In this document: positions 1 to 64,000 of the stretch, one piece after another
Numbering within the stretch: the stretch's first letter is position 1
Layout: every line of letters begins with the position of its first letter
Assembly (NCBI GenBank): GCA_018822845.1
Contig: JAHJJD010000115.1
Span: 1 to 64,000 of the forward strand
Origin: Gammaproteobacteria bacterium
Lineage (GTDB): Bacteria > Pseudomonadota > Gammaproteobacteria > Thiotrichales > Thiotrichaceae
Reading direction: 5' to 3'
DNA length: 64,000 nt
Translations under genes and position numbers: made by a program
Notes under the pieces: model-generated
What the model was told of the DNA's origin: nothing
Database searches by the model: none
Seen by the model: only the letters and a program-made list of their open reading frames with translations

Positions 1-1
1 C

Positions 2-1522
2 GCGGTGCAGGGTGAAGCGGGTTTCACCAACAACAGCAGTGGCGTACAGGCTGACCGCCGTGAAATCAAGCTGACCCACGAACAGAAAGTCAGCAAGGAT
101 ACCACAGCGAAAGTGGAACTGGCCGACAGCCAATCGCTCAGTAGTGAAGACAGCCGCCGTTCCGCCGAGCTCAGTGCTGTCACCAAGGTGGATGACTGGA
201 AGCTGAAAGCGGGTGTCCGCCGCATCGAACAGTCTGATGGCACCACCACCGAAACGGCCAATACCGTACTGGTGGGGGCGGAGCATCCGCTGGAAATCTT
301 CGGCAGGAAGGGTTCCGTCAAGGCCGAGCATGAGCGTGAAATCGGTGATGCCGCCCGTCAGCGCACCACCCTGGGCGCTGACATGGAGGTGGCCGACAAG
401 ACCAAGGCTTACGTCCGCTTCGAGAATGCCGACCGCCTGGCTGGTGGAACCCTGGCAGGTACCGTGGATACCCAGAACAGCCTGGTGGCCGGGGTCAAGA
501 CGGAGGTGTTGCCTTCCACCGAAATGTATTCCGAGTACCGTATTGAGGGCGACATCAGCGGGCAGGATGTGGTGGCCGCCAATGGCGCGAAAGCCACCCT
601 CAACCTGGATGAAAATCTGGTGGTAACGCCCAGTGTCGAGTTCCTGAGCTATCTGGAAGGCTCGACCAGGGAAAACAGTATTGCTGCTTCGGTCGGCCTG
701 CGTGATACTCGCGACAAGAACTCCAAGAAACTGTTGCGTCTGGAAACCCGCCGCAGCAATAGCGAGAAGTTCTACGGCATCAACGGCACCTATGTCACCC
801 GCGCAGGCGAAGACATGACGCTCATGCTGGGCGACGAGTTACGTTATCAGGATTACAACGACGGGCGTGAAGACAATCTGCAAAACACCCTGACCCTGGC
901 AGCGGCGCAACGCCCCAAGGATGGCGGCCCGTATAACGCCCTGTATGCGTACAAGTGGAAGAAAGATAGCGCGAATGACGAAAATACCCATATCTTCTCC
1001 ACCCACCAGCATTACCGCCTGAGCAATGATACGGATGTATCCGGCCATATCGGTGCCAAACACCAGCGTCTGCTGGAAAATCTGACTACCCGTCAGTCCA
1101 ACACCCTGCTGGCAGCGGCGCATGTGCAAACCGATGTTACCGAACAGCTTGGGGTTGACGCCCACGCCGGGGTTATGGCGACCAGCGGTGATGCGCGGCG
1201 TTACACGGCTGGCGCAGGCGTACATTACAACGTGATGGACAATGTACGGGTCGGGGCTGGTTACAATGTAGCGGGCTTTGATGAGAACGATCTTGATCCG
1301 GAAGGGCAATATACGCAGGGTGCGTATGTCGGCTTGCAGGTCAAGGCCGATGAAGCCATGTTTGACTGGTTGACCGATGAGCAGGACAATGATTGCCCCG
1401 TGCTGACCATGGCGGAACGCGAACAACGCTACAAAGACAATAAACCGCTGCCTGAAGGCTGTGATGACAACAATAATAACAAGGCCACTGACGATGAAAA
1501 AATGGCATCCAAGAAACCTTAA
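2..1522 (+). CDS. Outer-membrane beta-barrel protein, 3' part (5' end outside window)
   Basis: The reading frame is open from the first bases, so the gene begins upstream of the window; the GTG at position 5 is internal. About 506 residues remain. They consist of alternating polar/hydrophobic strands rich in Asp, Asn, Thr and Gly (for example TLGADMEVADKTKAYVRF and AGAGVHYNVMDNVRVGAGYN), the pattern of a large outer-membrane barrel. The barrel is followed by a short charged tail with two Cys and an Asn run, so it does not end in the usual terminal aromatic residue. The stop overlaps the start of the next gene by 29 bases, implying translational coupling with the DUF11 gene. Inference: it anchors or exports the two giant proteins encoded downstream. 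The family was not identified; the barrel call rests on strand pattern only. Confidence 0.6.
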   Translation, partial: AVQGEAGFTNNSSGVQADRREIKLTHEQKVSKDTTAKVELADSQSLSSEDSRRSAELSAVTKVDDWKLKAGVRRIEQSDGTTTETANTVLVGAEHPLEIFGRKGSVKAEHEREIGDAARQRTTLGADMEVADKTKAYVRFENADRLAGGTLAGTVDTQNSLVAGVKTEVLPSTEMYSEYRIEGDISGQDVVAANGAKATLNLDENLVVTPSVEFLSYLEGSTRENSIAASVGLRDTRDKNSKKLLRLETRRSNSEKFYGINGTYVTRAGEDMTLMLGDELRYQDYNDGREDNLQNTLTLAAAQRPKDGGPYNALYAYKWKKDSANDENTHIFSTHQHYRLSNDTDVSGHIGAKHQRLLENLTTRQSNTLLAAAHVQTDVTEQLGVDAHAGVMATSGDARRYTAGAGVHYNVMDNVRVGAGYNVAGFDENDLDPEGQYTQGAYVGLQVKADEAMFDWLTDEQDNDCPVLTMAEREQRYKDNKPLPEGCDDNNNNKATDDEKMASKKP

Positions 1523-4121
1523 CGCCGTACTTGCTACCATCCTGGTGGGAGTACTGTCACCGTCCCTGGGCTGGGCGCTGACGGCTGCCGATACCATGAT
1601 CAAGAATCAGGCCAGTGCGACTTTCAAGGATGAAACCGGCACGGTTTACAGTGTGACTTCCAACATGGTTGAAACACTGGTGCAGCAGGTGGCGGGTCTG
1701 GAACTCAACCAGTCGCAAAGCAAGCTGGCCAGTGCCGGGGGCACTGTCGAGTTCCCACATACCGTCACTAACACGGGTAACGGTGACGACAGTTACAACC
1801 TGTCGGGCAGTAATCTGGGCAGTGATGACTACGACTTCAGCAATGTCATTTTCTATGCGGACGCCAATCAGGACGGTCAGGCAGACGACCTTGCCAGCCC
1901 GATTACCCAAACACCGGTATTGAAGGCGGGCGAAAGTTTTTCCTTCGTCAGCATCGCCAGTGTGCCCGCTAGTGTCAGCAGCGGCAATACGGGGCAATAC
2001 AGCCTGACGGGGGGCAGTGTCCATACGCCTGCGGCCACCGTCAGCAATACCGATACGGCCAATATTACCGATCAGGCAATCGTGGATGTCACCAAAGCGC
2101 TCAGTGCAGCAGCGGGTAAGGCGGGTAGCGGCAACTACACTGTTACCCTGCGCTACCACAACCGCAGTCAGGTATCCGCCGCCAATGTTGCCATTCTGGA
2201 TGCATTACCGGCGGGGATGGAATATGTACCCGGCAGCGCCCGCTGGAGCGAAAGTGGCGTAACCATCCTGACGGATGTGGATCCGACGGACATGCAGGGT
2301 AGTGTGCAAACCATCCGTTACTGCGCGTATGACAGCAGTTGTAGCGGCATTGCCGAAGCGCAGCAGGATGTGGACAGCGACACCACCAATCAGGTGACGG
2401 CAGTTATCAGCGAGGTTGCGCCGGATTCCCGTGGGGAAGTGCGTTTCGAAGTGCGTATCGCCAATGGTCAGCTACCTGCCGTGCTGGTCAATACGGCAGA
2501 ATACGAATACTACGATGGTGCGGCGACGACAGACCGTTTCCCGACCAACTCCGTGCGCTTTGATGTGACCCAGGTGGCGGGCGTCATCACCAATGGCAGC
2601 AATGCCAGCAATGTGAATGGCACAAACGAGCCGATTGAAGCGGGCGGTATTTTGCAGAATGGCGCGGCTGTTTTCCACGATTTCGTCTGGAATACGGGCA
2701 ACGGGCCAGACAGTTTCGACCTGACCCTGACCGGTAGCTCGTTCCCTGCCGGAACCGTGTTCCAGCTTTATCATACGGATGGCTACACGCCAATGCTGGA
2801 CAACAACGGTAACAGTATTCCAGATACCGGTACCCGTGCTGCTGGTTCCGTTTACGAAGTCGTGCTGAAAGCCATTCTACCGCCGGGAGCCAGTGGTGGA
2901 GACTACAGCGTCACCCTGGTGGCGACTTCATTCAGGAATGCTGGAAAATCCGATCCGGCCATCAACCACCTGACCAGCATTACTGCCAATGGCGTGGATT
3001 TAACCAACAATGCGGCACTGGGGAATGCAGGTGTTGCTGGGGCAGGGGCGGGGCCTGAGGCGAATGCGGTGACGACCAATATTGTCATGCCTGGCGCTAC
3101 CACCCGTTTTACCCTGTATGTAAACAATACCAGTGCCAGTGCGGACAACTTTGACCTGAGCGCCAGCACTGACAGCAGTTTTGCCACCATCGCCGTGCCT
3201 GCTGGCTGGAAGGTGACTTTCATGGATGATGCAGGCAATGCGATTGCCAATACAGGCATCATGGCGGCGAACAGTGCCAAACTGGTGTACGCGGATGTCC
3301 GTGCACCCGCCGATGCAGGTGTGGGGCTGGCTTCCCTGTATTTCCGGGTGATTTCCCCGGTCACAGGCGCAACCGATATCAAGCATGACGCCATAACGGT
3401 TGGTGAAGTCGGCGATGTGGTGCTTTCCCCCGATAACCAGGGGCAGCTGTTGCCGGGTGGTGTCATTGTCTATTCCCACTGGTTGGTGAACCAGGGAAAT
3501 ATTGATCAGGACAACGTCACTTTCAGCTTTAACGATGGCAGCGATGGCTGGCAGTCGCTCCTGTATGCGGATACGGATGGTAATGGTGTGTTAAGCGGTG
3601 GCGATGCAAGATTATCCGCCATTGCCAACCTCGCCGTGGGGGAAAGCAGGCTCATTTTCGCCAAGGTTCATGCGGCGGCTACCCTGCCGATGGGGGCGAT
3701 CAATGTAACCACCATTACGGCCAGCTGGAATGGCGGGGCGGATAGCAACAGCGCGACCGACACCACCATGACTAACCGTTCTGACATTTCCATCCGCAAG
3801 GAGCAGGCTCCGGATGCCAATTGTAACGGCAGCCCTGATGCTGCATTCAGTTACAGCCATTTTGCCGCCGGGCCGGGGGAATGCATTATCTACCGTCTGA
3901 CTGCTGTCAACACAGGCGCGGAAACGATGCATAACGTGCGGATTCAGGATAAAACACCTGCATACACCTCGTTCATTACAGCGGGTGGTTTGCCCAGCCT
4001 GAGCCAGGGAGGTCTGGCTGCGCCGATCAGCAATGGTTCCCGAGGGGAAATCATCGGGGCGATGGGGTCGCTTGATCCGGGTTATAGCGCCACGCTGACT
4101 TTCGGTATTGAGATTGAATAA
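1494..4121 (+). CDS. Exported DUF11-type repeat protein
   Basis: The start at ATG 1494 gives a clean Sec signal peptide (MKKWHPRNLNAVLATILVGV, cleaved near SLGWA-LT). The frame is also open upstream to 1461, but that stretch lies inside the previous gene and is not signal-like. The 875-residue product is a string of Ig-like DUF11 modules, with repeated phrases such as TVTNTGNGDDSYNLSGS, VTLRYHNRSQVSAANVAILDALPAGMEYVPGSA and YRLTAVNTGAETMHNVRIQDKTPAYTSF. It ends directly in a DUF11 module without LPXTG, a T9SS tail or a membrane anchor. DUF11 proteins are generally extracellular and structural. The gene overlaps the barrel gene upstream and is 23 bases from the GEVED gene downstream, so the three probably form one operon and one surface assembly (inference). 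Confidence 0.75.
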   Translation: MKKWHPRNLNAVLATILVGVLSPSLGWALTAADTMIKNQASATFKDETGTVYSVTSNMVETLVQQVAGLELNQSQSKLASAGGTVEFPHTVTNTGNGDDSYNLSGSNLGSDDYDFSNVIFYADANQDGQADDLASPITQTPVLKAGESFSFVSIASVPASVSSGNTGQYSLTGGSVHTPAATVSNTDTANITDQAIVDVTKALSAAAGKAGSGNYTVTLRYHNRSQVSAANVAILDALPAGMEYVPGSARWSESGVTILTDVDPTDMQGSVQTIRYCAYDSSCSGIAEAQQDVDSDTTNQVTAVISEVAPDSRGEVRFEVRIANGQLPAVLVNTAEYEYYDGAATTDRFPTNSVRFDVTQVAGVITNGSNASNVNGTNEPIEAGGILQNGAAVFHDFVWNTGNGPDSFDLTLTGSSFPAGTVFQLYHTDGYTPMLDNNGNSIPDTGTRAAGSVYEVVLKAILPPGASGGDYSVTLVATSFRNAGKSDPAINHLTSITANGVDLTNNAALGNAGVAGAGAGPEANAVTTNIVMPGATTRFTLYVNNTSASADNFDLSASTDSSFATIAVPAGWKVTFMDDAGNAIANTGIMAANSAKLVYADVRAPADAGVGLASLYFRVISPVTGATDIKHDAITVGEVGDVVLSPDNQGQLLPGGVIVYSHWLVNQGNIDQDNVTFSFNDGSDGWQSLLYADTDGNGVLSGGDARLSAIANLAVGESRLIFAKVHAAATLPMGAINVTTITASWNGGADSNSATDTTMTNRSDISIRKEQAPDANCNGSPDAAFSYSHFAAGPGECIIYRLTAVNTGAETMHNVRIQDKTPAYTSFITAGGLPSLSQGGLAAPISNGSRGEIIGAMGSLDPGYSATLTFGIEIE

Positions 4122-4144
4122 AAATTAGCTGAAAACTATAAACA

Positions 4145-7100
4145 ATGAAAAATATTATAAATATAATTGGTTTTCTGGTGCTGTTGTTAATATCAGCTTC
4201 CAGCCTGGCGGAAGGTACAAAACAATGGTCTCTTTCAAGTACGGATTACACCTTTCTTAAGGTAAACCCTACGGGAACTTACGCTTTCGCTGGCTACGGC
4301 GTTGCTGCAAATAAACGTTTGCATATACACATTGCCAATCCGGGTTCCGAGAAGGTTTATATTGGTTTATCCCGTATGGTTAACGAGCCAGCCAATACCG
4401 ATATAACCACCAGCTATAACTTTCAGATTCGTTCCCCTTCTGGCGCTATCGTGCATGGCCCTTATGCTGTTTCTTCCCCCAATATAACCAGCCATGCAAT
4501 GGCGGCAGCTGGTCCTGCGGCCCTTGTGGCTGGTGGTTACCCTACGACTGCTGCGATGTGGACATTTACCCCTTCCGTGGCAGGGGATTACTATATTGAA
4601 TTTGATACAGCTGGCAGCATTCGCTGGTTTGACATTACTGTTGCAGATACTACCCTCTCTTCTCCCATAAACGGGCGTGTTTGGTCACAAGCGTGGGCGG
4701 TGCGTGCTGATAATGGTTATACCAGCACCGCTAATGCCTTTGATACCCCTTTCAATGGCAAGTTAATAGCCTACGATGGCCAATATGCAACGCTTATCAA
4801 TTTCGAAAACTCAGGTCTTCGCCCCCTGGAAGGACAGTTTTCTTTTAACAGTACGGGGCCCGGTAATACAGGCAACAAAGCGAATGACCGTAAATCTGTT
4901 GTAAATCAAAATTCAACCAATCCTCTTTATAAAATATTTTTAAATCAACCTGATCCAGACGTTTATCCCCTGGATATACCGGGTGAATTGCAAAACCTTC
5001 CGCTTACTGTTGATAACCCTAATAATCCAGAAATCAAGCTAAATGTTACCCAGCCTGGGAAAGTTGAGCTGTTGCTTGATTTTGGTGGCGGGACTAATGA
5101 CAGGCGTCTGTTTGCTGATGTCGTCGCTGGAGTCAACAAGATTCCCTGGGACGGTCAAACGGGTACTGGAAACCCTGTTCACGTATCTGACTACCCCATC
5201 CCGGTAAATATTGCATACACTCAAGGGGAAACGCATTTCACAGCTTATGACGTGGAAGGGCTGGATAATGGTTTTCAGGTCTATACACAAACATCAATGG
5301 GTACAACCGGTCCCAATCTGCTGTTTTGGGACGATTCCAATATTGCCTATGCCCCAGGATCGGCAGACCCACAGGTTAACGTTGATACAGGATCTCTTGT
5401 CAGACGACGGTGGACAAATACCAGTTACGGGGATCTGAACACCATTAATACCTGGTGGTACGCTTATCGGACTGCTCAGACCTCCACGGTTATGGCACCC
5501 GGTGATTATGGAGATGCGCCTGACAGTTATGGTGATGCTTTCCACTCAAACCCGGCATCTACCAGTGTATTTTTAGGCAATATACGGCCTGATGAAGAAA
5601 CAACATCATTGAATGCCGCTAACGGAGGAGTGGATGGAACAGGCGATGACTCAAGCCAAACGGCTAATGATGAAGATAGCATAACGGCTTTCCCCTCATT
5701 GAAGGTTGGTTCTACCGGTTACAGCTTGGACAATATTCCCCTAAGCAATACTTCGGGCGGTGCTGCTACCTTGTACGGCTGGGTGGACTTTAACCAAAAC
5801 GGACAGTTTGATGGTAATGAAGTGGCTACAGCCAGCGTCCCTGCTGGTGCTGTCAGCGCCACGCTGAACTGGACGGGATTGAGTGGGGTAACGGCTGGGG
5901 CCAGCTATGTGCGTTTGAGGTTGACTACTCAGGCTCTTACCAATACGAACAGCGCTACCCCTGCAAGTATTGATACCCGGTCTTATGGCGCGGCCAATGA
6001 TGGTGAGGTGGAAGATTACGCGCTGACCATCACCGCACTGGATTATGGCGATGCACCCAGCAATATGAGCAGTATTGATGCCAGTTTAGGTGCAGTCTAC
6101 GGTGATGCCTGGCACAGCATGACAGGTAATGTCATGTTGGGTAGCAGCATTGACGGTGAAAGTGCTTCCCAATCTGCCGGTTTGCTTGCCAATGGCGATG
6201 GGGGTGATGACGATGGCGTAGCATTCCCTCTCATTGACACAACACCTGTATTACGTGCAGGTGAGGGTAATACACTCACTATCACAGCAGGCTCGGCTGG
6301 CTACCTGAATGCATGGATTGACTGGAATCAGGATGGTGACTGGAGTGATGTCGGGGAACAGGTTGCAACCAATACCCAGTTGAATGCAGGTGCAAATACG
6401 CTGAGTCTTACACCCGCATTGACTGCGCCACACGGAGCGACTTATGCACGTTTCCGCTTTACCAGTGCTTCTGTTGCCACCCCAACGCCTACCGGTGCTG
6501 CGGTAGACGGTGAGGTGGAGGATTACCGGGTCAGTATTGTTTTGCCCAAACCGGTTGCAGCCTGTTTTGGTATTGGCAACAGTGGGTTTGAGGAACCAGC
6601 TCTAGCTACCAGTATGGATTTCCCGCCGGAAGACACGGTTCCGTATTGGGGCACCATTGCGGTTGATCCCGCATCCGGTAGTAACTTCAGTGCACGCAAT
6701 GCCATTGAGATCTGGACAAGTGGTTTCAATGGTGTGCCTGCCTTCCAGGGGCAACAATTTGCTGAACTCAATGCCCATGTAGCCGGAATGCTGTATCAGG
6801 ATATTGAAACCGACCCCGGTACAGTCCTGCACTGGAGTTTTGCCCATCGTGGTCGCCAGACCAATGAAACCCTGAACCTGCTGGTCGGCTCCCCAGGGGC
6901 AGAAATCCTGCAACGTAGTGTCACCACCGGTACCGCAGGCTGGCTTGTCTATTCCGGTACGTATACGGTTCCTGCCGGACAGAAAATCACCCGCTTTGGC
7001 TTCCAGGCGGCCAATGGTGGCAGTCTGGGGAACTTCCTTGATGCCATCAGCTTCAGTGCGGAATGTCCCGACTGGTCGGATGCCCCTGCCAGTTATGCTG

Positions 7101-10100
7101 ATGTCTCCCATCAAAAAGTAGCAGGTATCCAGTTGGGGGCAAGTGTCACCAACGACCCAGGCCCTTATCAAAGTGCCAATGCGGATGGTGATGTCAGTGA
7201 TGATGGTGTAAGTATTCCCACCCTGGCTCAAGGTCAAACAGCAACCATTACTGCCACTGTCAGCGGTGCTGGTGGCTACCTGCAAGGCTGGGTCGACTGG
7301 AACGGTAATGGCAACTTCAATGATAGCGGGGAACAGGTTGCCCTGAATCTTCAGGATAATGGCGCGGGAGATAGCAATGCTGCGGCAGGTACCATTGCCT
7401 TCACGCTGAATGTTCCTGCCAATGCTGCTACCAGCCAGACATTCGCCCGCTTCCGCTGGTCTACCACCAACAACCTGAATGGCACGGCAGCCGCAAATGA
7501 CGGGGAGGTCGAGGATTATGCGCTCACTATCCTGGCCAAAGGTATCATCAGCGGTACGGTTTTCCGTGATGACGACCAGTCCAACGTTAAGGATGGCGCT
7601 GAAACTGGTATCGACCTGATCACTGTCCAGTTGTATAACGATAATGGCACACCAACCGATGTCAGCGACGATACGCTGGCCGCAACGACACAAACCAGTG
7701 GTGGCGGAACCTACAGCTTCCCTGACCTTGATCCCGGCAGCTATCTGCTGCGCGTGGATACTGCCGACGCTGATTTGCCAGCCGGGGCGCTGATTGGTAC
7801 AACCCATCCGCAAACAGGTATTACGGTTACTGCCGGGAACACGACCACAGTAAATTTCGGCTTCGACATCTTCACTTGCGTTCCCGGCGGCGGTACGGCG
7901 GATGGTGCAGTGACTGCCTACATCAGCAAGGAAGTGGAGGGGGGTAGTGTTGCTGCCCGTAGCGAGGCCGATACGCTGGATGATGCCTGGCGCTCAGCCG
8001 CAGGCTTGCCCACCAGCGGCACACAGCTACCATGGCTGGGAACTGCCAGCGCCACCATGGGTTCCAGTGCCCCGGCACTCTTCAAGACCTACGGGGTTGC
8101 GGTGGATGTCGCCAGTGTAAACATCCAGCCGTCTTCCCCCTGCCTTGGCAGCGCATCCAGTGCCAGCACTTACCTGGGTACCGGCAGCACTTTGCAGGCT
8201 TCTGCCCCGCGTCCTGCCAGCCTGTACAATAGCGCCGCCCAACCGGCCTTCTGGTACGATGCAGGCGGTGACAGCCAATCACCCAATGCGGTGCGTTTCA
8301 CCTTCGCCGAACCGGTCAAAAGCTTTGGTGCCTGGTTTGGCGATCTGGAAACCCGCAGCGATGGCAATGCCCGCCCCGCCTGGTTACGTTTGCTGGATAG
8401 CAGCGGCAACCAAATCGGGCAGGACATTTCCATCGAGCCTGGCGACATTTCCAGTGGAGCGGGTGCAACCGCAGTTGACCAGAATCTGTGTGGCAGTACA
8501 GCTCCAGGTACAGATAGCGCATGTGGCAACACCTCTACCCGCTGGGTCGGTTTTGTCGATAGCACTGCTTCCGCCCGTATCAAGCATGTGCTGGTTATCG
8601 TCGGCGATGATGATTTTGGTGATGATGCAGGCACGGAACTGATCAGTTTCATCGGTATGGACATCGTGCAGGAAGACTACGGCGATGCGCCCGGCAGCTA
8701 CGGCGACGCCATTCATTGGCTGTCATTGATGCCCAAACTCTATCTGGGCAGTGCCTCGCCAGACAAGGAGGATCAGAGCCAGAATGCAGCCCATGGCGGC
8801 GCAGACGGCAGCGGCGATGACGCTGATGGAAGCGACGACGAAGATGGTGTCGCCAACTTTCCGGTGCTGGCCAATGGCGACAAGGATTACAGCCTCAACG
8901 TCACTGTCAACAACACCAGTGGCAGTACTGCCCAACTGGTTGGCTGGATTGACTTCAACCATAACGGCGTATTCGACAGCACTGAAGCCGCCACGGTTGC
9001 CGTTCCCACTGGCGCAAACAACAGGATTACGGCACTGACCTGGAATAACCTGCCGGGCGACACCCAGCCAGGCAGCAGTTACCTGCGCCTGCGTCTGACC
9101 ACTGATAGCAGCATTGCCGCCGGTATGGCCAGCACCAGTCTGCCAACTGGCACTGCCGAAGACGGCGAGGTGGAAGATTACGCCATCACCATCGGCGACA
9201 GCGGCTATACGGTTTCCGGCACGGTCTACAACGATGCCAACGTCAACGGCAGTAATGACGCGGAAGACGGCATCAAGGATGTCACCGTCGTGCTCTATGA
9301 CACGGCTGGCAATACCTGCCGCAGCAGCAAAACCGGCGCGGATGGCAGCTACAGCTTCAGCGGCGTGCAACCGGCAGTGGCGGACAACTACGTGTTGTAC
9401 GAAGCGGCAGATGAAAGCCATGAAGCACCGGAAATCTGCCCACCTGTGGCCAGTGACCCGAACGGCTATGCTTCCAGCACAGCCAACAGCCAGACCATTA
9501 CAGTATCAACTGCCAATGTCAGCGGTGTGGATTTCGGTGATGTAAAGGTTCCGACCTTTATGCTGGAAAACTCGCAGGTAATCCTGCCGAATACGACGGT
9601 TGCTTACCCACACATGTTCCGCTCTGCGGCAGACGGGGCGGTGACCTTCACCCTGACGGAAAGCGCTGATCCTTCCAGCATCGAATGGGGAACCAGTCTG
9701 TACCTGGACAATAACTGCGATGCTGCGCTGGATGCGGGTGATGCCGCCATCACTGGCAGCATTACGGTCAATGCTGGCGATAAACTGTGCATCCTTACCA
9801 AGGTACTGGCTCCCGCCAATGCCACCGCCGGTGCGCAACACTCACTGGATGTGACCAGCAGCTTCGTCTACGGTGATGGGTCTGTCATTACGCTAGCAGC
9901 GGAACAAACCCGCACTGACATTACCAGCACATCCTCCGGTACCTCATCCGACCCGGTCGGCGGCGAAGGCAAGCTGTCGCTGGTCAAATCGGTGTGGAAT
10001 GCTAGCCGGGGAACGGCTGTCGGTGACAACGATGGCTCCGTAGCCCTGCCGGGTGAAACCTTGCGTTACACCATCCAATACGAAAACATCGGCAACGGTG

Positions 10101-10300
10101 AACTGGATGAACTGGTGGTACATGATAGCGTCCCGGCCTTCACCCAACTGGGCGGAGCAGGTCAGGCATGTGGCGCAACACCACCGGAACTGAGTGCCTG
10201 TACCCCGGCTAGCAATGGTGAATCGCTGGACTGGTCTTTCACCGGCAAGCTGCAAGCAGGCTCCAGCGGTGATGTCTACTACGAAGTGGTGGTGGAATAA
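4145..10300 (+). CDS. Giant GEVED / SdrD-B / DUF11 surface protein
   Basis: This 2051-residue protein has a Sec signal peptide (MKNIINIIGFLVLLLISASSLA). An unassigned N-terminal region runs to about residue 450. Four GEVED-type modules follow; each opens with DYGDAP, DWSDAP or a variant (about residues 455, 633, 976, 1512) and closes with DGEVEDY (about 620, 788, 1119, 1675). Two SdrD B-like repeats (ISGTVFRDDDQSN near 1133, VSGTVYNDANVNGS near 1689) and a C-terminal DUF11 module (LSLVKSVWNASRG onward, from about 1943) complete it. The Asp/Asn-rich motifs suggest calcium binding. There is no sortase, T9SS or autotransporter signal, so the anchor must come from elsewhere, possibly the barrel protein two genes upstream. 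The first 1.5 kb is visibly more AT-rich than the rest, so the N-terminal part may have a separate origin. The likely role is adhesion or sheath/matrix structure (inference). Confidence 0.8.
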   Translation: MKNIINIIGFLVLLLISASSLAEGTKQWSLSSTDYTFLKVNPTGTYAFAGYGVAANKRLHIHIANPGSEKVYIGLSRMVNEPANTDITTSYNFQIRSPSGAIVHGPYAVSSPNITSHAMAAAGPAALVAGGYPTTAAMWTFTPSVAGDYYIEFDTAGSIRWFDITVADTTLSSPINGRVWSQAWAVRADNGYTSTANAFDTPFNGKLIAYDGQYATLINFENSGLRPLEGQFSFNSTGPGNTGNKANDRKSVVNQNSTNPLYKIFLNQPDPDVYPLDIPGELQNLPLTVDNPNNPEIKLNVTQPGKVELLLDFGGGTNDRRLFADVVAGVNKIPWDGQTGTGNPVHVSDYPIPVNIAYTQGETHFTAYDVEGLDNGFQVYTQTSMGTTGPNLLFWDDSNIAYAPGSADPQVNVDTGSLVRRRWTNTSYGDLNTINTWWYAYRTAQTSTVMAPGDYGDAPDSYGDAFHSNPASTSVFLGNIRPDEETTSLNAANGGVDGTGDDSSQTANDEDSITAFPSLKVGSTGYSLDNIPLSNTSGGAATLYGWVDFNQNGQFDGNEVATASVPAGAVSATLNWTGLSGVTAGASYVRLRLTTQALTNTNSATPASIDTRSYGAANDGEVEDYALTITALDYGDAPSNMSSIDASLGAVYGDAWHSMTGNVMLGSSIDGESASQSAGLLANGDGGDDDGVAFPLIDTTPVLRAGEGNTLTITAGSAGYLNAWIDWNQDGDWSDVGEQVATNTQLNAGANTLSLTPALTAPHGATYARFRFTSASVATPTPTGAAVDGEVEDYRVSIVLPKPVAACFGIGNSGFEEPALATSMDFPPEDTVPYWGTIAVDPASGSNFSARNAIEIWTSGFNGVPAFQGQQFAELNAHVAGMLYQDIETDPGTVLHWSFAHRGRQTNETLNLLVGSPGAEILQRSVTTGTAGWLVYSGTYTVPAGQKITRFGFQAANGGSLGNFLDAISFSAECPDWSDAPASYADVSHQKVAGIQLGASVTNDPGPYQSANADGDVSDDGVSIPTLAQGQTATITATVSGAGGYLQGWVDWNGNGNFNDSGEQVALNLQDNGAGDSNAAAGTIAFTLNVPANAATSQTFARFRWSTTNNLNGTAAANDGEVEDYALTILAKGIISGTVFRDDDQSNVKDGAETGIDLITVQLYNDNGTPTDVSDDTLAATTQTSGGGTYSFPDLDPGSYLLRVDTADADLPAGALIGTTHPQTGITVTAGNTTTVNFGFDIFTCVPGGGTADGAVTAYISKEVEGGSVAARSEADTLDDAWRSAAGLPTSGTQLPWLGTASATMGSSAPALFKTYGVAVDVASVNIQPSSPCLGSASSASTYLGTGSTLQASAPRPASLYNSAAQPAFWYDAGGDSQSPNAVRFTFAEPVKSFGAWFGDLETRSDGNARPAWLRLLDSSGNQIGQDISIEPGDISSGAGATAVDQNLCGSTAPGTDSACGNTSTRWVGFVDSTASARIKHVLVIVGDDDFGDDAGTELISFIGMDIVQEDYGDAPGSYGDAIHWLSLMPKLYLGSASPDKEDQSQNAAHGGADGSGDDADGSDDEDGVANFPVLANGDKDYSLNVTVNNTSGSTAQLVGWIDFNHNGVFDSTEAATVAVPTGANNRITALTWNNLPGDTQPGSSYLRLRLTTDSSIAAGMASTSLPTGTAEDGEVEDYAITIGDSGYTVSGTVYNDANVNGSNDAEDGIKDVTVVLYDTAGNTCRSSKTGADGSYSFSGVQPAVADNYVLYEAADESHEAPEICPPVASDPNGYASSTANSQTITVSTANVSGVDFGDVKVPTFMLENSQVILPNTTVAYPHMFRSAADGAVTFTLTESADPSSIEWGTSLYLDNNCDAALDAGDAAITGSITVNAGDKLCILTKVLAPANATAGAQHSLDVTSSFVYGDGSVITLAAEQTRTDITSTSSGTSSDPVGGEGKLSLVKSVWNASRGTAVGDNDGSVALPGETLRYTIQYENIGNGELDELVVHDSVPAFTQLGGAGQACGATPPELSACTPASNGESLDWSFTGKLQAGSSGDVYYEVVVE

Positions 10301-10320
10301 GCGGAAGAAAAGGGGATGAA

Positions 10321-10362
10321 CCCTCTCCCTCTCCCTCTCCCTCTCCCTCTCCCTCTCCCTCT
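10321..10362. repeat. CCCTCT hexamer array, 7 copies
   Basis: Seven perfect tandem copies of CCCTCT lie 20 bases past the stop of the GEVED gene, between it and the convergent FKBP gene. The sequence AGGGAGAGGG at 10395-10404 is the exact complement of CCCTCTCCCT in the array, so the array can fold onto it around the palindrome at 10364-10388. The nested hairpin could serve as a transcription stop for both converging genes. Arrays of this kind can change copy number by slippage, but this one is non-coding. Confidence 0.9.
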
Positions 10363-10363
10363 C

Positions 10364-10388
10364 CGTTCCCTGAGCGGAGTCGAAGGGA
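10364..10388. repeat. Dispersed 25-bp palindromic element, copy 1
   Basis: The sequence CGTTCCCTGAGC-G-GAGTCGAAGGGA is an imperfect palindrome (TCCCT/AGGGA arms). It recurs at 45569-45593 with one base different. It resembles the short intergenic CCTTCGACTC-type repeats scattered through many proteobacterial genomes. Confidence 0.75.
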
Positions 10389-10415
10389 TGGGATAGGGAG
10401 AGGGTTGAAGGTGGC

Positions 10416-10901
10416 TTACTGAACGCCCAGCAGCTCCACATCAAACACCAGTGTCGCATTTGGTGGAATCACGCCGCCAGCGCCACGCGCGCCATAACCC
10501 ATTTCTGCTGGGATCACGAGGGTACGCTTGCCGCCAACTTTCATTCCGGCAAAGCCCTCATCCCAGCCCTGGATAACCTGACCACCGCCCAGTGGGAACT
10601 GGAATGGCTGGCCACGATCGACGGAACTGTCGAATTTTGCACCGTGCTTGTCCGCAGCATTTTCGTCATACAACCAGCCAGTGTAGTGGACGGAAACGAT
10701 CTTGCCTGGTGTCGCTTCAGCGCCATCGCCGGTTTTGGTGTCGGTAATTTGCAGTCCTGCCATTGTGCTTGCCTCGCTGTTGGTTTCAGATTTCATTTCA
10801 GGTTTGGATTCGGTTTGTGGGTCAGCCGTTTTCTCGTTGCAGCCTGCAACAAAAACACTGGTGGACAGCGCCAAAACCAGTGGAAGGAGGAATGTTTTCA
10901 T
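10416..10901 (-). CDS. FKBP-type peptidyl-prolyl isomerase lipoprotein
   Basis: Peptidyl-prolyl cis-trans isomerase, probably acting in the periplasm. The start at 10901 gives a lipoprotein signal with lipobox VAGC (Cys21) and an AGGAAG ribosome binding site; the longer open frame upstream has no signal and runs through the hdrB terminator, so it is rejected. A low-complexity Lys/Glu/Ser linker (residues 22-50) leads to one FKBP domain of about 110 residues, with [34 protein letters not shown] and [14 protein letters not shown], all typical of the family including the drug-binding pocket Trp. The 161-residue length is close to single-domain FkpA/FklB-like lipoproteins. It is read separately from hdrB because a strong terminator lies between them. 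Confidence 0.92.
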
Positions 10902-10925
10902 GTGGTCTTCCTGATATTTTCGGGC

Positions 10926-10955
10926 AAAGAAAAAAGGGGCATTATGCCCCCTTTT
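10926..10955 (-). terminator. Rho-independent terminator of the qmo-hdr operon
   Basis: On the minus strand GGGGGCATAATGCCCC forms a tight GC-rich stem-loop followed by TTTTTTCTTT. It lies 22 bases beyond the hdrB stop and just before the FKBP gene start, ending the qmoA-qmoB-hdrC-hdrB transcript. Confidence 0.9.
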
Positions 10956-10977
10956 CCGTAAACGTGCGATAAACGGC

Positions 10978-11877
10978 TTATTTGTCCGCAATCTTGCGCA
11001 GTTCCAGTGACTGGATGATGTTGCCATCCAGTGCAGCATCTTTCGCATTGCGACCGAACGCCACATCCATCAACTGGCTGTAGTACATGACCGGCATGTT
11101 GAAGTTTGTCTTGTAACGCGCGTTGATGTCGTCCTGGTAGATTTCGACGTTGGCTTGGCACAGCGGGCAAGGGGTGACGATCATGTTCGCGCCCTGGTCG
11201 TAGGCGGATTCGATGATGTCCTTGACCAGCGCCTGACCCTTTTCCGGCTCGGAGAACATCAGCGCGCCGCTACAGCAGGCAACCTTTTTCTCGTAACGGG
11301 TGAGGGCTTCGCCACCGAGGGTTTCAACCATTTTGTCCAGATAGACCGGGTTTTCGAAAGACTCGCCATTGATGCCGAACGGGCGGTTGGTCTGGCAGCC
11401 GACATAACCGGCGATTTTCAGACCTTCCAGCGGCTTCTTGACCTTGGCGGCCAGCGCGTCGAAACCTACGTCTTCGATCAGCACCTCCACCATGTGGCGG
11501 ATTTTCTTGTTGCCCTGATACTCCAGCTTGACGGACTGAAGGGCGATATTGGTCTCTTCCTTCAGTTTCGGGTTGTGCAACAGGCGCTCGTTGACTTCAC
11601 GGGTGTTCAGCCAGCAAGCGGCGCAAGTCGCCACGATGTCCTGATCCGGGTGGTGCTTTTCCGACAGCGCAATGTTGCGCGCGGAAAGGGTCATGCGTGG
11701 CAGTTCACCGCCGCCCGCATAGCCGATGGAAGCGCCGCAGCAGTTCCAGTCGGGGATCGGGTTGAGCTTGATGTCCAGCTCTTCGCACAGGGTTTCCACC
11801 GACTTTTCCAGGTTGGAGGAAGATGCCCCCTTCTGGGAAGAACAGCCGGGGTAGTAAGAATATTCGTGTTTAGCCAT
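10978..11877 (-). CDS. hdrB: HdrB-like heterodisulfide reductase subunit B
   Basis: Cytoplasmic Fe-S subunit of 299 residues with two CCG domains. The first has YPGCSS, NCCGAS and CAACW; the second has GCQ, ACCSG and CPLCQ. In methanogen HdrB such cysteines hold non-cubane [4Fe-4S] clusters that cleave a disulfide. It is the last gene of qmoA-qmoB-hdrC-hdrB, 15 bases after hdrC. In several APS-reductase organisms HdrB and HdrC take the place of the membrane subunit QmoC (family knowledge). The likely role is therefore electron transfer between the QmoAB core, linked to APS reductase, and an unidentified partner. The physiological substrate cannot be read from sequence. A terminator follows the stop. 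Confidence 0.9.
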
Positions 11878-11892
11878 AATTCCTCATCCTCC

Positions 11893-12528
11893 TCATTTAG
11901 CGTCGGTGTTTTCACCGACCCGTGCCGCTTCCAGCTCTTCTGCCTTTTTCAGCATGGCGTGGAAACCAGCCAGATCGCTGACGCCGTGGCCGCCGAGCAT
12001 TTCCATCGGGGACATGCGCTTGGCTTTCATCATGTTCATGCCCAGCTTCTGCTTGCTCAGGGACACTTTCACGCCTTCCGCGAAACCGTCCTTGAAGTAC
12101 AGGCCCAGACCCAGTTTCAGCTCGTTGACACGGCCTTTCTTGGTCAGGTTATCCCAGAACATCTGGCCGAACTTTTCGGTTGGCTGGTTCTGCGGTTTCA
12201 GGCCGACACGCTTACTGTAGTGCGCCAGACCGTGCATGATATGCGTGATTGGCAAACCACGCGGGCAGCGGGCGATACAGTTGTAGCAGGAGGTACACAT
12301 CCACATGGAGGTGGAAGACAGCACTTCCTCGCGCTTGTTGGCGCGGATCATCATGAAAATTTCTTGCGGTGGGTGATCCCAGTGTGGGCCCAGCGGGCAT
12401 GAGCCGGAGCACACGCCACACTGCATACACATCTTGACCCAGTTGCCTTCCTCGACGTTTTCCGTCACTTCTTTGAGGAAGTTGCCCTTGTATTTTTCAA
12501 CCATTGCCTGATTGACAGCAGTACTCAT
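11893..12528 (-). CDS. hdrC: HdrC-like ferredoxin subunit
   Basis: This 211-residue protein carries two [4Fe-4S] binding motifs, CMQCGVCSGSCP (near residue 35) and CTSCYNCIARCP (near residue 80), as in HdrC, which relays electrons between HdrA and HdrB. The start at 12528 is chosen for its GGAGG ribosome binding site; the longer open frame runs into the 3' end of qmoB. It has no transmembrane helices, whereas QmoC of Gram-negative sulfate reducers fuses an HdrC domain to a heme b membrane domain. This complex therefore has no obvious quinone-reactive membrane part encoded here. The gene sits 13 bases downstream of qmoB and 15 bases upstream of hdrB. Confidence 0.9.
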   Translation of the reverse strand: MSTAVNQAMVEKYKGNFLKEVTENVEEGNWVKMCMQCGVCSGSCPLGPHWDHPPQEIFMMIRANKREEVLSSTSMWMCTSCYNCIARCPRGLPITHIMHGLAHYSKRVGLKPQNQPTEKFGQMFWDNLTKKGRVNELKLGLGLYFKDGFAEGVKVSLSKQKLGMNMMKAKRMSPMEMLGGHGVSDLAGFHAMLKKAEELEAARVGENTDAK

Positions 12529-12541
12529 TGCAGCATCCTCC

Positions 12542-14761
12542 TTAGAACTTGAACGGGCTGAGGCCGACGCGGTTGATGACTTCCACCATTTCGTCCAGCA
12601 GCTTCGGTGCACGGTTGATGTCGGTGATCGCGACTTCATGTACCGCCACACGGTCGGATTCGAGGTTCATGGTAGACAGCGTGTCGCCGATTTTCGCCAT
12701 GCGAACATGCGCCATTTCCGAGCCTTTGACAAAATGGCACTGATAATCTACGCCTTTTTTGCAGCCCATCATCACCACGCCGTCGTAACCATTGCCCAGC
12801 GCATCCTTGATCCAGATGGTGTTGGTGGAACCGAGGCAACGTACCGGAATGACGCGGATGAAAGCGCTGGATTCGTTGCGCTTCATGGCTGCCATGTCGA
12901 GCGCCGGGTAGGCATCATTTTCGCAGGCCAGCACCAGGATACGCGGCTTTTCCTGGAACTCATCCGGCACATCGACGGCCTTGAGCTGTGCCCCGACGGT
13001 TTCGATGGAGTAGTTCTTGAAGGAAATGACCTGTACCGGGCAAGCACCCATACAGGTGCCACAACGGCGGCAGCGTGCTTCGTTGTATTGCGGGTAACCC
13101 TTTTCGTCTTCGTTGATCGCGCCGAACGGGCATTCCACCGTACAGCGTTTACACTGGGTGCAGCCTTCCTTACGGAATGTCGGGAAGCTCAGGTCGCCGG
13201 AGCGTGGGTGGGCTGCGCGGCCAATCGCAGAGTTTTCGATCGCCTGGATGGCTTTCATCACCGCGCCCATCGCATCGGTTTGCGCCTGACCAGCGTCCAT
13301 CGGGCGACGCACAGGGCCTGCGGTATAGATACCGGTACGGCGGGTTTCATACGGGAAGCAGATGAAGTGGGAATCGGTGAAACCGTTCACCAGTTGCGGC
13401 ACATCCGGCCCCTGCCGGTATTTCAGGTTGAGGATGGATTCGACCGGCACCTTGACTTCGCCGGTTTCCTCATCCTTGTCATTCATGGTTTCGATATTGA
13501 CGCCGGAGTTAGGCACCATGCCAGTTGCCAGCACCACCAGGTCGGCGTTGATAGCGTCATCCTGATCCAGGATCATATCCTTGAAGTTGACCTTCAGGTC
13601 GTTGCCATTGGCGTCAACAGTGGATACTTTCCCTTTGCGGAAAGTCACCATTTTGTCCTGTGCGCTGCGGTAGAAGTTTTCACCGCCAGCACCCGGTGTG
13701 CGCAGGTCATCGAACAGGATGGTGGTTTCGACTTCAGGGTTGGCATCCTTGAAGTACATCGCCTGTTTGATGCTGGTGCCGCAGCAGTGGCCGGAACACC
13801 ATGACAGGTGGCCTTCCTTCTCGCTGCGCTGGCCTGCGCATTGTACGAACACAACGTTTTCGACGGTTTTGCCGTCAGCACGCTTGATCGGGCCATCGCC
13901 AGCCGCTTTCGCCATTGCTTCCAGCTCAAGCTGGGTGACAACATTTGGCGATTTGCCGTAACTGAACTCAGGCAGGTTGTTGGCATCATAAGGTTTGAAA
14001 CCGCTGGCCTGCACAATCGCGCCGAATTCCACCTGTGAACCTGCACCCACGCTGGAGGCAATCACCACGCTGAAACGGCCCGGAGCACCACTGGTGCTGG
14101 CAACCGTAGAATTCAGGTAAACCGTGATCTTGTCATCGGCTTCCACCGCTGCGATCAGGGCATCAACGCCAGTATCCTGCGGTTGCTGGTAAGGGGAACG
14201 CTGTGGCTGGCGCTTGTGCAACTGACCCATCACGCCGCCAAGATGGTCGGATTTTTCGATGATGCTGGCGTAGTAACCGGCTTTGGAGGCTTCCAAAGCT
14301 GCGGTCATGCCGGTAACACCACCACCGACGACCATGATGTGATTGTTTTTGCCCTGCTCACCGCTGGGGTCAGCCTGATGCATTGCCTTGACTTCAGCGC
14401 AACCCATGCGGATGTAATCAGCCGCCATTTCCTGGGTCGTTTCATCGTTTTCAGCACCTTCCGGGCGAATCCAGATGACGCCTTCACGCAGGTTGACGCG
14501 GGAAGTGGGGGTAGCACCAAAGTTGAATGCTTCGGTTTTGGCGCGGCGTGAACACGCCATGATCACCAGTTTGCTTACCTTGTCATCGCCTTCCGCATTC
14601 AGGTCGGCATTGATCATGTCCACGCCTGCCTGACTGCACAGGAAGTCGTGGGTTTTGCAGAAGCCAATGCGGCCTTCGCGCACGGCTACACTTTCGAGGG
14701 ATTTGACATCCAGACGATCGCCGATGCCACAACCTGTACACAGATAACCACCAATTTTCAT
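12542..14761 (-). CDS. qmoB: QmoB: HdrA/MvhD-like flavoprotein
   Basis: 739 residues, the length expected for QmoB, the FAD and Fe-S subunit that works with APS reductase. A short N-terminal Cys-containing region (CTGCGIGD, CKTHDFLC) precedes an HdrA-type FAD domain with GGGVTGM near residue 147. Next come two [4Fe-4S] motifs, CTQCKRCTVECP and CRRCGTCMGACP (about residues 545-590). The C-terminal MvhD-like domain follows, with cysteines in ACEND, VRCLGS and GCKKGVDYQCH. It lies one base after the qmoA stop (TAAGATG), with an AGGAG site inside the qmoA end, so the two are translationally coupled. No aprAB or sat gene is in the window; the APS pathway link is family knowledge. Confidence 0.92.
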   Translation of the reverse strand: MKIGGYLCTGCGIGDRLDVKSLESVAVREGRIGFCKTHDFLCSQAGVDMINADLNAEGDDKVSKLVIMACSRRAKTEAFNFGATPTSRVNLREGVIWIRPEGAENDETTQEMAADYIRMGCAEVKAMHQADPSGEQGKNNHIMVVGGGVTGMTAALEASKAGYYASIIEKSDHLGGVMGQLHKRQPQRSPYQQPQDTGVDALIAAVEADDKITVYLNSTVASTSGAPGRFSVVIASSVGAGSQVEFGAIVQASGFKPYDANNLPEFSYGKSPNVVTQLELEAMAKAAGDGPIKRADGKTVENVVFVQCAGQRSEKEGHLSWCSGHCCGTSIKQAMYFKDANPEVETTILFDDLRTPGAGGENFYRSAQDKMVTFRKGKVSTVDANGNDLKVNFKDMILDQDDAINADLVVLATGMVPNSGVNIETMNDKDEETGEVKVPVESILNLKYRQGPDVPQLVNGFTDSHFICFPYETRRTGIYTAGPVRRPMDAGQAQTDAMGAVMKAIQAIENSAIGRAAHPRSGDLSFPTFRKEGCTQCKRCTVECPFGAINEDEKGYPQYNEARCRRCGTCMGACPVQVISFKNYSIETVGAQLKAVDVPDEFQEKPRILVLACENDAYPALDMAAMKRNESSAFIRVIPVRCLGSTNTIWIKDALGNGYDGVVMMGCKKGVDYQCHFVKGSEMAHVRMAKIGDTLSTMNLESDRVAVHEVAITDINRAPKLLDEMVEVINRVGLSPFKF

Positions 14762-14762
14762 C

Positions 14763-16040
14763 TTATGCTCCTGCTACCTGGTTGACGACCTGTACTGCAC
14801 GCAGGGCTGCGGCAGTGGCGTGTTGCACGGCGCGGTTTACGTCCATCGCGTCGGCGGCAACCCCGGCAGCGAAAATGCCACCATTGGCTTCGTCCTGTTC
14901 GATAAAGCCTTCTTCGTTGACCGCAATCTTGATCGGCAGACCCTTGAAATCAACACTCGGCTCCATACCGGTTGCCAGTACCACCAGATCGTGGGTGTTG
15001 GCGTAACGGTGATAGCCCTCGGTATTCACACCATGCAGCACCGGATTGCCATCCTTGTCTGCTTCGACCTTGGCGACCTTGGACTTGATGAAGCTGACGC
15101 TTGGGTCAGCCTGCACATTGCGGTAGAAATCCTCGAAACGGTCAATCGAGCGGATGTCGATGTAATAGATCGTCGATTTGCCTTCGTCGCCGTACTTTTC
15201 GGTCACGTACTGGGTTTGCTTCAGGGAAGCCATGCAGCAGAAACGTGAGCAGTGGCGCAGGTAGTTGCGGTCACGCGAACCGGCGCACTGGATGAAAGCG
15301 ATGTTCTTCGCTTCCTTGCCGTCGGAAGGGCGCAGCAGCTTGCCGCCAGTCGGGCCGTGTGGATCCATCAAGCGTTCAAACTCAACGTTGTTGATGACGT
15401 TGGCGAAGCGGTCATAGCCGTAAGGCTGAATCTTGTTGGCGTCGTAAGGCTTCCAGCCGGTGGCGAATACAACCGCACCTGCTTTCAGCTCAATGGTTTC
15501 TTCCTGCTGGTCGAGGTCGATTGCGCCGTATTTGCAGGCTGCTTTCGCTGCGTCCGCTTCTGCCGTGCCGATGATGCGGGAATCAATGACGTACTGCTGC
15601 GGGAAAGCCATCGCGTTGGGCAGGTACACGCCCTTGCGCTTGCCCAGGTTGTAGTTGAATTCGTCATCGAATTCGCTGGTCGCGGCCTTTTCGCATTCAC
15701 CACAAGCGGTGCAGTTGCTGTTGACGTAGCGTGGGGTAAGGGTCACGGAAACCGTGTAATCGCCCTTGTTGCCACTGATGTTGGAAACTTCCGCCTGGGT
15801 CAACACCGTCAGGTTCTGGTTCATCTTGATGCGGCGCTGGTTGATTTCCTGCCCGCAGGTCGGGTGACACATTTTAGGGAAGTATTTGTAAAGCTGGGAA
15901 ACACGACCGCCCAGGTAAGGGCGTTTTTCCAGCAGGATGACCTGCTTACCGGTTTCAGCAGCTTCGAGCGCAGCGGTCATACCGCTGATGCCACCGCCGA
16001 CGACGATAATGGTCTGGTTGGTTGCAACGACATCCGTCAT
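14763..16040 (-). CDS. qmoA: QmoA: HdrA-like FAD/Fe-S flavoprotein
   Basis: 425 residues. The N-terminal FAD fold shows VVGGGISGM followed by LLEKRPYLGGRV. HdrA-type cysteines follow (MCHPTCGQE, CTACGECEKA), then IQCAGSRDRNYLRHCSRFCC, a conserved HdrA/QmoA motif. QmoA and QmoB form the soluble flavoprotein core that exchanges electrons with AprAB. The start at 16040 is fixed by a GGAGG site; the open frame upstream to 16145 has no signal. It is the first gene of the four-gene operon. The 336-base divergent region to the next gene must hold its promoter. Confidence 0.92.
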   Translation of the reverse strand: MTDVVATNQTIIVVGGGISGMTAALEAAETGKQVILLEKRPYLGGRVSQLYKYFPKMCHPTCGQEINQRRIKMNQNLTVLTQAEVSNISGNKGDYTVSVTLTPRYVNSNCTACGECEKAATSEFDDEFNYNLGKRKGVYLPNAMAFPQQYVIDSRIIGTAEADAAKAACKYGAIDLDQQEETIELKAGAVVFATGWKPYDANKIQPYGYDRFANVINNVEFERLMDPHGPTGGKLLRPSDGKEAKNIAFIQCAGSRDRNYLRHCSRFCCMASLKQTQYVTEKYGDEGKSTIYYIDIRSIDRFEDFYRNVQADPSVSFIKSKVAKVEADKDGNPVLHGVNTEGYHRYANTHDLVVLATGMEPSVDFKGLPIKIAVNEEGFIEQDEANGGIFAAGVAADAMDVNRAVQHATAAALRAVQVVNQVAGA

Positions 16041-16376
16041 TGAGGCTCCTCCGTCAAAGACAGTATTTTGGAATCCTTGGTTTGAAGCGCCTTGGGATAG
16101 CTTCCGTAGTGTAGATCGGAAGCGCAGGCGCGCAATAATGGGCAAGGAGGATACTAACTTTTCGGCTGCAATACCACCGAATACCTCTAGAGGGAGATGC
16201 GCTTTAATTGATTTGCAAATAAATAAAATTTATCAAATTACTAAAATATGATAAATATCAGTAATTGATTATATTCTCATGTGAATCATTGCGTTTGATT
16301 TTGAACATTGGTATCCGGGGCTTGACGTTGCGGGGCTGCTATGGTTGATTACGGCCCAGCCACAGTGAGGAAAACC
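16041..16376. other. Divergent intergenic region with AT-rich inverted repeat
   Basis: This region separates qmoA (minus) from the unknown plus-strand gene and must contain both promoters. Positions 16200-16290 are strongly AT-rich. They hold an inverted repeat, ATCAAATTACT (16232-16242) and AGTAATTGAT (16260-16269), matching except for one extra A. It could be an operator shared by both directions. A short frame at 16138-16251 is not convincing as a gene. Confidence 0.4.
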
Positions 16377-17558
16377 ATGAAAATATCGCCACGCGAAATC
16401 GCCACACCCTGCCCGCAAATGAGCCTGAATGTCCCTCAGGGCTTGACGCAGGTCGAATTCTTCAACAGCCCAGCCAACCTGAAGAATCTGGCGGAAGAAA
16501 ACGGCCTGTTCCGTACCCCCGAAGACCTGCTGATGTACCGCAAGCTGGTGGGGCACAGTGTCGAATTCGACACTTCCATCATCCTTGACACCTCGCGCCG
16601 CATCCTCGATCCGCTGGGCCGCCCGGTGCGCCGCGACCAGATGAAACGGCAGGAGAAGAAAGTTTGGTCGAAGATGACGCAAATCATTTGCGATTACATG
16701 TTCGAGAAATACCCTGATCCTGGCGAACATCTGGTGCTGTGCGGGGAAGCCAGCCTGGATTCCACCTGGCCGTTGAACAAACCGGGCGTACCCAGTATCC
16801 GCATGATCCACAACCATTTCATGGTGTTCCCAATGGAACAGCTGCGCAATGCGAAGGAAGCTGACCCGAACAACCCCAACCTGACCGATAGTGGTCACAA
16901 CACCTTGTTCCTGATGCATCTGAGTGATGTGTACCGCCAGTTCCTCGAAGTGCTGGATTTGCAGATTCTCAGCCTGTTGCCAGCGGAAGATGCAGCGCTC
17001 AGCCTGACCGGTTATCCACAGGGCTTGCCGTGCTGGGAAGTGCAGGGCGGCCCGGCCAAGTTGCATGACCAGTATTTCTGGTACGAATACGAGCAGGTGT
17101 TGCGCGGTTTCCTCGATTTCTACCGCACCTTCTTCTCGCTGGTGGCGACGGGTGAGGAACGTATCCCTGATGATGCCAATTTCCCCAATCAGATTCATGA
17201 GGTGTTGCTGGGCAACAACCGCTTCCTGCGGGTAGCGCGCAACCTGCGTGAGCGGGTGATTCAGGATCCGCAATTCGCCAATGAAATCCGCTGGCGGCCT
17301 GCTTACAAGCAAATCCTGTTCCGTGATGACAATGGCCGTCTGATCGTGACGATTTCGCAGAACTCGGTGGGGAATGCGATTACCGAGTTGCTGGGAATCG
17401 TGGTCAAACGTCAGGTGGATTCCAATGCTTACGCGGCAGTGGAAGAGGGTTTGGTGACGCGCCTGCTGGAAGTGCGCGAGCGCTTGTTGGCCGCAGGATT
17501 GGGTGAGGCGATTTCGGCCCCTTGCTGGCCAAATGGCGCATATCGCTCCTGTCGTTGA
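16377..17558 (+). CDS. Unrecognised 393-residue cytoplasmic protein divergent from qmoA
   Basis: I do not recognise this family. The start at 16377 is chosen for a TGAGGA ribosome binding site six bases upstream; the open frame begins earlier at 16341 without one. The product has no signal peptide or membrane helix. The most conserved-looking part is LCGEASLDSTWPLNKPGVP followed by IRMIHNHFMVFP near residue 140, whose His-x-His pattern faintly recalls HIT-fold nucleotidyl transferases/hydrolases; this is only a resemblance. Other notable stretches are YRKLVGHSVEFDTSIILD near residue 55 and many aromatic residues in the C-terminal half. The gene shares its upstream region with the qmo-hdr operon, which suggests a role linked to sulfur metabolism, but that is context only. 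Confidence 0.7.
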   Translation: MKISPREIATPCPQMSLNVPQGLTQVEFFNSPANLKNLAEENGLFRTPEDLLMYRKLVGHSVEFDTSIILDTSRRILDPLGRPVRRDQMKRQEKKVWSKMTQIICDYMFEKYPDPGEHLVLCGEASLDSTWPLNKPGVPSIRMIHNHFMVFPMEQLRNAKEADPNNPNLTDSGHNTLFLMHLSDVYRQFLEVLDLQILSLLPAEDAALSLTGYPQGLPCWEVQGGPAKLHDQYFWYEYEQVLRGFLDFYRTFFSLVATGEERIPDDANFPNQIHEVLLGNNRFLRVARNLRERVIQDPQFANEIRWRPAYKQILFRDDNGRLIVTISQNSVGNAITELLGIVVKRQVDSNAYAAVEEGLVTRLLEVRERLLAAGLGEAISAPCWPNGAYRSCR

Positions 17559-17574
17559 CATTCCTGCTTGAACT

Positions 17575-17621
17575 TCCCTTGTGTTGGCAGTCCAATGGAA
17601 TGAGGACAACAACACAAGGGA
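17575..17621 (+). promoter_or_regulatory. Inverted repeat covering the SH3 gene's ribosome binding site
   Basis: TCCCTTGTGTTG (17575-17586) and CAACACAAGGGA (17610-17621) are perfect 12-base complements around a 23-base loop. The right arm contains AAGGGA, the core of the ribosome binding site AAGGGAG used by the ATG at 17629. If it forms in the mRNA the site is masked, so the hairpin could control translation of the SH3 gene. There is no T-run after it, so it is not a standard terminator for the gene upstream. Confidence 0.6.
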
Positions 17622-17628
17622 GTGAGTT

Positions 17629-18126
17629 ATGCAAACCCGTCTTTTCAGCCTGACGCGGGGTCTGGTGCTGGGAATCAGTGCCGCCAATGTCTGGGCGACC
17701 GCCGATGGCCCTGATTTCTATGCCGTTACCCGTGTCGATGGAACCGACACATTGTATATGCGCAGCGCGGCTTCCAGCAGCGCCCGTATCGTTGCTTACA
17801 TTCCATTCAATGCCACCCGTGTGCAAAATCTGGCGCAACGCCGCGGCGGCTGGTGCAAGGTCAAATACGGTTCCACCAGCGGTTGGTCAGGTTGCCAGCA
17901 TCTGACCGAATCGGATGGCAATATGTATTATTCTACCCATGGCTACACGGACCGGCTCAATATTCGCCGTGCGCCCAGCATGTCAGCTTCGGTTGTGGGG
18001 ACGGTTCCGCCGCTGGAAACCGGCTTGCAAGGCACCGGAGCCTGCAATGCCTACTGGTGCCCGATTGACTATCAAGGTAAGCGTGGCTGGGTTGGGCGGC
18101 GTTATCTGGCAAGCTGGAGTTTTTAA
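17629..18126 (+). CDS. Exported protein with two bacterial SH3 domains
   Basis: 165 residues with a Sec signal (MQTRLFSLTRGLVLGISAANVWA). Two SH3b-like modules follow: one around LYMRSAASSSARIVAYIPFNA to GWCKVKYGSTSGWSG, and one around LNIRRAPSMSASVVGTVPPLE to YWCPIDYQGKRGWVGRRYL. SH3b domains bind cell-wall peptides or act as spacers in the periplasm. No enzyme domain is attached. The start is set by AAGGGAG at -7, which lies inside a perfect inverted repeat. The 3' end overlaps the convergent CorC-like gene by 4 bases. A cell-wall role is an inference, in line with the many other wall genes in the window. Confidence 0.82.
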   Translation: MQTRLFSLTRGLVLGISAANVWATADGPDFYAVTRVDGTDTLYMRSAASSSARIVAYIPFNATRVQNLAQRRGGWCKVKYGSTSGWSGCQHLTESDGNMYYSTHGYTDRLNIRRAPSMSASVVGTVPPLETGLQGTGACNAYWCPIDYQGKRGWVGRRYLASWSF

Positions 18127-19427
18127 TCCGCTCCGTTTTCCTGTGCGGGCAGTAACGCGCTGGCAAGCACCTTGTCAATGCGTGTGCCGTCCATGTCTAC
18201 TACTTCCAGCCGCCAGCCTTCCCATTCGCAATGGTCGGCAGTTTGCGGCAAGCGCCCCAATAGCAGCATCAACATGCCGCTGAGGGTGTGGTAGCGGCCT
18301 TTGTCTTCTTCGGGGACGCTGCGCAAACCCAGCCGGTCTTTCAGTTCGGGAACCGGGATCAAGCCATCCAGCAGCCAACTGCCATCCTCGCGTTGTACTG
18401 CCCAGGCATCATCCTGATGTTGCGGTTTGAATTCGCCGGTAATTGCTTCCATCATGTCGTGCAGGGTGACAATGCCCTGTATTTCACCGTATTCATCGAT
18501 GATGAACACCATTTCCCCACCAGAATTCTTGAGATTTTCCAGCAATTCCATCCCGGTCAGCGATTCGGGGACGAATACCGCCGGTTTGAGGTGTTCGGTC
18601 AGGTTGGGTTGTTCGCCGCGTAACATCTGATTGAGCAACTGGCTGGTGCTGACAATACCCAGCACATCTCCCCAGTTGCCGCGCACTACCGGGAAGCGTG
18701 AATAACGGTGTGCCTCGACCTGGCTGAGGCTCTCCTCCAGTGGTTTGTCGGCATCGAGGCACACCACATCACTGCGCGGAACCATGAATGAGGCAATCTG
18801 ACGGTCATCCAGCCGGAACACATTGCGTACCATCTGGTGTTCCTGCTGTTCAATCACCCCGGCGTCGGAGCCTTCACTGAGCAACAGGTGGATGTCTTCT
18901 TCAGTCACGTTGCTGCTGCCGTCATCTTTTACCCCCAGCAGGTGCAAGAGCAAGCGGGTGGAGCCGGACAGCAACATAACGAACGGTTTGGTAATGACCG
19001 CCAGCCACAGCATCGGGCGGGCGACGAAACGGGCAATGCCTTCCGGGCTGATTTGCCCAATGCGTTTGGGGACAAGTTCACCCAGCACGATGGAAAAATA
19101 GGTGATGCTGACCACAACCAGCCCGGTTGCTAGCGGGTTGGCAATGCTGGCTTCCACCCCCAGGGTTTGCAGCCATGCGCTGAAGGGTGGGCTGAGGGCT
19201 GCTTCACCGACGATACCGTTCAGTACGCCGATAGAGGTAATGCCAATCTGCACGGCGGACATGAAATAGGTCGGGTCCTCCCCCAGTCGCAGGGCGGTTG
19301 CCGCCGCGCTGTCACCTTGCTGGGCAAGGTTTTGCAGACGCGCCTTGCGTGCGGCCACCAGCGCAATTTCCGACATGGCAAAAAAACCGTTGAGCAAAAT
19401 CAGGCCAAACAAAATGGCAATATCCAC
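18123..19427 (-). CDS. CorC/HlyC family transporter-like CNNM-CBS protein
   Basis: 434 residues. The N-terminal CNNM (DUF21) membrane domain starts with MDIAILFGLILLNGFFAMSE and contains GELVPKRIG. A pair of CBS domains follows (MVPRSDVVCLDADKPLEESL; FVPESLTGMELLENLKN to EYGEIQGIVTLHDMMEAITGE). A CorC_HlyC C-terminal domain (WLLDGLIPVPELKDRLG) ends the protein. Relatives are implicated in Mg or Co efflux and resistance, and the older name hemolysin is misleading. The length is standard. The gene faces the SH3 gene and shares about 98 bases of upstream region with the FAH-family gene. Confidence 0.9.
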   Translation of the reverse strand: MDIAILFGLILLNGFFAMSEIALVAARKARLQNLAQQGDSAAATALRLGEDPTYFMSAVQIGITSIGVLNGIVGEAALSPPFSAWLQTLGVEASIANPLATGLVVVSITYFSIVLGELVPKRIGQISPEGIARFVARPMLWLAVITKPFVMLLSGSTRLLLHLLGVKDDGSSNVTEEDIHLLLSEGSDAGVIEQQEHQMVRNVFRLDDRQIASFMVPRSDVVCLDADKPLEESLSQVEAHRYSRFPVVRGNWGDVLGIVSTSQLLNQMLRGEQPNLTEHLKPAVFVPESLTGMELLENLKNSGGEMVFIIDEYGEIQGIVTLHDMMEAITGEFKPQHQDDAWAVQREDGSWLLDGLIPVPELKDRLGLRSVPEEDKGRYHTLSGMLMLLLGRLPQTADHCEWEGWRLEVVDMDGTRIDKVLASALLPAQENGAD

Positions 19428-19525
19428 GCTTGAAAAATCCTGTTACTGAAACACAGGTTGGCATTGTACTATCAGTGGTTGTGCTGTTGAGGATTTACCT
19501 TGCTATTGTCCGTTTTGAGGAATAC

Positions 19526-20422
19526 ATGAAACTGGGAACCTGTCTGTATAACAACCAAACCTATGTCTGTATCGTCGGGGATGACGGGGTGTTGATCCCG
19601 GCGCTGGAGCCTGCCTTCGACCAGCCTGCCTGGCGCGATATGCTGACCCTGATCGGCAGCCAGATTGACCTGCATGCACCGTTACAGCAAGCAATACCTG
19701 CCATGCGTGTGCCCGTCGAGGAGATTGCCCTGCTTGCACCCATTCCGCGCCCGCGCAAAAACGTCATGTGTTTAGGGTTGAATTATCTGGAACACGCCGA
19801 AGAAACCGCCAACCAGATTGGGCGTACTGGCAAGGCTCCGCAATACCCGATTGTTTTCACCAAATGCCCAACCAGCGTGACCGGCCCTGATGCGGAAGTG
19901 CCGTTCGACCCCGATACCTGTTCCCAACTGGACTGGGAGGCGGAACTCGGGGTGGTGCTGGGCACGGGCGGCAAGAAAATTTCCCGCGACAATGCGTTGT
20001 CACACGTATTTGGTTACACCGTCATCAATGACCTGAGTGCGCGCGACATCCAGCTCAACCATAAGCAGTATTTCCTCGGCAAAAGTCTGGATGGTGGCTG
20101 CCCGATGGGGCCTTATATCGTGACGGCGGATGAGATTGCCGACCCGCAGAATCTCGCCATCGCCTGCCGGGTGAATGGGGTGACCAAGCAGGCTTCCAGC
20201 ACCCGCAACATGATTTTCGACATTGCCAGCATCATTGAGTGGCTGTCGCGGGGGATGACGCTGGAAGCGGGCGATGTGATTGCGACCGGTACGCCCAGCG
20301 GGGTGGGGTTTGTGCGTGAGCCACCGGAGTATTTACGTCCGGGGGATGTGGTGGAGTGCGAGGTGGAAAGCGTTGGCCTGCTGCGCAATCACATCGCCGC
20401 CAACCGATCCAGTGCCCGGTAG
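19526..20422 (+). CDS. Fumarylacetoacetate hydrolase family protein
   Basis: 298 residues starting at ATG 19526 behind TGAGG; the open frame upstream to 19430 encodes an unlikely hydrophobic stretch. The FAH fold is clear from LCLGLNYLEHAEE, DWEAELGVVLG (metal-binding Glu residues), GYTVINDLSARDIQ, KSLDGGCPMGPYIV, IFDIASIIEWLSRGMTLEAGDVIATGTPSGVGF and RPGDVVECEVESVG. Members cleave or decarboxylate beta-keto acids, for example in aromatic degradation, or act as oxaloacetate decarboxylase or ureidoglycolate lyase. No catabolic neighbours narrow the substrate. The 3' end overlaps the convergent comM end by 34 bases. Confidence 0.88.
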   Translation: MKLGTCLYNNQTYVCIVGDDGVLIPALEPAFDQPAWRDMLTLIGSQIDLHAPLQQAIPAMRVPVEEIALLAPIPRPRKNVMCLGLNYLEHAEETANQIGRTGKAPQYPIVFTKCPTSVTGPDAEVPFDPDTCSQLDWEAELGVVLGTGGKKISRDNALSHVFGYTVINDLSARDIQLNHKQYFLGKSLDGGCPMGPYIVTADEIADPQNLAIACRVNGVTKQASSTRNMIFDIASIIEWLSRGMTLEAGDVIATGTPSGVGFVREPPEYLRPGDVVECEVESVGLLRNHIAANRSSAR

Positions 20423-21897
20423 CTCAACGCCTCGGTCAGATGCGCGGTACGGATTTCCCCGCTTTCCGCCAGGTCGGCAATGGTGCGCGCCACCTTGAGG
20501 ATACGGTGATACGCCCGCGCTGACAGTTTGAAACGTTCCATCGCGTTGTTCAGCAGGTTCTGGTCTTTTTCCGTCAGCAGGCAATGCTGGTCGATTTCGC
20601 GCCCGCTCAGGCCGTTGTTGATCTTGCCTTGCCGCGCGTGCTGGCGGTTGCGGGCGGCTTCCACCCGCTGGCGTACTACCGCACTGCTTTCGCCGTGCTT
20701 GAGGGCTTGCAGGTCTTCGTGTTTGACCCGTGGTACTTCGATTTGCAGGTCGATGCGGTCGAGGAATGGGGCGGAAATGCGGCTGCGGTGTTTGCGCTGG
20801 CGTTCCGGCGTGCATTCGCAGTTGTCGCGCAGGTCGCAGGCACGGCCTTGCGGGCACGGATTCATCGCCGCCACCAACTGGAATTTGGCTGGGTAGGTGG
20901 CCTGACGCGCAGCGCGTGACAGGGTGATCCTGCCGGTTTCCAGCGGTTCGCGCAGAACGTCGAGGACACTTCTGTCAAATTCTGTCAATTCGTCAAGAAA
21001 CAACACACCGTGATGGGCGAGGGAAATTTCCCCCGGCTTGACCTGCGAACCACCCCCGACCAGCGCCACGCCGGATGAAGTGTGATGTGGTTCACGCACC
21101 GGGCGTTGCCCCCAACGGCTGGCTTCAAAGCCATGGTGGCTGATGGAGGCGATGGCGGCGGATTCCAGCGCTTCTTCCTCTGAAAGTGGCGGCAGAATGG
21201 TGGCAAGGCGATTCGCCAGCATGGTTTTGCCAGTGCCAGGCGGGCCGACCATCAGCAGGTTATGGCCGCCCGCTGCGGCGATTTCCAGCGCGCGCCGTGC
21301 CATGAACTGCCCTTTCACATCACTGAGATCGAAAGGGTAATGGATTTCCTCCGCTTCGATTTCCTGTTCCCAGCGCACCAGCGGTTCGTCGCCATGCAGG
21401 TGATCCACCACTTCGCTGATGTTGCCAGCAGCGTAAACCTTGAGGCCACGGATCAGGCTGGCTTCGGCGGCGTTTTCCTGCGGCACGATTAAGGCACGCC
21501 CCGCTTGCAGGGCGGCGAAAGCGGTCGGCAACACGCCACGCACCGGGCGCAATTGCCCACCCAGTGACAGTTCACCAATGAATTCGTAGTCTTGCAGGTT
21601 TTCGACAGGTAATTGATCACTGGCCGCCAGCATGCCGATGGCGATGGGCAGGTCGAAACGCCCGCCATCCTTGGGAATGTCCGCCGGGGCGAGGTTCACC
21701 GTAATCCGCCGTACCGGGAAATTGAAGCCGGAATTGGTCAGGGCGGCGCGTACCCGGTCGCGGCTTTCCTTTACCGCCGTTTCTGGCAGGCCGACGATGG
21801 AACAACCGGGCAGGCCGTTGGCCAGATGCACTTCCACGCTTACCAGTGGTGCATCCAGCCCGCTATTGGTGCGGCTAAAAACGATTGCAAGACTCAT
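20389..21897 (-). CDS. comM: ComM/YifB family Mg-chelatase-like AAA+ ATPase
   Basis: 502 residues, the standard length. The N-terminal Lon-protease-like ChlI domain (GLPGCSIVGLPETAVKESRDRV) precedes an AAA+ domain with Walker A GPPGTGKTML and Walker B GVLFLDEL. The Cys-bearing insertion NPCPQGRACDLRDNCECTPE and a Mg_chelatase C-terminal domain (SARAYHRILKVARTIADL) follow. In Vibrio and Acinetobacter ComM is a hexameric helicase that promotes branch migration during natural transformation. The gene is single, between convergent FAH on one side and a sigma-54-like promoter region on the other. No other competence gene is in the window. Confidence 0.93.
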   Translation of the reverse strand: MSLAIVFSRTNSGLDAPLVSVEVHLANGLPGCSIVGLPETAVKESRDRVRAALTNSGFNFPVRRITVNLAPADIPKDGGRFDLPIAIGMLAASDQLPVENLQDYEFIGELSLGGQLRPVRGVLPTAFAALQAGRALIVPQENAAEASLIRGLKVYAAGNISEVVDHLHGDEPLVRWEQEIEAEEIHYPFDLSDVKGQFMARRALEIAAAGGHNLLMVGPPGTGKTMLANRLATILPPLSEEEALESAAIASISHHGFEASRWGQRPVREPHHTSSGVALVGGGSQVKPGEISLAHHGVLFLDELTEFDRSVLDVLREPLETGRITLSRAARQATYPAKFQLVAAMNPCPQGRACDLRDNCECTPERQRKHRSRISAPFLDRIDLQIEVPRVKHEDLQALKHGESSAVVRQRVEAARNRQHARQGKINNGLSGREIDQHCLLTEKDQNLLNNAMERFKLSARAYHRILKVARTIADLAESGEIRTAHLTEALSYRALDRLAAM

Positions 21898-21994
21898 GAT
21901 TATTTTCGTTGACTATTGGTGCTGGGAAAGCCCCGATTCTGCTGTTTTAGCCCGGCAGGCTCAAAAAAAGTCGACAAAAGGTGACAATCCGGTT

Positions 21995-22010
21995 TGGCAT
22001 TGAACTTGCT
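21995..22010 (+). promoter_or_regulatory. Candidate sigma-54 (-24/-12) promoter
   Basis: TGGCATTGAACTTGCT matches the sigma-54 consensus TGGCAC-N5-TTGCW, with the invariant GG and GC separated by ten bases. It is in the long upstream region of the small gene at 22158, which would then have a leader of roughly 135 bases. No enhancer site or regulator gene was recognised nearby. Confidence 0.5.
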
Positions 22011-22157
22011 TTGTCTATCAGCAAATACAGCGGATTAAGGAAAAACTGTGAAAGTCATCCTATTTCCTTACTGGTTGTGAATTTAATCACGGATTGTCTA
22101 GTCTTAAACGTATATAAGTTGTAAGTACGCAACAAAGGCATAAGAGGAGAAATTACC

Positions 22158-22523
22158 ATGAAAAACGACAACACCCCTGGTCAGCAACGCGCTGTTCCCA
22201 GCGTTCCCTCTTACCCTCATGCCAGCCCGGTCTGCGCCCGCCACGGCAGTGGCTTTACCAGCGATGGGATGCGCAAAGTCTACGCCCGCAACACTTATTT
22301 CACCCGCGATCCGCAGGATAAGGTTCAGCAATATTACTGCCAACAGTTTGGCCAGCCAGTGGAGGCTGAGGGAACCAGTAGCTGGTATCAGGAATCCAGC
22401 AGCGGCAACCAGCACGTTGTGGTGCAGCTGACGGTGGAGAGTGCCCAAGCAGACCAGTCTGATCCGCAAACCCTGATCAAGTCTTACTGTGTCGTTACGC
22501 TGAACTCGCCACCGGTAAACTGA
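22158..22523 (+). CDS. Small hypothetical protein
   Basis: 121 residues, not recognised. The start has a strong site, GAGGAGAAATTACC-ATG. There is no signal peptide or membrane helix. The sequence has three Cys (ARHGSGF preceded by PVCA, QQYYCQQFGQ, IKSYCVVTLNS), many Gln and Ser, and a C-terminal beta-rich part (HVVVQLTVES). The middle part, RDPQDKVQQYYCQQFGQ, looks like a compact helix. The region upstream contains a sigma-54-like promoter. A tRNA-Arg gene on the other strand follows 31 bases downstream. Confidence 0.7.
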   Translation: MKNDNTPGQQRAVPSVPSYPHASPVCARHGSGFTSDGMRKVYARNTYFTRDPQDKVQQYYCQQFGQPVEAEGTSSWYQESSSGNQHVVVQLTVESAQADQSDPQTLIKSYCVVTLNSPPVN

Positions 22524-22554
22524 AGCCTTGGCATACGGGTTTTGTGGGGGAAGG

Positions 22555-22630
22555 TGGCGCACCCGGCTGGAATCGAACCAGCGACCCTCGGCTTCGGAGG
22601 CCGATACTCTATCCCCTGAGCTACGGGTGC
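22555..22630 (-). tRNA. tRNA-Arg (anticodon CCG)
   Basis: The minus strand folds as a full cloverleaf. The acceptor stem pairs GCACCCG with CGGGTGC, with discriminator G and encoded CCA. The D arm is GCTCAGGGGATAGAGT. The anticodon stem TCGGC/GCCGA encloses loop CTCCGAA with anticodon CCG. The T arm GCTGGTTCGATTCCAGC carries the TTCGA loop. It is 76 bases including CCA. Confidence 0.95.
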
Positions 22631-22847
22631 GTGATGGAAAGCGCATGATACCCAACCCTGACCTTCGCGTCTATCTGCGCTTGAATGCAAAAAAGCACCC
22701 CATTTGGAGTGATTAACATCAAGTTTTCCTGTGAACAGATAGCGAATATTAGGGATATTGAATATAATCCGCCAGTTTATGACTTTCTGACTTTTTAGAT
22801 TCACTGATGGCCGGGCTGTCAAGTATCCGGTTTCACAGGAGGAAAAT

Positions 22848-23792
22848 GTGGCTCACTCAACACCGAAAGACCCTATGGCCAAACCAGTACTGATCGGCGG
22901 CCTTGTCCTGATCGGCGCGGCAGTTGCCGTACTGGTTTCCAACCTGTTCAGCACCATTGAGAAAAACTCAATCAAAGGCGCTGAAGATACTACTATGCAG
23001 GCTGCTGCGGCTGATGCAAACCTCGCGCCTATCGGCTCTGTCAACGCTGTTGATAAGTCCGTGGTCAAGGCAGCGCGTTCCGGCGAAGCAGTTTATAACG
23101 CTGTTTGTACATCCTGCCATGCTGCTGGTGTGCTGAACGCACCGAAACTGGATGACAAGGGTGCGTGGGAGTCACGTGCCAGCAAGGGCTTCGACAGTCT
23201 TCTGAACAACGCGATCAATGGGCTTAACTCCATGCCTGCCCGTGGTGGTGATCCATCCATTACTGATGAAGAGCTGACCAACGCCATCGTTTACATGACG
23301 GGTAAAGCTGGTCTGGACTTGTCCGCACAGGTTAAGACAGCGGCTCCGGTTGCTGCTCCAGCAGAACAGGCTGCTGCTCCGGCTGCTGACGTTGCTCCAG
23401 CTCCGGCAGAACAGGCTGCTGCTGCCGCTGCTCCAGCTCCGGCAGAACAGGCTGCCGCTCCGGCTGACGCTGCTCCAGCTCCGGCAGAACAGGCTGCTGC
23501 TCCTGCTGCTGCTCCAGCTCCGGCAGAACAGGCTGCTGCTCCTGCTGCCGCCATTGATGGTGAAAAAGTCTACAAAAGTATCTGCTTCTCCTGCCATGAC
23601 GTAGGCGTTGCCAACTCCCCCAAGCTGGGCGACAAGGAAGCCTGGGCACCGCGTATCGCGGCTGGTGCTGAAACCATGTATGGCACTGCCCTCAATGGTA
23701 AGGGCGCAATGCCAGCCAAAGGTGGCAACCCTGCCCTGTCTGACGCTGAAGTCAAGGCGGCGGTAGACTTCATGGTTGGCAAAGCCCAGTAA
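22848..23792 (+). CDS. Membrane-anchored diheme cytochrome c5-type protein
   Basis: 314 residues. The start is GTG 22848, chosen because AGGAGG lies five bases upstream; ATG at 22846 is out of frame. One N-terminal transmembrane helix (PVLIGGLVLIGAAVAVLVSNL) anchors two cytochrome c5 domains in the periplasm. Domain 1 has heme motif CTSCH and NSMPARGGDPSITDEEL; domain 2 has CFSCH and GAMPAKGGNPALSDAEV. In each the Met of the MPA motif is the expected sixth ligand. The domains are joined by an Ala/Pro/Glu/Gln linker (APAEQAAAP repeated). The protein probably shuttles electrons between the bc1 complex or periplasmic donors and an oxidase. A terminator follows, so it is monocistronic. Confidence 0.92.
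   Translation: MAHSTPKDPMAKPVLIGGLVLIGAAVAVLVSNLFSTIEKNSIKGAEDTTMQAAAADANLAPIGSVNAVDKSVVKAARSGEAVYNAVCTSCHAAGVLNAPKLDDKGAWESRASKGFDSLLNNAINGLNSMPARGGDPSITDEELTNAIVYMTGKAGLDLSAQVKTAAPVAAPAEQAAAPAADVAPAPAEQAAAAAAPAPAEQAAAPADAAPAPAEQAAAPAAAPAPAEQAAAPAAAIDGEKVYKSICFSCHDVGVANSPKLGDKEAWAPRIAAGAETMYGTALNGKGAMPAKGGNPALSDAEVKAAVDFMVGKAQ
23353..23548 (+). repeat. In-frame tandem repeat encoding the APAEQAAAP linker
   Basis: GCAGAACAGG recurs at 23361, 23406, 23442, 23484 and 23523, each within a longer GCTCCAGCTCCGGCAGAACA unit. Spacings are 45, 36, 42 and 39 bases, all multiples of three, so copy number could change without breaking the cytochrome frame. It encodes the flexible linker between the two heme domains. 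Confidence 0.85.
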
Positions 23793-23821
23793 ACGTTTGT
23801 TTGCAGGAAAACCTGACCCGG

Positions 23822-23847
23822 AAAGGCGCTTCAAGCGCCTTTCTTTT
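23822..23847 (+). terminator. Rho-independent terminator of the cytochrome c5 gene
   Basis: AAAGGCGCTTCAAGCGCCTTT forms a strong stem-loop followed by CTTTTT. It lies 30 bases beyond the cytochrome stop and before the ABC transporter start. Confidence 0.9.
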
Positions 23848-23880
23848 TGCGCTGCACATAATTCCGGGTAGTATTGCAGC

Positions 23881-25665
23881 ATGAAAATGACTGCCACCGA
23901 ATACACTTGGCGAGAGCTGTTCCAGCAGGTTCTCAGCCATCGGAAAGAATTGTTGGTCGCCAATGGCGTTGCTGTTCTCGCTGCCTTGATTAGCGTGCCG
24001 ATTCCACTGCTGATTCCATTGCTGGTGGATGAAGTGCTGTTGCACAAGCCCGCTGCCATGGTCGCCTTCATGGACTCGCTGTTTCCGGCCAACTGGCACG
24101 GGCCGGTACTTTACATTAGCGCCATCACCTTGCTGACAGTTTTCCTGCGGCTGGTCTGGCTGGTCACCACTGTTTGGCAGACCCGTGAATTTACCCTGAT
24201 CAGCAAAGACCTGACTTACCGTATCCGCCAGCGCCTGTTGCGGCATATCGAAACCATTTCCATGGCCGAATACGAAACCCTCGGTAGCGGCACGGTCAGT
24301 TCGCGGCTGGTGGTAGACGTGGAAACCATCGATAATTTCCTGGGCGCAGGCATCAGCAAATTCATCGTCGCCGTGCTGTCACTGGTAGGCGTTACCGCCG
24401 TGTTGTTGTGGTTGCACTGGCAATTGGCGCTGTTCATCCTGATCCTTAACCCGCTGGTGATTTTGCTGACCACCAAGCTGGGCAAGTACGTCAAGGATCT
24501 GAAAAAACAGGAAAACACTGCGTTCGAACTGTTCCAGCAGGCGCTGACCGAAACCCTCGACACCATCCAGCAAATCCGCGCCAGTAACCGCGCAGGCAGT
24601 TTTTTCGGGCGGGTGATCAATCATGCGGGAGACGTAAAGGTACATGCCGGGCATTTCGCCTGGCGTAGTGACGCTGCCAACCGCTTGTCGTTCACTACTT
24701 TCATCAGCGGTTTTGATTTGTTCCGTGCAGTCAGCATGTTGATGGTGGTGTTTTCCGGTCTCAGCATCGGCGAAATGCTGGCGGTGTTCAGCTACCTGTG
24801 GTTCATGATGGGGCCAGTGCAGGAAGTGCTGGCCATTCAATACGGCTGGTATGGTGCGCGCGCTGCCCTGCAACGCATCAATACCCTGCTGGCGATGCAA
24901 CCGGAACCGCATTACCCGCACCAGCACAATCCGTTTACCGGTAAAACCACCGTCAGCGTAAGGGCAGAGAACATTACCTTTGCCTATGGTGAGCGTTCCC
25001 CCGTACTGAAAAATGTCAACCTGACTATCAAGGCCGGGCAGAAAATCGCCTTGGTCGGGGCAAGCGGCGGTGGCAAATCCACCTTTGTCCAAGTGCTGCT
25101 TGGCCTTTACCAGCCGCAACAGGGGCAGCTCTATTTCGACGCAGTACCGGTCACGGAAATTGGCCTGGACGTGGTGCGCGAACACGTCGCCACCGTGTTG
25201 CAACACCCGGCACTATTCAATGACAGCATCCGCGCCAACCTCACCCTAGGGCGCGCATTGCCCGATGACAGGCTATGGGAAGCCTTGCGCATTGCCCAAC
25301 TGGAAGACAGCATCCGCCAGCAACCGCAAGGGCTGGAAACCATCGTTGGGCGGCAGGGAATGCGCTTGTCCGGCGGGCAGCGGCAACGGCTGGCGATTGC
25401 ACGCATGATCCTTTCCGAGCCTAGCGTGGTGATTCTGGATGAAGCCACTTCCGCCCTCGACATGGAAACGGAACAGAAACTGCACGCAGCCATGGGCGAA
25501 TTCCTCAAGGCGCGCACCACCCTGATCATCGCCCACCGCCTCAGTGCCGTGCGCCAGGCTGATCACATTTTCGTGTTTGAAGATGGCAGGATCAGCGAGC
25601 AGGGCAGCCATCATGAACTGCTATCGCAAGGCGGGTTGTACCAGAAACTGTATGGGGAAGCCTGA
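23881..25665 (+). CDS. ABC exporter, fused membrane and ATPase domains
   Basis: 594-residue half-transporter of the MsbA/ABCB type. Six membrane helices cover roughly residues 25-310. The nucleotide-binding domain has Walker A GASGGGKST, Q-loop VLQHPALFNDSIRANL, signature LSGGQRQRLAIARM, Walker B VVILDEATSALD and H-loop IIAHRL. All catalytic parts are present, so a homodimeric exporter is expected. The substrate is unknown; relatives export lipids, peptides or drugs. It follows the cytochrome terminator by 33 bases and converges on queE with a 12-base gap. Confidence 0.9.
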   Translation: MKMTATEYTWRELFQQVLSHRKELLVANGVAVLAALISVPIPLLIPLLVDEVLLHKPAAMVAFMDSLFPANWHGPVLYISAITLLTVFLRLVWLVTTVWQTREFTLISKDLTYRIRQRLLRHIETISMAEYETLGSGTVSSRLVVDVETIDNFLGAGISKFIVAVLSLVGVTAVLLWLHWQLALFILILNPLVILLTTKLGKYVKDLKKQENTAFELFQQALTETLDTIQQIRASNRAGSFFGRVINHAGDVKVHAGHFAWRSDAANRLSFTTFISGFDLFRAVSMLMVVFSGLSIGEMLAVFSYLWFMMGPVQEVLAIQYGWYGARAALQRINTLLAMQPEPHYPHQHNPFTGKTTVSVRAENITFAYGERSPVLKNVNLTIKAGQKIALVGASGGGKSTFVQVLLGLYQPQQGQLYFDAVPVTEIGLDVVREHVATVLQHPALFNDSIRANLTLGRALPDDRLWEALRIAQLEDSIRQQPQGLETIVGRQGMRLSGGQRQRLAIARMILSEPSVVILDEATSALDMETEQKLHAAMGEFLKARTTLIIAHRLSAVRQADHIFVFEDGRISEQGSHHELLSQGGLYQKLYGEA

Positions 25666-25677
25666 CAGCAACCCGGC

Positions 25678-26319
25678 TTACGGAATCCCCAGCATCTTGT
25701 GGGTCTGCACACTCAGCTTCCACTGCGGATGGCGCATGCAATAGGCAATTGCTGCCTGCGTATGCTGTGCCTGTTGCGGCCCATCCAGCGCTTGCAGGTA
25801 GAAATGCTGGAAATCCAGCCCGGCGAAACGTTCCGGCATTGCCAGCGTTTGCGGGTATACCAGCTTGAGTTCATTGCCATGGGTAAGCGCCAGCGGTGCA
25901 TCCGCCTTGGGGCTGACGCACAGCCAGTCGATGCCGGGCGGCGCTGGTTTGGTGCCGTTGGTTTCCACCGCAATCGCGAAGCCGTGCTGGTGCATGGCGT
26001 CAATCAGGGTTGTATCCAGTTGCAGCAGCGGCTCACCACCCGTGAATACCACGAAACGGTTTACATCCTGCGCCACACCTTCCTGCCATAGCTGCGTGAT
26101 CCTGTCTGCCAGCGCTGCGGCAGTGCGGAACTTGCCGCCATTTTCCCCGTTCACGCCAACGAAATCGGTATCGCAGAAATCACATATTGCCTTGTGCCGA
26201 TCCTGCTCACGCCCTGACCACAGGTTGCAACCGGCAAAGCGGCAGAACAGGGCCGCGCGGCCAGCGTGGAAGCCTTCGCCTTGCAGGGTGTAGAAGATTT
26301 CCTTTACCGAGTAGGTCAC
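25678..26319 (-). CDS. queE: 7-carboxy-7-deazaguanine synthase
   Basis: Radical SAM enzyme that converts 6-carboxy-tetrahydropterin to 7-carboxy-7-deazaguanine in the preQ0/queuosine pathway. The start is GTG 26319, giving [16 protein letters not shown]. It overlaps the queD stop as GTGA, a sign of translational coupling; the longer frame upstream lies within queD. The modified cluster motif CRFAGCNLWSG to CDFCD carries the three cluster cysteines with an insertion, as in gammaproteobacterial QueE. Further conserved parts are VFTGGEPLLQ, VETNGTKP and SPKADAP. At 213 residues it is a normal length. It is the last gene of the operon. Confidence 0.93.
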   Translation of the reverse strand: MTYSVKEIFYTLQGEGFHAGRAALFCRFAGCNLWSGREQDRHKAICDFCDTDFVGVNGENGGKFRTAAALADRITQLWQEGVAQDVNRFVVFTGGEPLLQLDTTLIDAMHQHGFAIAVETNGTKPAPPGIDWLCVSPKADAPLALTHGNELKLVYPQTLAMPERFAGLDFQHFYLQALDGPQQAQHTQAAIAYCMRHPQWKLSVQTHKMLGIP

Positions 26320-27404
26320 ACCGGCAACCCCGGCTCGTGTTCGCCCCACGACAGCACCACCCCGCAACCCGGTGTTTCATACAGGTCAATGCGGTCAAGT
26401 TGCGGCAAATTGCCACTGGCTTGTGTGCGTATCCAGCGGGCGATGCTGGCAGGGTCTGGTTCTTCCAGCCCCGGCAAATCATTCAGGTAATGGTGATCAA
26501 GCTGTTTGTAGATTGGGGTGAAAGCTTCTTTCACGTCGCCGTAATCCACTGTCCAGCCAAACACGGTATCCAGCGGTGCGGTCAGGTGCAGGCGCAGCAG
26601 GTAACTGTGCCCGTGCAGGCGGCGCACGCTCTCATCGGGGGCTGCACGTTCCAGCCGTAAGGCGCTTTCAAAACGCTGGTCTTTCCAGATGCGGTAATGT
26701 TGCCCGTCGTAATGGCAGCCAGCAGTGACGGTTTCGTACACGCTGACCCAGGAAAGCGCATCGAGTTCGGGCTTGAGACGATCCCACAGCCAGGCTGCCA
26801 GCATTTCACTGGTGGGGTTTTCCAGCCCCGTGATGTCATTCAGGCAATGGTGGTGGAGTTGATCGTGCAAGGGCTGCCAGACCGCTTCCAGCCGGTCGAA
26901 ATCCACCCCCATGTCCTGTGCTTGCAGGTTCTGGTTAGCGTGCAGGATGACCTCGAAACCATGCCCGTGCATCCGTCCGCACTGGTGGCCTTGCGCTACG
27001 TTTGGCAGGCGGTGGGCAGCCTCGAAGCGGAAGCGCCGCCAGATGTGGGCATTGTCGTGCAAATCCAGGTCTGCACCCTGATGGCGGGTGCTTTGCACGC
27101 CAACGGAAGCTATTCCGGGCAGGGCCATGCGGGCGCGTACCCAGCGGGCCAGATTTTCATCCGTTGGGATCGGCAGGAACTGGTTGAGGTCGTTGTAATC
27201 CAGCGGCGCGACGCAAGCGGCCAGTTGCTGGCGCAGGGTTTCAACCGACTCGGCTCCCTGTACCCGCACTTTGGCGAGGAAACTGTGGCCGTGCAAGCGG
27301 CGGGCGCGGTGGTCTTCCGGTAGGGGGGAATAATTATTCGCCCCTACGATTCGGCAGGCAGCCTCGAATGGGGTGGCGGCGAGGTAGAAAAGGGTTTCGT
27401 TCAT
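26316..27404 (-). CDS. queD: Triple 6-carboxytetrahydropterin synthase (QueD) domain protein
   Basis: 362 residues, about three times the usual 120 of QueD, which makes 6-carboxy-tetrahydropterin from dihydroneopterin triphosphate. Three QueD-like units are visible at about 1-108, 118-240 and 241-356, each with a HGH motif (38-40, 146-148, 264-266). Only the middle unit has the full set: zinc His131, HGH, and catalytic Cys142 in the C-x3-HGH spacing. Unit 1 has Cys17 at the first His position and Ala34 for the Cys; unit 3 has Leu249 and Val260. The flanking units are thus probably structural. Start ATG 27404 overlaps the queC stop as ATGA. The order queC-queD-queE supports the assignment. Confidence 0.88.
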
Positions 27405-28117
27405 GTGCTCATACCAAATTTGGCCAACAGCGGGTCGGTTGCGCCTGCTTCCGCGAAGCCCTTTGCCCGCAACAGGCAGGAGTCGCATTGGCCGCATGGT
27501 TTGCCCTGTTCATCTGGGTCATAGCAACTGCTGGTCAGGCTGTAATCAACGCCGAGTTCCAGCCCCTTGCGGATGATGTCGGCTTTGCTCATCTGGATCA
27601 GCGGGGCGTGGATTTGAAGCTTGTGGCCTTCCACTCCGGTTTTGGTGGCGAGGTTGGCCATGGTCTCGAACGCGGCGATGAATTCCGGGCGGCAGTCGGG
27701 GTAGCCGGAATAATCCAGTGCGTTGACGCCGAGGAAAATGTGTTGCGCTTCCAGCACTTCCGCCCAGCCGAGCGCGAACGAGAGGAAAATGGTGTTGCGG
27801 GCAGGCACGTAAGTCACCGGGATGCTGCTTTCCATCTCGCTGGTGTCGCGGCCTTTGGGTACGGCTATGTCGGCAGTCAGCGCTGAGCCGCCGAAAGCGC
27901 GCAGGTTGATGTCGGCGATGACGTGTTCCTGCACCTGTAGGGCGGCAGCAACCCGTTGGGCGGATTCCAGCTCAACACTGTGACGCTGACCGTAACGGAA
28001 AGAGAGCGCATACGGCTCAAACCCCTGTGCCTTGGCGATGGCGAGGACGGTGGTGGAATCCAGCCCGCCACTGAGCAGGACAACAGCTTTGCGGGGAATG
28101 GTGGAATCTTGTTGCAT
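27401..28117 (-). CDS. queC: 7-cyano-7-deazaguanine (preQ0) synthase
   Basis: 238 residues, standard length. This ATP-dependent enzyme turns 7-carboxy-7-deazaguanine into preQ0. The PP-loop [13 protein letters not shown] is near residue 16. [52 protein letters not shown] and the C-terminal zinc site [18 protein letters not shown] are all family hallmarks. It overlaps the upstream unknown gene by one base (TGATG) and the downstream queD by four bases, so the operon is tightly coupled. Confidence 0.95.
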
Positions 28118-28641
28118 CAGGGTTTCTTGTCAGCTTGCGGCAGGGCGTCCAGTTTATCATGCTTCGTGCGGGGTTCAGCATGGGCTTGCAGAAATTTGCC
28201 GGGGGTGTCGCCAAACATGCGCGCCAGCGCAGCGCGGGTCGTGGCAGCGACCGATTCGCGGCTGAGGCTGCGTGGTGCCAGCAGGACGTTTTGCACGAAT
28301 TCATGGTTGCTGAACAGGATGTTTTCCGGCGCGGGGGAATAGGCGCTATGGGTGGAAATGCGGGCAATGCGCCCCAGATTGATGCCGCGCCCGTCTTCCA
28401 GGATCAGCATGTGCGGGCAAAGCTGTTTGTACGGGTCGGGCTGGGGGAAATCCACCACAGCCAGCAGACGCAATGGAGTGCCGGGGAAATGCACGCCAGC
28501 ATTGATGTCAGTCGTATTGATTTCCACGATGTACAAGGGCTGGCCGAGCATGGCACGCAGTTTTTCTACCTGCTGGTAGTAGTCATGCTTGGGCCACAGG
28601 TTTTCGGAATATTCCATGGAGTTTGGTAGTTTATCGTTCAA
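28117..28641 (-). CDS. Unrecognised gene at the head of the queuosine operon
   Basis: 174 residues, no family recognised. It is cytoplasmic, with no signal or membrane segment. Its stop and the queC start overlap as TGATG, so it is co-translated with queC. Notable stretches are [53 protein letters not shown] and [24 protein letters not shown]. The C-terminus is Lys/Asp-rich and probably disordered. Neither the start at 28641 nor a later ATG at 28617 has a clear ribosome binding site. A role in deazapurine metabolism is suggested by position only. Confidence 0.7.
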
Positions 28642-28695
28642 TTTACAGAAAGCTTGCCGTGCTAGGATAAGCTTCCTCTAGGGTTACGCGGTAAC

Positions 28696-30925
<2,230 letters not shown>

Positions 30926-30934
30926 GTGTTTGCA

Positions 30935-33160
30935 CTATTTCGGTGGGTCTACCATGCGTTGTTCGGCTTTGGAAATGGCTGGATCAGGCTCTTTTGCCGC
31001 TTCTCCAAGCAGGCTGATCAGCGCAGGCGCGGTGCGGATGTGCAAGTCCTGTTGTGGGAACGGAATCTCAATATTGTTGAGTTTCAGGGCAGTTTCGATT
31101 TCCCAGCAGTAATGGGCGTTGACGGCACCGGGGCGTTTGACAGCATCCGGGGTTAGCCATACGACCAGTTCGAAATTGAGGGCGCTGTCGCCAAACCCGA
31201 CCAGCCAGACTTGTGGTTTGCGTTTGGGATCCTTGAGAGTGTAGGGGACTTTCAGGGCTGCATCCAGTACTGCGCGTCGCACGACTTCCTTGTCAGTGCC
31301 GTAAGCGACGCCGAAAGGGATGCGGGTGCGGCGCGATGTGTCGGTCATAGTCCAGTTGACCACCCGCCCGCTGACGAATTCCGAGTTGGGCACTACGATG
31401 TCCACGTTGTCATTGGTGATGATGACTGTGCTGCGCACGCGCATTTCGTGCACTTCACCAGTGACACCGGATTCCAGTTCGACGAAATCGCCGATCTTGA
31501 GGCTTTTCTCAAACAGCAGGATGATGCCGGAGACGAAATTGTTGATGATGTTTTGCAAGCCGAACCCGATGCCGATACTGAGTGCGGTGGCAATCAGGGC
31601 GAACTTGCTGACATCCACACCGATGGATGACAGGCCGATCATGAAGCCGATAATGATGATGGTGTAATGCAGTACGCGCCGGATGACAAACAGCGGCCCC
31701 GCGTTTTCGCCACCCTGCGCCCTGGCGATGCGGCGGAATGTGCCCCTCATGATGCGGGAAATGACCCAGGCTATCAGCAGGATGCCGAGGAAGCGGGCGA
31801 TGCTGAGGGTGGTAATGGGGGTTTCATTGATTTCAAACAGGGGTTTACGCAGGCTGTCTAGGGAGAATTCGACCACCTCGCCTGCCGTATCGGTGACGGC
31901 TGAAACGGCGGCTCTTGCCCCGCCCTGGGCGCGCAACGATTTGCTGCGCAGGATGTCGAGCAACAGGGTGTTGTCGGTGATGCTGCGCTGTACTTTGGTA
32001 ATGATAGCCAGCGTATCGTCGGCCAGGTTGACGCGCTGTTCGCTCAATTGCAGCAGTTGTTCCTGGTCGGCATCCTGTTCCATGGCGTTGAGCATGGCGA
32101 CATTGGCCGTGCTGCGTTCGTCAGCGGTCTGGACGCGCCACTGTTCTGCTTCCTTGCTGAATTGGCTGATCAGATCACGGGCGTCACGGATGAAGTCGCG
32201 TATTTGTTTGTAGTCCAGGTTTTCTCGCTCGGGAGACAGGATAGCGTACAACCAGCTACTTGATTGCAGATTGATTTCCTGCAATTGCGCATTGGTCAGT
32301 TGTGTCGTTAGCAGTAGTTTCTGCTGGGCGTTCAGGCGGCTTTGCGCATTGCCTTCATCCGTGGTGGTGTCGAAGCTGGTGGTTTCCAGGCCGAGCTTTT
32401 CAAGGTCAGTCTGTAATTTGCCCGTTTGATCCTTTGCTGCCGCCAGTTTTTCCGGCGTCGCTGGCTCCGGGTCTGCCTGAGGGGAGAGATGGTCTTGCGC
32501 ATACTGGAACTGGTTGCGTAACAGGCTGCTCTCTTCTGCCAGCTTGTTGATGGATTTCTGCGTCAGTGTGCGTTCTCGGGCGGAGGCGGCCAGCCGCGCT
32601 TGTGTATATATCCAGTCCAGCAGGATGGGGTAGCGGTCAGGGCTGGCCTGGGTGCTTTGTAGGTAATCAATCTTGAGGATTTTGAGTTCGGCTTGAAGTT
32701 TGCTGAGGCTCTGATCAAGCTGTCTGGCCTGATCACGGTGGTTGCGCAGGTCGTTATTTTTGGTTTGCAAGCGGTCATTGAGTTCCAGCATGGCCGGGAT
32801 GCTGTATTGTTCCTGCTGCGGTGGTATTTGTACCTGTTTGTCACTGGCGGGCTGGGGCGCTATGAAGGTGTTTTCCCACTTTTTCAATGCCTGCTCAATG
32901 TCGGGAATCTTGTTGTCGGCGCTGGGGTAGGGAAGTTGCCGCAATTGCGTCAGCAGTTCCTGTACCCGTTTGGGACGCTCTTTTTCGGTGGCCTGGTCGA
33001 AATACTGCCACCAATCGGTGGCAAGATTTTGCAGCTTGGGAGCCTCGGCAGCCGTCAGGTTTATTTCGCCGTTTTCAGCCCCTACATTGCCTGATAGCAG
33101 GAATAGTAGCAAAAAGAGCGCCCCGAGGCGCTCTTTGATGAAACGGAAGACGCAGGTCAT
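30935..33160 (-). CDS. Large MscS-family mechanosensitive channel
   Basis: 741 residues. Start ATG 33160 gives a signal peptide (MTCVFRFIKERLGALFLLLFLL, cut near VGA-EN); the longer frame runs into folE2 and is rejected. The periplasmic N-terminal region (about residues 25-430) is helical and rich in coiled coil (NNDLRNHRDQARQLDQSLSKLQ). It is followed by membrane helices and the MscS core: GIGFGLQNIINNFVSGIILLFEKSLKIGDFVEL, then the beta domain VRSTVIITNDNVDIVVPNSEFVSGRVVNW. This is the layout of MscK/YbdG-like large channels that open under osmotic stress. It starts four bases after the folE2 stop. Confidence 0.9.
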   Translation of the reverse strand: MTCVFRFIKERLGALFLLLFLLSGNVGAENGEINLTAAEAPKLQNLATDWWQYFDQATEKERPKRVQELLTQLRQLPYPSADNKIPDIEQALKKWENTFIAPQPASDKQVQIPPQQEQYSIPAMLELNDRLQTKNNDLRNHRDQARQLDQSLSKLQAELKILKIDYLQSTQASPDRYPILLDWIYTQARLAASARERTLTQKSINKLAEESSLLRNQFQYAQDHLSPQADPEPATPEKLAAAKDQTGKLQTDLEKLGLETTSFDTTTDEGNAQSRLNAQQKLLLTTQLTNAQLQEINLQSSSWLYAILSPERENLDYKQIRDFIRDARDLISQFSKEAEQWRVQTADERSTANVAMLNAMEQDADQEQLLQLSEQRVNLADDTLAIITKVQRSITDNTLLLDILRSKSLRAQGGARAAVSAVTDTAGEVVEFSLDSLRKPLFEINETPITTLSIARFLGILLIAWVISRIMRGTFRRIARAQGGENAGPLFVIRRVLHYTIIIIGFMIGLSSIGVDVSKFALIATALSIGIGFGLQNIINNFVSGIILLFEKSLKIGDFVELESGVTGEVHEMRVRSTVIITNDNVDIVVPNSEFVSGRVVNWTMTDTSRRTRIPFGVAYGTDKEVVRRAVLDAALKVPYTLKDPKRKPQVWLVGFGDSALNFELVVWLTPDAVKRPGAVNAHYCWEIETALKLNNIEIPFPQQDLHIRTAPALISLLGEAAKEPDPAISKAEQRMVDPPK

Positions 33161-33164
33161 GCGC

Positions 33165-34148
33165 TTATGCCGGGTGGACGTATTCGCGCGGGTCGTCGCG
33201 ATAGCCGCCCTCCACGCCCTTGACCACGACGGAAACGGCGTCATGTGCGTGCAGGCTTTCCATGTGGTTGACCCGCAACCAGAAGTCGCGCACGGAAATA
33301 TCGTCATTCAGGGCGGTTTTCAGGCGACGGGCGGCGTCTTCGCAGAACATCAGGTTGGCTGCGTTCAGGCGGGCGAATTCCTGTTCGTCCTCACGCTTGA
33401 CGGTGGCCTGTACGGGCGTTTGCAGTGCGCCTTCCACCCGGTCGATCAGGCTGGTGATGGGCAGGTTGCGTACCTTTTCAGCCAGCTTGACCCGTACCTG
33501 GGCAATGCTGCGCTGGCTGTGCGGGGTGGCACTGATGCCGTTGCTGGTGCCGAGCCAGTCGTAGACAGCAGCGGCGTCCACTGTGGTGGCGTCCTGTCCA
33601 AAGGTGTTGCGGAAACCTTCCTGGATCAATTGGCGGGCCAGGGCGGCGGAACAGGGGCAGGTGGAGGAGTACGGCACTTCCACGCTCAGTTCCGTTTCAA
33701 TCTGGCCGTTACGCAGGGTGGCCGCTACCTTGACCGGGTAGTTTTTCCAGCCGCTGTTGTCGCTGAGCAGGGAGTTGCGCCGTTCGAAATAGTCGAAGCG
33801 GCATTCCAGATAGGCGGCGTCACTGAGGCCATTGTGTGTGTCGACAAACTGGCTAATGGTTGCGCGCAGCACTTCGGGGGTCAGGTCTTGCATACCCAGC
33901 AGGTTATCCAGCGCCACATAAAGGCGTGACATGTGGATGCCCTTGCTGTTGGGGTCGGTCAGATTGACGTAAGCCTGCACCCGTGCGAGGGTTTGCACGC
34001 GGTCGCCATTGGGGCTGCGCAGGAAGACCGGCAGTTCGATCTGGCTCATTCCTACCCAGTTGAGGGTGCCCTTGGGGCCTGCATGAGGCTGCTTGGCGAC
34101 GTCAGGCATGACTGCGCATGGCAGTTCCTGGCAGGCATTGGTAGACAT
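33165..34148 (-). CDS. folE2: GTP cyclohydrolase I, type IB
   Basis: 327 residues of the FolE2 (COG1469) family. This metal-flexible enzyme makes dihydroneopterin triphosphate from GTP for folate and for queuosine precursors. Seen: LNWVGMSQIELPVFL, the conserved Cys motif STCPCSAALARQL, HSQRSIAQVRVKL and EDAARRLKTAL near the C-terminus. FolE2 commonly replaces or backs up zinc-dependent FolE under zinc limitation. Its product feeds QueD, encoded about 6 kb away. The start at 34148 follows GAGGAGTTATAGATA. It appears to head a folE2-mscS-idi transcript. Confidence 0.93.
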   Translation of the reverse strand: MSTNACQELPCAVMPDVAKQPHAGPKGTLNWVGMSQIELPVFLRSPNGDRVQTLARVQAYVNLTDPNSKGIHMSRLYVALDNLLGMQDLTPEVLRATISQFVDTHNGLSDAAYLECRFDYFERRNSLLSDNSGWKNYPVKVAATLRNGQIETELSVEVPYSSTCPCSAALARQLIQEGFRNTFGQDATTVDAAAVYDWLGTSNGISATPHSQRSIAQVRVKLAEKVRNLPITSLIDRVEGALQTPVQATVKREDEQEFARLNAANLMFCEDAARRLKTALNDDISVRDFWLRVNHMESLHAHDAVSVVVKGVEGGYRDDPREYVHPA

Positions 34149-34265
34149 TATCTATAACTCCTCTTGATCCGGGCTGGCTATCTATGGGGTCACAGTAGCA
34201 AAAGTGCAAGGTCTGCGACAATTTTCCTGCCCTTCAACAACGTTTTTCAGCGGGTTCGGCGGAGG

Positions 34266-34754
34266 TTATAAAGCTTTTCGCTGGATATGGAAATAGCCCA
34301 GAAGTGCATGATAGACCGGCCAGACAACAATGCTGCTAAACATGCTGGCCCAGTATAGCAAGCCGCCGCTACCATTGCCGGTTACCCCTTGAATCCACAG
34401 GTTGATCAGCATGTACAGCCCCAGCACAGCACCCAGCAAGGCAATCTGTTGCAGGAATGCTTCTGGCGTCATGCGCAAGCCGAGCCTTACTGACAGGTAG
34501 GCAACCAGCAGGTAACCCAGTGCATGCTGGCCGAGGATCGAGCCGAACAGTGTATCCACCGCCAGCCCGACTACAAACGCCAGCAGCAGGCTGATGCGAT
34601 CCTGAATAATAAGTGCCCAGTGAACAAAGGTGAGGGCAATCCATTCAGGCCGCCAGAACGAAAGTTGTTCACCGAGAGGAATAATCGTCAGGATGATGGC
34701 GATCAGTAGTGTAACAATGACAGCACCGGGAAAGCGGGGTTCACGGACGGGCAT
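34266..34754 (-). CDS. mreD: Rod shape-determining protein MreD
   Basis: 162-residue integral membrane protein of the elongasome. It has about five helices, including VIVTLLIAIILTIIPLG and the conserved GLAVDTLFGSILGQHALGYLLVAYLSVRL. The ATG overlaps the mreC stop by one base (TAATG). It is the last of mreB-mreC-mreD, the usual order, and matches the usual length. Confidence 0.93.
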   Translation of the reverse strand: MPVREPRFPGAVIVTLLIAIILTIIPLGEQLSFWRPEWIALTFVHWALIIQDRISLLLAFVVGLAVDTLFGSILGQHALGYLLVAYLSVRLGLRMTPEAFLQQIALLGAVLGLYMLINLWIQGVTGNGSGGLLYWASMFSSIVVWPVYHALLGYFHIQRKAL

Positions 34755-35662
34755 TAACGGCTCCCCTCTTGCTTGCTGGCTTTCGCCGGTTTGGCGTCAG
34801 TATTTTTTGCTTCCGCTTCGGTTGTGGCTTCGGCAGGGGCCGGTTCCTGACTGATGTCGACTACCGGGGCAGGCACGCCTTCCTTGCGCCAGATCAGCAG
34901 TACGTCGCGGGTGGTTTCATAATTGACCAGCGGAATTGCCTTGACGGTGGCGAAAGGTGCGCCCTGTTTGAATTCGACACCTTGAGGCGCAACCTTGGCA
35001 ACCGGGAAGTTGGGGGGGAACAGCCCGCCCAGACCGGAAGATACAAACAGGTCGCCTTCCTTGACATCGCTGTTGCCGGGCAGATTCCGGAGCTCCAGTG
35101 CTTGTCCGCGCCCCATGCCATTGGCCAGCGCACGCTCGCCAGTACGCTGGTTGCGGACAGGAATAGTGTGGTTGCGGTCAACCAACTGGATGACCTTGGA
35201 GCTGAACGGAGTGACTTCAATCACCTGCCCGTAAACATTTTCTCCCGCCAGAACCACCTGGCTTTCATGCACGCCGTCGCGCGAACCCTTGTTTAGCACC
35301 ACCAGCCCGCGCACCCGGTCATTGGCGGCTTCCAGCGTTTCCGCCAGGGTGAACGTGTAATCGTCGTGCGGGGCGGCATTCAGCATGGAGCGCAGATGGG
35401 CATTTTCCTGCTGTACCGCTCCGAGTATCCTTTGCTGGGCGGAAAGGGTTTCCACTTTTTTTGTCAGGGCTGCATTTTCCATCGCCAGCGTGGTCTGCGA
35501 GGAAAAGAATCCGGCGGTGCGGTTGTAGAAACGGTGGGGAGAGTCGACGCTTACCAGTAACGGATAAACCAGCATTAACGCCGCCGTGCGCACTGGGCGC
35601 AGGGCGTCAGGGTTGCGATAGTCGACGGCCATCAGCATCAGGGCGCTCAGGACAAGCGCCAT
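34754..35662 (-). CDS. mreC: Rod shape-determining protein MreC (start probably further upstream)
   Basis: MreC links MreB to the periplasmic wall synthesis machinery. The given ATG yields 302 residues but cuts into the membrane helix (MALVLSALMLMAVDYRN) and lacks a ribosome binding site. In frame upstream the sequence continues as NDVNYHATPGLSVRF, like the GPSL-x-VRF lead-in typical of MreC. The only initiation signal there is an ATT codon at 35708-35710, with GGAGA five bases before it, so translation may start at ATT 35710. The rest is standard: a coiled coil (MENAALTKKVETLSAQQ), beta domain (GVHESQVVLAGENVYGQVIEV, VRNQRTGERALANGMG) and a disordered Pro/Ala/Glu tail. Confidence 0.9.
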   Translation of the reverse strand: MALVLSALMLMAVDYRNPDALRPVRTAALMLVYPLLVSVDSPHRFYNRTAGFFSSQTTLAMENAALTKKVETLSAQQRILGAVQQENAHLRSMLNAAPHDDYTFTLAETLEAANDRVRGLVVLNKGSRDGVHESQVVLAGENVYGQVIEVTPFSSKVIQLVDRNHTIPVRNQRTGERALANGMGRGQALELRNLPGNSDVKEGDLFVSSGLGGLFPPNFPVAKVAPQGVEFKQGAPFATVKAIPLVNYETTRDVLLIWRKEGVPAPVVDISQEPAPAEATTEAEAKNTDAKPAKASKQEGSR

Positions 35663-35732
35663 GAACCGAACTGAAAGTCCCGGCGTAGCATGGTAATTTA
35701 CGTCGTTAATGGCCGTCTCCGCAAATTGTTAC

Positions 35733-35749
35733 AAGCTTTGAAAAAGCTT
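35733..35749. other. Hairpin between mreB and mreC
   Basis: AAGCTTT and AAAGCTT form a perfect 7-base stem with a 3-base loop, seven bases past the mreB stop. On the coding (minus) strand no T-run follows it, so it is not a full terminator. It might lower read-through from mreB into mreCD or protect the mreB mRNA end. Confidence 0.4.
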
Positions 35750-35755
35750 TTATTT

Positions 35756-36805
<1,050 letters not shown>

Positions 36806-37042
36806 CTAGTCAATCCGGCTTAAGCTAAAAAAATGGAATGCTTTGGAACACGTCCTGTGTGGTTGTCGTTTTTCCACTTACAGGCCGCCCCCTTGGCAGC
36901 CCCAAAAATAATTTGCTAAATGTAGCAATCGCGATCACTTTGGGCAAGCCGGGTTGTATGATAAGTTCATGTTCCGGCTAAATAGGCGTCTTTTTAACAG
37001 ATTGGTCGGCTTTTAGAAAGAAATTATCGCCCTTCAGGGTTA

Positions 37043-37915
37043 ATGAGTGATATGGCAGCAGATACATTAAGACGTTTTATGCTTGAGCGCGCACATGTGC
37101 GTGGCGAATGGGTGCATCTCGACCAAACCTGGCAGGAGATGCTGGCGCGGGCGGAATACCCGGCTTTTGTGAAAACGGTATTGGGGGAGGCATTGACGGC
37201 AGCCGTGTTGCTTTCCGCTACCATCAAGCACGATGGTGCACTGATCCTGCAAATCCGGGGCGATGGCCCGATCCATCTGCTGGTGGTGCAGGCAACGTCA
37301 GATGGAGCAGTGCGTGGGCTGGCTCACTGGAGCCGGGAAGCCGAAAACACTACACTGCCAGACCTGTTTGGTGAGGGTCATATAGCCATTACGCTGGAGT
37401 CACGCAAAAACAGCGAGCGTTACCAGAGCGTTATTCCGCTGGAAGGCGATTCGCTGACGGCGGCGCTGGAGGCTTACTTCAGCCGCTCGGAACAGTTACC
37501 GACCCGTTTGTGGCTGGTTTCGGATGACGTTTCGGCAGCAGGTATCCTATTGCAGCGCCTTCCCCAGCAACAGGCCAGTGACGAAGACTGGTTGCGCGCT
37601 TCCCTGTTGCTGGATACCCTGACGGCTGCGGAACTGGCGCATCTGGAGCCGGAAGAGGTGTTGTATCGCCTGTTCCATGAGGAAGAGCCACGGCTGTTTG
37701 AGCCAAAAGCCATCCATTTCCACTGCGGCTGCTCCCGTGAAAGGGTGGAAAACATGCTGCGCTCCCTGGGTCAGGCAGAGGCCGAAGCGGTGCTGGATGA
37801 GCAGGGGAAAATCGTGATTACTTGCGAGTTCTGCAATGCAGGCTATACGCTGGATGCAGTCGATGTCGGGCGGTTGTTCAAGCCTTCCATGCCGGTCAGC
37901 GATAGCTTGCACTGA
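37043..37915 (+). CDS. hslO: Redox-regulated holdase chaperone Hsp33
   Basis: 290 residues, standard. The N-terminal domain includes FVKTVLGEALTAAVLLSATIKHDGALILQIRGDGPI. The C-terminal zinc switch has the four cysteines HCGCSRERVENMLRSLG and CEFCNAGY. Zinc loss and disulfide formation on oxidation activate the chaperone. The start at 37043 follows AGGGTTA; ATG 37052 is an alternative. It stands alone, 38 bases before the flavoprotein gene. Confidence 0.95.
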   Translation: MSDMAADTLRRFMLERAHVRGEWVHLDQTWQEMLARAEYPAFVKTVLGEALTAAVLLSATIKHDGALILQIRGDGPIHLLVVQATSDGAVRGLAHWSREAENTTLPDLFGEGHIAITLESRKNSERYQSVIPLEGDSLTAALEAYFSRSEQLPTRLWLVSDDVSAAGILLQRLPQQQASDEDWLRASLLLDTLTAAELAHLEPEEVLYRLFHEEEPRLFEPKAIHFHCGCSRERVENMLRSLGQAEAEAVLDEQGKIVITCEFCNAGYTLDAVDVGRLFKPSMPVSDSLH

Positions 37916-37953
37916 ACAAATATCAACCATAAACCAATAACACTGGAAACATC

Positions 37954-38538
37954 ATGCGTGTTCTGATCGTTTACGCCCACCCGAACGCCAACAGCTTCAA
38001 CCATGCCATGCTGGAATATTGCCGCAAGGGTTTGCAGGAAGGTGGTAATGAAGTACGGGTGAAGGATTTGTATGCTGAAGATTTCAACCCGGTTTTGCGG
38101 GCGTCTGATTTGGCGGTACTGCAAACTGGTGCTATCCCGGAAAAAATCAGTCGTGAGCAGGAAGACCTGTTGTGGGCTGACGGGCTGGTGTTCATTTACC
38201 CGTTGTGGTGGTTTGACCGCCCGGCCATTCTGAAAGGCTGGTTCGACCATGTGTTGACCAATGGCACAGCGTTTGAGTACTCGCAGGAAGGTGTAAAAGG
38301 TTTGCTCAAACACCAGCGGGCACTGGTGCTGATTACGGCGGGTGGTTCCGAAGATTATTTCCGCAAGACAGACGCGGAACACCTGATCTACCGCCCGGTC
38401 ACGGATGGCACGCTGGCGTTTTGCGGCATCCGGGATGTGCGCCACAGCATTTATTACAATGTTCCGGCCCTGAGTGATGCGGAACGCATGGGCATTCTGG
38501 AGGACATTGCCACAATGGGGCGTAACTTCGCATGCTGA
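37954..38538 (+). CDS. NAD(P)H-dependent quinone reductase-like flavoprotein
   Basis: 194 residues of the flavodoxin_2 fold. The start MRVLIVYAHPNANSFNHAM is the FMN/FAD phosphate loop. VFIYPLWWFDRPAILKGWFDHVLTNGTAFEY and ALVLITAGGSEDYF are typical of NQO1/KefF/MdaB-like two-electron quinone reductases. The likely role is detoxification of quinones or electrophiles; the exact substrate is open. Its end overlaps the esterase gene start by 7 bases, so the two are probably co-translated. Confidence 0.87.
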   Translation: MRVLIVYAHPNANSFNHAMLEYCRKGLQEGGNEVRVKDLYAEDFNPVLRASDLAVLQTGAIPEKISREQEDLLWADGLVFIYPLWWFDRPAILKGWFDHVLTNGTAFEYSQEGVKGLLKHQRALVLITAGGSEDYFRKTDAEHLIYRPVTDGTLAFCGIRDVRHSIYYNVPALSDAERMGILEDIATMGRNFAC

Positions 38539-39296
38539 ATTATCGCTTGCATGGCGATCTGGATGGGGCACCGCTAGTGGTGCTGCACGGGTTGCTGGGG
38601 GCGCTGGATAACTGGGCCACGTTCGCACGCGGGCAGGCGGGCAAGCGCACGGTGCTGGCGCTTGATTTACGTAATCATGGTGGTTCGCCGCATGTTGAAG
38701 GCATGTCTTACCGTGCAATGGTGGCGGATGTTGTGGAGGTGCTGGATAGCCAGGGTATCACTACTTGTGACCTGATGGGGCATTCCATGGGCGGGAAGGT
38801 GGCGATGGCGCTGGCTTTGCAGCATCCTGCCCTGATCCGGCGTTTGCTGGTGGTCGATATTGCGCCGAAAGCTTACCCGCCACGTCATCAGGCGTTGTTG
38901 CAGGCCATGACTTCCATGCCCCTGGCTGAGCTGAAGAGCCGCAAGCAGGCGGATGAATGGTTGGCTCCAACAGTCAAACATCCATTCGAGCGTGGTTTCC
39001 TGTTGAAAAATCTGGGCAGAAATGCGGATGGGGCATTCCAGTGGCAATGCAATCTGCATGAAATTGCCAGGCATTATCTGAAAATTTCCGGCTTTCCTGT
39101 GAGTGAGGGTGTTTTTAGTGCGCCAACCCGGTTTATTCGTGGGGGGCAGTCCGATTATGTGACAGATGATGATTTGTCACTGATCCAGCAGTATTTCCCC
39201 GCAGCCCAGTTGATGACCCTGGACGCCGCCGGGCATCTGCCGCATGTGCAGACGCCCGAAGCATTTGGCGCGCTGATTGAGGACTTTCTCGACTAG
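38532..39296 (+). CDS. Alpha/beta hydrolase, YbfF-like esterase
   Basis: 254 residues. The oxyanion-hole HGLLGALDNWAT, LDLRNHGGSPH, nucleophile elbow GHSMGGKVAM (Ser), FIRGGQSDYV (acid) and DAAGHLPHVQTPEAF (His) make a complete triad. This is the pattern of E. coli YbfF and human ABHD11, esterases acting on small or CoA esters. The N-terminus is at the family start. It overlaps the flavoprotein upstream by 7 bases and the convergent lipoprotein gene by 4. Confidence 0.9.
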   Translation: MLNYRLHGDLDGAPLVVLHGLLGALDNWATFARGQAGKRTVLALDLRNHGGSPHVEGMSYRAMVADVVEVLDSQGITTCDLMGHSMGGKVAMALALQHPALIRRLLVVDIAPKAYPPRHQALLQAMTSMPLAELKSRKQADEWLAPTVKHPFERGFLLKNLGRNADGAFQWQCNLHEIARHYLKISGFPVSEGVFSAPTRFIRGGQSDYVTDDDLSLIQQYFPAAQLMTLDAAGHLPHVQTPEAFGALIEDFLD

Positions 39297-40255
39297 ACCA
39301 GCATTCGGCGGTAGGTGTTCACGCGGTTTGACCAGCCTGCCAGCCAACGACGTTCATTCCGCGCAGGCGGGGCGTTGTGAACGCGGCGTTCCAGTACGCG
39401 CATGGCGGCGTTGGCGAATTCGTGCAGCGCTTCCTGGCCGGGGCGGGATGGGCGCATTTCTTCCAGTACCTGCAACAAGCCCCAGTTCTGGCCGTTGTAG
39501 CCGCCGCTGCGGTTCAAACCTTCACCCTTGAAGTTGGTGTAGTCAATCAGTGCATACCAGCCACCTGGCGTATTGGCGACTGCATTAAGGTTGTTGGAAA
39601 CATGGCGACGTAGTTGTCCCGGAGTAGTGCCTACCAGTTTGGGCATGGCGTGGCGGGTGCGGTCAACGATAAATTGCGCCTGCAACAGACGGGTCTGGTA
39701 AAGGAAGTTTTGTAACTCCTGCACCTGGCGGGTGTTTTTGGCTTGCATCAGCTCACCCTTGCTGTGCCATGGCGCGTGGTCGCGCGGCAGCCAGGCTGGA
39801 ACTGGCACTCCCTTGGCCTGCATGTAATTCAGCAGTTCCGGGAACGTATTGCCAAAACGTGCCTTCCGACCCGCTGGATACCAGGTAAAATGCCCGATGC
39901 CCATGGAGGCGAAGTCTTCCCCATCATTCCAGTGCACCAGATTGTTGATGTTGCCACTGCCTTCATTCTGGAAAATTTGGTCGCTAATGGTGCGTAACTC
40001 GGCCACGGAAAGGTCAGGCATTCCGCTGTCAGCATAGGAGCCTGGACGGCCAATATTCTGGGATGCAAAATGCGAGGCATTCTGTGCTGCCGGATTGTTC
40101 ATGATGAATGTATGTTGCGCGGCCTGCGAGGGGAGGGGGTTGGCTTCGGGAATGGAGCCCCCGCTTGCCCGCTTGATGTTCTGGGATGCCGGGCTGCATG
40201 CGGACAAGCCAAAACCTGCCACCGCCGCCAGTGCCACTACAGCGCCTGTCTTCAT
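39293..40255 (-). CDS. Lysozyme-like predicted lipoprotein, copy 1
   Basis: 320 residues with a lipoprotein signal (MKTGAVVALAAVAGFGLSAC, lipobox LSAC). After a polar linker, a domain of about 220 residues begins with ISDQIFQNEGSG and continues NLVHWNDGEDFASMGIGHFTWYPAG. The Glu early in the domain followed by a GIGHFTWYP strand recalls lysozyme-like glycoside hydrolases with one catalytic Glu. It continues with LNAVANTPGGWYALIDYTNFKGEG and WGLLQVLEEM. The next upstream gene encodes a close paralog. The enzymatic role is inferred from motif shape only; a peptidoglycan substrate would fit outer-membrane lipoprotein location and the wall-related neighbours. Confidence 0.75.
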   Translation of the reverse strand: MKTGAVVALAAVAGFGLSACSPASQNIKRASGGSIPEANPLPSQAAQHTFIMNNPAAQNASHFASQNIGRPGSYADSGMPDLSVAELRTISDQIFQNEGSGNINNLVHWNDGEDFASMGIGHFTWYPAGRKARFGNTFPELLNYMQAKGVPVPAWLPRDHAPWHSKGELMQAKNTRQVQELQNFLYQTRLLQAQFIVDRTRHAMPKLVGTTPGQLRRHVSNNLNAVANTPGGWYALIDYTNFKGEGLNRSGGYNGQNWGLLQVLEEMRPSRPGQEALHEFANAAMRVLERRVHNAPPARNERRWLAGWSNRVNTYRRMLV

Positions 40256-40419
40256 GAATAAGTGCCCTCTTGTTTTTATTATTTCCGGCCTTGGGAGGCG
40301 GTAATTGTTGCTTGGGTATATAACGAAACTATAAGGGAATTTATTGTGGGGTATAGCTTTACCCGACGAGTGACATCAAAAATAACAAAATTGTTAAAAA
40401 ATTCCTCGGTGATGCCGAA

Positions 40420-41358
40420 TCAAACGCCAGGGTAGCGGTACGTATTGATACGGTTTGACCAGCCTGCCAACCAACGGGCTTCATTGCGTGCTGGCGGGGA
40501 GTTGCGTACACGGCGCACCAGTACGTGGGTGGCAGCATCAGCAAAGGCGTGCAGTGCGGGCTGGCCTGGCTGGCTGGGTTGCATTTCTTCGAGCACCTGC
40601 ATCAAACCCCAGTTCTGCCCTTTGTAGCCGCCATAGGGATTTAAGCCTTCACCTTTGAAATTGACGTAATCCACCAATACGTACCAGCCGCCGGGCGTGT
40701 TTGCCACGGCATTGAGATTCTGCGCAACCCGCGTGCGCGAATGTTGCGGCGCAGAATTGACCAGTTGTGGCATGGCGCGGCGGGCGCGTTCAACGATGTA
40801 GGCGGCTTGTAGTACCCGTGTCTGATAGAGCAGATTCTGCAATTCCTGAACCGTTCTGGTCTGTTTGGCATACATCAGTTCAGTCTTGCTTCTCCAGGGG
40901 GCACCCTGATAGCGGGCCTGTTGTAACCAGGCGGGCAACTGTACGCCATTGTTTTGCATATAAGTCAGCAGGTCAGGGAAGGTGTTGCCGAAACGGGCTT
41001 GTCTGCCTGCCGGATACCAGGTGAAATGCCCTACGCCCATGGAGGCAAAATCCTCCCCATCGTTCCAGTGCACCAGATTGTTGTAGTTGCCGCCGCCTTC
41101 ATTACGGAAAATCTTGTCGGCGATCAACTGCAATTCATTTTGTGAAAGTTGCGGCATGTTGCCCGAGACTTGGGGAATAACAAATGTTGTCTTGTTTTTT
41201 GCGGTCTGCTGATTTTTAGTTTTATTGGCTTGGGCAGATTTGTCCTTCTTGACAGACGAATCACCATCTTCGTCCTTGACTGCTTGCTGGCTGCAAGCAG
41301 ATAAGGCAAGACATACGAAAATGGCACAGAATAATCCCCATAACTTTCCACGCATCAT
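40420..41358 (-). CDS. Lysozyme-like predicted lipoprotein, copy 2
   Basis: 312 residues. Start ATG 41358 gives MMRGKLWGLFCAIFVCLALSAC with lipobox LSAC; the frame upstream to 41397 is not signal-like. A Lys/Asp/Gln-rich linker replaces the one in copy 1, while the domain is nearly identical (IFRNEGGGNYNNLVHWNDGEDFASMGVGHFTWYPAG and LNAVANTPGGWYVLVDYVNFKGEGLNPYGGY). The genes are in tandem with 164 bases between, so they arose by duplication. Divergent linkers and conserved domains suggest both are functional. The Glu in NEGGG is the candidate catalytic residue. Confidence 0.75.
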   Translation of the reverse strand: MMRGKLWGLFCAIFVCLALSACSQQAVKDEDGDSSVKKDKSAQANKTKNQQTAKNKTTFVIPQVSGNMPQLSQNELQLIADKIFRNEGGGNYNNLVHWNDGEDFASMGVGHFTWYPAGRQARFGNTFPDLLTYMQNNGVQLPAWLQQARYQGAPWRSKTELMYAKQTRTVQELQNLLYQTRVLQAAYIVERARRAMPQLVNSAPQHSRTRVAQNLNAVANTPGGWYVLVDYVNFKGEGLNPYGGYKGQNWGLMQVLEEMQPSQPGQPALHAFADAATHVLVRRVRNSPPARNEARWLAGWSNRINTYRYPGV

Positions 41359-41484
41359 GCAAGCCCCCCATATCCTCAAAATCCAGACCCTGATCACGCT
41401 TGATCACTGGTTAGACATTAGAAATACAGTAAGTTTGCCTAACGTTTCCTTAATGAAATGAATAGTGCCGATTATTTTTTGCAA

Positions 41485-41513
41485 TGAAAAAGGCCCGTAA
41501 ACATGGGCCTTTC
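41485..41513 (-). terminator. Rho-independent terminator of the gat operon
   Basis: AAAGGCCCATGTTTACGGGCCTTTTT on the minus strand, about 25 bases beyond the stop of the membrane protein gene at 41539, forms a GGCCC/GGGCC stem with a T tract. Confidence 0.85.
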
Positions 41514-41538
41514 GGGTTAAATGACGTATCTTGCTGAC

Positions 41539-42315
41539 TTACTGGAGGAAAATCTGTTTGTAGGAAACATACATGCTGCTGAAGAACCAGGGCACAACAA
41601 CCAGCAAGCCCAGCAGTAGCGGAATCGCGCCCAGAATCAGTAAAGCCAATGCGGCCAGGCTGTATACCAGCAGGGAAAGAGGGTTGCGCAGGCAGGCCTT
41701 GAAACTCATGCTCAATGCTTGGAATACCGGTACATCATTCAGTGCGACCAGTTGGGTGGCGAACCAGAACAACATCAGCACCAGCAGCAACAGGATCATG
41801 CCAACGGCAATCAGGCCGGTATTGGCACCACTCAGCAGTTCCGCCGGATTCATGTCTGGCTGCATGGTGTCCATGTTCATGCCTACGAATGCGCCGCCAA
41901 TGATGATGCCGAACAGGAACATGATGCCCAGCGTCAGTGCGCCCAAACCGACTAGCGAGCCAAATTTTTGTTTGAAACCTTCAAACAGATAATCGAAACG
42001 TAGTGCGTCGCCTCCTGCAATGGCTTTTACGCCCATCAGGATGCCGCCGGTAAAGACCGGGCCGATCAGGGAGGAAATGATGTCGCCAGCTACTGGCACA
42101 ATACCGAGTACAAACTGAATGGCGAATAATGCAAGGGTGATCAGTACCCAAGTGCCGAGATTGCTTTTTACCATCGGCCAGCTTTCGGATAACCAGCTAA
42201 TGCCAGCCCCGGCGGACAGGGAACGCGGCTCTGGCAGCAATGCCAGATTTTCGTTAGATCCAGTGAGCGGGGTTACGTCTGACTTGGGTGGTTCGTAGGG
42301 GTTGTTTTCACTCAT
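41539..42315 (-). CDS. BPSS1780-type membrane protein
   Basis: 258 residues. A soluble Pro-rich start (MSENNPYEPPKSDVTPL) leads to six or so hydrophobic segments, such as WVLITLALFAIQFVLGIVPVAG, LGALTLGIMFLFGIIIGGAFVGM, LIAVGMILLLLVLMLFWFATQLVALND and LLVYSLAALALLILGAIPLLLGLLVVVPWFFSSMYVSYKQIF. This resembles the uncharacterised BPSS1780/YciC family. The function is unknown. It follows gatC by 8 bases and ends at a terminator, so it belongs to the gat transcript. Confidence 0.8.
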   Translation of the reverse strand: MSENNPYEPPKSDVTPLTGSNENLALLPEPRSLSAGAGISWLSESWPMVKSNLGTWVLITLALFAIQFVLGIVPVAGDIISSLIGPVFTGGILMGVKAIAGGDALRFDYLFEGFKQKFGSLVGLGALTLGIMFLFGIIIGGAFVGMNMDTMQPDMNPAELLSGANTGLIAVGMILLLLVLMLFWFATQLVALNDVPVFQALSMSFKACLRNPLSLLVYSLAALALLILGAIPLLLGLLVVVPWFFSSMYVSYKQIFLQ

Positions 42316-42323
42316 GTTTTTAC

Positions 42324-42611
42324 CTATTCAATAACTTTTGGTACGAGATACAGGCCATTTTCTACCTCGGGCGCAACAGATTGGTATTTTTCCCGATGAT
42401 TGGTTTCAGTGACCACATCTTCGCGCAGGCGTTGCATCATGTCCAGCGGGTGTGCCATGGGTTCCACGCCCGTAGTATCCACCGCACTCAGCTGGTCGAC
42501 CAGATTGAGTATGTTGGAAAGATTGCGGACATACCCTTCCAGTTGTTCCTCCGGTACCGCCAAACGCGCCAGATGGGCGACTTTTTTCACTTCTTCGGCA
42601 GAAATTGACAT
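42324..42611 (-). CDS. gatC: Asp-tRNA(Asn)/Glu-tRNA(Gln) amidotransferase subunit C
   Basis: 95 residues, normal length. MSISAEEVKKVAHLARLAVPEEQLEGY and LSAVDTTGVEPMAHPLD are family motifs. GatC clamps GatA to GatB. It lies three bases after the gatB stop and 8 bases before the membrane protein gene. It is third in gatA-gatB-gatC rather than first as in the common gatC-gatA-gatB order. Confidence 0.94.
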   Translation of the reverse strand: MSISAEEVKKVAHLARLAVPEEQLEGYVRNLSNILNLVDQLSAVDTTGVEPMAHPLDMMQRLREDVVTETNHREKYQSVAPEVENGLYLVPKVIE

Positions 42612-42614
42612 GGT

Positions 42615-44045
42615 TCAGCCCTCCAGCTTTTTCTTCAGGATGTCGTTCAGGGTGTTTGGATTGGCTTTGCCTTTGGAGGCTTTCATGGCCTGACCCACAA
42701 AGAAGCCGAACAGCTTGTCCTTGCCGCTGCGGTATTCTTCCACCTGTTTCGGGTTGTTGGCGATGATTTCATCAATCACGGCTTCAATCGCGCTGGTGTC
42801 GGTAATCTGCTTCAGACCCTTTTTGTCGATCACTTCGTCGGCTGAGCCTTCACCGTTCCACATGGCAGCGAATACGTCACGGGCGATCTTGTTGGAAACG
42901 GTGTTGTCCTGGATGCGCTTGAGCAGTTCCACCAGTGCTTCACTGCCGACCGGGGAGGCGCTGATTTCCAGTTCATTGTCGGCCAGCATTTTGCTGACTT
43001 CGCCGTTGACCCAGTTGGCGGCCAGTTTGGCGTCGCCACAAGCTTTCGCCACTGCCTCGAAGTAGTCAGCTACCTCACGGTTTTGGGTCAGCAGGTCGGC
43101 GTCGTAATTGTTGAGGCCGAATTCATCCATGAAACGCTGTTTCTTGGCGGCGGGTAGCTCCGGCAGGGTGGCGCGCACGGCTTCGATGTCTTCCGCGCGG
43201 ATTTCCACTGGCAGCAAGTCCGGGTCGGGGAAGTAGCGGTAGTCGTTGGCGTCTTCCTTGCCGCGCATGGAACGGGTTTCGTCCCTATCCGGGTCGAACA
43301 GGCGGGTTTCCTGCACCACTTTACCGCCGGATTCGATCAGGTCGATCTGGCGTTCGACTTCGTGGTTGATGGCACGTTCGATGAAACGGAACGAGTTCAG
43401 GTTCTTGATTTCCGCGCGGGTGCCGAATTCTGCGCCAGGGCGACGTACCGAAACGTTGGCGTCGCAGCGGAATGAGCCTTCCTGCATGTTGCCATCACAC
43501 ACGCCGAGATAGCGTACCAGTGCGTGCAACTTTTTCATGTAGGCGACCGCTTCTTTCGCCGAACGCATGTCGGGTTCGGAAACGATTTCCAGTAGCGGCG
43601 TGCCTGCACGGTTGAGGTCGATGCCGGTCTTGCCGTGGAAGTCTTCGTGCAGGGATTTGCCTGCATCTTCTTCCAGATGCGCGCGGGTGATGCCGATGCG
43701 TTTGACTGTGCCGTCTTCCAGTTCGATGTCCATGTGCCCGTTGGCCACTACTGGCAGTTCGTACTGGCTGATCTGGTAGCCTTTCGGCAGGTCAGGGTAG
43801 AAGTAGTTTTTACGGGCGAATACGGATTTTGGCGCAATCTCGGCATCAATCGCCAAGCCGAGACGGATGGCCATTTCCACCGCTTTCTTGTTCAGCACCG
43901 GCAATACGCCCGGCATGCCCAGATCAACCAGATTGGCCTGGGTGTTCGGCTGTGCGCCGTAGGCAATCGACGAGCCGGAAAAGATTTTTGAATTGGTGGA
44001 AAGCTGGGCGTGAATTTCCAGACCAATGACGGTTTCCCATTCCAT
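42615..44045 (-). CDS. gatB: Asp-tRNA(Asn)/Glu-tRNA(Gln) amidotransferase subunit B
   Basis: 476 residues. Start ATG 44045 gives [17 protein letters not shown] behind AAGGAGG; the upstream frame to 44066 only adds codons over this site. GatB is the tRNA-binding kinase subunit. It shows [49 protein letters not shown] and a C-terminal YqeY/tail domain. The complex amidates misacylated Glu-tRNA(Gln) and/or Asp-tRNA(Asn). Confidence 0.95.
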
Positions 44046-44058
44046 GATGCTTTCCTCC

Positions 44059-45537
44059 TTATGCAAACTTCGTCGGCACTTGAGTGTGCCACTCAGTCCA
44101 TTGTTGGTACTGATGTGCGATATTCAACATACGCGCTTCCTCGAAATAGTTGCCGACCAACTGGATGCCCACCGGCAAGCCGTCGGCGGCGAAACCGACC
44201 GGGAAGGTCATGCCGGGCAAACCGGCCAGGCTGACCGGGATGGTGTACAGGTCTTCGAGGTACATGGCAATCGGGTCATCCTTTTTCTCACCCAGACCGA
44301 ATGCGGTGGTTGGACAGGATGGCCCCATGATCACGTCCACATCGGCGAATGCGCTTTCGAAATCCTGCTTGATCAGGCGTCGCACTTGCTGCGCTTTCAG
44401 GTAATAAGCGTCGTAATAGCCCGCAGACAGTGCGTAAGTGCCGATCATGATACGGCGTTTGACTTCATCGCCGAAGCCTTCCCAGCGGCTGCGTTCGTAC
44501 AGGTCACGCAAATCCTTCGGGTCTTCACAGCGGTGGCCGAAACGCACACCGTCGAAACGCGACAGGTTGGAAGAGCATTCCGCCGGGGCAACCACGTAAT
44601 AGACCGGGACGGCAAGGTGGCTGTTGGGCAGGGAGACTTCCTTGATGATTGCGCCCTTGGCTTCGAATTCCTTGATAGCGCGTTCGATCACGACGCCGAC
44701 CTGTGCATCCAGGCCGTCAGCGAAGAATTCTTTCGGCAGGCCGATTTTCAGACCTTCGATGGAATCATTCAGGGTTGCGGTGTAGTCCGGCACGGTGCGA
44801 TCCACGCTGGTGGAGTCGCGTACATCCAGCCCGGCAATCACGTTCAGGGTAATTGCACAGTCTTCTGCGGATGGAGCCATTGGCCCGCACTGGTCAAGAC
44901 TGGAGGCAAACGCAATCATGCCATAGCGCGAAACCCGCCCGTAAGTGGGTTTGATGCCAGTAATATTGCAGAACGAAGCAGGCTGGCGGATGGAGCCGCC
45001 GGTATCGGTTCCCAGTGTCATCGGGGCAAGCCGTGCCGCGATTGTCGCCGCGCCGCCGCCGGAACTGCCGCCTGGCACCTTGTTGGTGTCCCACGGATTA
45101 CGCACCACGCCAAATGCCGAGGTTTCGTTGGAAGAACCCATGGCGAATTCGTCCATATTGTTCTTGCCGAGCAATACGCCGCCTGCTGCTTTCAGCTTTG
45201 CCGCCACATGTGCGTCGTAAGGCGAAATGAAGTTCGACAGCATGTTGGAGGCGCAGGTAGTGCGCACGCCTTCCGAGCAGAACAGGTCTTTCAGTGCATA
45301 CGGAACGCCCGCCATCGGGCCGGACAGTTCGCCCTTGCGGATGCGGTTGTCGATTTCCAGCGCCTGTGCTTTGGCGGAATCACGGGTCACGGTGATGTAA
45401 GCGTTCAGCTCTGGGTTGAAGCGTTCGATGCGGTCAAGATAGGCATCGGTCACTTCCATGACTGAAAATGCGCCCGAATGTACCCCGTCATGTATGCCCT
45501 TGAGCGACAGGGTATGGATGGAATCAGCCTTGGACAT
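44059..45537 (-). CDS. gatA: Asp-tRNA(Asn)/Glu-tRNA(Gln) amidotransferase subunit A
   Basis: 492 residues of the amidase-signature family. The Ser-cisSer-Lys triad sits in [21 protein letters not shown] and [13 protein letters not shown]. GatA releases ammonia from glutamine or asparagine and channels it to GatB. It is first in the operon, 13 bases before gatB. The dispersed palindrome at 45569-45593 lies just upstream, between its start and the adhesin gene. Confidence 0.95.
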
Positions 45538-45568
45538 GGTTTCTCCGGTTTATGTCTCTTCCCCCGGT

Positions 45569-45593
45569 CGTTCCCTGAGCTGAGTCGAAGGGA
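45569..45593. repeat. Dispersed 25-bp palindromic element, copy 2
   Basis: CGTTCCCTGAGC-T-GAGTCGAAGGGA differs by one base from the copy at 10364-10388. This copy lies 31 bases before the gatA start, in the gap behind the adhesin gene's stop. Confidence 0.75.
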
Positions 45594-45669
45594 ACAGTGG
45601 GTAACGGGGTATCAATGAACGGCTAACTATAGTCAAGCCGCCTGTCACTGGCAACCTGCGCAGACGCCA

Positions 45670-48600
45670 TCAACGGGGGATAGTGCCGTTCACGATATAG
45701 TTTGCATTGCCACCGGTATTGCCAGGGTGGAGCAACACGCTGCCAATCAACAGGTTTATTTCATTATTCGGGCCGCTAAAGATGACATAGCCATCCATAT
45801 TCAGGTCGGTTGCGTAATAGCCACTTAGCCGGTAATTGGAGTTAACCATAAGGTTTTCAGGTGCAACCAGTATTGAGCCGAGGATGACATTGCTGTCGCT
45901 ACCTGGGCCACTGAGGATGATGGTATTGCTGTTATTGGTATCGCCTGACCAAAGGAGTGCCAGCGTACTGCTTTGCAGACGTGCGGAATAACCACCAAAA
46001 ACCTTGGTGTCCGGATGTGTGAAATCAATCAGTGTTGATGGTGCGGTTGTCAGGCTGAGCGGGGCCGCCGTCATGACGCCCAGATGGTTGCGGTGACGTA
46101 TGACGACATAATAACGGCCATCCGTGACATCAACCATTTGCAGCTGGGATGCACCGCTAATAGCATCCACAATATCACCATCCCGCTGCAAAACGGCAGC
46201 CATGACCCCTCTTTGTAGCGTTGGGTCAAGCGCATCCCTTAATTCGATCAGCACCCAGTCCACCGGGGTATTGCCACCAGTTGCGCCCTTAACGGCGGTG
46301 GACATGGTTTCCGTGCCAGTGTAGTCGAAAGGTGAAGCCGTGCTGTTAGAGTTGCCATAACCAAACGCGGTTTTTAATTCCCCATACGGTTGCATGTCAG
46401 GCACAAGACCTTTCTGGAACAGTTCATCGTCCATCATGCCAGTTGCTGAATTGTAGGCACCATTCAGGAATGCACGAACCTGTATACTGACAGTGAAATC
46501 TTCCGAGGCATCCAGCCAGGATGGAATGCCGTTATCATCACCGTCGAGTGCATCATCAGGGTTGCCATCTCCGTTCGGATCAGGGTGTTCATCCTTGGTG
46601 AGGGAGGTGTCTCCGTCATCATCCGTATCCAGATAGTCCGGGTTGCCGTCATTGTCGGTGTCACGGACATCTGCCGGGTTGCCATCGCCGTTGCGGTCAG
46701 GGGCTTCGTATCTGGTCAGCACGGTATCATTGTCATCGTCGGCATCCAGATAATCCGGTATGCCATCCCGGTCACTGTCGCGTGCGTCATCAGGATTGCC
46801 ATCGCCATTCGGGTCAGGTATTTCAAATTTGGTCAGGATGGTGTCATTGTCATCGTCAGGGTCGAGCGCATCAATGATGCCATCCTTGTCATGATCCTGT
46901 GGTTCAGCCGGGTCGACAACCTCATAAAGGTCGCCAAGCCCATCACCGTCCGTGTCCGGGTTCATCGGATCAGTGCCGATGGCCTTTTCTACCGAGTCCA
47001 TCAGGCGATCGTGGTCGTTGTCTTCGTCTACATCCAGGGTAGAAACAATCAGTATCTGGATAGTGCAGGCATTTTGTGAGTCACAGACTTTGATGCCGGT
47101 GATATAGGCGTTGTCCTGGTTGGCGTCCAGCGGGTTTTCATAATCAGGCGGATTTTTAAAGGTCAGGGTGCCGCTAATGCTGTCCAGATTGAACAGGTGG
47201 TCATCGACCTGACCTGTAAATGAGTAGCTCAGCCCGTTGCCTTCAGAATCCCTGTTGTCGATGGCGTCAAAATCCTTGACGATGCCTGTTGCATTTTCGT
47301 AATACAGCATTGAACTAGGGGTGGTAATGGTTGGTGGAGGATTGGAGTCCTCCACATCCGTGATGGTGATTGTCACTGTCTGGTTGTTACTGGCCTTGCC
47401 GTCGCTGGCCGAGACCGTAACGATGTATATATTGTCGGCATTGCTGTCCAGCGGGTTTTCATAGTCGGGGTGGCCTACAAAAGTCAGTTTGCCGCTGTTG
47501 GCATCAATATTGAATTGCGCCTCATCATCACCGCCAACAATACTGTAGGTAATGGTGTCACCGTTGGGGTCCATGGCTGTGACGGTTAACACATCAGCGA
47601 TGTTTTCCTCCAGGGTAATGGTGTTGTTGCTGGTAATGGTGGGGGCGACATTTTCCGGAACATCCGTAACCGTTACGGTCAATGTTTGGGAGCTGCTGGC
47701 AGCGTGGTCGCTGGCGGTGACCTGCACTGTATAGGCGTTATCCTTGTTACTGTCGGTTGGGTTTTCATAATCCGGTGCGGCAATGAAGGAAAGTTCCCCC
47801 GTGCTGCTGTTGATTTGGAATTTACTGGCGTCAGCCCCGCCAGCAATTGAGTAGCTGATGGCGTCCCCATTAAGGTCAGATGCGCTGACAGGGGGAACGG
47901 TGGTGGTATTCTCGGGAATACTGGCGTTACTGGAACTGGTAATGGTGGGGGCCTGGTTAGCGACAGGATTGACGGTAATACTTGCCGTATCATCCTCGTT
48001 CGGGTTTATCGAGCTGTTTAGTGGTGTGGAATCAGGGTCTTCATTGAATGAATAGATGATTTCACCTGACACAGTAGAACTGCTGGTTCCAACCCTGGTT
48101 CTGATTTTCAGGCTTTTGGAGCCTTTGGCCGGTATGCTGCCGACATTCCATTCATTGGTCGAGCGGTTATAATCGCCGCCGGAATCATCACCGAGCCAGG
48201 TAAGCCCGGTAGGCCAGTCCAGTTTGGCCATCACCAGGCTGGCGGCACTGGAGGATTTGTTGCTGACAGTGTAGGTCAATTCAACTTCCGTATTGTAGGC
48301 AGGTTTGGCCTTATTGCTGCTAGCACCCAGTTCCAGGTCAATCGGCGTTGATTTGGTACTGGTCAGCCATTTGAATGCCGCGCCGGAATCGTAGCCGGGG
48401 TCCCCTGCATCTGCCAGCGCGAGTTTTACATGGTATGACTGGCCAGCACTCAGGCCGCTTACTGATGCCGTCAGGGTTTTGGTAAAACCATCAAGTTGGG
48501 CGATGGAACTGCCAGTGCCGTTGCCATTATTGATAAAGTAAACTGAATTCCCCAGTTTGCAACTAGTTCCGTCTGCTGCGCTGCCTGCCTGACCTGCGTT

Positions 48601-49170
48601 GATGGTGTTTACAGCAATAATATTGGATGAACCGGGGACACGCGCTGCATTGTAAGTGCCGCTAATCCCTGGGCCGGAAATGAATAGTCCGAACGCATCA
48701 TTGAACTGGCTGCATACATATTCCGGGTATTCATCAGAGCCAAAACTGAAAACAAAGTTGGCGCGGTCGCCTTGTGGAACAATGTCAAACTCGATGATGG
48801 CAGGGTCGAAACGGGCTTGTGAGCTGATGCTGGTCAGATCCGGGTCGGCATAGGTGACGCCCGTGATGTGTGAGTATGCGCCGGTATTGTTTGGTCCCTG
48901 CAAGCTGCCGACATTGCCGGTGTTGAGGTATACGCCCGATTCAAATCCCAGGATGGAAGCCCCACCATTCACAATGCCAACCTGGCCGCTAACGCCACGA
49001 CTTATCCGCAGATTGCTGACCGTTAGCCCTGGGCCATCCAGAATAGAGCTCATTTGTGTAGCGGTAGCCCCAGGGTTAAAGGTAAGCGCCGCCAGTGCCG
49101 GTGTCGGAAGCACCCCCATCAGTGTGGCGTATAAAAGAGGGATTAACCCCTTGATAACTATCTGTCGCAT
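45670..49170 (-). CDS. Mosaic adhesin: choice-of-anchor L, cadherin, TSP3 and dockerin-like repeats
   Basis: 1166 residues with a Sec signal (MRQIVIKGLIPLLYATLMGVLPTPALA). A choice-of-anchor L-type domain (about 28-280; FSFGSDEYPEYVCSQFNDAFGLFISGPG) is followed by a DUF11-like unit (about 285-395) and three cadherin-like repeats (about 408-710; APTITSSSNASIPEN, DYENPLDSNADNIY). Next is a thrombospondin type 3 calcium array (about 712-870; DTDGDGLGDLYE, DSDRDGIPDYLDADDDND). A hemagglutinin-like region (YYVVIRHRNHLGVMTA) and two dockerin-like repeats (WSGDTNNSNTIILSGPG, TDLNMDGYVIFSGPN) end it. The last two parts resemble C-termini more common in Bacteroidota and Planctomycetes (recollection, not tested). 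The likely role is calcium-dependent surface adhesion; no covalent anchor is visible. Confidence 0.8.
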   Translation of the reverse strand: MRQIVIKGLIPLLYATLMGVLPTPALAALTFNPGATATQMSSILDGPGLTVSNLRISRGVSGQVGIVNGGASILGFESGVYLNTGNVGSLQGPNNTGAYSHITGVTYADPDLTSISSQARFDPAIIEFDIVPQGDRANFVFSFGSDEYPEYVCSQFNDAFGLFISGPGISGTYNAARVPGSSNIIAVNTINAGQAGSAADGTSCKLGNSVYFINNGNGTGSSIAQLDGFTKTLTASVSGLSAGQSYHVKLALADAGDPGYDSGAAFKWLTSTKSTPIDLELGASSNKAKPAYNTEVELTYTVSNKSSSAASLVMAKLDWPTGLTWLGDDSGGDYNRSTNEWNVGSIPAKGSKSLKIRTRVGTSSSTVSGEIIYSFNEDPDSTPLNSSINPNEDDTASITVNPVANQAPTITSSSNASIPENTTTVPPVSASDLNGDAISYSIAGGADASKFQINSSTGELSFIAAPDYENPTDSNKDNAYTVQVTASDHAASSSQTLTVTVTDVPENVAPTITSNNTITLEENIADVLTVTAMDPNGDTITYSIVGGDDEAQFNIDANSGKLTFVGHPDYENPLDSNADNIYIVTVSASDGKASNNQTVTITITDVEDSNPPPTITTPSSMLYYENATGIVKDFDAIDNRDSEGNGLSYSFTGQVDDHLFNLDSISGTLTFKNPPDYENPLDANQDNAYITGIKVCDSQNACTIQILIVSTLDVDEDNDHDRLMDSVEKAIGTDPMNPDTDGDGLGDLYEVVDPAEPQDHDKDGIIDALDPDDDNDTILTKFEIPDPNGDGNPDDARDSDRDGIPDYLDADDDNDTVLTRYEAPDRNGDGNPADVRDTDNDGNPDYLDTDDDGDTSLTKDEHPDPNGDGNPDDALDGDDNGIPSWLDASEDFTVSIQVRAFLNGAYNSATGMMDDELFQKGLVPDMQPYGELKTAFGYGNSNSTASPFDYTGTETMSTAVKGATGGNTPVDWVLIELRDALDPTLQRGVMAAVLQRDGDIVDAISGASQLQMVDVTDGRYYVVIRHRNHLGVMTAAPLSLTTAPSTLIDFTHPDTKVFGGYSARLQSSTLALLWSGDTNNSNTIILSGPGSDSNVILGSILVAPENLMVNSNYRLSGYYATDLNMDGYVIFSGPNNEINLLIGSVLLHPGNTGGNANYIVNGTIPR

Positions 49171-49368
49171 GGCCCTAGCTTCTTTTTTGTTGTTTTATAT
49201 GCCGCACTCCCCAAGGCGGCACTGGAGTAATGTTACGGTATTAGAAAAATTTGTTCTACACTAATTTATCCGTTTGTCTGATTGTACCGTTCGTGGGTTT
49301 TTTGCCCTAACCGTTAACCGCATAATGCCCTCATACCCAAGCCAACAACAACAATTAAGGGTGTCTGC

Positions 49369-50619
49369 ATGCTTCAACCGTATTTCAGCAGGGCTGCGTT
49401 GGTGTACGCCGTCATGAGCTTTGTTTCGGTAACATACGCCAATGCGCCTGTTTGGGAATCCTGGGGATCTGTTTTTCAACCGGAACCTTACAACCAGCCG
49501 TATCAACAGGAACGGCGACAGTTTGCGCCTGCCCGTCAGGGTAACCTGCAATATCAGCAGGTGGCTTATTCCAGCTATTCACCGGAACGTAGTCCGGTGG
49601 ACTGCGGTTTCGCACATGCCCTTGATCTGCCTGATGCTTGTATTGGCCGCAATGGTAACACCCGTCAGGGATTGCTGACTCAGGCAGGGTATTTGGGCGG
49701 TCAGTCACAACAGGTCAGGGTTGCGCCACTATGGGGAAACATTTCCAACGCAGCCTTGCTGGAAACTGCACGTGAATTGTTGGACTGGCATGAAGGCCGT
49801 TCACCGGGCAGTTTGCAGGAACGCTTCCACCTGCGTGAAATCGGTTCCTCCCAGCGTGGTTCCGAGGCGCAGTTCACAGGATATTTTACCCCCTTGCTGG
49901 AAGTCCGGCAGCATCCTGATAGCAGCTTCCGCATACCTATTTACCGCAAGCCTGTCGGTTCACTGACACAGTTGAGCCATGCCGAAATTGCCCGCAATGC
50001 CTTGGGTGGAATGGGGCTGGAAATCGCCTGGACGAACGACCCTGTCAACCTGTTCTTTGCCCAGATTCAGGGGTCAGGAATAGCGCGTTTCCCGGACGGA
50101 AGGGAATTGATGCTGGACTACGCTGGTGCCAATGGCAAACCGTTTCGCAGCATTGCCGATTACATGCGGATGAGGGGATACAAACCACGTAATTTCGGCA
50201 ACGAAGCGATCCGGGAATGGTTGCGTATGCATCCTGACAAGATTGGCGAGGTGCTTACCTACAACCCTCGCTATGTGTTTTTTACCCTGACGGATGGATT
50301 GCCGAAGACAGCCTCCGGTAGCCGGGTCATTCCGGGGCATACCATCGCGGTGGATAGTAACTACATACCGCTGGGTGCAGTGTTGCTGGCGGAAGTTCCC
50401 CGTGTTGATGCCTGGGGTAACAAGGTGGGGATTGACTGGCGCTTGCTGTTCGCGCAGGACAGGGGAACTGAAATCAAAGGTGCCGGGCGGCTGGATTTGT
50501 ATACGGGGTTTGGCCGACAGGCGGAAGAGCTCGCCCACAGCATTACCGGTTACAGCAAGACCTGGATGCTGGTGCGTAAACCGGGATATGGCCATCGCTC
50601 CAGTATTGCCGGTTTATAA
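49369..50619 (+). CDS. mltA: MltA-family membrane-bound lytic murein transglycosylase
   Basis: 416 residues with a signal peptide (MLQPYFSRAALVYAVMSFVSVTYA) and no lipobox, then a Gln/Tyr/Pro-rich linker. The MltA domain shows FTGYFTPLLEV, IQGSGIARFPDGR, YAGANGKPFRSIADYM and the 3D/DPBB part VDSNYIPLGAVLLAE. The catalytic Asp lies in FAQDRGTEIKGAGRLDLYTGFG. The enzyme cleaves the MurNAc-GlcNAc bond of peptidoglycan with 1,6-anhydro formation. Products could feed the AmgK-MurU route. A second family member follows 89 bases downstream. Confidence 0.88.
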   Translation: MLQPYFSRAALVYAVMSFVSVTYANAPVWESWGSVFQPEPYNQPYQQERRQFAPARQGNLQYQQVAYSSYSPERSPVDCGFAHALDLPDACIGRNGNTRQGLLTQAGYLGGQSQQVRVAPLWGNISNAALLETARELLDWHEGRSPGSLQERFHLREIGSSQRGSEAQFTGYFTPLLEVRQHPDSSFRIPIYRKPVGSLTQLSHAEIARNALGGMGLEIAWTNDPVNLFFAQIQGSGIARFPDGRELMLDYAGANGKPFRSIADYMRMRGYKPRNFGNEAIREWLRMHPDKIGEVLTYNPRYVFFTLTDGLPKTASGSRVIPGHTIAVDSNYIPLGAVLLAEVPRVDAWGNKVGIDWRLLFAQDRGTEIKGAGRLDLYTGFGRQAEELAHSITGYSKTWMLVRKPGYGHRSSIAGL

Positions 50620-50708
50620 TCATTTTGCCCCTGCGTGGTCATTAATGATGCAATCCTGATGCATTGCTAATAAACTTTATTGATTGCTGGAGGTTAATTG
50701 AGGCAGGA

Positions 50709-51812
50709 ATGCATTTTAAAGTACTGTTACGGGTGGGGCTATGTCTTGGCTACATGCTTTCTGGCGGTATTCAGCCTTCCTGGGCGGATGCGTCGGGGGC
50801 GGGTAAATGTGATGTGCATATTCAGGGAAGCAGTCTGGCACTGGATGAGGCCTGTATCCGTAGAACACCCGAATTACGCCGCGCACTAGTGGATATGGCA
50901 GTTTACCTGCAAACCACCGATGCATCCCGGCTGGCTGCACCTGATTACCGGGGGCCGTTGGACAAGGATCAGCTGACCCGCACCATTGAGCAGTTGATAC
51001 ACTGGCTGGACAAACCTGCGAATAGCGGCTCACCTATCGGGCAGCAGTTTGATTTTTATGCATTGGGCGACCCGCAGACCAAACGTCCGGTGCAATATGG
51101 TGGCTATTTCACGCCAGTGCTGGATGTTCAGGCCAGGCAAAGCGCTGAATACCGTTTCCCTGTCTATGGCAAGCCCAAAGGGGATGGGGCATTGCCCTCC
51201 CGTCGTGACATCATGCGTGGCGTATTAAGTGGCAAGGGGCTGGAAATTGCCTGGGCGAAAGATTCCATTGATTACTACTTCATGCAAGTGCAGGGTTCAG
51301 GGTTGGTGCGCTACCCGGATGGACGCACCCAATTACTGGGGTTCGCTGGCAAGAATGATTTTCCGTATGCCAGCATCGGGCGTTACATGCAGGAAAAGGG
51401 CTATCTGCGTACTGACAACCTTACCAATAATGCAATTCGTCAATGGTTGCGGCTGAATCCGGGCAAGCTGGAGGAGGTACTGAACGCCAACCAGTCGTTT
51501 GTTTTCTTCCGCCAGGTCAATGACGTATTGCGTAGTGCTTCCAGTTTGCCGGTAGTCACCGGTCATACAGCGTCTGTCGATACATCCATGATTCCATTCG
51601 GTTCTGTGCTGCTCGCTGAGCTGCCAATACGTGACAATAACGGTAAAATCGTGCAACATGAGTGGCGTTTGCTGCTGGCAACTGACCGTCGTTCCGATGA
51701 CAGGGGGGCTGTCCGTATCGGGATCTATACGGGGGAAGGGGAGGAAGGCCGCAAGCAGGCACAACGTTTTTACCCCGCAGGGCGTGCATTTTTGCTGCAA
51801 AGTGGCTCCTGA
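50709..51812 (+). CDS. Second MltA-family protein, altered catalytic loop
   Basis: 367 residues. Start ATG 50709 yields a signal peptide (MHFKVLLRVGLCLGYMLSGG, cut near SWADA); the frame opens upstream at a TTG without support. Family motifs remain: YGGYFTPVLDVQARQ, VQGSGLVRYPDGR, FAGKNDFPYASIGRYMQEKG and VDTSMIPFGSVLLAE. The loop bearing the catalytic Asp reads LATDRRSDDRGAVRIGIYTGEG, so the Asp is kept but the usual Gly-Gly/IKG environment is lost. It may be less active or bind a different substrate. It arose by tandem duplication with the gene upstream. Confidence 0.82.
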   Translation: MHFKVLLRVGLCLGYMLSGGIQPSWADASGAGKCDVHIQGSSLALDEACIRRTPELRRALVDMAVYLQTTDASRLAAPDYRGPLDKDQLTRTIEQLIHWLDKPANSGSPIGQQFDFYALGDPQTKRPVQYGGYFTPVLDVQARQSAEYRFPVYGKPKGDGALPSRRDIMRGVLSGKGLEIAWAKDSIDYYFMQVQGSGLVRYPDGRTQLLGFAGKNDFPYASIGRYMQEKGYLRTDNLTNNAIRQWLRLNPGKLEEVLNANQSFVFFRQVNDVLRSASSLPVVTGHTASVDTSMIPFGSVLLAELPIRDNNGKIVQHEWRLLLATDRRSDDRGAVRIGIYTGEGEEGRKQAQRFYPAGRAFLLQSGS

Positions 51813-51897
51813 ACTTTTTGGCGTGCCCTGAACCTAATGGTTGGGGAAATACGATTAACACAATAATTACAGTCAACCATTAACAGGGGTTTTATTT

Positions 51898-53184
51898 ATG
51901 TTGGGGTACATCGACTGGATCATTATCCTGATTGCATTGATGGCGGCCATTGGCGCGCTGCTGCTGCTATATCCACAAACCAGTAACCGCGACGTGCAGC
52001 AAATGCGCGACATTCGCTCGCAGGCGGAACGTGACCAGAAACGCATTGCTGATGTGCTGGAAATTACCCAGCATGGTGCACAGGATGCCGAGGCGCTGGT
52101 GCAACAACTCAAGACCCAGGTAGCTGAAGTCAGTCGCAATTATCAGGCGGCTCAGGCAAAGGCGGAGCAGGTCGAGCGAATGGTCGAGCGTGTTTCCACT
52201 GCTGAACACGAAATGCGTGACATTTCCTCCCAGTTGGGCGATCGCCTGCAACACTTGCAAACCTATTGGGATGAGCAACTGGGCGATTCCGTCGAAAGCG
52301 TCAAGCGTATTCGCGGCAAGCTCCGGGAAGGTCTGGAAGATGTCGACGCCAGCCTGATCCGCCTGCATGACCAGGAGAAAATGGCGCAAGGCTTCACCCG
52401 CAAGCTGATCGAACACCACCAGGAACAGGTGCGGTACCAGCAGGAAAACTCCCGTCTTTCCACTCAGGTTCATGCGCGTCTGGAAGAAATGCTGCAGGAA
52501 TCCAGCCATATGCTGGAGCAGATGAAGCGTTACCAGCATGATGCCGATGCCGTATTCCGGGACTTCAGCGCAGAAATGCAGGGTTTGGAATCACAGGCCA
52601 ATGAGCACTTTACCGCGCTGTTCCAGACATCTGACCAAGCGCGTACCGAGCTGTCCGCAGGTCTGGAGGAAAGCCGCCAGCATCTGGGCGAAATGCGTTT
52701 GCGTGAGGCGCAGAGTGATGAGTTGAGCCGCAAGATGCGTCAGCAATTCGATATGGTTGACCACATGCGCGTTGAGCGTATCAGCCAGACGCTGGATCTG
52801 ACCGACCAGATTTCCACCGACCTGCACCGGGGCGTGGAAAATGCCCGCAAGATGCTTTCCACACTGTCACAGGCTGTCTTTGATGTTTCTGCTACCCTGG
52901 CAGCGGATTCAGCTGCTACGCAGCCGGAAGCAGTTAATGCCGATCAGGCTACGGAACAGTTTGCAACAGCCCGGTTTGAAGCAGCTCAGCCCGACATGGC
53001 TGATGGCAGTGATGCCGACAAGGAGTTGCTGGACTTCCTCGCAGAACCGGAAACAGCGGCAACCGCTGACGATGCTGGTGTGCTGGATCTGGGCGACCTG
53101 AAACCGCTGGATGAAATGGCTACCGCTGACGCAGACGCCAATGCGCAAACAAGCAATCTGGTGTCGTTGCGGGCTTACCGCTAA
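51898..53184 (+). CDS. Membrane-anchored coiled-coil protein of unknown function
   Basis: 428 residues, no family recognised. One N-terminal membrane helix (YIDWIIILIALMAAIGALLLLY) is followed by roughly 330 residues of near-continuous coiled coil (for example RDQKRIADVLEITQHG, HARLEEMLQESSHMLEQMK). An acidic, Ala/Asp-rich disordered tail ends in LVSLRAYR. The layout resembles RmuC-like or chemoreceptor-like scaffolds, but no signature of either is seen. The gene has its own 85-base upstream gap and overlaps the convergent exporter end by 4 bases. Confidence 0.75.
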   Translation: MLGYIDWIIILIALMAAIGALLLLYPQTSNRDVQQMRDIRSQAERDQKRIADVLEITQHGAQDAEALVQQLKTQVAEVSRNYQAAQAKAEQVERMVERVSTAEHEMRDISSQLGDRLQHLQTYWDEQLGDSVESVKRIRGKLREGLEDVDASLIRLHDQEKMAQGFTRKLIEHHQEQVRYQQENSRLSTQVHARLEEMLQESSHMLEQMKRYQHDADAVFRDFSAEMQGLESQANEHFTALFQTSDQARTELSAGLEESRQHLGEMRLREAQSDELSRKMRQQFDMVDHMRVERISQTLDLTDQISTDLHRGVENARKMLSTLSQAVFDVSATLAADSAATQPEAVNADQATEQFATARFEAAQPDMADGSDADKELLDFLAEPETAATADDAGVLDLGDLKPLDEMATADADANAQTSNLVSLRAYR

Positions 53185-54971
53185 AGCACTTCTTCCTCAT
53201 CCCTCGCCTGTAGTTCCCACATATGCTGGTACTGCCCTCGCAGTGCCAGCAGTTCGTTGTGGCTGCCCTGTTCCACCACTTTTCCGCCATCCATCACCAG
53301 GATCAGGTCGGCATCCACCACTGTGGAAAGCCGGTGGGCAATCATCAGGGTGGTGTGATGCCCGGCGACTTCGTGCAGGGTTTGCTGGATGGCTTGTTCG
53401 GTAGCGCTGTCCAGTGATGATGTGGCCTCGTCGAAAATCAGGATCGGCGGCTGTTTGAGAATGGCGCGGGCGATGGCGACGCGCTGTTTTTCCCCGCCGG
53501 AAAGTTTCAGGCCACGTTCGCCCACCACGGTTTCCCACCCATCTGGCAGGCTGTCGATGAAACGACGGATGTGCGCCATATCAGCAGCTTTTTCCAGCTC
53601 CGCCTGCGTGGCCTGCGGGTTGCCGTACAGCAGGTTGTAACGGATGCTGTCGTTGAACAGCACGGTATCCTGCGGGACGATGCCGATGGCCTTGCGCAGG
53701 CTGGCTTGCGTTACCTGGGAAATATCCTGCCCATCCAGCAGGATGCGCCCACCCGTGACATCATAGAAACGGTACAGCAGGCGTGAAAGGGTGGATTTGC
53801 CCGCACCGCTATGCCCGACCACGGCAATGGTTTTCCCTGCCGGTACGCTGAAACTGACCTTGTGCAGGATAGGGCGCTCCGGCTGGTAGGCGAAATCAAC
53901 AGCCTCAAAGCGGATTTCCCCCGCATGAACCCGCAATTCCGCTGCATTCGGCACATCCTGCACTTCCTGCCCGGTTTCCAGCAGACGGAATACCATATCC
54001 ATATCCGCCAGTGTGTACTTGACCTGCCGATATACGATGCCGAGCGTGCCGAGTGGCAGGAACAGTTGCAGCAGGAAAGCATTCACCATGACCAGGTCGC
54101 CAATACCAATTTCGCCGGTCACCACCGAGTTGGTAGCGAAGAACATGATAATGGTGACGCCGATGGCAATGATGGATGCCTGCCCGAAATTCAGTAGTGA
54201 CATGGAGGTCTGGCTTTTGACAGCGACATCTTCCCATTGCCCGAGGGTGGCGTCGTAGCGGTCGATTTCCAGCTTTTCGTTGTTGAAGTATTTGACAGTT
54301 TCATAGTTGATCAGGCTGTCGACAGCCTGATTGCCGGATTGGGAATCCAGCCGGTTCATTTCATGACGGTGATCCATGCGCCATTCAGTGATTTTGAAGG
54401 TGAAAAGCACGTACACGGCGACGGTGGCAAACGTAATCACGGCAAATATGGGTGAGTAATTTTTCAGTAGAATGGCTGCAACCAGTGAGAATTCCACCGC
54501 AATCGGGATGATGCTGAACACCATGAAATTCATCAGTGTGCTGACCGAGCGGGTGCCGCGTTCCAGATCGCGGCTGATGGCACCGGTCTTGCGTTCGAGG
54601 TGGAAGCGCAGCGACAGCTTGTGCAGGTGTTCCAGCACCCGTGCCGACAGTTTGCGCATGGCGTGGTAACGCACCCGAGCGAAAACCGTGTCGCGTAATT
54701 CGTTGAACAGCGAACTGGCCAGCCGCAAGGCACCGTAACCCAGCAGCAGGATGACGGGCAGTACCAATGCCTGTTCGTCCTTGCCGTCCAGGGCATCCAC
54801 GATATCCTTGAGGAAAACCGGTACGCCGACCGTGGCAACTTTCGATGCAATCAAACAGGTGAGGGCGAACAGCGCCCGCCCACGGTATTCCCACAGGAAG
54901 GGCAGCATGGATTTGAGGTTGTGCCAGTCACGGCGGTTGGCATCGGGGCGTTCAGTCCGGTTGAGCATCAT
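53181..54971 (-). CDS. Atm1/HMT1-type ABC exporter
   Basis: 596-residue half-transporter. The membrane domain has the Atm1-like LVLPVILLLGYGALRLASSLFNELRDTVFARV and SLRFHLERKTGAISRDLERGTR followed by YETVKYFNNEKLE. The ATPase domain has GHSGAGKST, LSGGEKQRVAIARA, ILIFDEATSSLD and MIAHRLSTV. Bacterial Atm1 homologues export glutathione-conjugated metals or glutathione polysulfide, supporting metal tolerance or Fe-S chemistry. A sulfur oxidiser could use it for persulfide handling (inference). Confidence 0.9.
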   Translation of the reverse strand: MMLNRTERPDANRRDWHNLKSMLPFLWEYRGRALFALTCLIASKVATVGVPVFLKDIVDALDGKDEQALVLPVILLLGYGALRLASSLFNELRDTVFARVRYHAMRKLSARVLEHLHKLSLRFHLERKTGAISRDLERGTRSVSTLMNFMVFSIIPIAVEFSLVAAILLKNYSPIFAVITFATVAVYVLFTFKITEWRMDHRHEMNRLDSQSGNQAVDSLINYETVKYFNNEKLEIDRYDATLGQWEDVAVKSQTSMSLLNFGQASIIAIGVTIIMFFATNSVVTGEIGIGDLVMVNAFLLQLFLPLGTLGIVYRQVKYTLADMDMVFRLLETGQEVQDVPNAAELRVHAGEIRFEAVDFAYQPERPILHKVSFSVPAGKTIAVVGHSGAGKSTLSRLLYRFYDVTGGRILLDGQDISQVTQASLRKAIGIVPQDTVLFNDSIRYNLLYGNPQATQAELEKAADMAHIRRFIDSLPDGWETVVGERGLKLSGGEKQRVAIARAILKQPPILIFDEATSSLDSATEQAIQQTLHEVAGHHTTLMIAHRLSTVVDADLILVMDGGKVVEQGSHNELLALRGQYQHMWELQARDEEEVL

Positions 54972-55018
54972 GGATTACGTGCATCCTTTTTCTATTGAGG
55001 CGTGATAATATCCCATCC

Positions 55019-55900
55019 ATGAAAGAACGCATCCAGAAAATCCTTTCCCGCGCCGGTTACGGTTCGCGCCGTGAAATTGAACGTCTTGTTGAGGCAGGGG
55101 AAATCCTCGTCAATGGACAGTCCGCCAAGGTTGGGCAAGCCATTGATGAAAATGATCAAATAACGCTACGCGGCCAGCGCCTGCATTTGGGGTCGCGTTT
55201 GCACGCCACACCGAAAGTGTTGATGTACAACAAGCCAGCGGGCGAAGTCTGCACCCAGAGCGACCCGGAAGGGCGCAAGACCGTATTCGACGAATTGCCC
55301 AACATCCGCGCAGGGCGCTGGATCATGATCGGGCGGCTCGACATCAATACCGATGGCCTGTTGCTGTTCACCACCGATGGCGAGCTTGCCAACAAGCTGA
55401 TGCACCCTTCTTCTGCCGTTGAGCGCGAATACGCTGTGCGCGTGCTGGGCAAGGTTGAGCCGGAAATGCTGATCCAGTTGCAGGAAGGAGTGGAGCTGGA
55501 AGATGGCAAGGCCAATTTCCTGCGCATCAAGGATGCAGGTGGTGAAGGTGCCAACCACTGGTATCACGTCGTACTGGCGGAAGGCCGTAACCGCGAAGTT
55601 CGCCGTTTGTGGGAATCACAAGGGGTGAAAGTCAGCCGCCTGATCCGTATCCGCTATGGTTCGGTAGATTTGCCCCGTTACCTGCGCACCGGCCATCACA
55701 AGGAACTGGAAGTGAGGGACTTGCGTAAGCTGTATTCACTGGTGGGCATGACTTTTGATGATGGTTCCGATTTCAAGCCTGTCAGGCAGCAAGGTAAACC
55801 GATGTCACAACGTCCAGAACGTGGGGATGCAAAGTCGCCACGCCAGTCTTCTCGCAACGCATACAACGGCAAAAGCGCTTCGCCACGTGGTCGCCGCTAA
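55019..55900 (+). CDS. rluB: 23S rRNA pseudouridine(2605) synthase RluB type
   Basis: 293 residues. Start ATG 55019 gives MKERIQKILSRAGYGSRREIE, the usual RluB start; upstream codons to 54995 are unneeded. An S4 RNA-binding domain (residues 1-60) is followed by the RsuA/RluB catalytic domain with GRLDINTDGLLLFTTDGELAN (catalytic Asp). EGRNREVRRLWESQGVKVSRLIRIRYG ends the fold. The basic, disordered C-terminal tail is common in RluB. RluE/RluF or RsuA are possible but less similar. Confidence 0.88.
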   Translation: MKERIQKILSRAGYGSRREIERLVEAGEILVNGQSAKVGQAIDENDQITLRGQRLHLGSRLHATPKVLMYNKPAGEVCTQSDPEGRKTVFDELPNIRAGRWIMIGRLDINTDGLLLFTTDGELANKLMHPSSAVEREYAVRVLGKVEPEMLIQLQEGVELEDGKANFLRIKDAGGEGANHWYHVVLAEGRNREVRRLWESQGVKVSRLIRIRYGSVDLPRYLRTGHHKELEVRDLRKLYSLVGMTFDDGSDFKPVRQQGKPMSQRPERGDAKSPRQSSRNAYNGKSASPRGRR

Positions 55901-56111
55901 CCCTTGATCCCGTCGGCGCTTAGCCATTGCTCCGATGCTGTGCGCCGTTTATCGTCTATGAAAATATTTAATATACGAGCCTGCAAATTGGGTACTACGT
56001 TATATCGTAGAGGTAAATATTTTCCACAGGATATTCGCTGCCTCTAAACACCCAACCTGCCAACCATAGAAGGAAGGGGGGGTAATTATAAAAAATGCGA
56101 GGTTAATAGTT

Positions 56112-57878
56112 ATGCAATATGATGTTAGATCACTTGCTGCTGGCACTGTAATCAAGGCAGGTATCTGTATTATTGGCAGTGGTCCGGCAGGTATGGCGCT
56201 AGCCGATGAGTTGATGGGTTCGGGGGTGAAGATCGCCGTGCTGGAAAGTGGCGAGAATAGAAGAACCAGGCGCGGAGATGACCTGAACACCGGTTTCCTT
56301 TCCGGGGTACTCAACCAGTCAACACAGGAGGTCAGGGCAAGGCAAGTGGGGGGCACAGCCAACCACTGGATTGTGAAAATGGCAGGCAATGGAACCAATG
56401 GCTTCCGTTATGTGCCCTTGCAGGAGATGGATTTCGCCGCTTGGCCGCTTGCAAAAAGCGATATTGACCCTTATTACGAACGGGTACACCAGCGCTTCAA
56501 TCTTGGGCCTTTTTCCTATAGAAACCTGGATGTCTGGAAAGAAAACACCAAAGGGCCGATGTTGACAAACGACAGCATCAGTTCTGGCATCTTTTCTTTC
56601 TGTGCGACAGACTACTTCACACACAAGATTCCTGACAAGATCACCCAAAGCACGATACACAACCTGTACCGGAACGCGACCGTCAGTGAGCTTATCCCCT
56701 CATCTGATGGTAAACGCATCACCGCCGCCAGGGTTCTGACCCCGGAACGGAATGAAGTGCTGGTGGAAGCCGATACCTTCGTTGTGGCTACAGGTGGGTT
56801 TGGTGTGCCCCAGTTGTTGCTGAATTCCAAAAGCGCACTTTATCCCAATGGCGTGGGTAACAATCGTGATGTGGTGGGGCGTTATTACATCGACCACAGT
56901 TTGGTATTGCATGGCTATTTCGACCTGGATGGAAGCATGCTTGAAAAACTGAAGTTTTATGACATGCGCGATGTGAACGGGGTTTCCGTTATTGGCAGTA
57001 TTGGCTTGCCGGAAGGGTTGAAACGCCAGCAAGGTTTGTTGAATCTGGAAGCCATGTTGTTTCCACGCCCCGGTACAAGGGATTACAACGCCTTCAAAAG
57101 TGCCCAAGAGTTTGCCTGTGCGCTTAATCAGGGGCGTCCCATGTCCCATTCATTTCTGCAAAACAGCAAGAATGTACTCATGGGCTTCCCCTATCTGGCG
57201 CATATCGCGTGGCAGAAATATGCCAATGGCATGGTCATCATGCCTGGCCTGGCAACAGGCGGTTGGTCAAAACTGCCGGAGCGGGAGCTGAAGCGGCGCT
57301 ATCAGACGCTTGAGCTGATGGGGTTGGCTGAGCAAAAAGCCAAACCCACCAACAGGGTTACCCTGAGTGACGAGCTGGATCCGTTGGGGATTCCACGGAT
57401 TTCCGTACACATGGACTGGGATGAAGACGATATCCGTTCCATCCGGAAAACAGAAGAACTGTTGGTAAAGGGGCTGCAAGCCAGTGGGTTTGGCAAGTTC
57501 CATTCTTATGCCGAGGAAAATGGCGGGAATCTGAATTACTACAGCCGTACCTGTCATCATTTGATGGGAACGGCACGGATGGGAAGTGATCCTGCAACAT
57601 CGGTGGTGGATGCCAACTGCAAAATCCATGGAATCGAAAACTGTTATGTCGCCAGTAGTGCGGTTTTCCCATCAGGTGGTTATGCCAACCCGACCATGAC
57701 TGTTCTGGCCCTGAGTATGCGGCTGGCTGACTGGCTCAAGTTGCAGGCTGCCGATGTGCCGGATTCGGTCAAGGATGCCTTCCTGCAAGCGCCTCAGGCA
57801 GCAGAACCAATCTTTGACGAATATCCGGGTGGGCGTATTGCTACGGCACAGACTACCTTGGTACACAGCCGGTCATGA
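56112..57878 (+). CDS. GMC-family FAD oxidoreductase
   Basis: 588 residues. N-terminal FAD motif ICIIGSGPAGMALADELMGSG with VLESGEN, then RQVGGTANHW (GMC-type FAD contact). The C-terminal GMC domain has HHLMGTARMGSDPATSVVDANCKIHGIENCYVASSAVFPSGGYANPTMTVLALSMRLADWL. Members oxidise alcohols, sugars or sterols, and the substrate cannot be told from sequence. There is no Sec signal at the start. The 3' end overlaps the convergent DUF4442 gene by 85 bases, an unusually long overlap. The 211-base upstream gap contains a short palindrome CTACG-TTATAT-CGTAG. Confidence 0.87.
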   Translation: MQYDVRSLAAGTVIKAGICIIGSGPAGMALADELMGSGVKIAVLESGENRRTRRGDDLNTGFLSGVLNQSTQEVRARQVGGTANHWIVKMAGNGTNGFRYVPLQEMDFAAWPLAKSDIDPYYERVHQRFNLGPFSYRNLDVWKENTKGPMLTNDSISSGIFSFCATDYFTHKIPDKITQSTIHNLYRNATVSELIPSSDGKRITAARVLTPERNEVLVEADTFVVATGGFGVPQLLLNSKSALYPNGVGNNRDVVGRYYIDHSLVLHGYFDLDGSMLEKLKFYDMRDVNGVSVIGSIGLPEGLKRQQGLLNLEAMLFPRPGTRDYNAFKSAQEFACALNQGRPMSHSFLQNSKNVLMGFPYLAHIAWQKYANGMVIMPGLATGGWSKLPERELKRRYQTLELMGLAEQKAKPTNRVTLSDELDPLGIPRISVHMDWDEDDIRSIRKTEELLVKGLQASGFGKFHSYAEENGGNLNYYSRTCHHLMGTARMGSDPATSVVDANCKIHGIENCYVASSAVFPSGGYANPTMTVLALSMRLADWLKLQAADVPDSVKDAFLQAPQAAEPIFDEYPGGRIATAQTTLVHSRS

Positions 57879-58297
57879 CCGTCATACAAACCGTACTCGA
57901 AGCTCGGCGTGCTGCGTCCACGCCGGGCGAGTTCTGCACGGATTTCCGCTTCCTTTTCCGGCGGGAAATCGAAGCGTAATTCCATATCGGTAATGCCGGG
58001 GCGTACAAAGTCAACACTCAGATGGCGTGTCCACACATGGTATTCGGGGAATACCTTGGCGCAAGCCAGCGGGGCAATCGGGTCGGCCAGCGATGCCTGG
58101 AAACCGCCAAACATGCTGCCACCCATGTTACGCGAAATCCAGGTCAGCGGCAGGCGGATACGGATATGCCGCCAGTCGTTTTTCAGCTTCAGTACCTTGA
58201 TGCGCATCATCCACCACGGTGGGTAGAGTTCCAGACGGCGGCTTTCCGGCAGGAATTTCAGCCAGCGGCGCGAAAATTTGACGACGTTGAAACCCAT
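57794..58297 (-). CDS. DUF4442 hotdog-fold protein (thioesterase-like)
   Basis: 167 residues. The hotdog pattern is ISRNMGGSMFGGFQASLADPIAPLACAKVFPEYHVWTRHLSVDFVRPG, typical of DUF4442, a PaaI-thioesterase relative. The last 28 codons lie antisense to the GMC oxidoreductase end. Its start overlaps the gmk stop as TGATG, so it is translated with gmk. The substrate, probably an acyl-CoA, is not known. Confidence 0.82.
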   Translation of the reverse strand: MGFNVVKFSRRWLKFLPESRRLELYPPWWMMRIKVLKLKNDWRHIRIRLPLTWISRNMGGSMFGGFQASLADPIAPLACAKVFPEYHVWTRHLSVDFVRPGITDMELRFDFPPEKEAEIRAELARRGRSTPSFEYGLYDGHDRLCTKVVCAVAIRPPGYSSKIGSAA

Positions 58298-58917
58298 CAG
58301 CTTACCAGCGCGTCCAGCAGTGGTTGCTGGTGTTGCTTTTGCCGCGCCAGTTTCAGGCGTTCACTGCGGAAAATGCAGGCCAGTTCTTCCAGCGCAAATT
58401 CGAACTCATCGTTGATGATGATGTAATCGTATTCGGGGTAGTGTGACATTTCGCTTTGCGCGTCACGCATCCGCCGCTGGATGGTTTCCTCGCTGTCCTG
58501 CCCGCGCCCGCGCAGACGTGTCTGCAATGCCTCAACCGAAGGGGGCAGGATGAAAATGCTGATGACGTTTTCCGCCCGTTCGCGCACTTGTTGAGCGCCC
58601 TGCCAGTCAATTTCGAGGATGACATCCTTGCCGGATTCCAGCAGGGCATTCACTGACAGGCGCGAGGTGCCGTAGTAGTTGTCGAATACCTGCGCATATT
58701 CGAGGAAGTTGCCGTCCGCGACCTGCTGGCGGAAGGTTTCCGCGTTGGTAAAGTGGTAATGCACACCATCCTGCTCGCCGGGGCGCGGCTGGCGGGTGGT
58801 GGTTGAAACCGATACGACCACATCCTGCACGCGCCCGCGCAAGGCGTTCAGCAGGCTGGATTTGCCTGCGCCCGAAGGGGCTGAAACGATATAAAGCTGG
58901 CCTGTTGGTGTGTTCAT
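58297..58917 (-). CDS. gmk: Guanylate kinase
   Basis: 206 residues. ATG 58917 (MNTPTGQLYIVSAPSG) is preferred over GTG 58929 because GGTGGA sits at the proper distance. P-loop SAPSGAGKSSLLNAL, VSTTTRQPRPGEQDGVHY, ILEIDWQGAQQVR and IFILPPSVEALQTRLRGRGQD are diagnostic. It phosphorylates GMP to GDP with ATP. It is coupled to the DUF4442 gene. Confidence 0.95.
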   Translation of the reverse strand: MNTPTGQLYIVSAPSGAGKSSLLNALRGRVQDVVVSVSTTTRQPRPGEQDGVHYHFTNAETFRQQVADGNFLEYAQVFDNYYGTSRLSVNALLESGKDVILEIDWQGAQQVRERAENVISIFILPPSVEALQTRLRGRGQDSEETIQRRMRDAQSEMSHYPEYDYIIINDEFEFALEELACIFRSERLKLARQKQHQQPLLDALVS

Positions 58918-59009
58918 CTGGAAATCCACCCCGATATGCTTGCAAATATGCGATTATAGGGGCTTGTGCTCTATAGTTGAAATGTAAGGAATACGATTGA
59001 GGTGTCCCC

Positions 59010-59789
59010 ATGATGCAGGTAATTTCCGTACCCGCTTTCACTGACAACTATATCTGGCTCATCAGCAATGAGGAGCGTAAGCATGCTGCTATCGTCGACC
59101 CCGGCGATGCCCAGCCTGCCATTGAGGAATTGCAGCGCCGCGACATGCAGCCAATCGCCATCCTCATTACCCATCATCACCGCGACCATGTTGGTGGTAT
59201 CGAAAAACTGCTGGAAGCTTACCCGGGGTTGCCGGTATACGGCCCGGCCAGCGAAGTCATTCCGCACCTCACCAATGCACTTGGCGAAGGCCAGCAGGTC
59301 AGGCTGGAACAACTCGGTCTGGAATTCACCGTTATGGTGTTGCCGGGCCACACTGCCGGGCATATCGTCTATTACGGCGAAGGCAGCCTGTTCTGCGGTG
59401 ATACCCTGTTCGCCAATGGCTGCGGGCGAGTGTTCGACGGCACGCTGGAAGACCTTTACCATTCGCTGCAACGCATCGCAGAACTGCCCACCGATACGCT
59501 GGTGTATTGCACCCACGAGTATACGGTCGACAACATCGGTTTCGCCAAATGGGTAGAGCCGGACAACCCGGCGCTGGATGAGCGTCTGGAAGAGTGCTGG
59601 GAACTGCTTGACTCAGGCCGCCCAACTGTGCCGTTTGAACTGGGGCGCGAGTTTGAGACCAACCCGTTCTTGCGCACCCATATCCCTGAAGTCATTGCGC
59701 GCGCCGAAGAAATTGCCGGGCGCGCGACCCACACCCCGGCTGATGTATTTGCTGTGCTGCGTATCTGGAAAGACACCGAGTATGACTAA
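59010..59789 (+). CDS. gloB: Hydroxyacylglutathione hydrolase (glyoxalase II)
   Basis: 259 residues, standard. Metallo-beta-lactamase fold with THHHRDHVGG, LPGHTAGHIVYY, FCGDTLFANGCGRVFDGT and THEYTVDN, giving the full dinuclear metal site. The C-terminal substrate domain ends FAVLRIWKDTEYD. It hydrolyses S-lactoylglutathione from methylglyoxal detoxification. The second Met (59013) could also be the start. It converges on orn. Confidence 0.94.
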   Translation: MMQVISVPAFTDNYIWLISNEERKHAAIVDPGDAQPAIEELQRRDMQPIAILITHHHRDHVGGIEKLLEAYPGLPVYGPASEVIPHLTNALGEGQQVRLEQLGLEFTVMVLPGHTAGHIVYYGEGSLFCGDTLFANGCGRVFDGTLEDLYHSLQRIAELPTDTLVYCTHEYTVDNIGFAKWVEPDNPALDERLEECWELLDSGRPTVPFELGREFETNPFLRTHIPEVIARAEEIAGRATHTPADVFAVLRIWKDTEYD

Positions 59790-59798
59790 GCCAGGTGG

Positions 59799-60344
59799 CT
59801 ATAGCCGGATGAAATGTTCCCGGTAGAATTTCAGTTCGTCTATCGAATCACGGATGTCATCCAGCGCCAGGTGTTTGGAATCCTTCTTGAATTTCTCGGC
59901 CAGCTCCGGAACCCAGCGGTTGGCCAGTTCCTTGAGGGTACTGACATCCAGATGCCGGTAGTGGAAGAACTTTTCCAGTTCCGGCATGTGACGGGCGAGG
60001 AAGCGGCGATCCTGACAGATGCTGTTGCCGCACATGGGTGATGCGCCTGCTGGTACATATTGTTGCAGGAATTCCAGTGTGGCCAGTTCGGCCTGCCGTT
60101 CGCTCCATTCGCTGGCCTTGACGCGCGCAACGAGACCGGAGCCTCCGTGCTGTTTCTGGTTCCAGTCGTCCATTTTTGCCAGCGCTTCATCCGGCTGGTG
60201 GATGGCGATGACCGGGCCTTGTGCCAGTTCGTTCAGGTGTTTGTCGGTCACAATGGTGGCGATTTCGATGATGACATCGTTGAAACTGTCCAGTCCGGTC
60301 ATTTCCAGATCAATCCAGATCAGATTTTCCTTGTTTTGAGTCAT
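59799..60344 (-). CDS. orn: Oligoribonuclease
   Basis: 181 residues of the DEDDh exonuclease family. The catalytic acids are in [38 protein letters not shown] and [17 protein letters not shown]. The His of the HxAxxD region is in [10 protein letters not shown]. It degrades 2-5-mer RNAs and pGpG, ending cyclic-di-GMP turnover. It is divergent from the M48 protease gene by 64 bases. Confidence 0.95.
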
Positions 60345-60408
60345 AAAATTGCTGCCTGCGTTACACTTGCTTAAACTTTAAAGAATTCGGAATATTAACA
60401 GAAATACC

Positions 60409-61650
60409 ATGCAAACTTTTACCTACGTTTTTCTCGCTTTCCTGCTGGTTTCCACGCTGGTGCAGATTTACCTGTCATTACGCCAGAAACAGCATGTCAG
60501 CGCCCATCGCAGCGCAGTACCGGCAGCATTCGCCGACAAAATTTCATTGGAGGAACACCAGAAGGCGGCAGATTACACGTTGGCCAAGGGTGGTTTCGGG
60601 CGTATTGACTTGCTGGTTGGGCTGGTCATTTTGCTGTTGTGGACGCTGGGTGGTGGCCTCAACTGGCTGGATGGGGTGTGGCGCAGTTTTGGCTGGAGTG
60701 ATTTGTACACTGGTGCAGCGGTGATCATCAGCATGATGCTGATTGGCAGCCTGCTGGAGTTGCCCGCCTCCCTGTACCGCACGTTTGTACTGGAGGAACG
60801 CTTCGGTTTCAACAAGATGACGCCTGCCACCTTTGCTGTTGATCTGGTGAAAGGCGCTGCCCTGATGCTGGTGATCGGCGTGCCGCTGGTCATGCTGATC
60901 CTGTGGCTGATGGAGTCAGCCGTAACCTATTGGTGGCTGTACGCCTGGGTGAGTTTGACCGCATTTTCGCTATTGATGACCTGGGCTTACCCCAAATTCA
61001 TCGCACCCATCTTCAACAAGTTCAGCCCGTTGGAAGAGGGTGAGGTGGCAGAGCGGATTCATGCGCTGCTGGAACGCACCGGTTTTAACAGCAAGGGTGT
61101 GTTCGTGATGGATGGTTCACGCCGTTCCGCCCACGGTAACGCCTATTTCACCGGCTTCGGCAAGAACAAGCGCATTGTGTTTTTCGACACGCTGCTGAAA
61201 CACCTGACGCCTGCACAGGTGGAAGCAGTGCTGGCGCACGAACTGGGGCATTTCAAACGCAAACACATCGTCAAGGGCATGGTGTTGTCGATGGCAATGT
61301 CGCTGACAGGTTTTGCCGTGCTGGCGTGGTTGATGCAGCAGGCATGGTTCTATACTTCACTCGGTGTTAGCCAGCAGTCTACCTATATGGCTTTGCTGCT
61401 GTTCATGTTGGTCAGTCCGGTATTTATCTTTTTCATTGGGCCGATAATGGCGTGGTGGTCACGTAAACATGAATTTGAGGCGGATGATTTTGCTGCAAAA
61501 CAATCAAGTAGTGCGGAACTGATTGCTGCTCTTGTTGGTCTTTACAGGGAGAATGCGAATACATTGACACCTGATCCGCTATATTCTGCATTCTACGATT
61601 CGCATCCGCCCGCAGCGATACGGATTGCACATTTACAACAACGACCCTGA
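60409..61650 (+). CDS. M48 family (Ste24-like) membrane zinc protease
   Basis: 413 residues. Several membrane helices surround the zinc motif HELGHFKRKH with a downstream Glu in SRKHEFEADDFAA. The sequence PSALYRTFVLEERFGFNKMT-like stretch (SLYRTFVLEERFGFNKM) is a Ste24 hallmark, as is GFGKNKRIVFFDTLL. In eukaryotes Ste24 cuts CaaX proteins; bacterial homologues act in membrane protein quality control. The next gene starts 14 bases later, so they may be co-transcribed. Confidence 0.9.
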   Translation: MQTFTYVFLAFLLVSTLVQIYLSLRQKQHVSAHRSAVPAAFADKISLEEHQKAADYTLAKGGFGRIDLLVGLVILLLWTLGGGLNWLDGVWRSFGWSDLYTGAAVIISMMLIGSLLELPASLYRTFVLEERFGFNKMTPATFAVDLVKGAALMLVIGVPLVMLILWLMESAVTYWWLYAWVSLTAFSLLMTWAYPKFIAPIFNKFSPLEEGEVAERIHALLERTGFNSKGVFVMDGSRRSAHGNAYFTGFGKNKRIVFFDTLLKHLTPAQVEAVLAHELGHFKRKHIVKGMVLSMAMSLTGFAVLAWLMQQAWFYTSLGVSQQSTYMALLLFMLVSPVFIFFIGPIMAWWSRKHEFEADDFAAKQSSSAELIAALVGLYRENANTLTPDPLYSAFYDSHPPAAIRIAHLQQRP

Positions 61651-61663
61651 GAAGAGTAGTGAA

Positions 61664-61999
61664 ATGAAACCTGTATTATTTCTCTGTAGTGGCCTGCTGC
61701 TGATGCAGTCAGCGCTGGCTGCGCCCGACCCGGTAAATGGTCAGAAGCTGTTTGCCGCCTCCCGGTGCCTGGAATGTCATGGTACGGATGTATTCACCCG
61801 CCCGGATCGCAAGGTAAACAGCCTTGTAGCCCTGGAAAGCCAGGTGCGCAAGTGTGATGCCAATCTCAGCACCAATTGGTTTGATGACGAAATCCTGGAT
61901 GTTGTCGCCTATCTCAACAAAACGTATTACAAGTTCCCCGCTCCGGCTGCCAATACGGGCGCTGCGCCAGCTTTGGATAAAAATGTCGCAGCAGAGTAG
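61664..61999 (+). CDS. Small monoheme cytochrome c without Met ligand
   Basis: 111 residues. ATG 61664 gives a signal peptide (MKPVLFLCSGLLLMQSALAA); the frame upstream lies within the M48 gene. The heme site is C35LECH39. No Met occurs in the mature protein, so the sixth ligand cannot be Met. The single further Cys64, in SQVRKCDANLSTNWFDDE, or a Lys could serve. The conserved-looking end NWFDDEILDVVAYLNKTYYKF recalls a small cytochrome family seen in other proteobacteria. It probably carries electrons in the periplasm; the partner is unknown. Confidence 0.85.
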   Translation: MKPVLFLCSGLLLMQSALAAPDPVNGQKLFAASRCLECHGTDVFTRPDRKVNSLVALESQVRKCDANLSTNWFDDEILDVVAYLNKTYYKFPAPAANTGAAPALDKNVAAE

Positions 62000-62045
62000 C
62001 GAAGACATTCGCAAGCGTGCTTTTTTTCCGTCACAATAGGCTGAT

Positions 62046-62948
62046 ATGACGGAAAATACATTATTACTTCCACCTTCTGGCATCGGGCAGGTCATTACCC
62101 GCTTTGGTGCTGACCTCTTGGTAGAAACAAACGGCTTCGGCCTGTTGCGTTGTACTGCGCGCCGTAAGCTCGACCACATTGCCTGTGGCGACCATGTACA
62201 GTGGGAGCGGCAGGCGCAAGGCAATGCCGTGGTTACCAGCATCCTGCCGCGCCGCAATGTTCTGGAACGCCCTGATTTCCGGGGCAAATTGCGTGCCATT
62301 GCTGCCAACATCGATTTGCTGGTAGTGGTTGCCAGTTGGCAGCCTGCGCCTGTGTGGGAAATGCTTGACCGCTATGTGATTGCTGCGCGCCGTTTGTCTG
62401 CTGATGTACTGCTGGTCATGAACAAGTCTGATCTGCGGGCGCGCCTCTCCACAGCGGAAGATGAAGCCTGTTTGCAAGAGTACCTGCAAGTTGGCGTGGA
62501 GATCCTGCATGTATCTGCGGGGCAACGGGAAGGAATCGGGGAAATTCTGGCTGCTACGGGTGAGCGTACCGCCATCGTGGTGGGGCAGTCGGGTGTGGGA
62601 AAATCCTCCATCGCCAACTGTTTGTTGCCAGATGAAAATATTCGGGTTGGGACGATTGCGGAAACCGGGGAAGGGCGGCACACCACCACCTCCGCCACCC
62701 TTTACCGACTGCCGTCAGGCGGCCTGCTGATTGATTCGCCGGGTGTGCGGGATTTTGGCCTGACGGGGTTGGATTTTGCCACGCTGGAGGCAGGTTTCCC
62801 CGAATTCGCGCCGTTTCTCGGCGAATGCCGCTTCCACAACTGCACCCACAATCATGAGCCGGGCTGCGCGATTAAGGCGGCGGTAAGCGCAGGCAATATT
62901 CCGGCACGGCGTTTCAGTCGCTACCTCAGTTTGCTGGGCAATCTTTGA
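62046..62948 (+). CDS. rsgA: Ribosome small-subunit biogenesis GTPase RsgA
   Basis: 300 residues. The order is an N-terminal OB fold, then a circularly permuted GTPase with NKSD (VLLVMNKSDL), P-loop GQSGVGKSSIANCL, GRHTTTSATLYRLPSGG and DSPGVRDFG. The C-terminal zinc site CRFHNCTHNHEPGC completes it. It matures the 30S subunit. It follows the cytochrome gene by 46 bases; GACATTCGCAAGCGTGC-TTTTTTT between them is at best a weak terminator. Confidence 0.94.
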   Translation: MTENTLLLPPSGIGQVITRFGADLLVETNGFGLLRCTARRKLDHIACGDHVQWERQAQGNAVVTSILPRRNVLERPDFRGKLRAIAANIDLLVVVASWQPAPVWEMLDRYVIAARRLSADVLLVMNKSDLRARLSTAEDEACLQEYLQVGVEILHVSAGQREGIGEILAATGERTAIVVGQSGVGKSSIANCLLPDENIRVGTIAETGEGRHTTTSATLYRLPSGGLLIDSPGVRDFGLTGLDFATLEAGFPEFAPFLGECRFHNCTHNHEPGCAIKAAVSAGNIPARRFSRYLSLLGNL

Positions 62949-63200
62949 TCTGCCGGTTTGCTGCCCCGGTTGCCGAGTCTGGTGACACAGGACATTACCC
63001 AGTTGGAACAGCATGTATCCCGATATTGCGCATATTATGAGAAACAGCCAGTGAAGTTCTTGCCCGTGCTGTAATTGCAACAGGGTGTCAGCAGCGCCAA
63101 CGCCAGAAAACAGCCAAAGCGGCAACCAGCGGATGGTGCGCAAACAATGGAAAATGATGCCCTGTGTATGCAGGTCATTTTTGTGCTTGTAGCGATGCAT
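62715..63200 (-). CDS. Possible small membrane protein, doubtful 3' half
   Basis: An open frame of 161 codons. The first 80 or so, outside rsgA, encode two hydrophobic segments (RWLPLWLFSGVGAADTLLQL and WLFLIICAISGYMLFQLGNVL). The rest is antisense to rsgA over 234 bases and looks like shadow sequence. GAGAG lies 10 bases before the ATG. Either a small membrane protein has lost its stop, or the frame is chance. It is on the same strand as two small ORFs upstream. Confidence 0.3.
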   Translation of the reverse strand: MHRYKHKNDLHTQGIIFHCLRTIRWLPLWLFSGVGAADTLLQLQHGQELHWLFLIICAISGYMLFQLGNVLCHQTRQPGQQTGRSKIAQQTEVATETPCRNIACAYRRLNRAARLMIVGAVVEAAFAEKRREFGETCLQRGKIQPRQAKIPHTRRINQQAA

Positions 63201-63241
63201 GGTGGTATTCTCTCGCCTATCCAGCCTGGCAGGCTTGAAGG

Positions 63242-63439
63242 TTATTCTGATTTGTCTGGTTTAAATGATTGCCAGAATGCTAACAGCTTTTGCTGGATAA
63301 GTTGCCTGTCGAAACCGGGGGAATGTACAAGGGTTGCTACGAGGTATCCACAGGCAAACGCTATGGCCCATGAGCCAATGGCTGAAATCAGTACGGCAGC
63401 AACCAGTATGAGTACGGCAGTTTTGGTTTTTTCATCCAT
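63242..63439 (-). CDS. Small membrane protein, unknown function
   Basis: 65 residues. One long hydrophobic stretch (TAVLILVAAVLISAIGSWAIAFACGYLVATLV), probably a helical hairpin, is followed by a basic tail (KLLAFWQSFKPDKSE). No ribosome binding site is evident. It starts two bases after the stop of the 67-residue ORF upstream, consistent with a two-gene unit. Confidence 0.5.
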   Translation of the reverse strand: MDEKTKTAVLILVAAVLISAIGSWAIAFACGYLVATLVHSPGFDRQLIQQKLLAFWQSFKPDKSE

Positions 63440-63441
63440 GA

Positions 63442-63645
63442 TTATCGGGGGTGGTATTGCTCAGGACATGCTCCATTATGCCTGTATTCCTGTTCAATCT
63501 GGTAGTAACGGTAACCTGCTTTTCCAAATGGGTGATGGCTGACGCTGGAATCCCCCCTGCGGCCTCGCCGATAGATTTCCCGTTCTGTCAGGTCGGTTGG
63601 TGTTTGAGTGGATTCATGCCTTTGGGCAGTAATGGTCGTTGTCAT
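63442..63645 (-). CDS. Small hypothetical protein
   Basis: 67 residues, polar, not recognised. The central LTEREIYRRGRRGDSSVSHHPFGKAGYRYYQIEQEYRHNG is rich in Arg, Tyr and His. GGGAAAACAACG precedes the ATG, a weak ribosome binding site. It would be first in a unit with the small membrane protein. Coding status is uncertain. Confidence 0.4.
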   Translation of the reverse strand: MTTTITAQRHESTQTPTDLTEREIYRRGRRGDSSVSHHPFGKAGYRYYQIEQEYRHNGACPEQYHPR

Positions 63646-63935
63646 CGTTGTTTTCCCGCGCTTGTTTTTATTAAAGTGCTGGTGGCATTATTTCCTCAAT
63701 TCAGGGTGAATGCAACACTAACTTGTCAGCTTGTCAACAAGGTTTTGGATAACTGGTGACCAAGTGGTGGGTGCTTATTAAAACTTCGGTAGCCTATTAA
63801 GTGTAAATAACCTGAAAAATGCTCCGTTCGACGGAGATTAACTGATTTTTTCTGGAAATGCAGCTATAAATGAATGTGTAAAAGTACAACAAGGCAGCAT
63901 AAAGGATTTACAGCTGCCAACAGAGGTAACTAACA

Positions 63936-64000
63936 ATGAAAACAAGTAAATTGCACTCACAGGATGGGTTCGATACGGCACTTCAGGCGTGTAGCCCTTG
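63936..64000 (+). CDS. Start of a gene cut by the window end
   Basis: ATG 63936 follows GAGGTAACTAAC and opens a frame MKTSKLHSQDGFDTALQACSP that runs to the last base. Too little is present to assign. The 290 bases before it are AT-rich and probably hold its promoter; nothing else was recognised there. Confidence 0.5.
   Translation, partial: MKTSKLHSQDGFDTALQACSP

Follow-up and report, generated by a model that had tools for sequence, protein, structure and literature searches.

A three-unit QueD fusion in Thiothrix with active-site residues divided between its units

In a Thiothrix genome, the QueD gene of queuosine biosynthesis encodes a single chain of three QueD units, referred to here as the triple, across which the residues of the QueD active site are divided. 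The zinc ligands, the cysteine and the glutamate are all found in unit 2, the Asp-His dyad is kept in every readable row of unit 3, and unit 1 is degenerate on both counts. This partition, conserved among 43 distinct triples, is consistent with one composite active site shared by units 2 and 3.

Gene and genomic context of the triple

The window, which is the whole stretch of DNA that was analysed (64,000 nucleotides), carries at 26316–27404 on the minus strand a single uninterrupted frame of 362 amino acids, lying between queC and queE. Three stretches of the encoded protein match the Pfam domain PF01242 (PTPS; E 3.9e-61; 204.8 bits, cut-off 22.4), which confirms the three QueD units in one chain proposed by a preliminary description made from the sequence alone. 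The protein also passes the cut-off of the NCBIfam QueD equivalog TIGR03367 (162.2 bits against 89.25). The unit boundaries listed below (118/119 and 237/238) are our choice, with the edge between units 1 and 2 set from the alignment.

27401–28117, minus strand: queC, 7-cyano-7-deazaguanine synthase (PF06508, E 9.3e-80; TIGR00364, 219.2 bits)
27051–27404, minus strand: unit 1 (residues 1–118), a degenerate T-fold with HGH at 38–40 and Asp69-Tyr70 replacing Asp-His; zinc His and Cys absent, Ser for Glu
26694–27050, minus strand: unit 2 (residues 119–237), with zinc His131, Cys142, His146/His148 and Glu224; His184-His185 replacing the Asp-His dyad
26319–26693, minus strand: unit 3 (residues 238–362), with the Asp303-His304 dyad and HGH at 264–266 present; zinc His and Cys absent
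25678–26319, minus strand: queE, 7-carboxy-7-deazaguanine synthase (TIGR04508, 362.1 bits on the longer frame 25678–26367; GTG start at 26319 likely)

Upstream of the triple, queC overlaps it by the four bases ATGA (27401–27404), and the stop of the triple overlaps the start of the downstream queE by GTGA (26316–26319), the GTG start of queE being our reading of the sequence. Owing to these short overlaps, queC, the triple queD and queE look translationally coupled. Encoded elsewhere in the window (22848–23792, plus strand) is a protein with two cytochrome-c-like CxxCH stretches, connected by a lengthy, repetitive linker (AAPAPAEQAAA, for example).

Present in unit 2 is the signature CxxxHGH (Cys142-GRM-HGH148), given as the QueD motif in an excerpt of PMC5041015, and E. 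coli QueD is the best match of this unit in both sequence and structure. The closest named full-length relatives of the triple come from Thiothrix species (85–89% identity). No second PTPS gene was found in the triple's own genome (4.0 Mb in 130 contigs, completeness 99.3%), in which QueF and TGT are both encoded. With the queuosine pathway thus present and a sole PTPS gene to serve it, the triple is expected to provide QueD, barring a bypass of this step. We have high confidence that the triple is the organism's working QueD (6-carboxytetrahydropterin synthase) of queuosine biosynthesis, and catalysis itself we infer.

Partition of active-site residues among the units

Residues were counted in 43 distinct triples using E. 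coli QueD numbering. Duplicates were counted once (L002, L003 and L116 repeat the sequence of the window's triple, L033 that of L030, and L036 that of L031), and a broken copy, L048, was left out. For comparison, all seven positions are invariant in 82 of 82 single QueDs and in E. coli QueD. These single QueDs have one unit, more than 60 bits to E. coli QueD, a frame below 330 amino acids, a domain above 100 residues and no X; by this selection they lean to E. coli-like QueD, and 56 of them came from a DNA-pattern search.

Unit 2 carries H16, C27, H31, H33 and E110, each in 43 of 43 triples. Its Asp70 and His71 are both intact in 8 of 43, the other pairs being HH (15), HN (4) and further ones, with His still at position 71 in 23 of 43; loss of Asp-His from unit 2 is not universal. 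In the window, His184 of unit 2 sits at the position of E. coli QueD Asp70, and Asp303-His304 is retained in unit 3.

The reverse holds for unit 3, in which Asp70 is present in all 42 readable rows (one X) and His71 in 43 of 43, with H16 in none of 43 (one gap), C27 in none (two gaps) and E110 in 33. Its HGH motif keeps the first His in 42 of 43 and the second in all 43. Unit 1 has HGH in 43 of 43, no H16 (six gaps), C27 in three (two gaps) and no E110 (six gaps); its Asp70 is present in 38 of 43 (Asn in five), position 71 is Tyr in 40 and His in one, and 38 of 43 have a His at the site of E. coli residue 25.

The residues that the preliminary description had named in unit 2 (His131, Cys142 and His146-Gly-His148) are correct, as is its observation that units 1 and 3 keep HGH (38–40 and 264–266) and lack the first zinc His and the Cys. 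Its conclusion that only unit 2 has an active site holds in part: unit 2 is the sole zinc and Cys side, the five zinc-side residues being there in each of the 43 triples, but just 8 of 43 have an intact Asp-His dyad in this unit. Unit 3, taken there as inactive, has the dyad in every readable row, and one composite site divided between units 2 and 3 describes the triples better.

The DNA-pattern search, which supplied 13 of the 43 triples, used QLDHHYLN from unit 3 and is biased towards Asp-His. Among the 30 triples found without the pattern, Asp-His is present in unit 3 in 30 of 30 and in unit 2 in 7 of 30, and every residue is present in 26 of 26 single QueDs obtained in other ways. With columns 70 and 71 left out, a tree of the 43 triples (17 of its 40 inner branches starred) implies at least nine changes in unit 2 at position 70 and at least 16 at position 71. 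In unit 3, no change is readable at either position. A dyad relaxed in unit 2 and strictly retained in unit 3 is the pattern that a division of labour between the units would predict.

A proposed composite active site

In PTPS, the Cys, the Glu and the zinc come from one subunit and Asp-His from another. According to its title, a 1995 paper by Burgisser et al. deals with the zinc site of this enzyme and with a catalytic triad shared between subunits. PMC7546909 describes PTPS as a dimer of trimers with sites buried between three adjacent monomers. Single-domain QueD has identical composite sites between its subunits: the Cys, the Glu that anchors the pterin and the zinc with its three His ligands belong to one subunit, and Asp-His to a neighbour. 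As the PTPS triad is inter-subunit and the corresponding residues of the triple are divided between units, the fused copies seem to share one composite site.

The course of events that we propose is an old in-frame triplication followed by specialisation of the units, in which unit 2 would have become the zinc/Cys/Glu side and unit 3 the Asp-His side. Unit 1, which would have lost both sides, looks like a scaffold. The three fused T-fold units would most likely make one trimeric ring per chain, with one working site at the contact of units 2 and 3, and two chains lying face to face would then contain two sites, not six.

No single unit of the 362-residue protein holds the whole Cys-Asp-His triad; units 2 and 3 have to be combined to obtain all three residues. 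If each unit joins with the next one in the chain, the site between units 2 and 3 is complete; if each joins with the previous one, unit 2 faces the Asp-Tyr of unit 1, which leaves the chain without a complete site. An active site composed of unit 2 and unit 3 residues is quite likely. That both halves lie within the same chain is somewhat less certain, although still rather probable. Catalysis, ring closure, the pairing of chains and completion of the site by unit 3 of the same chain and not of a second one are inferred.

Compatible with a site shared by units 2 and 3 is the idea that units 1 and 3 bind metal or pterin through other ligands, as regulatory or alternative sites. We consider it unlikely: the retention of HGH in both units (43 of 43 in unit 1; 42 and 43 of 43 for the two histidines of unit 3), together with His25 (38 of 43) and Tyr71 (40 of 43) of unit 1 and Glu110 (33 of 43) of unit 3, would fit such binding, but in none of the 43 triples does either unit show the first zinc ligand (six and one gapped rows), and HGH retention could reflect folding.

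Less probable still, with a chance that we put as small, is a whole site made by unit 2 pairing with unit 2 of other chains, which would leave units 1 and 3 as mere scaffold and the Asp-His of unit 3 as a relic. Every zinc-side residue is indeed in unit 2, accompanied by Asp-His in 8 of 43 triples, but such an arrangement predicts the opposite of the observed pattern, in which the dyad is relaxed in unit 2 (the at least nine and at least 16 changes counted above) and retained in unit 3 (30 of 30 rows found without the pattern).

Predicted structure

Structure prediction with AlphaFold2, using 16 triples, gave a best of five models with a pLDDT of 89.8 and a pTM of 0.87; the other four had pLDDT values of 88.8, 79.5, 70.4 and 68.2, so that just two of five exceed 80. 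The best model repeats the order strand-strand-helix-helix-strand-strand three times, which supports three predicted T-folds in the chain. Aligned to E. coli QueD, as the preliminary description had suggested, the model matches in unit 2 (Z 12.2, r.m.s.d. of 1.2 Å over 118 residues).

Units 1 and 2 jointly superpose on urate oxidase (Z 11.0, 208 residues, r.m.s.d. of 4.2 Å) and on GTP cyclohydrolase IB (Z 9.7, 197 residues, r.m.s.d. of 5.8 Å). Bimodular QueF gives a weaker match (Z 8.6, 186 residues, r.m.s.d. of 5.2 Å, model range 1–362). Owing to the superposition of units 1 and 2 on tandem T-folds, neighbouring units are predicted to lie side by side as in T-fold rings. We propose further that the ring closes and that Cys142 contacts Asp303-His304.

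Distribution of the triple

The triple is present in 12 of the 16 genomes of the genus, its own included, and the other four have one single PTPS gene instead; QueC was found in 16 of 16. That these four genomes have an orthologous single unit where the triple would stand was considered and rejected: next to the single PTPS gene, the four Thiothrix loci (L005, L008, L010 and L015) showed no QueC and no QueE, and its sequence is of another kind. In L005 and L015, a frame beside the single gene resembles a deoxyxylulose-phosphate synthase.

Wider samples were searched with a profile of unit 1. After a check of the frames, three units in one frame were present in at least 16 of 369 genomes sampled from the class (own included) and in at least 14 of 398 sampled from the phylum. 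Among the 14 are the own genome and two that were already in the class sample; eleven belong to other classes. These counts are minima, as some weaker matches in long frames, for example one in G087, were left unopened. By group code, the carriers in both samples belong to 14 families besides the triple's own. Carriers known by name are Thiothrix, Thiorhodococcus, Halochromatium, Thiocystis, Lamprocystis and Thiocapsa, alongside several metagenome-assembled genomes (MAGs). The survey of family members for triple fusions, also suggested at the outset, yielded 43 distinct triples from Thiothrix, Chromatiaceae and other Pseudomonadota. In two of them (L128 and L142), unit 1 is barely matched by a single-QueD profile (3.6 and 8.8 bits).

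Of the 26 triple genomes that lie outside the genus, 24 have the triple as their sole PTPS frame, and the other two, G383 and G390, carry a second such frame beside it. Adjoining the triple on the same strand is QueC and/or QueE in 37 of 44 loci, a count that treats L031 and L036 separately. In the available flanks of the other seven (L046, where the flank is short, L114, L117, L118, L121, L123 and L143), neither was found.

Several loci call for separate mention. In the Thiothrix lineage of L030 and L033, queE starts about 280–310 bases past the triple, without overlap. L044, on a contig labelled Synechococcaceae cyanobacterium, has a triple queD, queC and queE much like gammaproteobacterial ones and is probably a mis-binned MAG. 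An 80-amino-acid frame with a partial PTPS match (G056:C1:1213928-1214068) lies about 2.1 kb from a triple gene and is perhaps a remnant. A 646-amino-acid open frame in L120 was considered as a fusion of QueC with the triple and rejected, as its N-terminal part looks out of frame and the triple has its own ATG.

This genomic setting bears on whether the triple might be a PTPS relative with another reaction and not a QueD at all. Its architecture and the relaxed dyad of unit 2 do differ from QueD, but we regard such a change of function as very improbable: unit 2 carries the QueD signature, the equivalog cut-off is passed, the gene order is queC-triple-queE with no other PTPS gene in the own genome, and within one genus, all of whose genomes have QueC, the triple alternates with a single PTPS gene.

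A frameshift, a mis-assembly, a chance join or a decaying gene can practically be dismissed for the 362-residue frame, as intact frames occur in many separate assemblies (43 distinct sequences, and 12 of 16 genomes of the genus), which also settles the check for frameshift or assembly error raised by the preliminary description; nothing at this locus points to decay, and the one sign of it is an interrupted second copy in one Thiorhodococcus genome. That copy, L048, was observed on a 3,580-base contig of Thiorhodococcus minor, whose genome also has an intact copy, L038.

Origin of the triple

A tree of 129 units and 41 single QueDs places the copies of each unit in a group of their own, with SH-aLRT values of 99 (unit 1), 98 (unit 2) and 89 (unit 3), and the single QueDs form another (86). 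The singles were 40 drawn at random from the 82, together with E. coli QueD. The tree was built from 115 columns and 170 rows; of its 165 inner branches, 85 are open, and several rows of unit 1 sit on long branches. The grouping of the units favours one old triple fusion that would then have spread by descent or transfer.

A two-unit PTPS family

A two-unit PTPS protein (L192–L202, frames of 281–316 amino acids) is the sole PTPS frame in eleven of 25 genomes opened, which were hand-picked among the listed ones with two or three PTPS matches. In G333, G425, G717, G723 and G804, a two-unit frame is accompanied by a separate single gene. One two-unit protein was scanned and scored 45.4 bits, below the TIGR03367 cut-off of 89.25.

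Among the eleven proteins, unit a has Asp-His and no HGH in 11 of 11, and unit b has Cys and HGH in 11 of 11 by alignment and in 7 of 11 by the HMM register. An invariant Glu in an EG pair near the end of unit b and a zinc His were read by eye in the alignment; neither was recovered by HMM alignment to single QueD. Compared with the triple, the same residue classes are divided between units, with the order reversed and with CxxxxHGH rather than CxxxHGH. The pattern suggests that division of the site has occurred more than once.

A wider proposal, which we hold to be doubtful, is that fusion broke the symmetry of the ring. One of the three interfaces would be catalytic, with its halves on different units, and the other two, in which HGH is retained (as is the Glu in most copies of unit 3), would be conserved, non-catalytic pterin- or metal-sensing pockets regulating the first step towards preQ0. 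If true, the similar split of the two-unit family would make partition of the site after fusion a repeatable route in T-fold enzymes.

Comparison with known systems

Among the listed matches in open-licence papers, no title or start of an abstract names a triple QueD fusion. Tandem T-folds with an inter-domain site are already known; a triple that could fill a whole trimeric ring, its units each having a different catalytic role, is absent from these listed matches and would be new. With the halves of the site on different copies, the triple would serve as a natural test of the inter-subunit active site, in which conservation alone marks the residues acting across the interface. It would also illustrate how a symmetric homo-oligomer can give way to one asymmetric chain that has fewer active sites, and offer a single-chain T-fold ring for enzymology. 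For annotation, the presence of a PTPS domain conceals units that miss half of the site.

Urate oxidase also places tandem T-folds within a single chain and is not known to have a zinc site. It differs from the triple in having two units and an unrelated function, the likeness consisting in the superposition on units 1 and 2. Closer in pathway is bimodular QueF of the Vibrio cholerae type, which according to an excerpt of PMC5372742 has tandem T-folds with the QueF motif in one domain, the Cys and Glu in the other, and an inter-domain site. Like the triple, it places tandem T-folds of the same pathway in one chain, but it has two units, another reaction and another assembly.

The nearest known counterpart is E. 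coli QueD (PDB 4ntk, 4ntm and 4ntn; PTPS-I), which resembles unit 2 in fold, zinc ligands, CxxxHGH and Glu. Each chain of E. coli QueD is a single unit with the full set of residues, whereas the triple has three units with the residues divided among them; and where the homo-oligomeric single-domain QueD is built of identical units, the chain of the triple joins three unequal ones.
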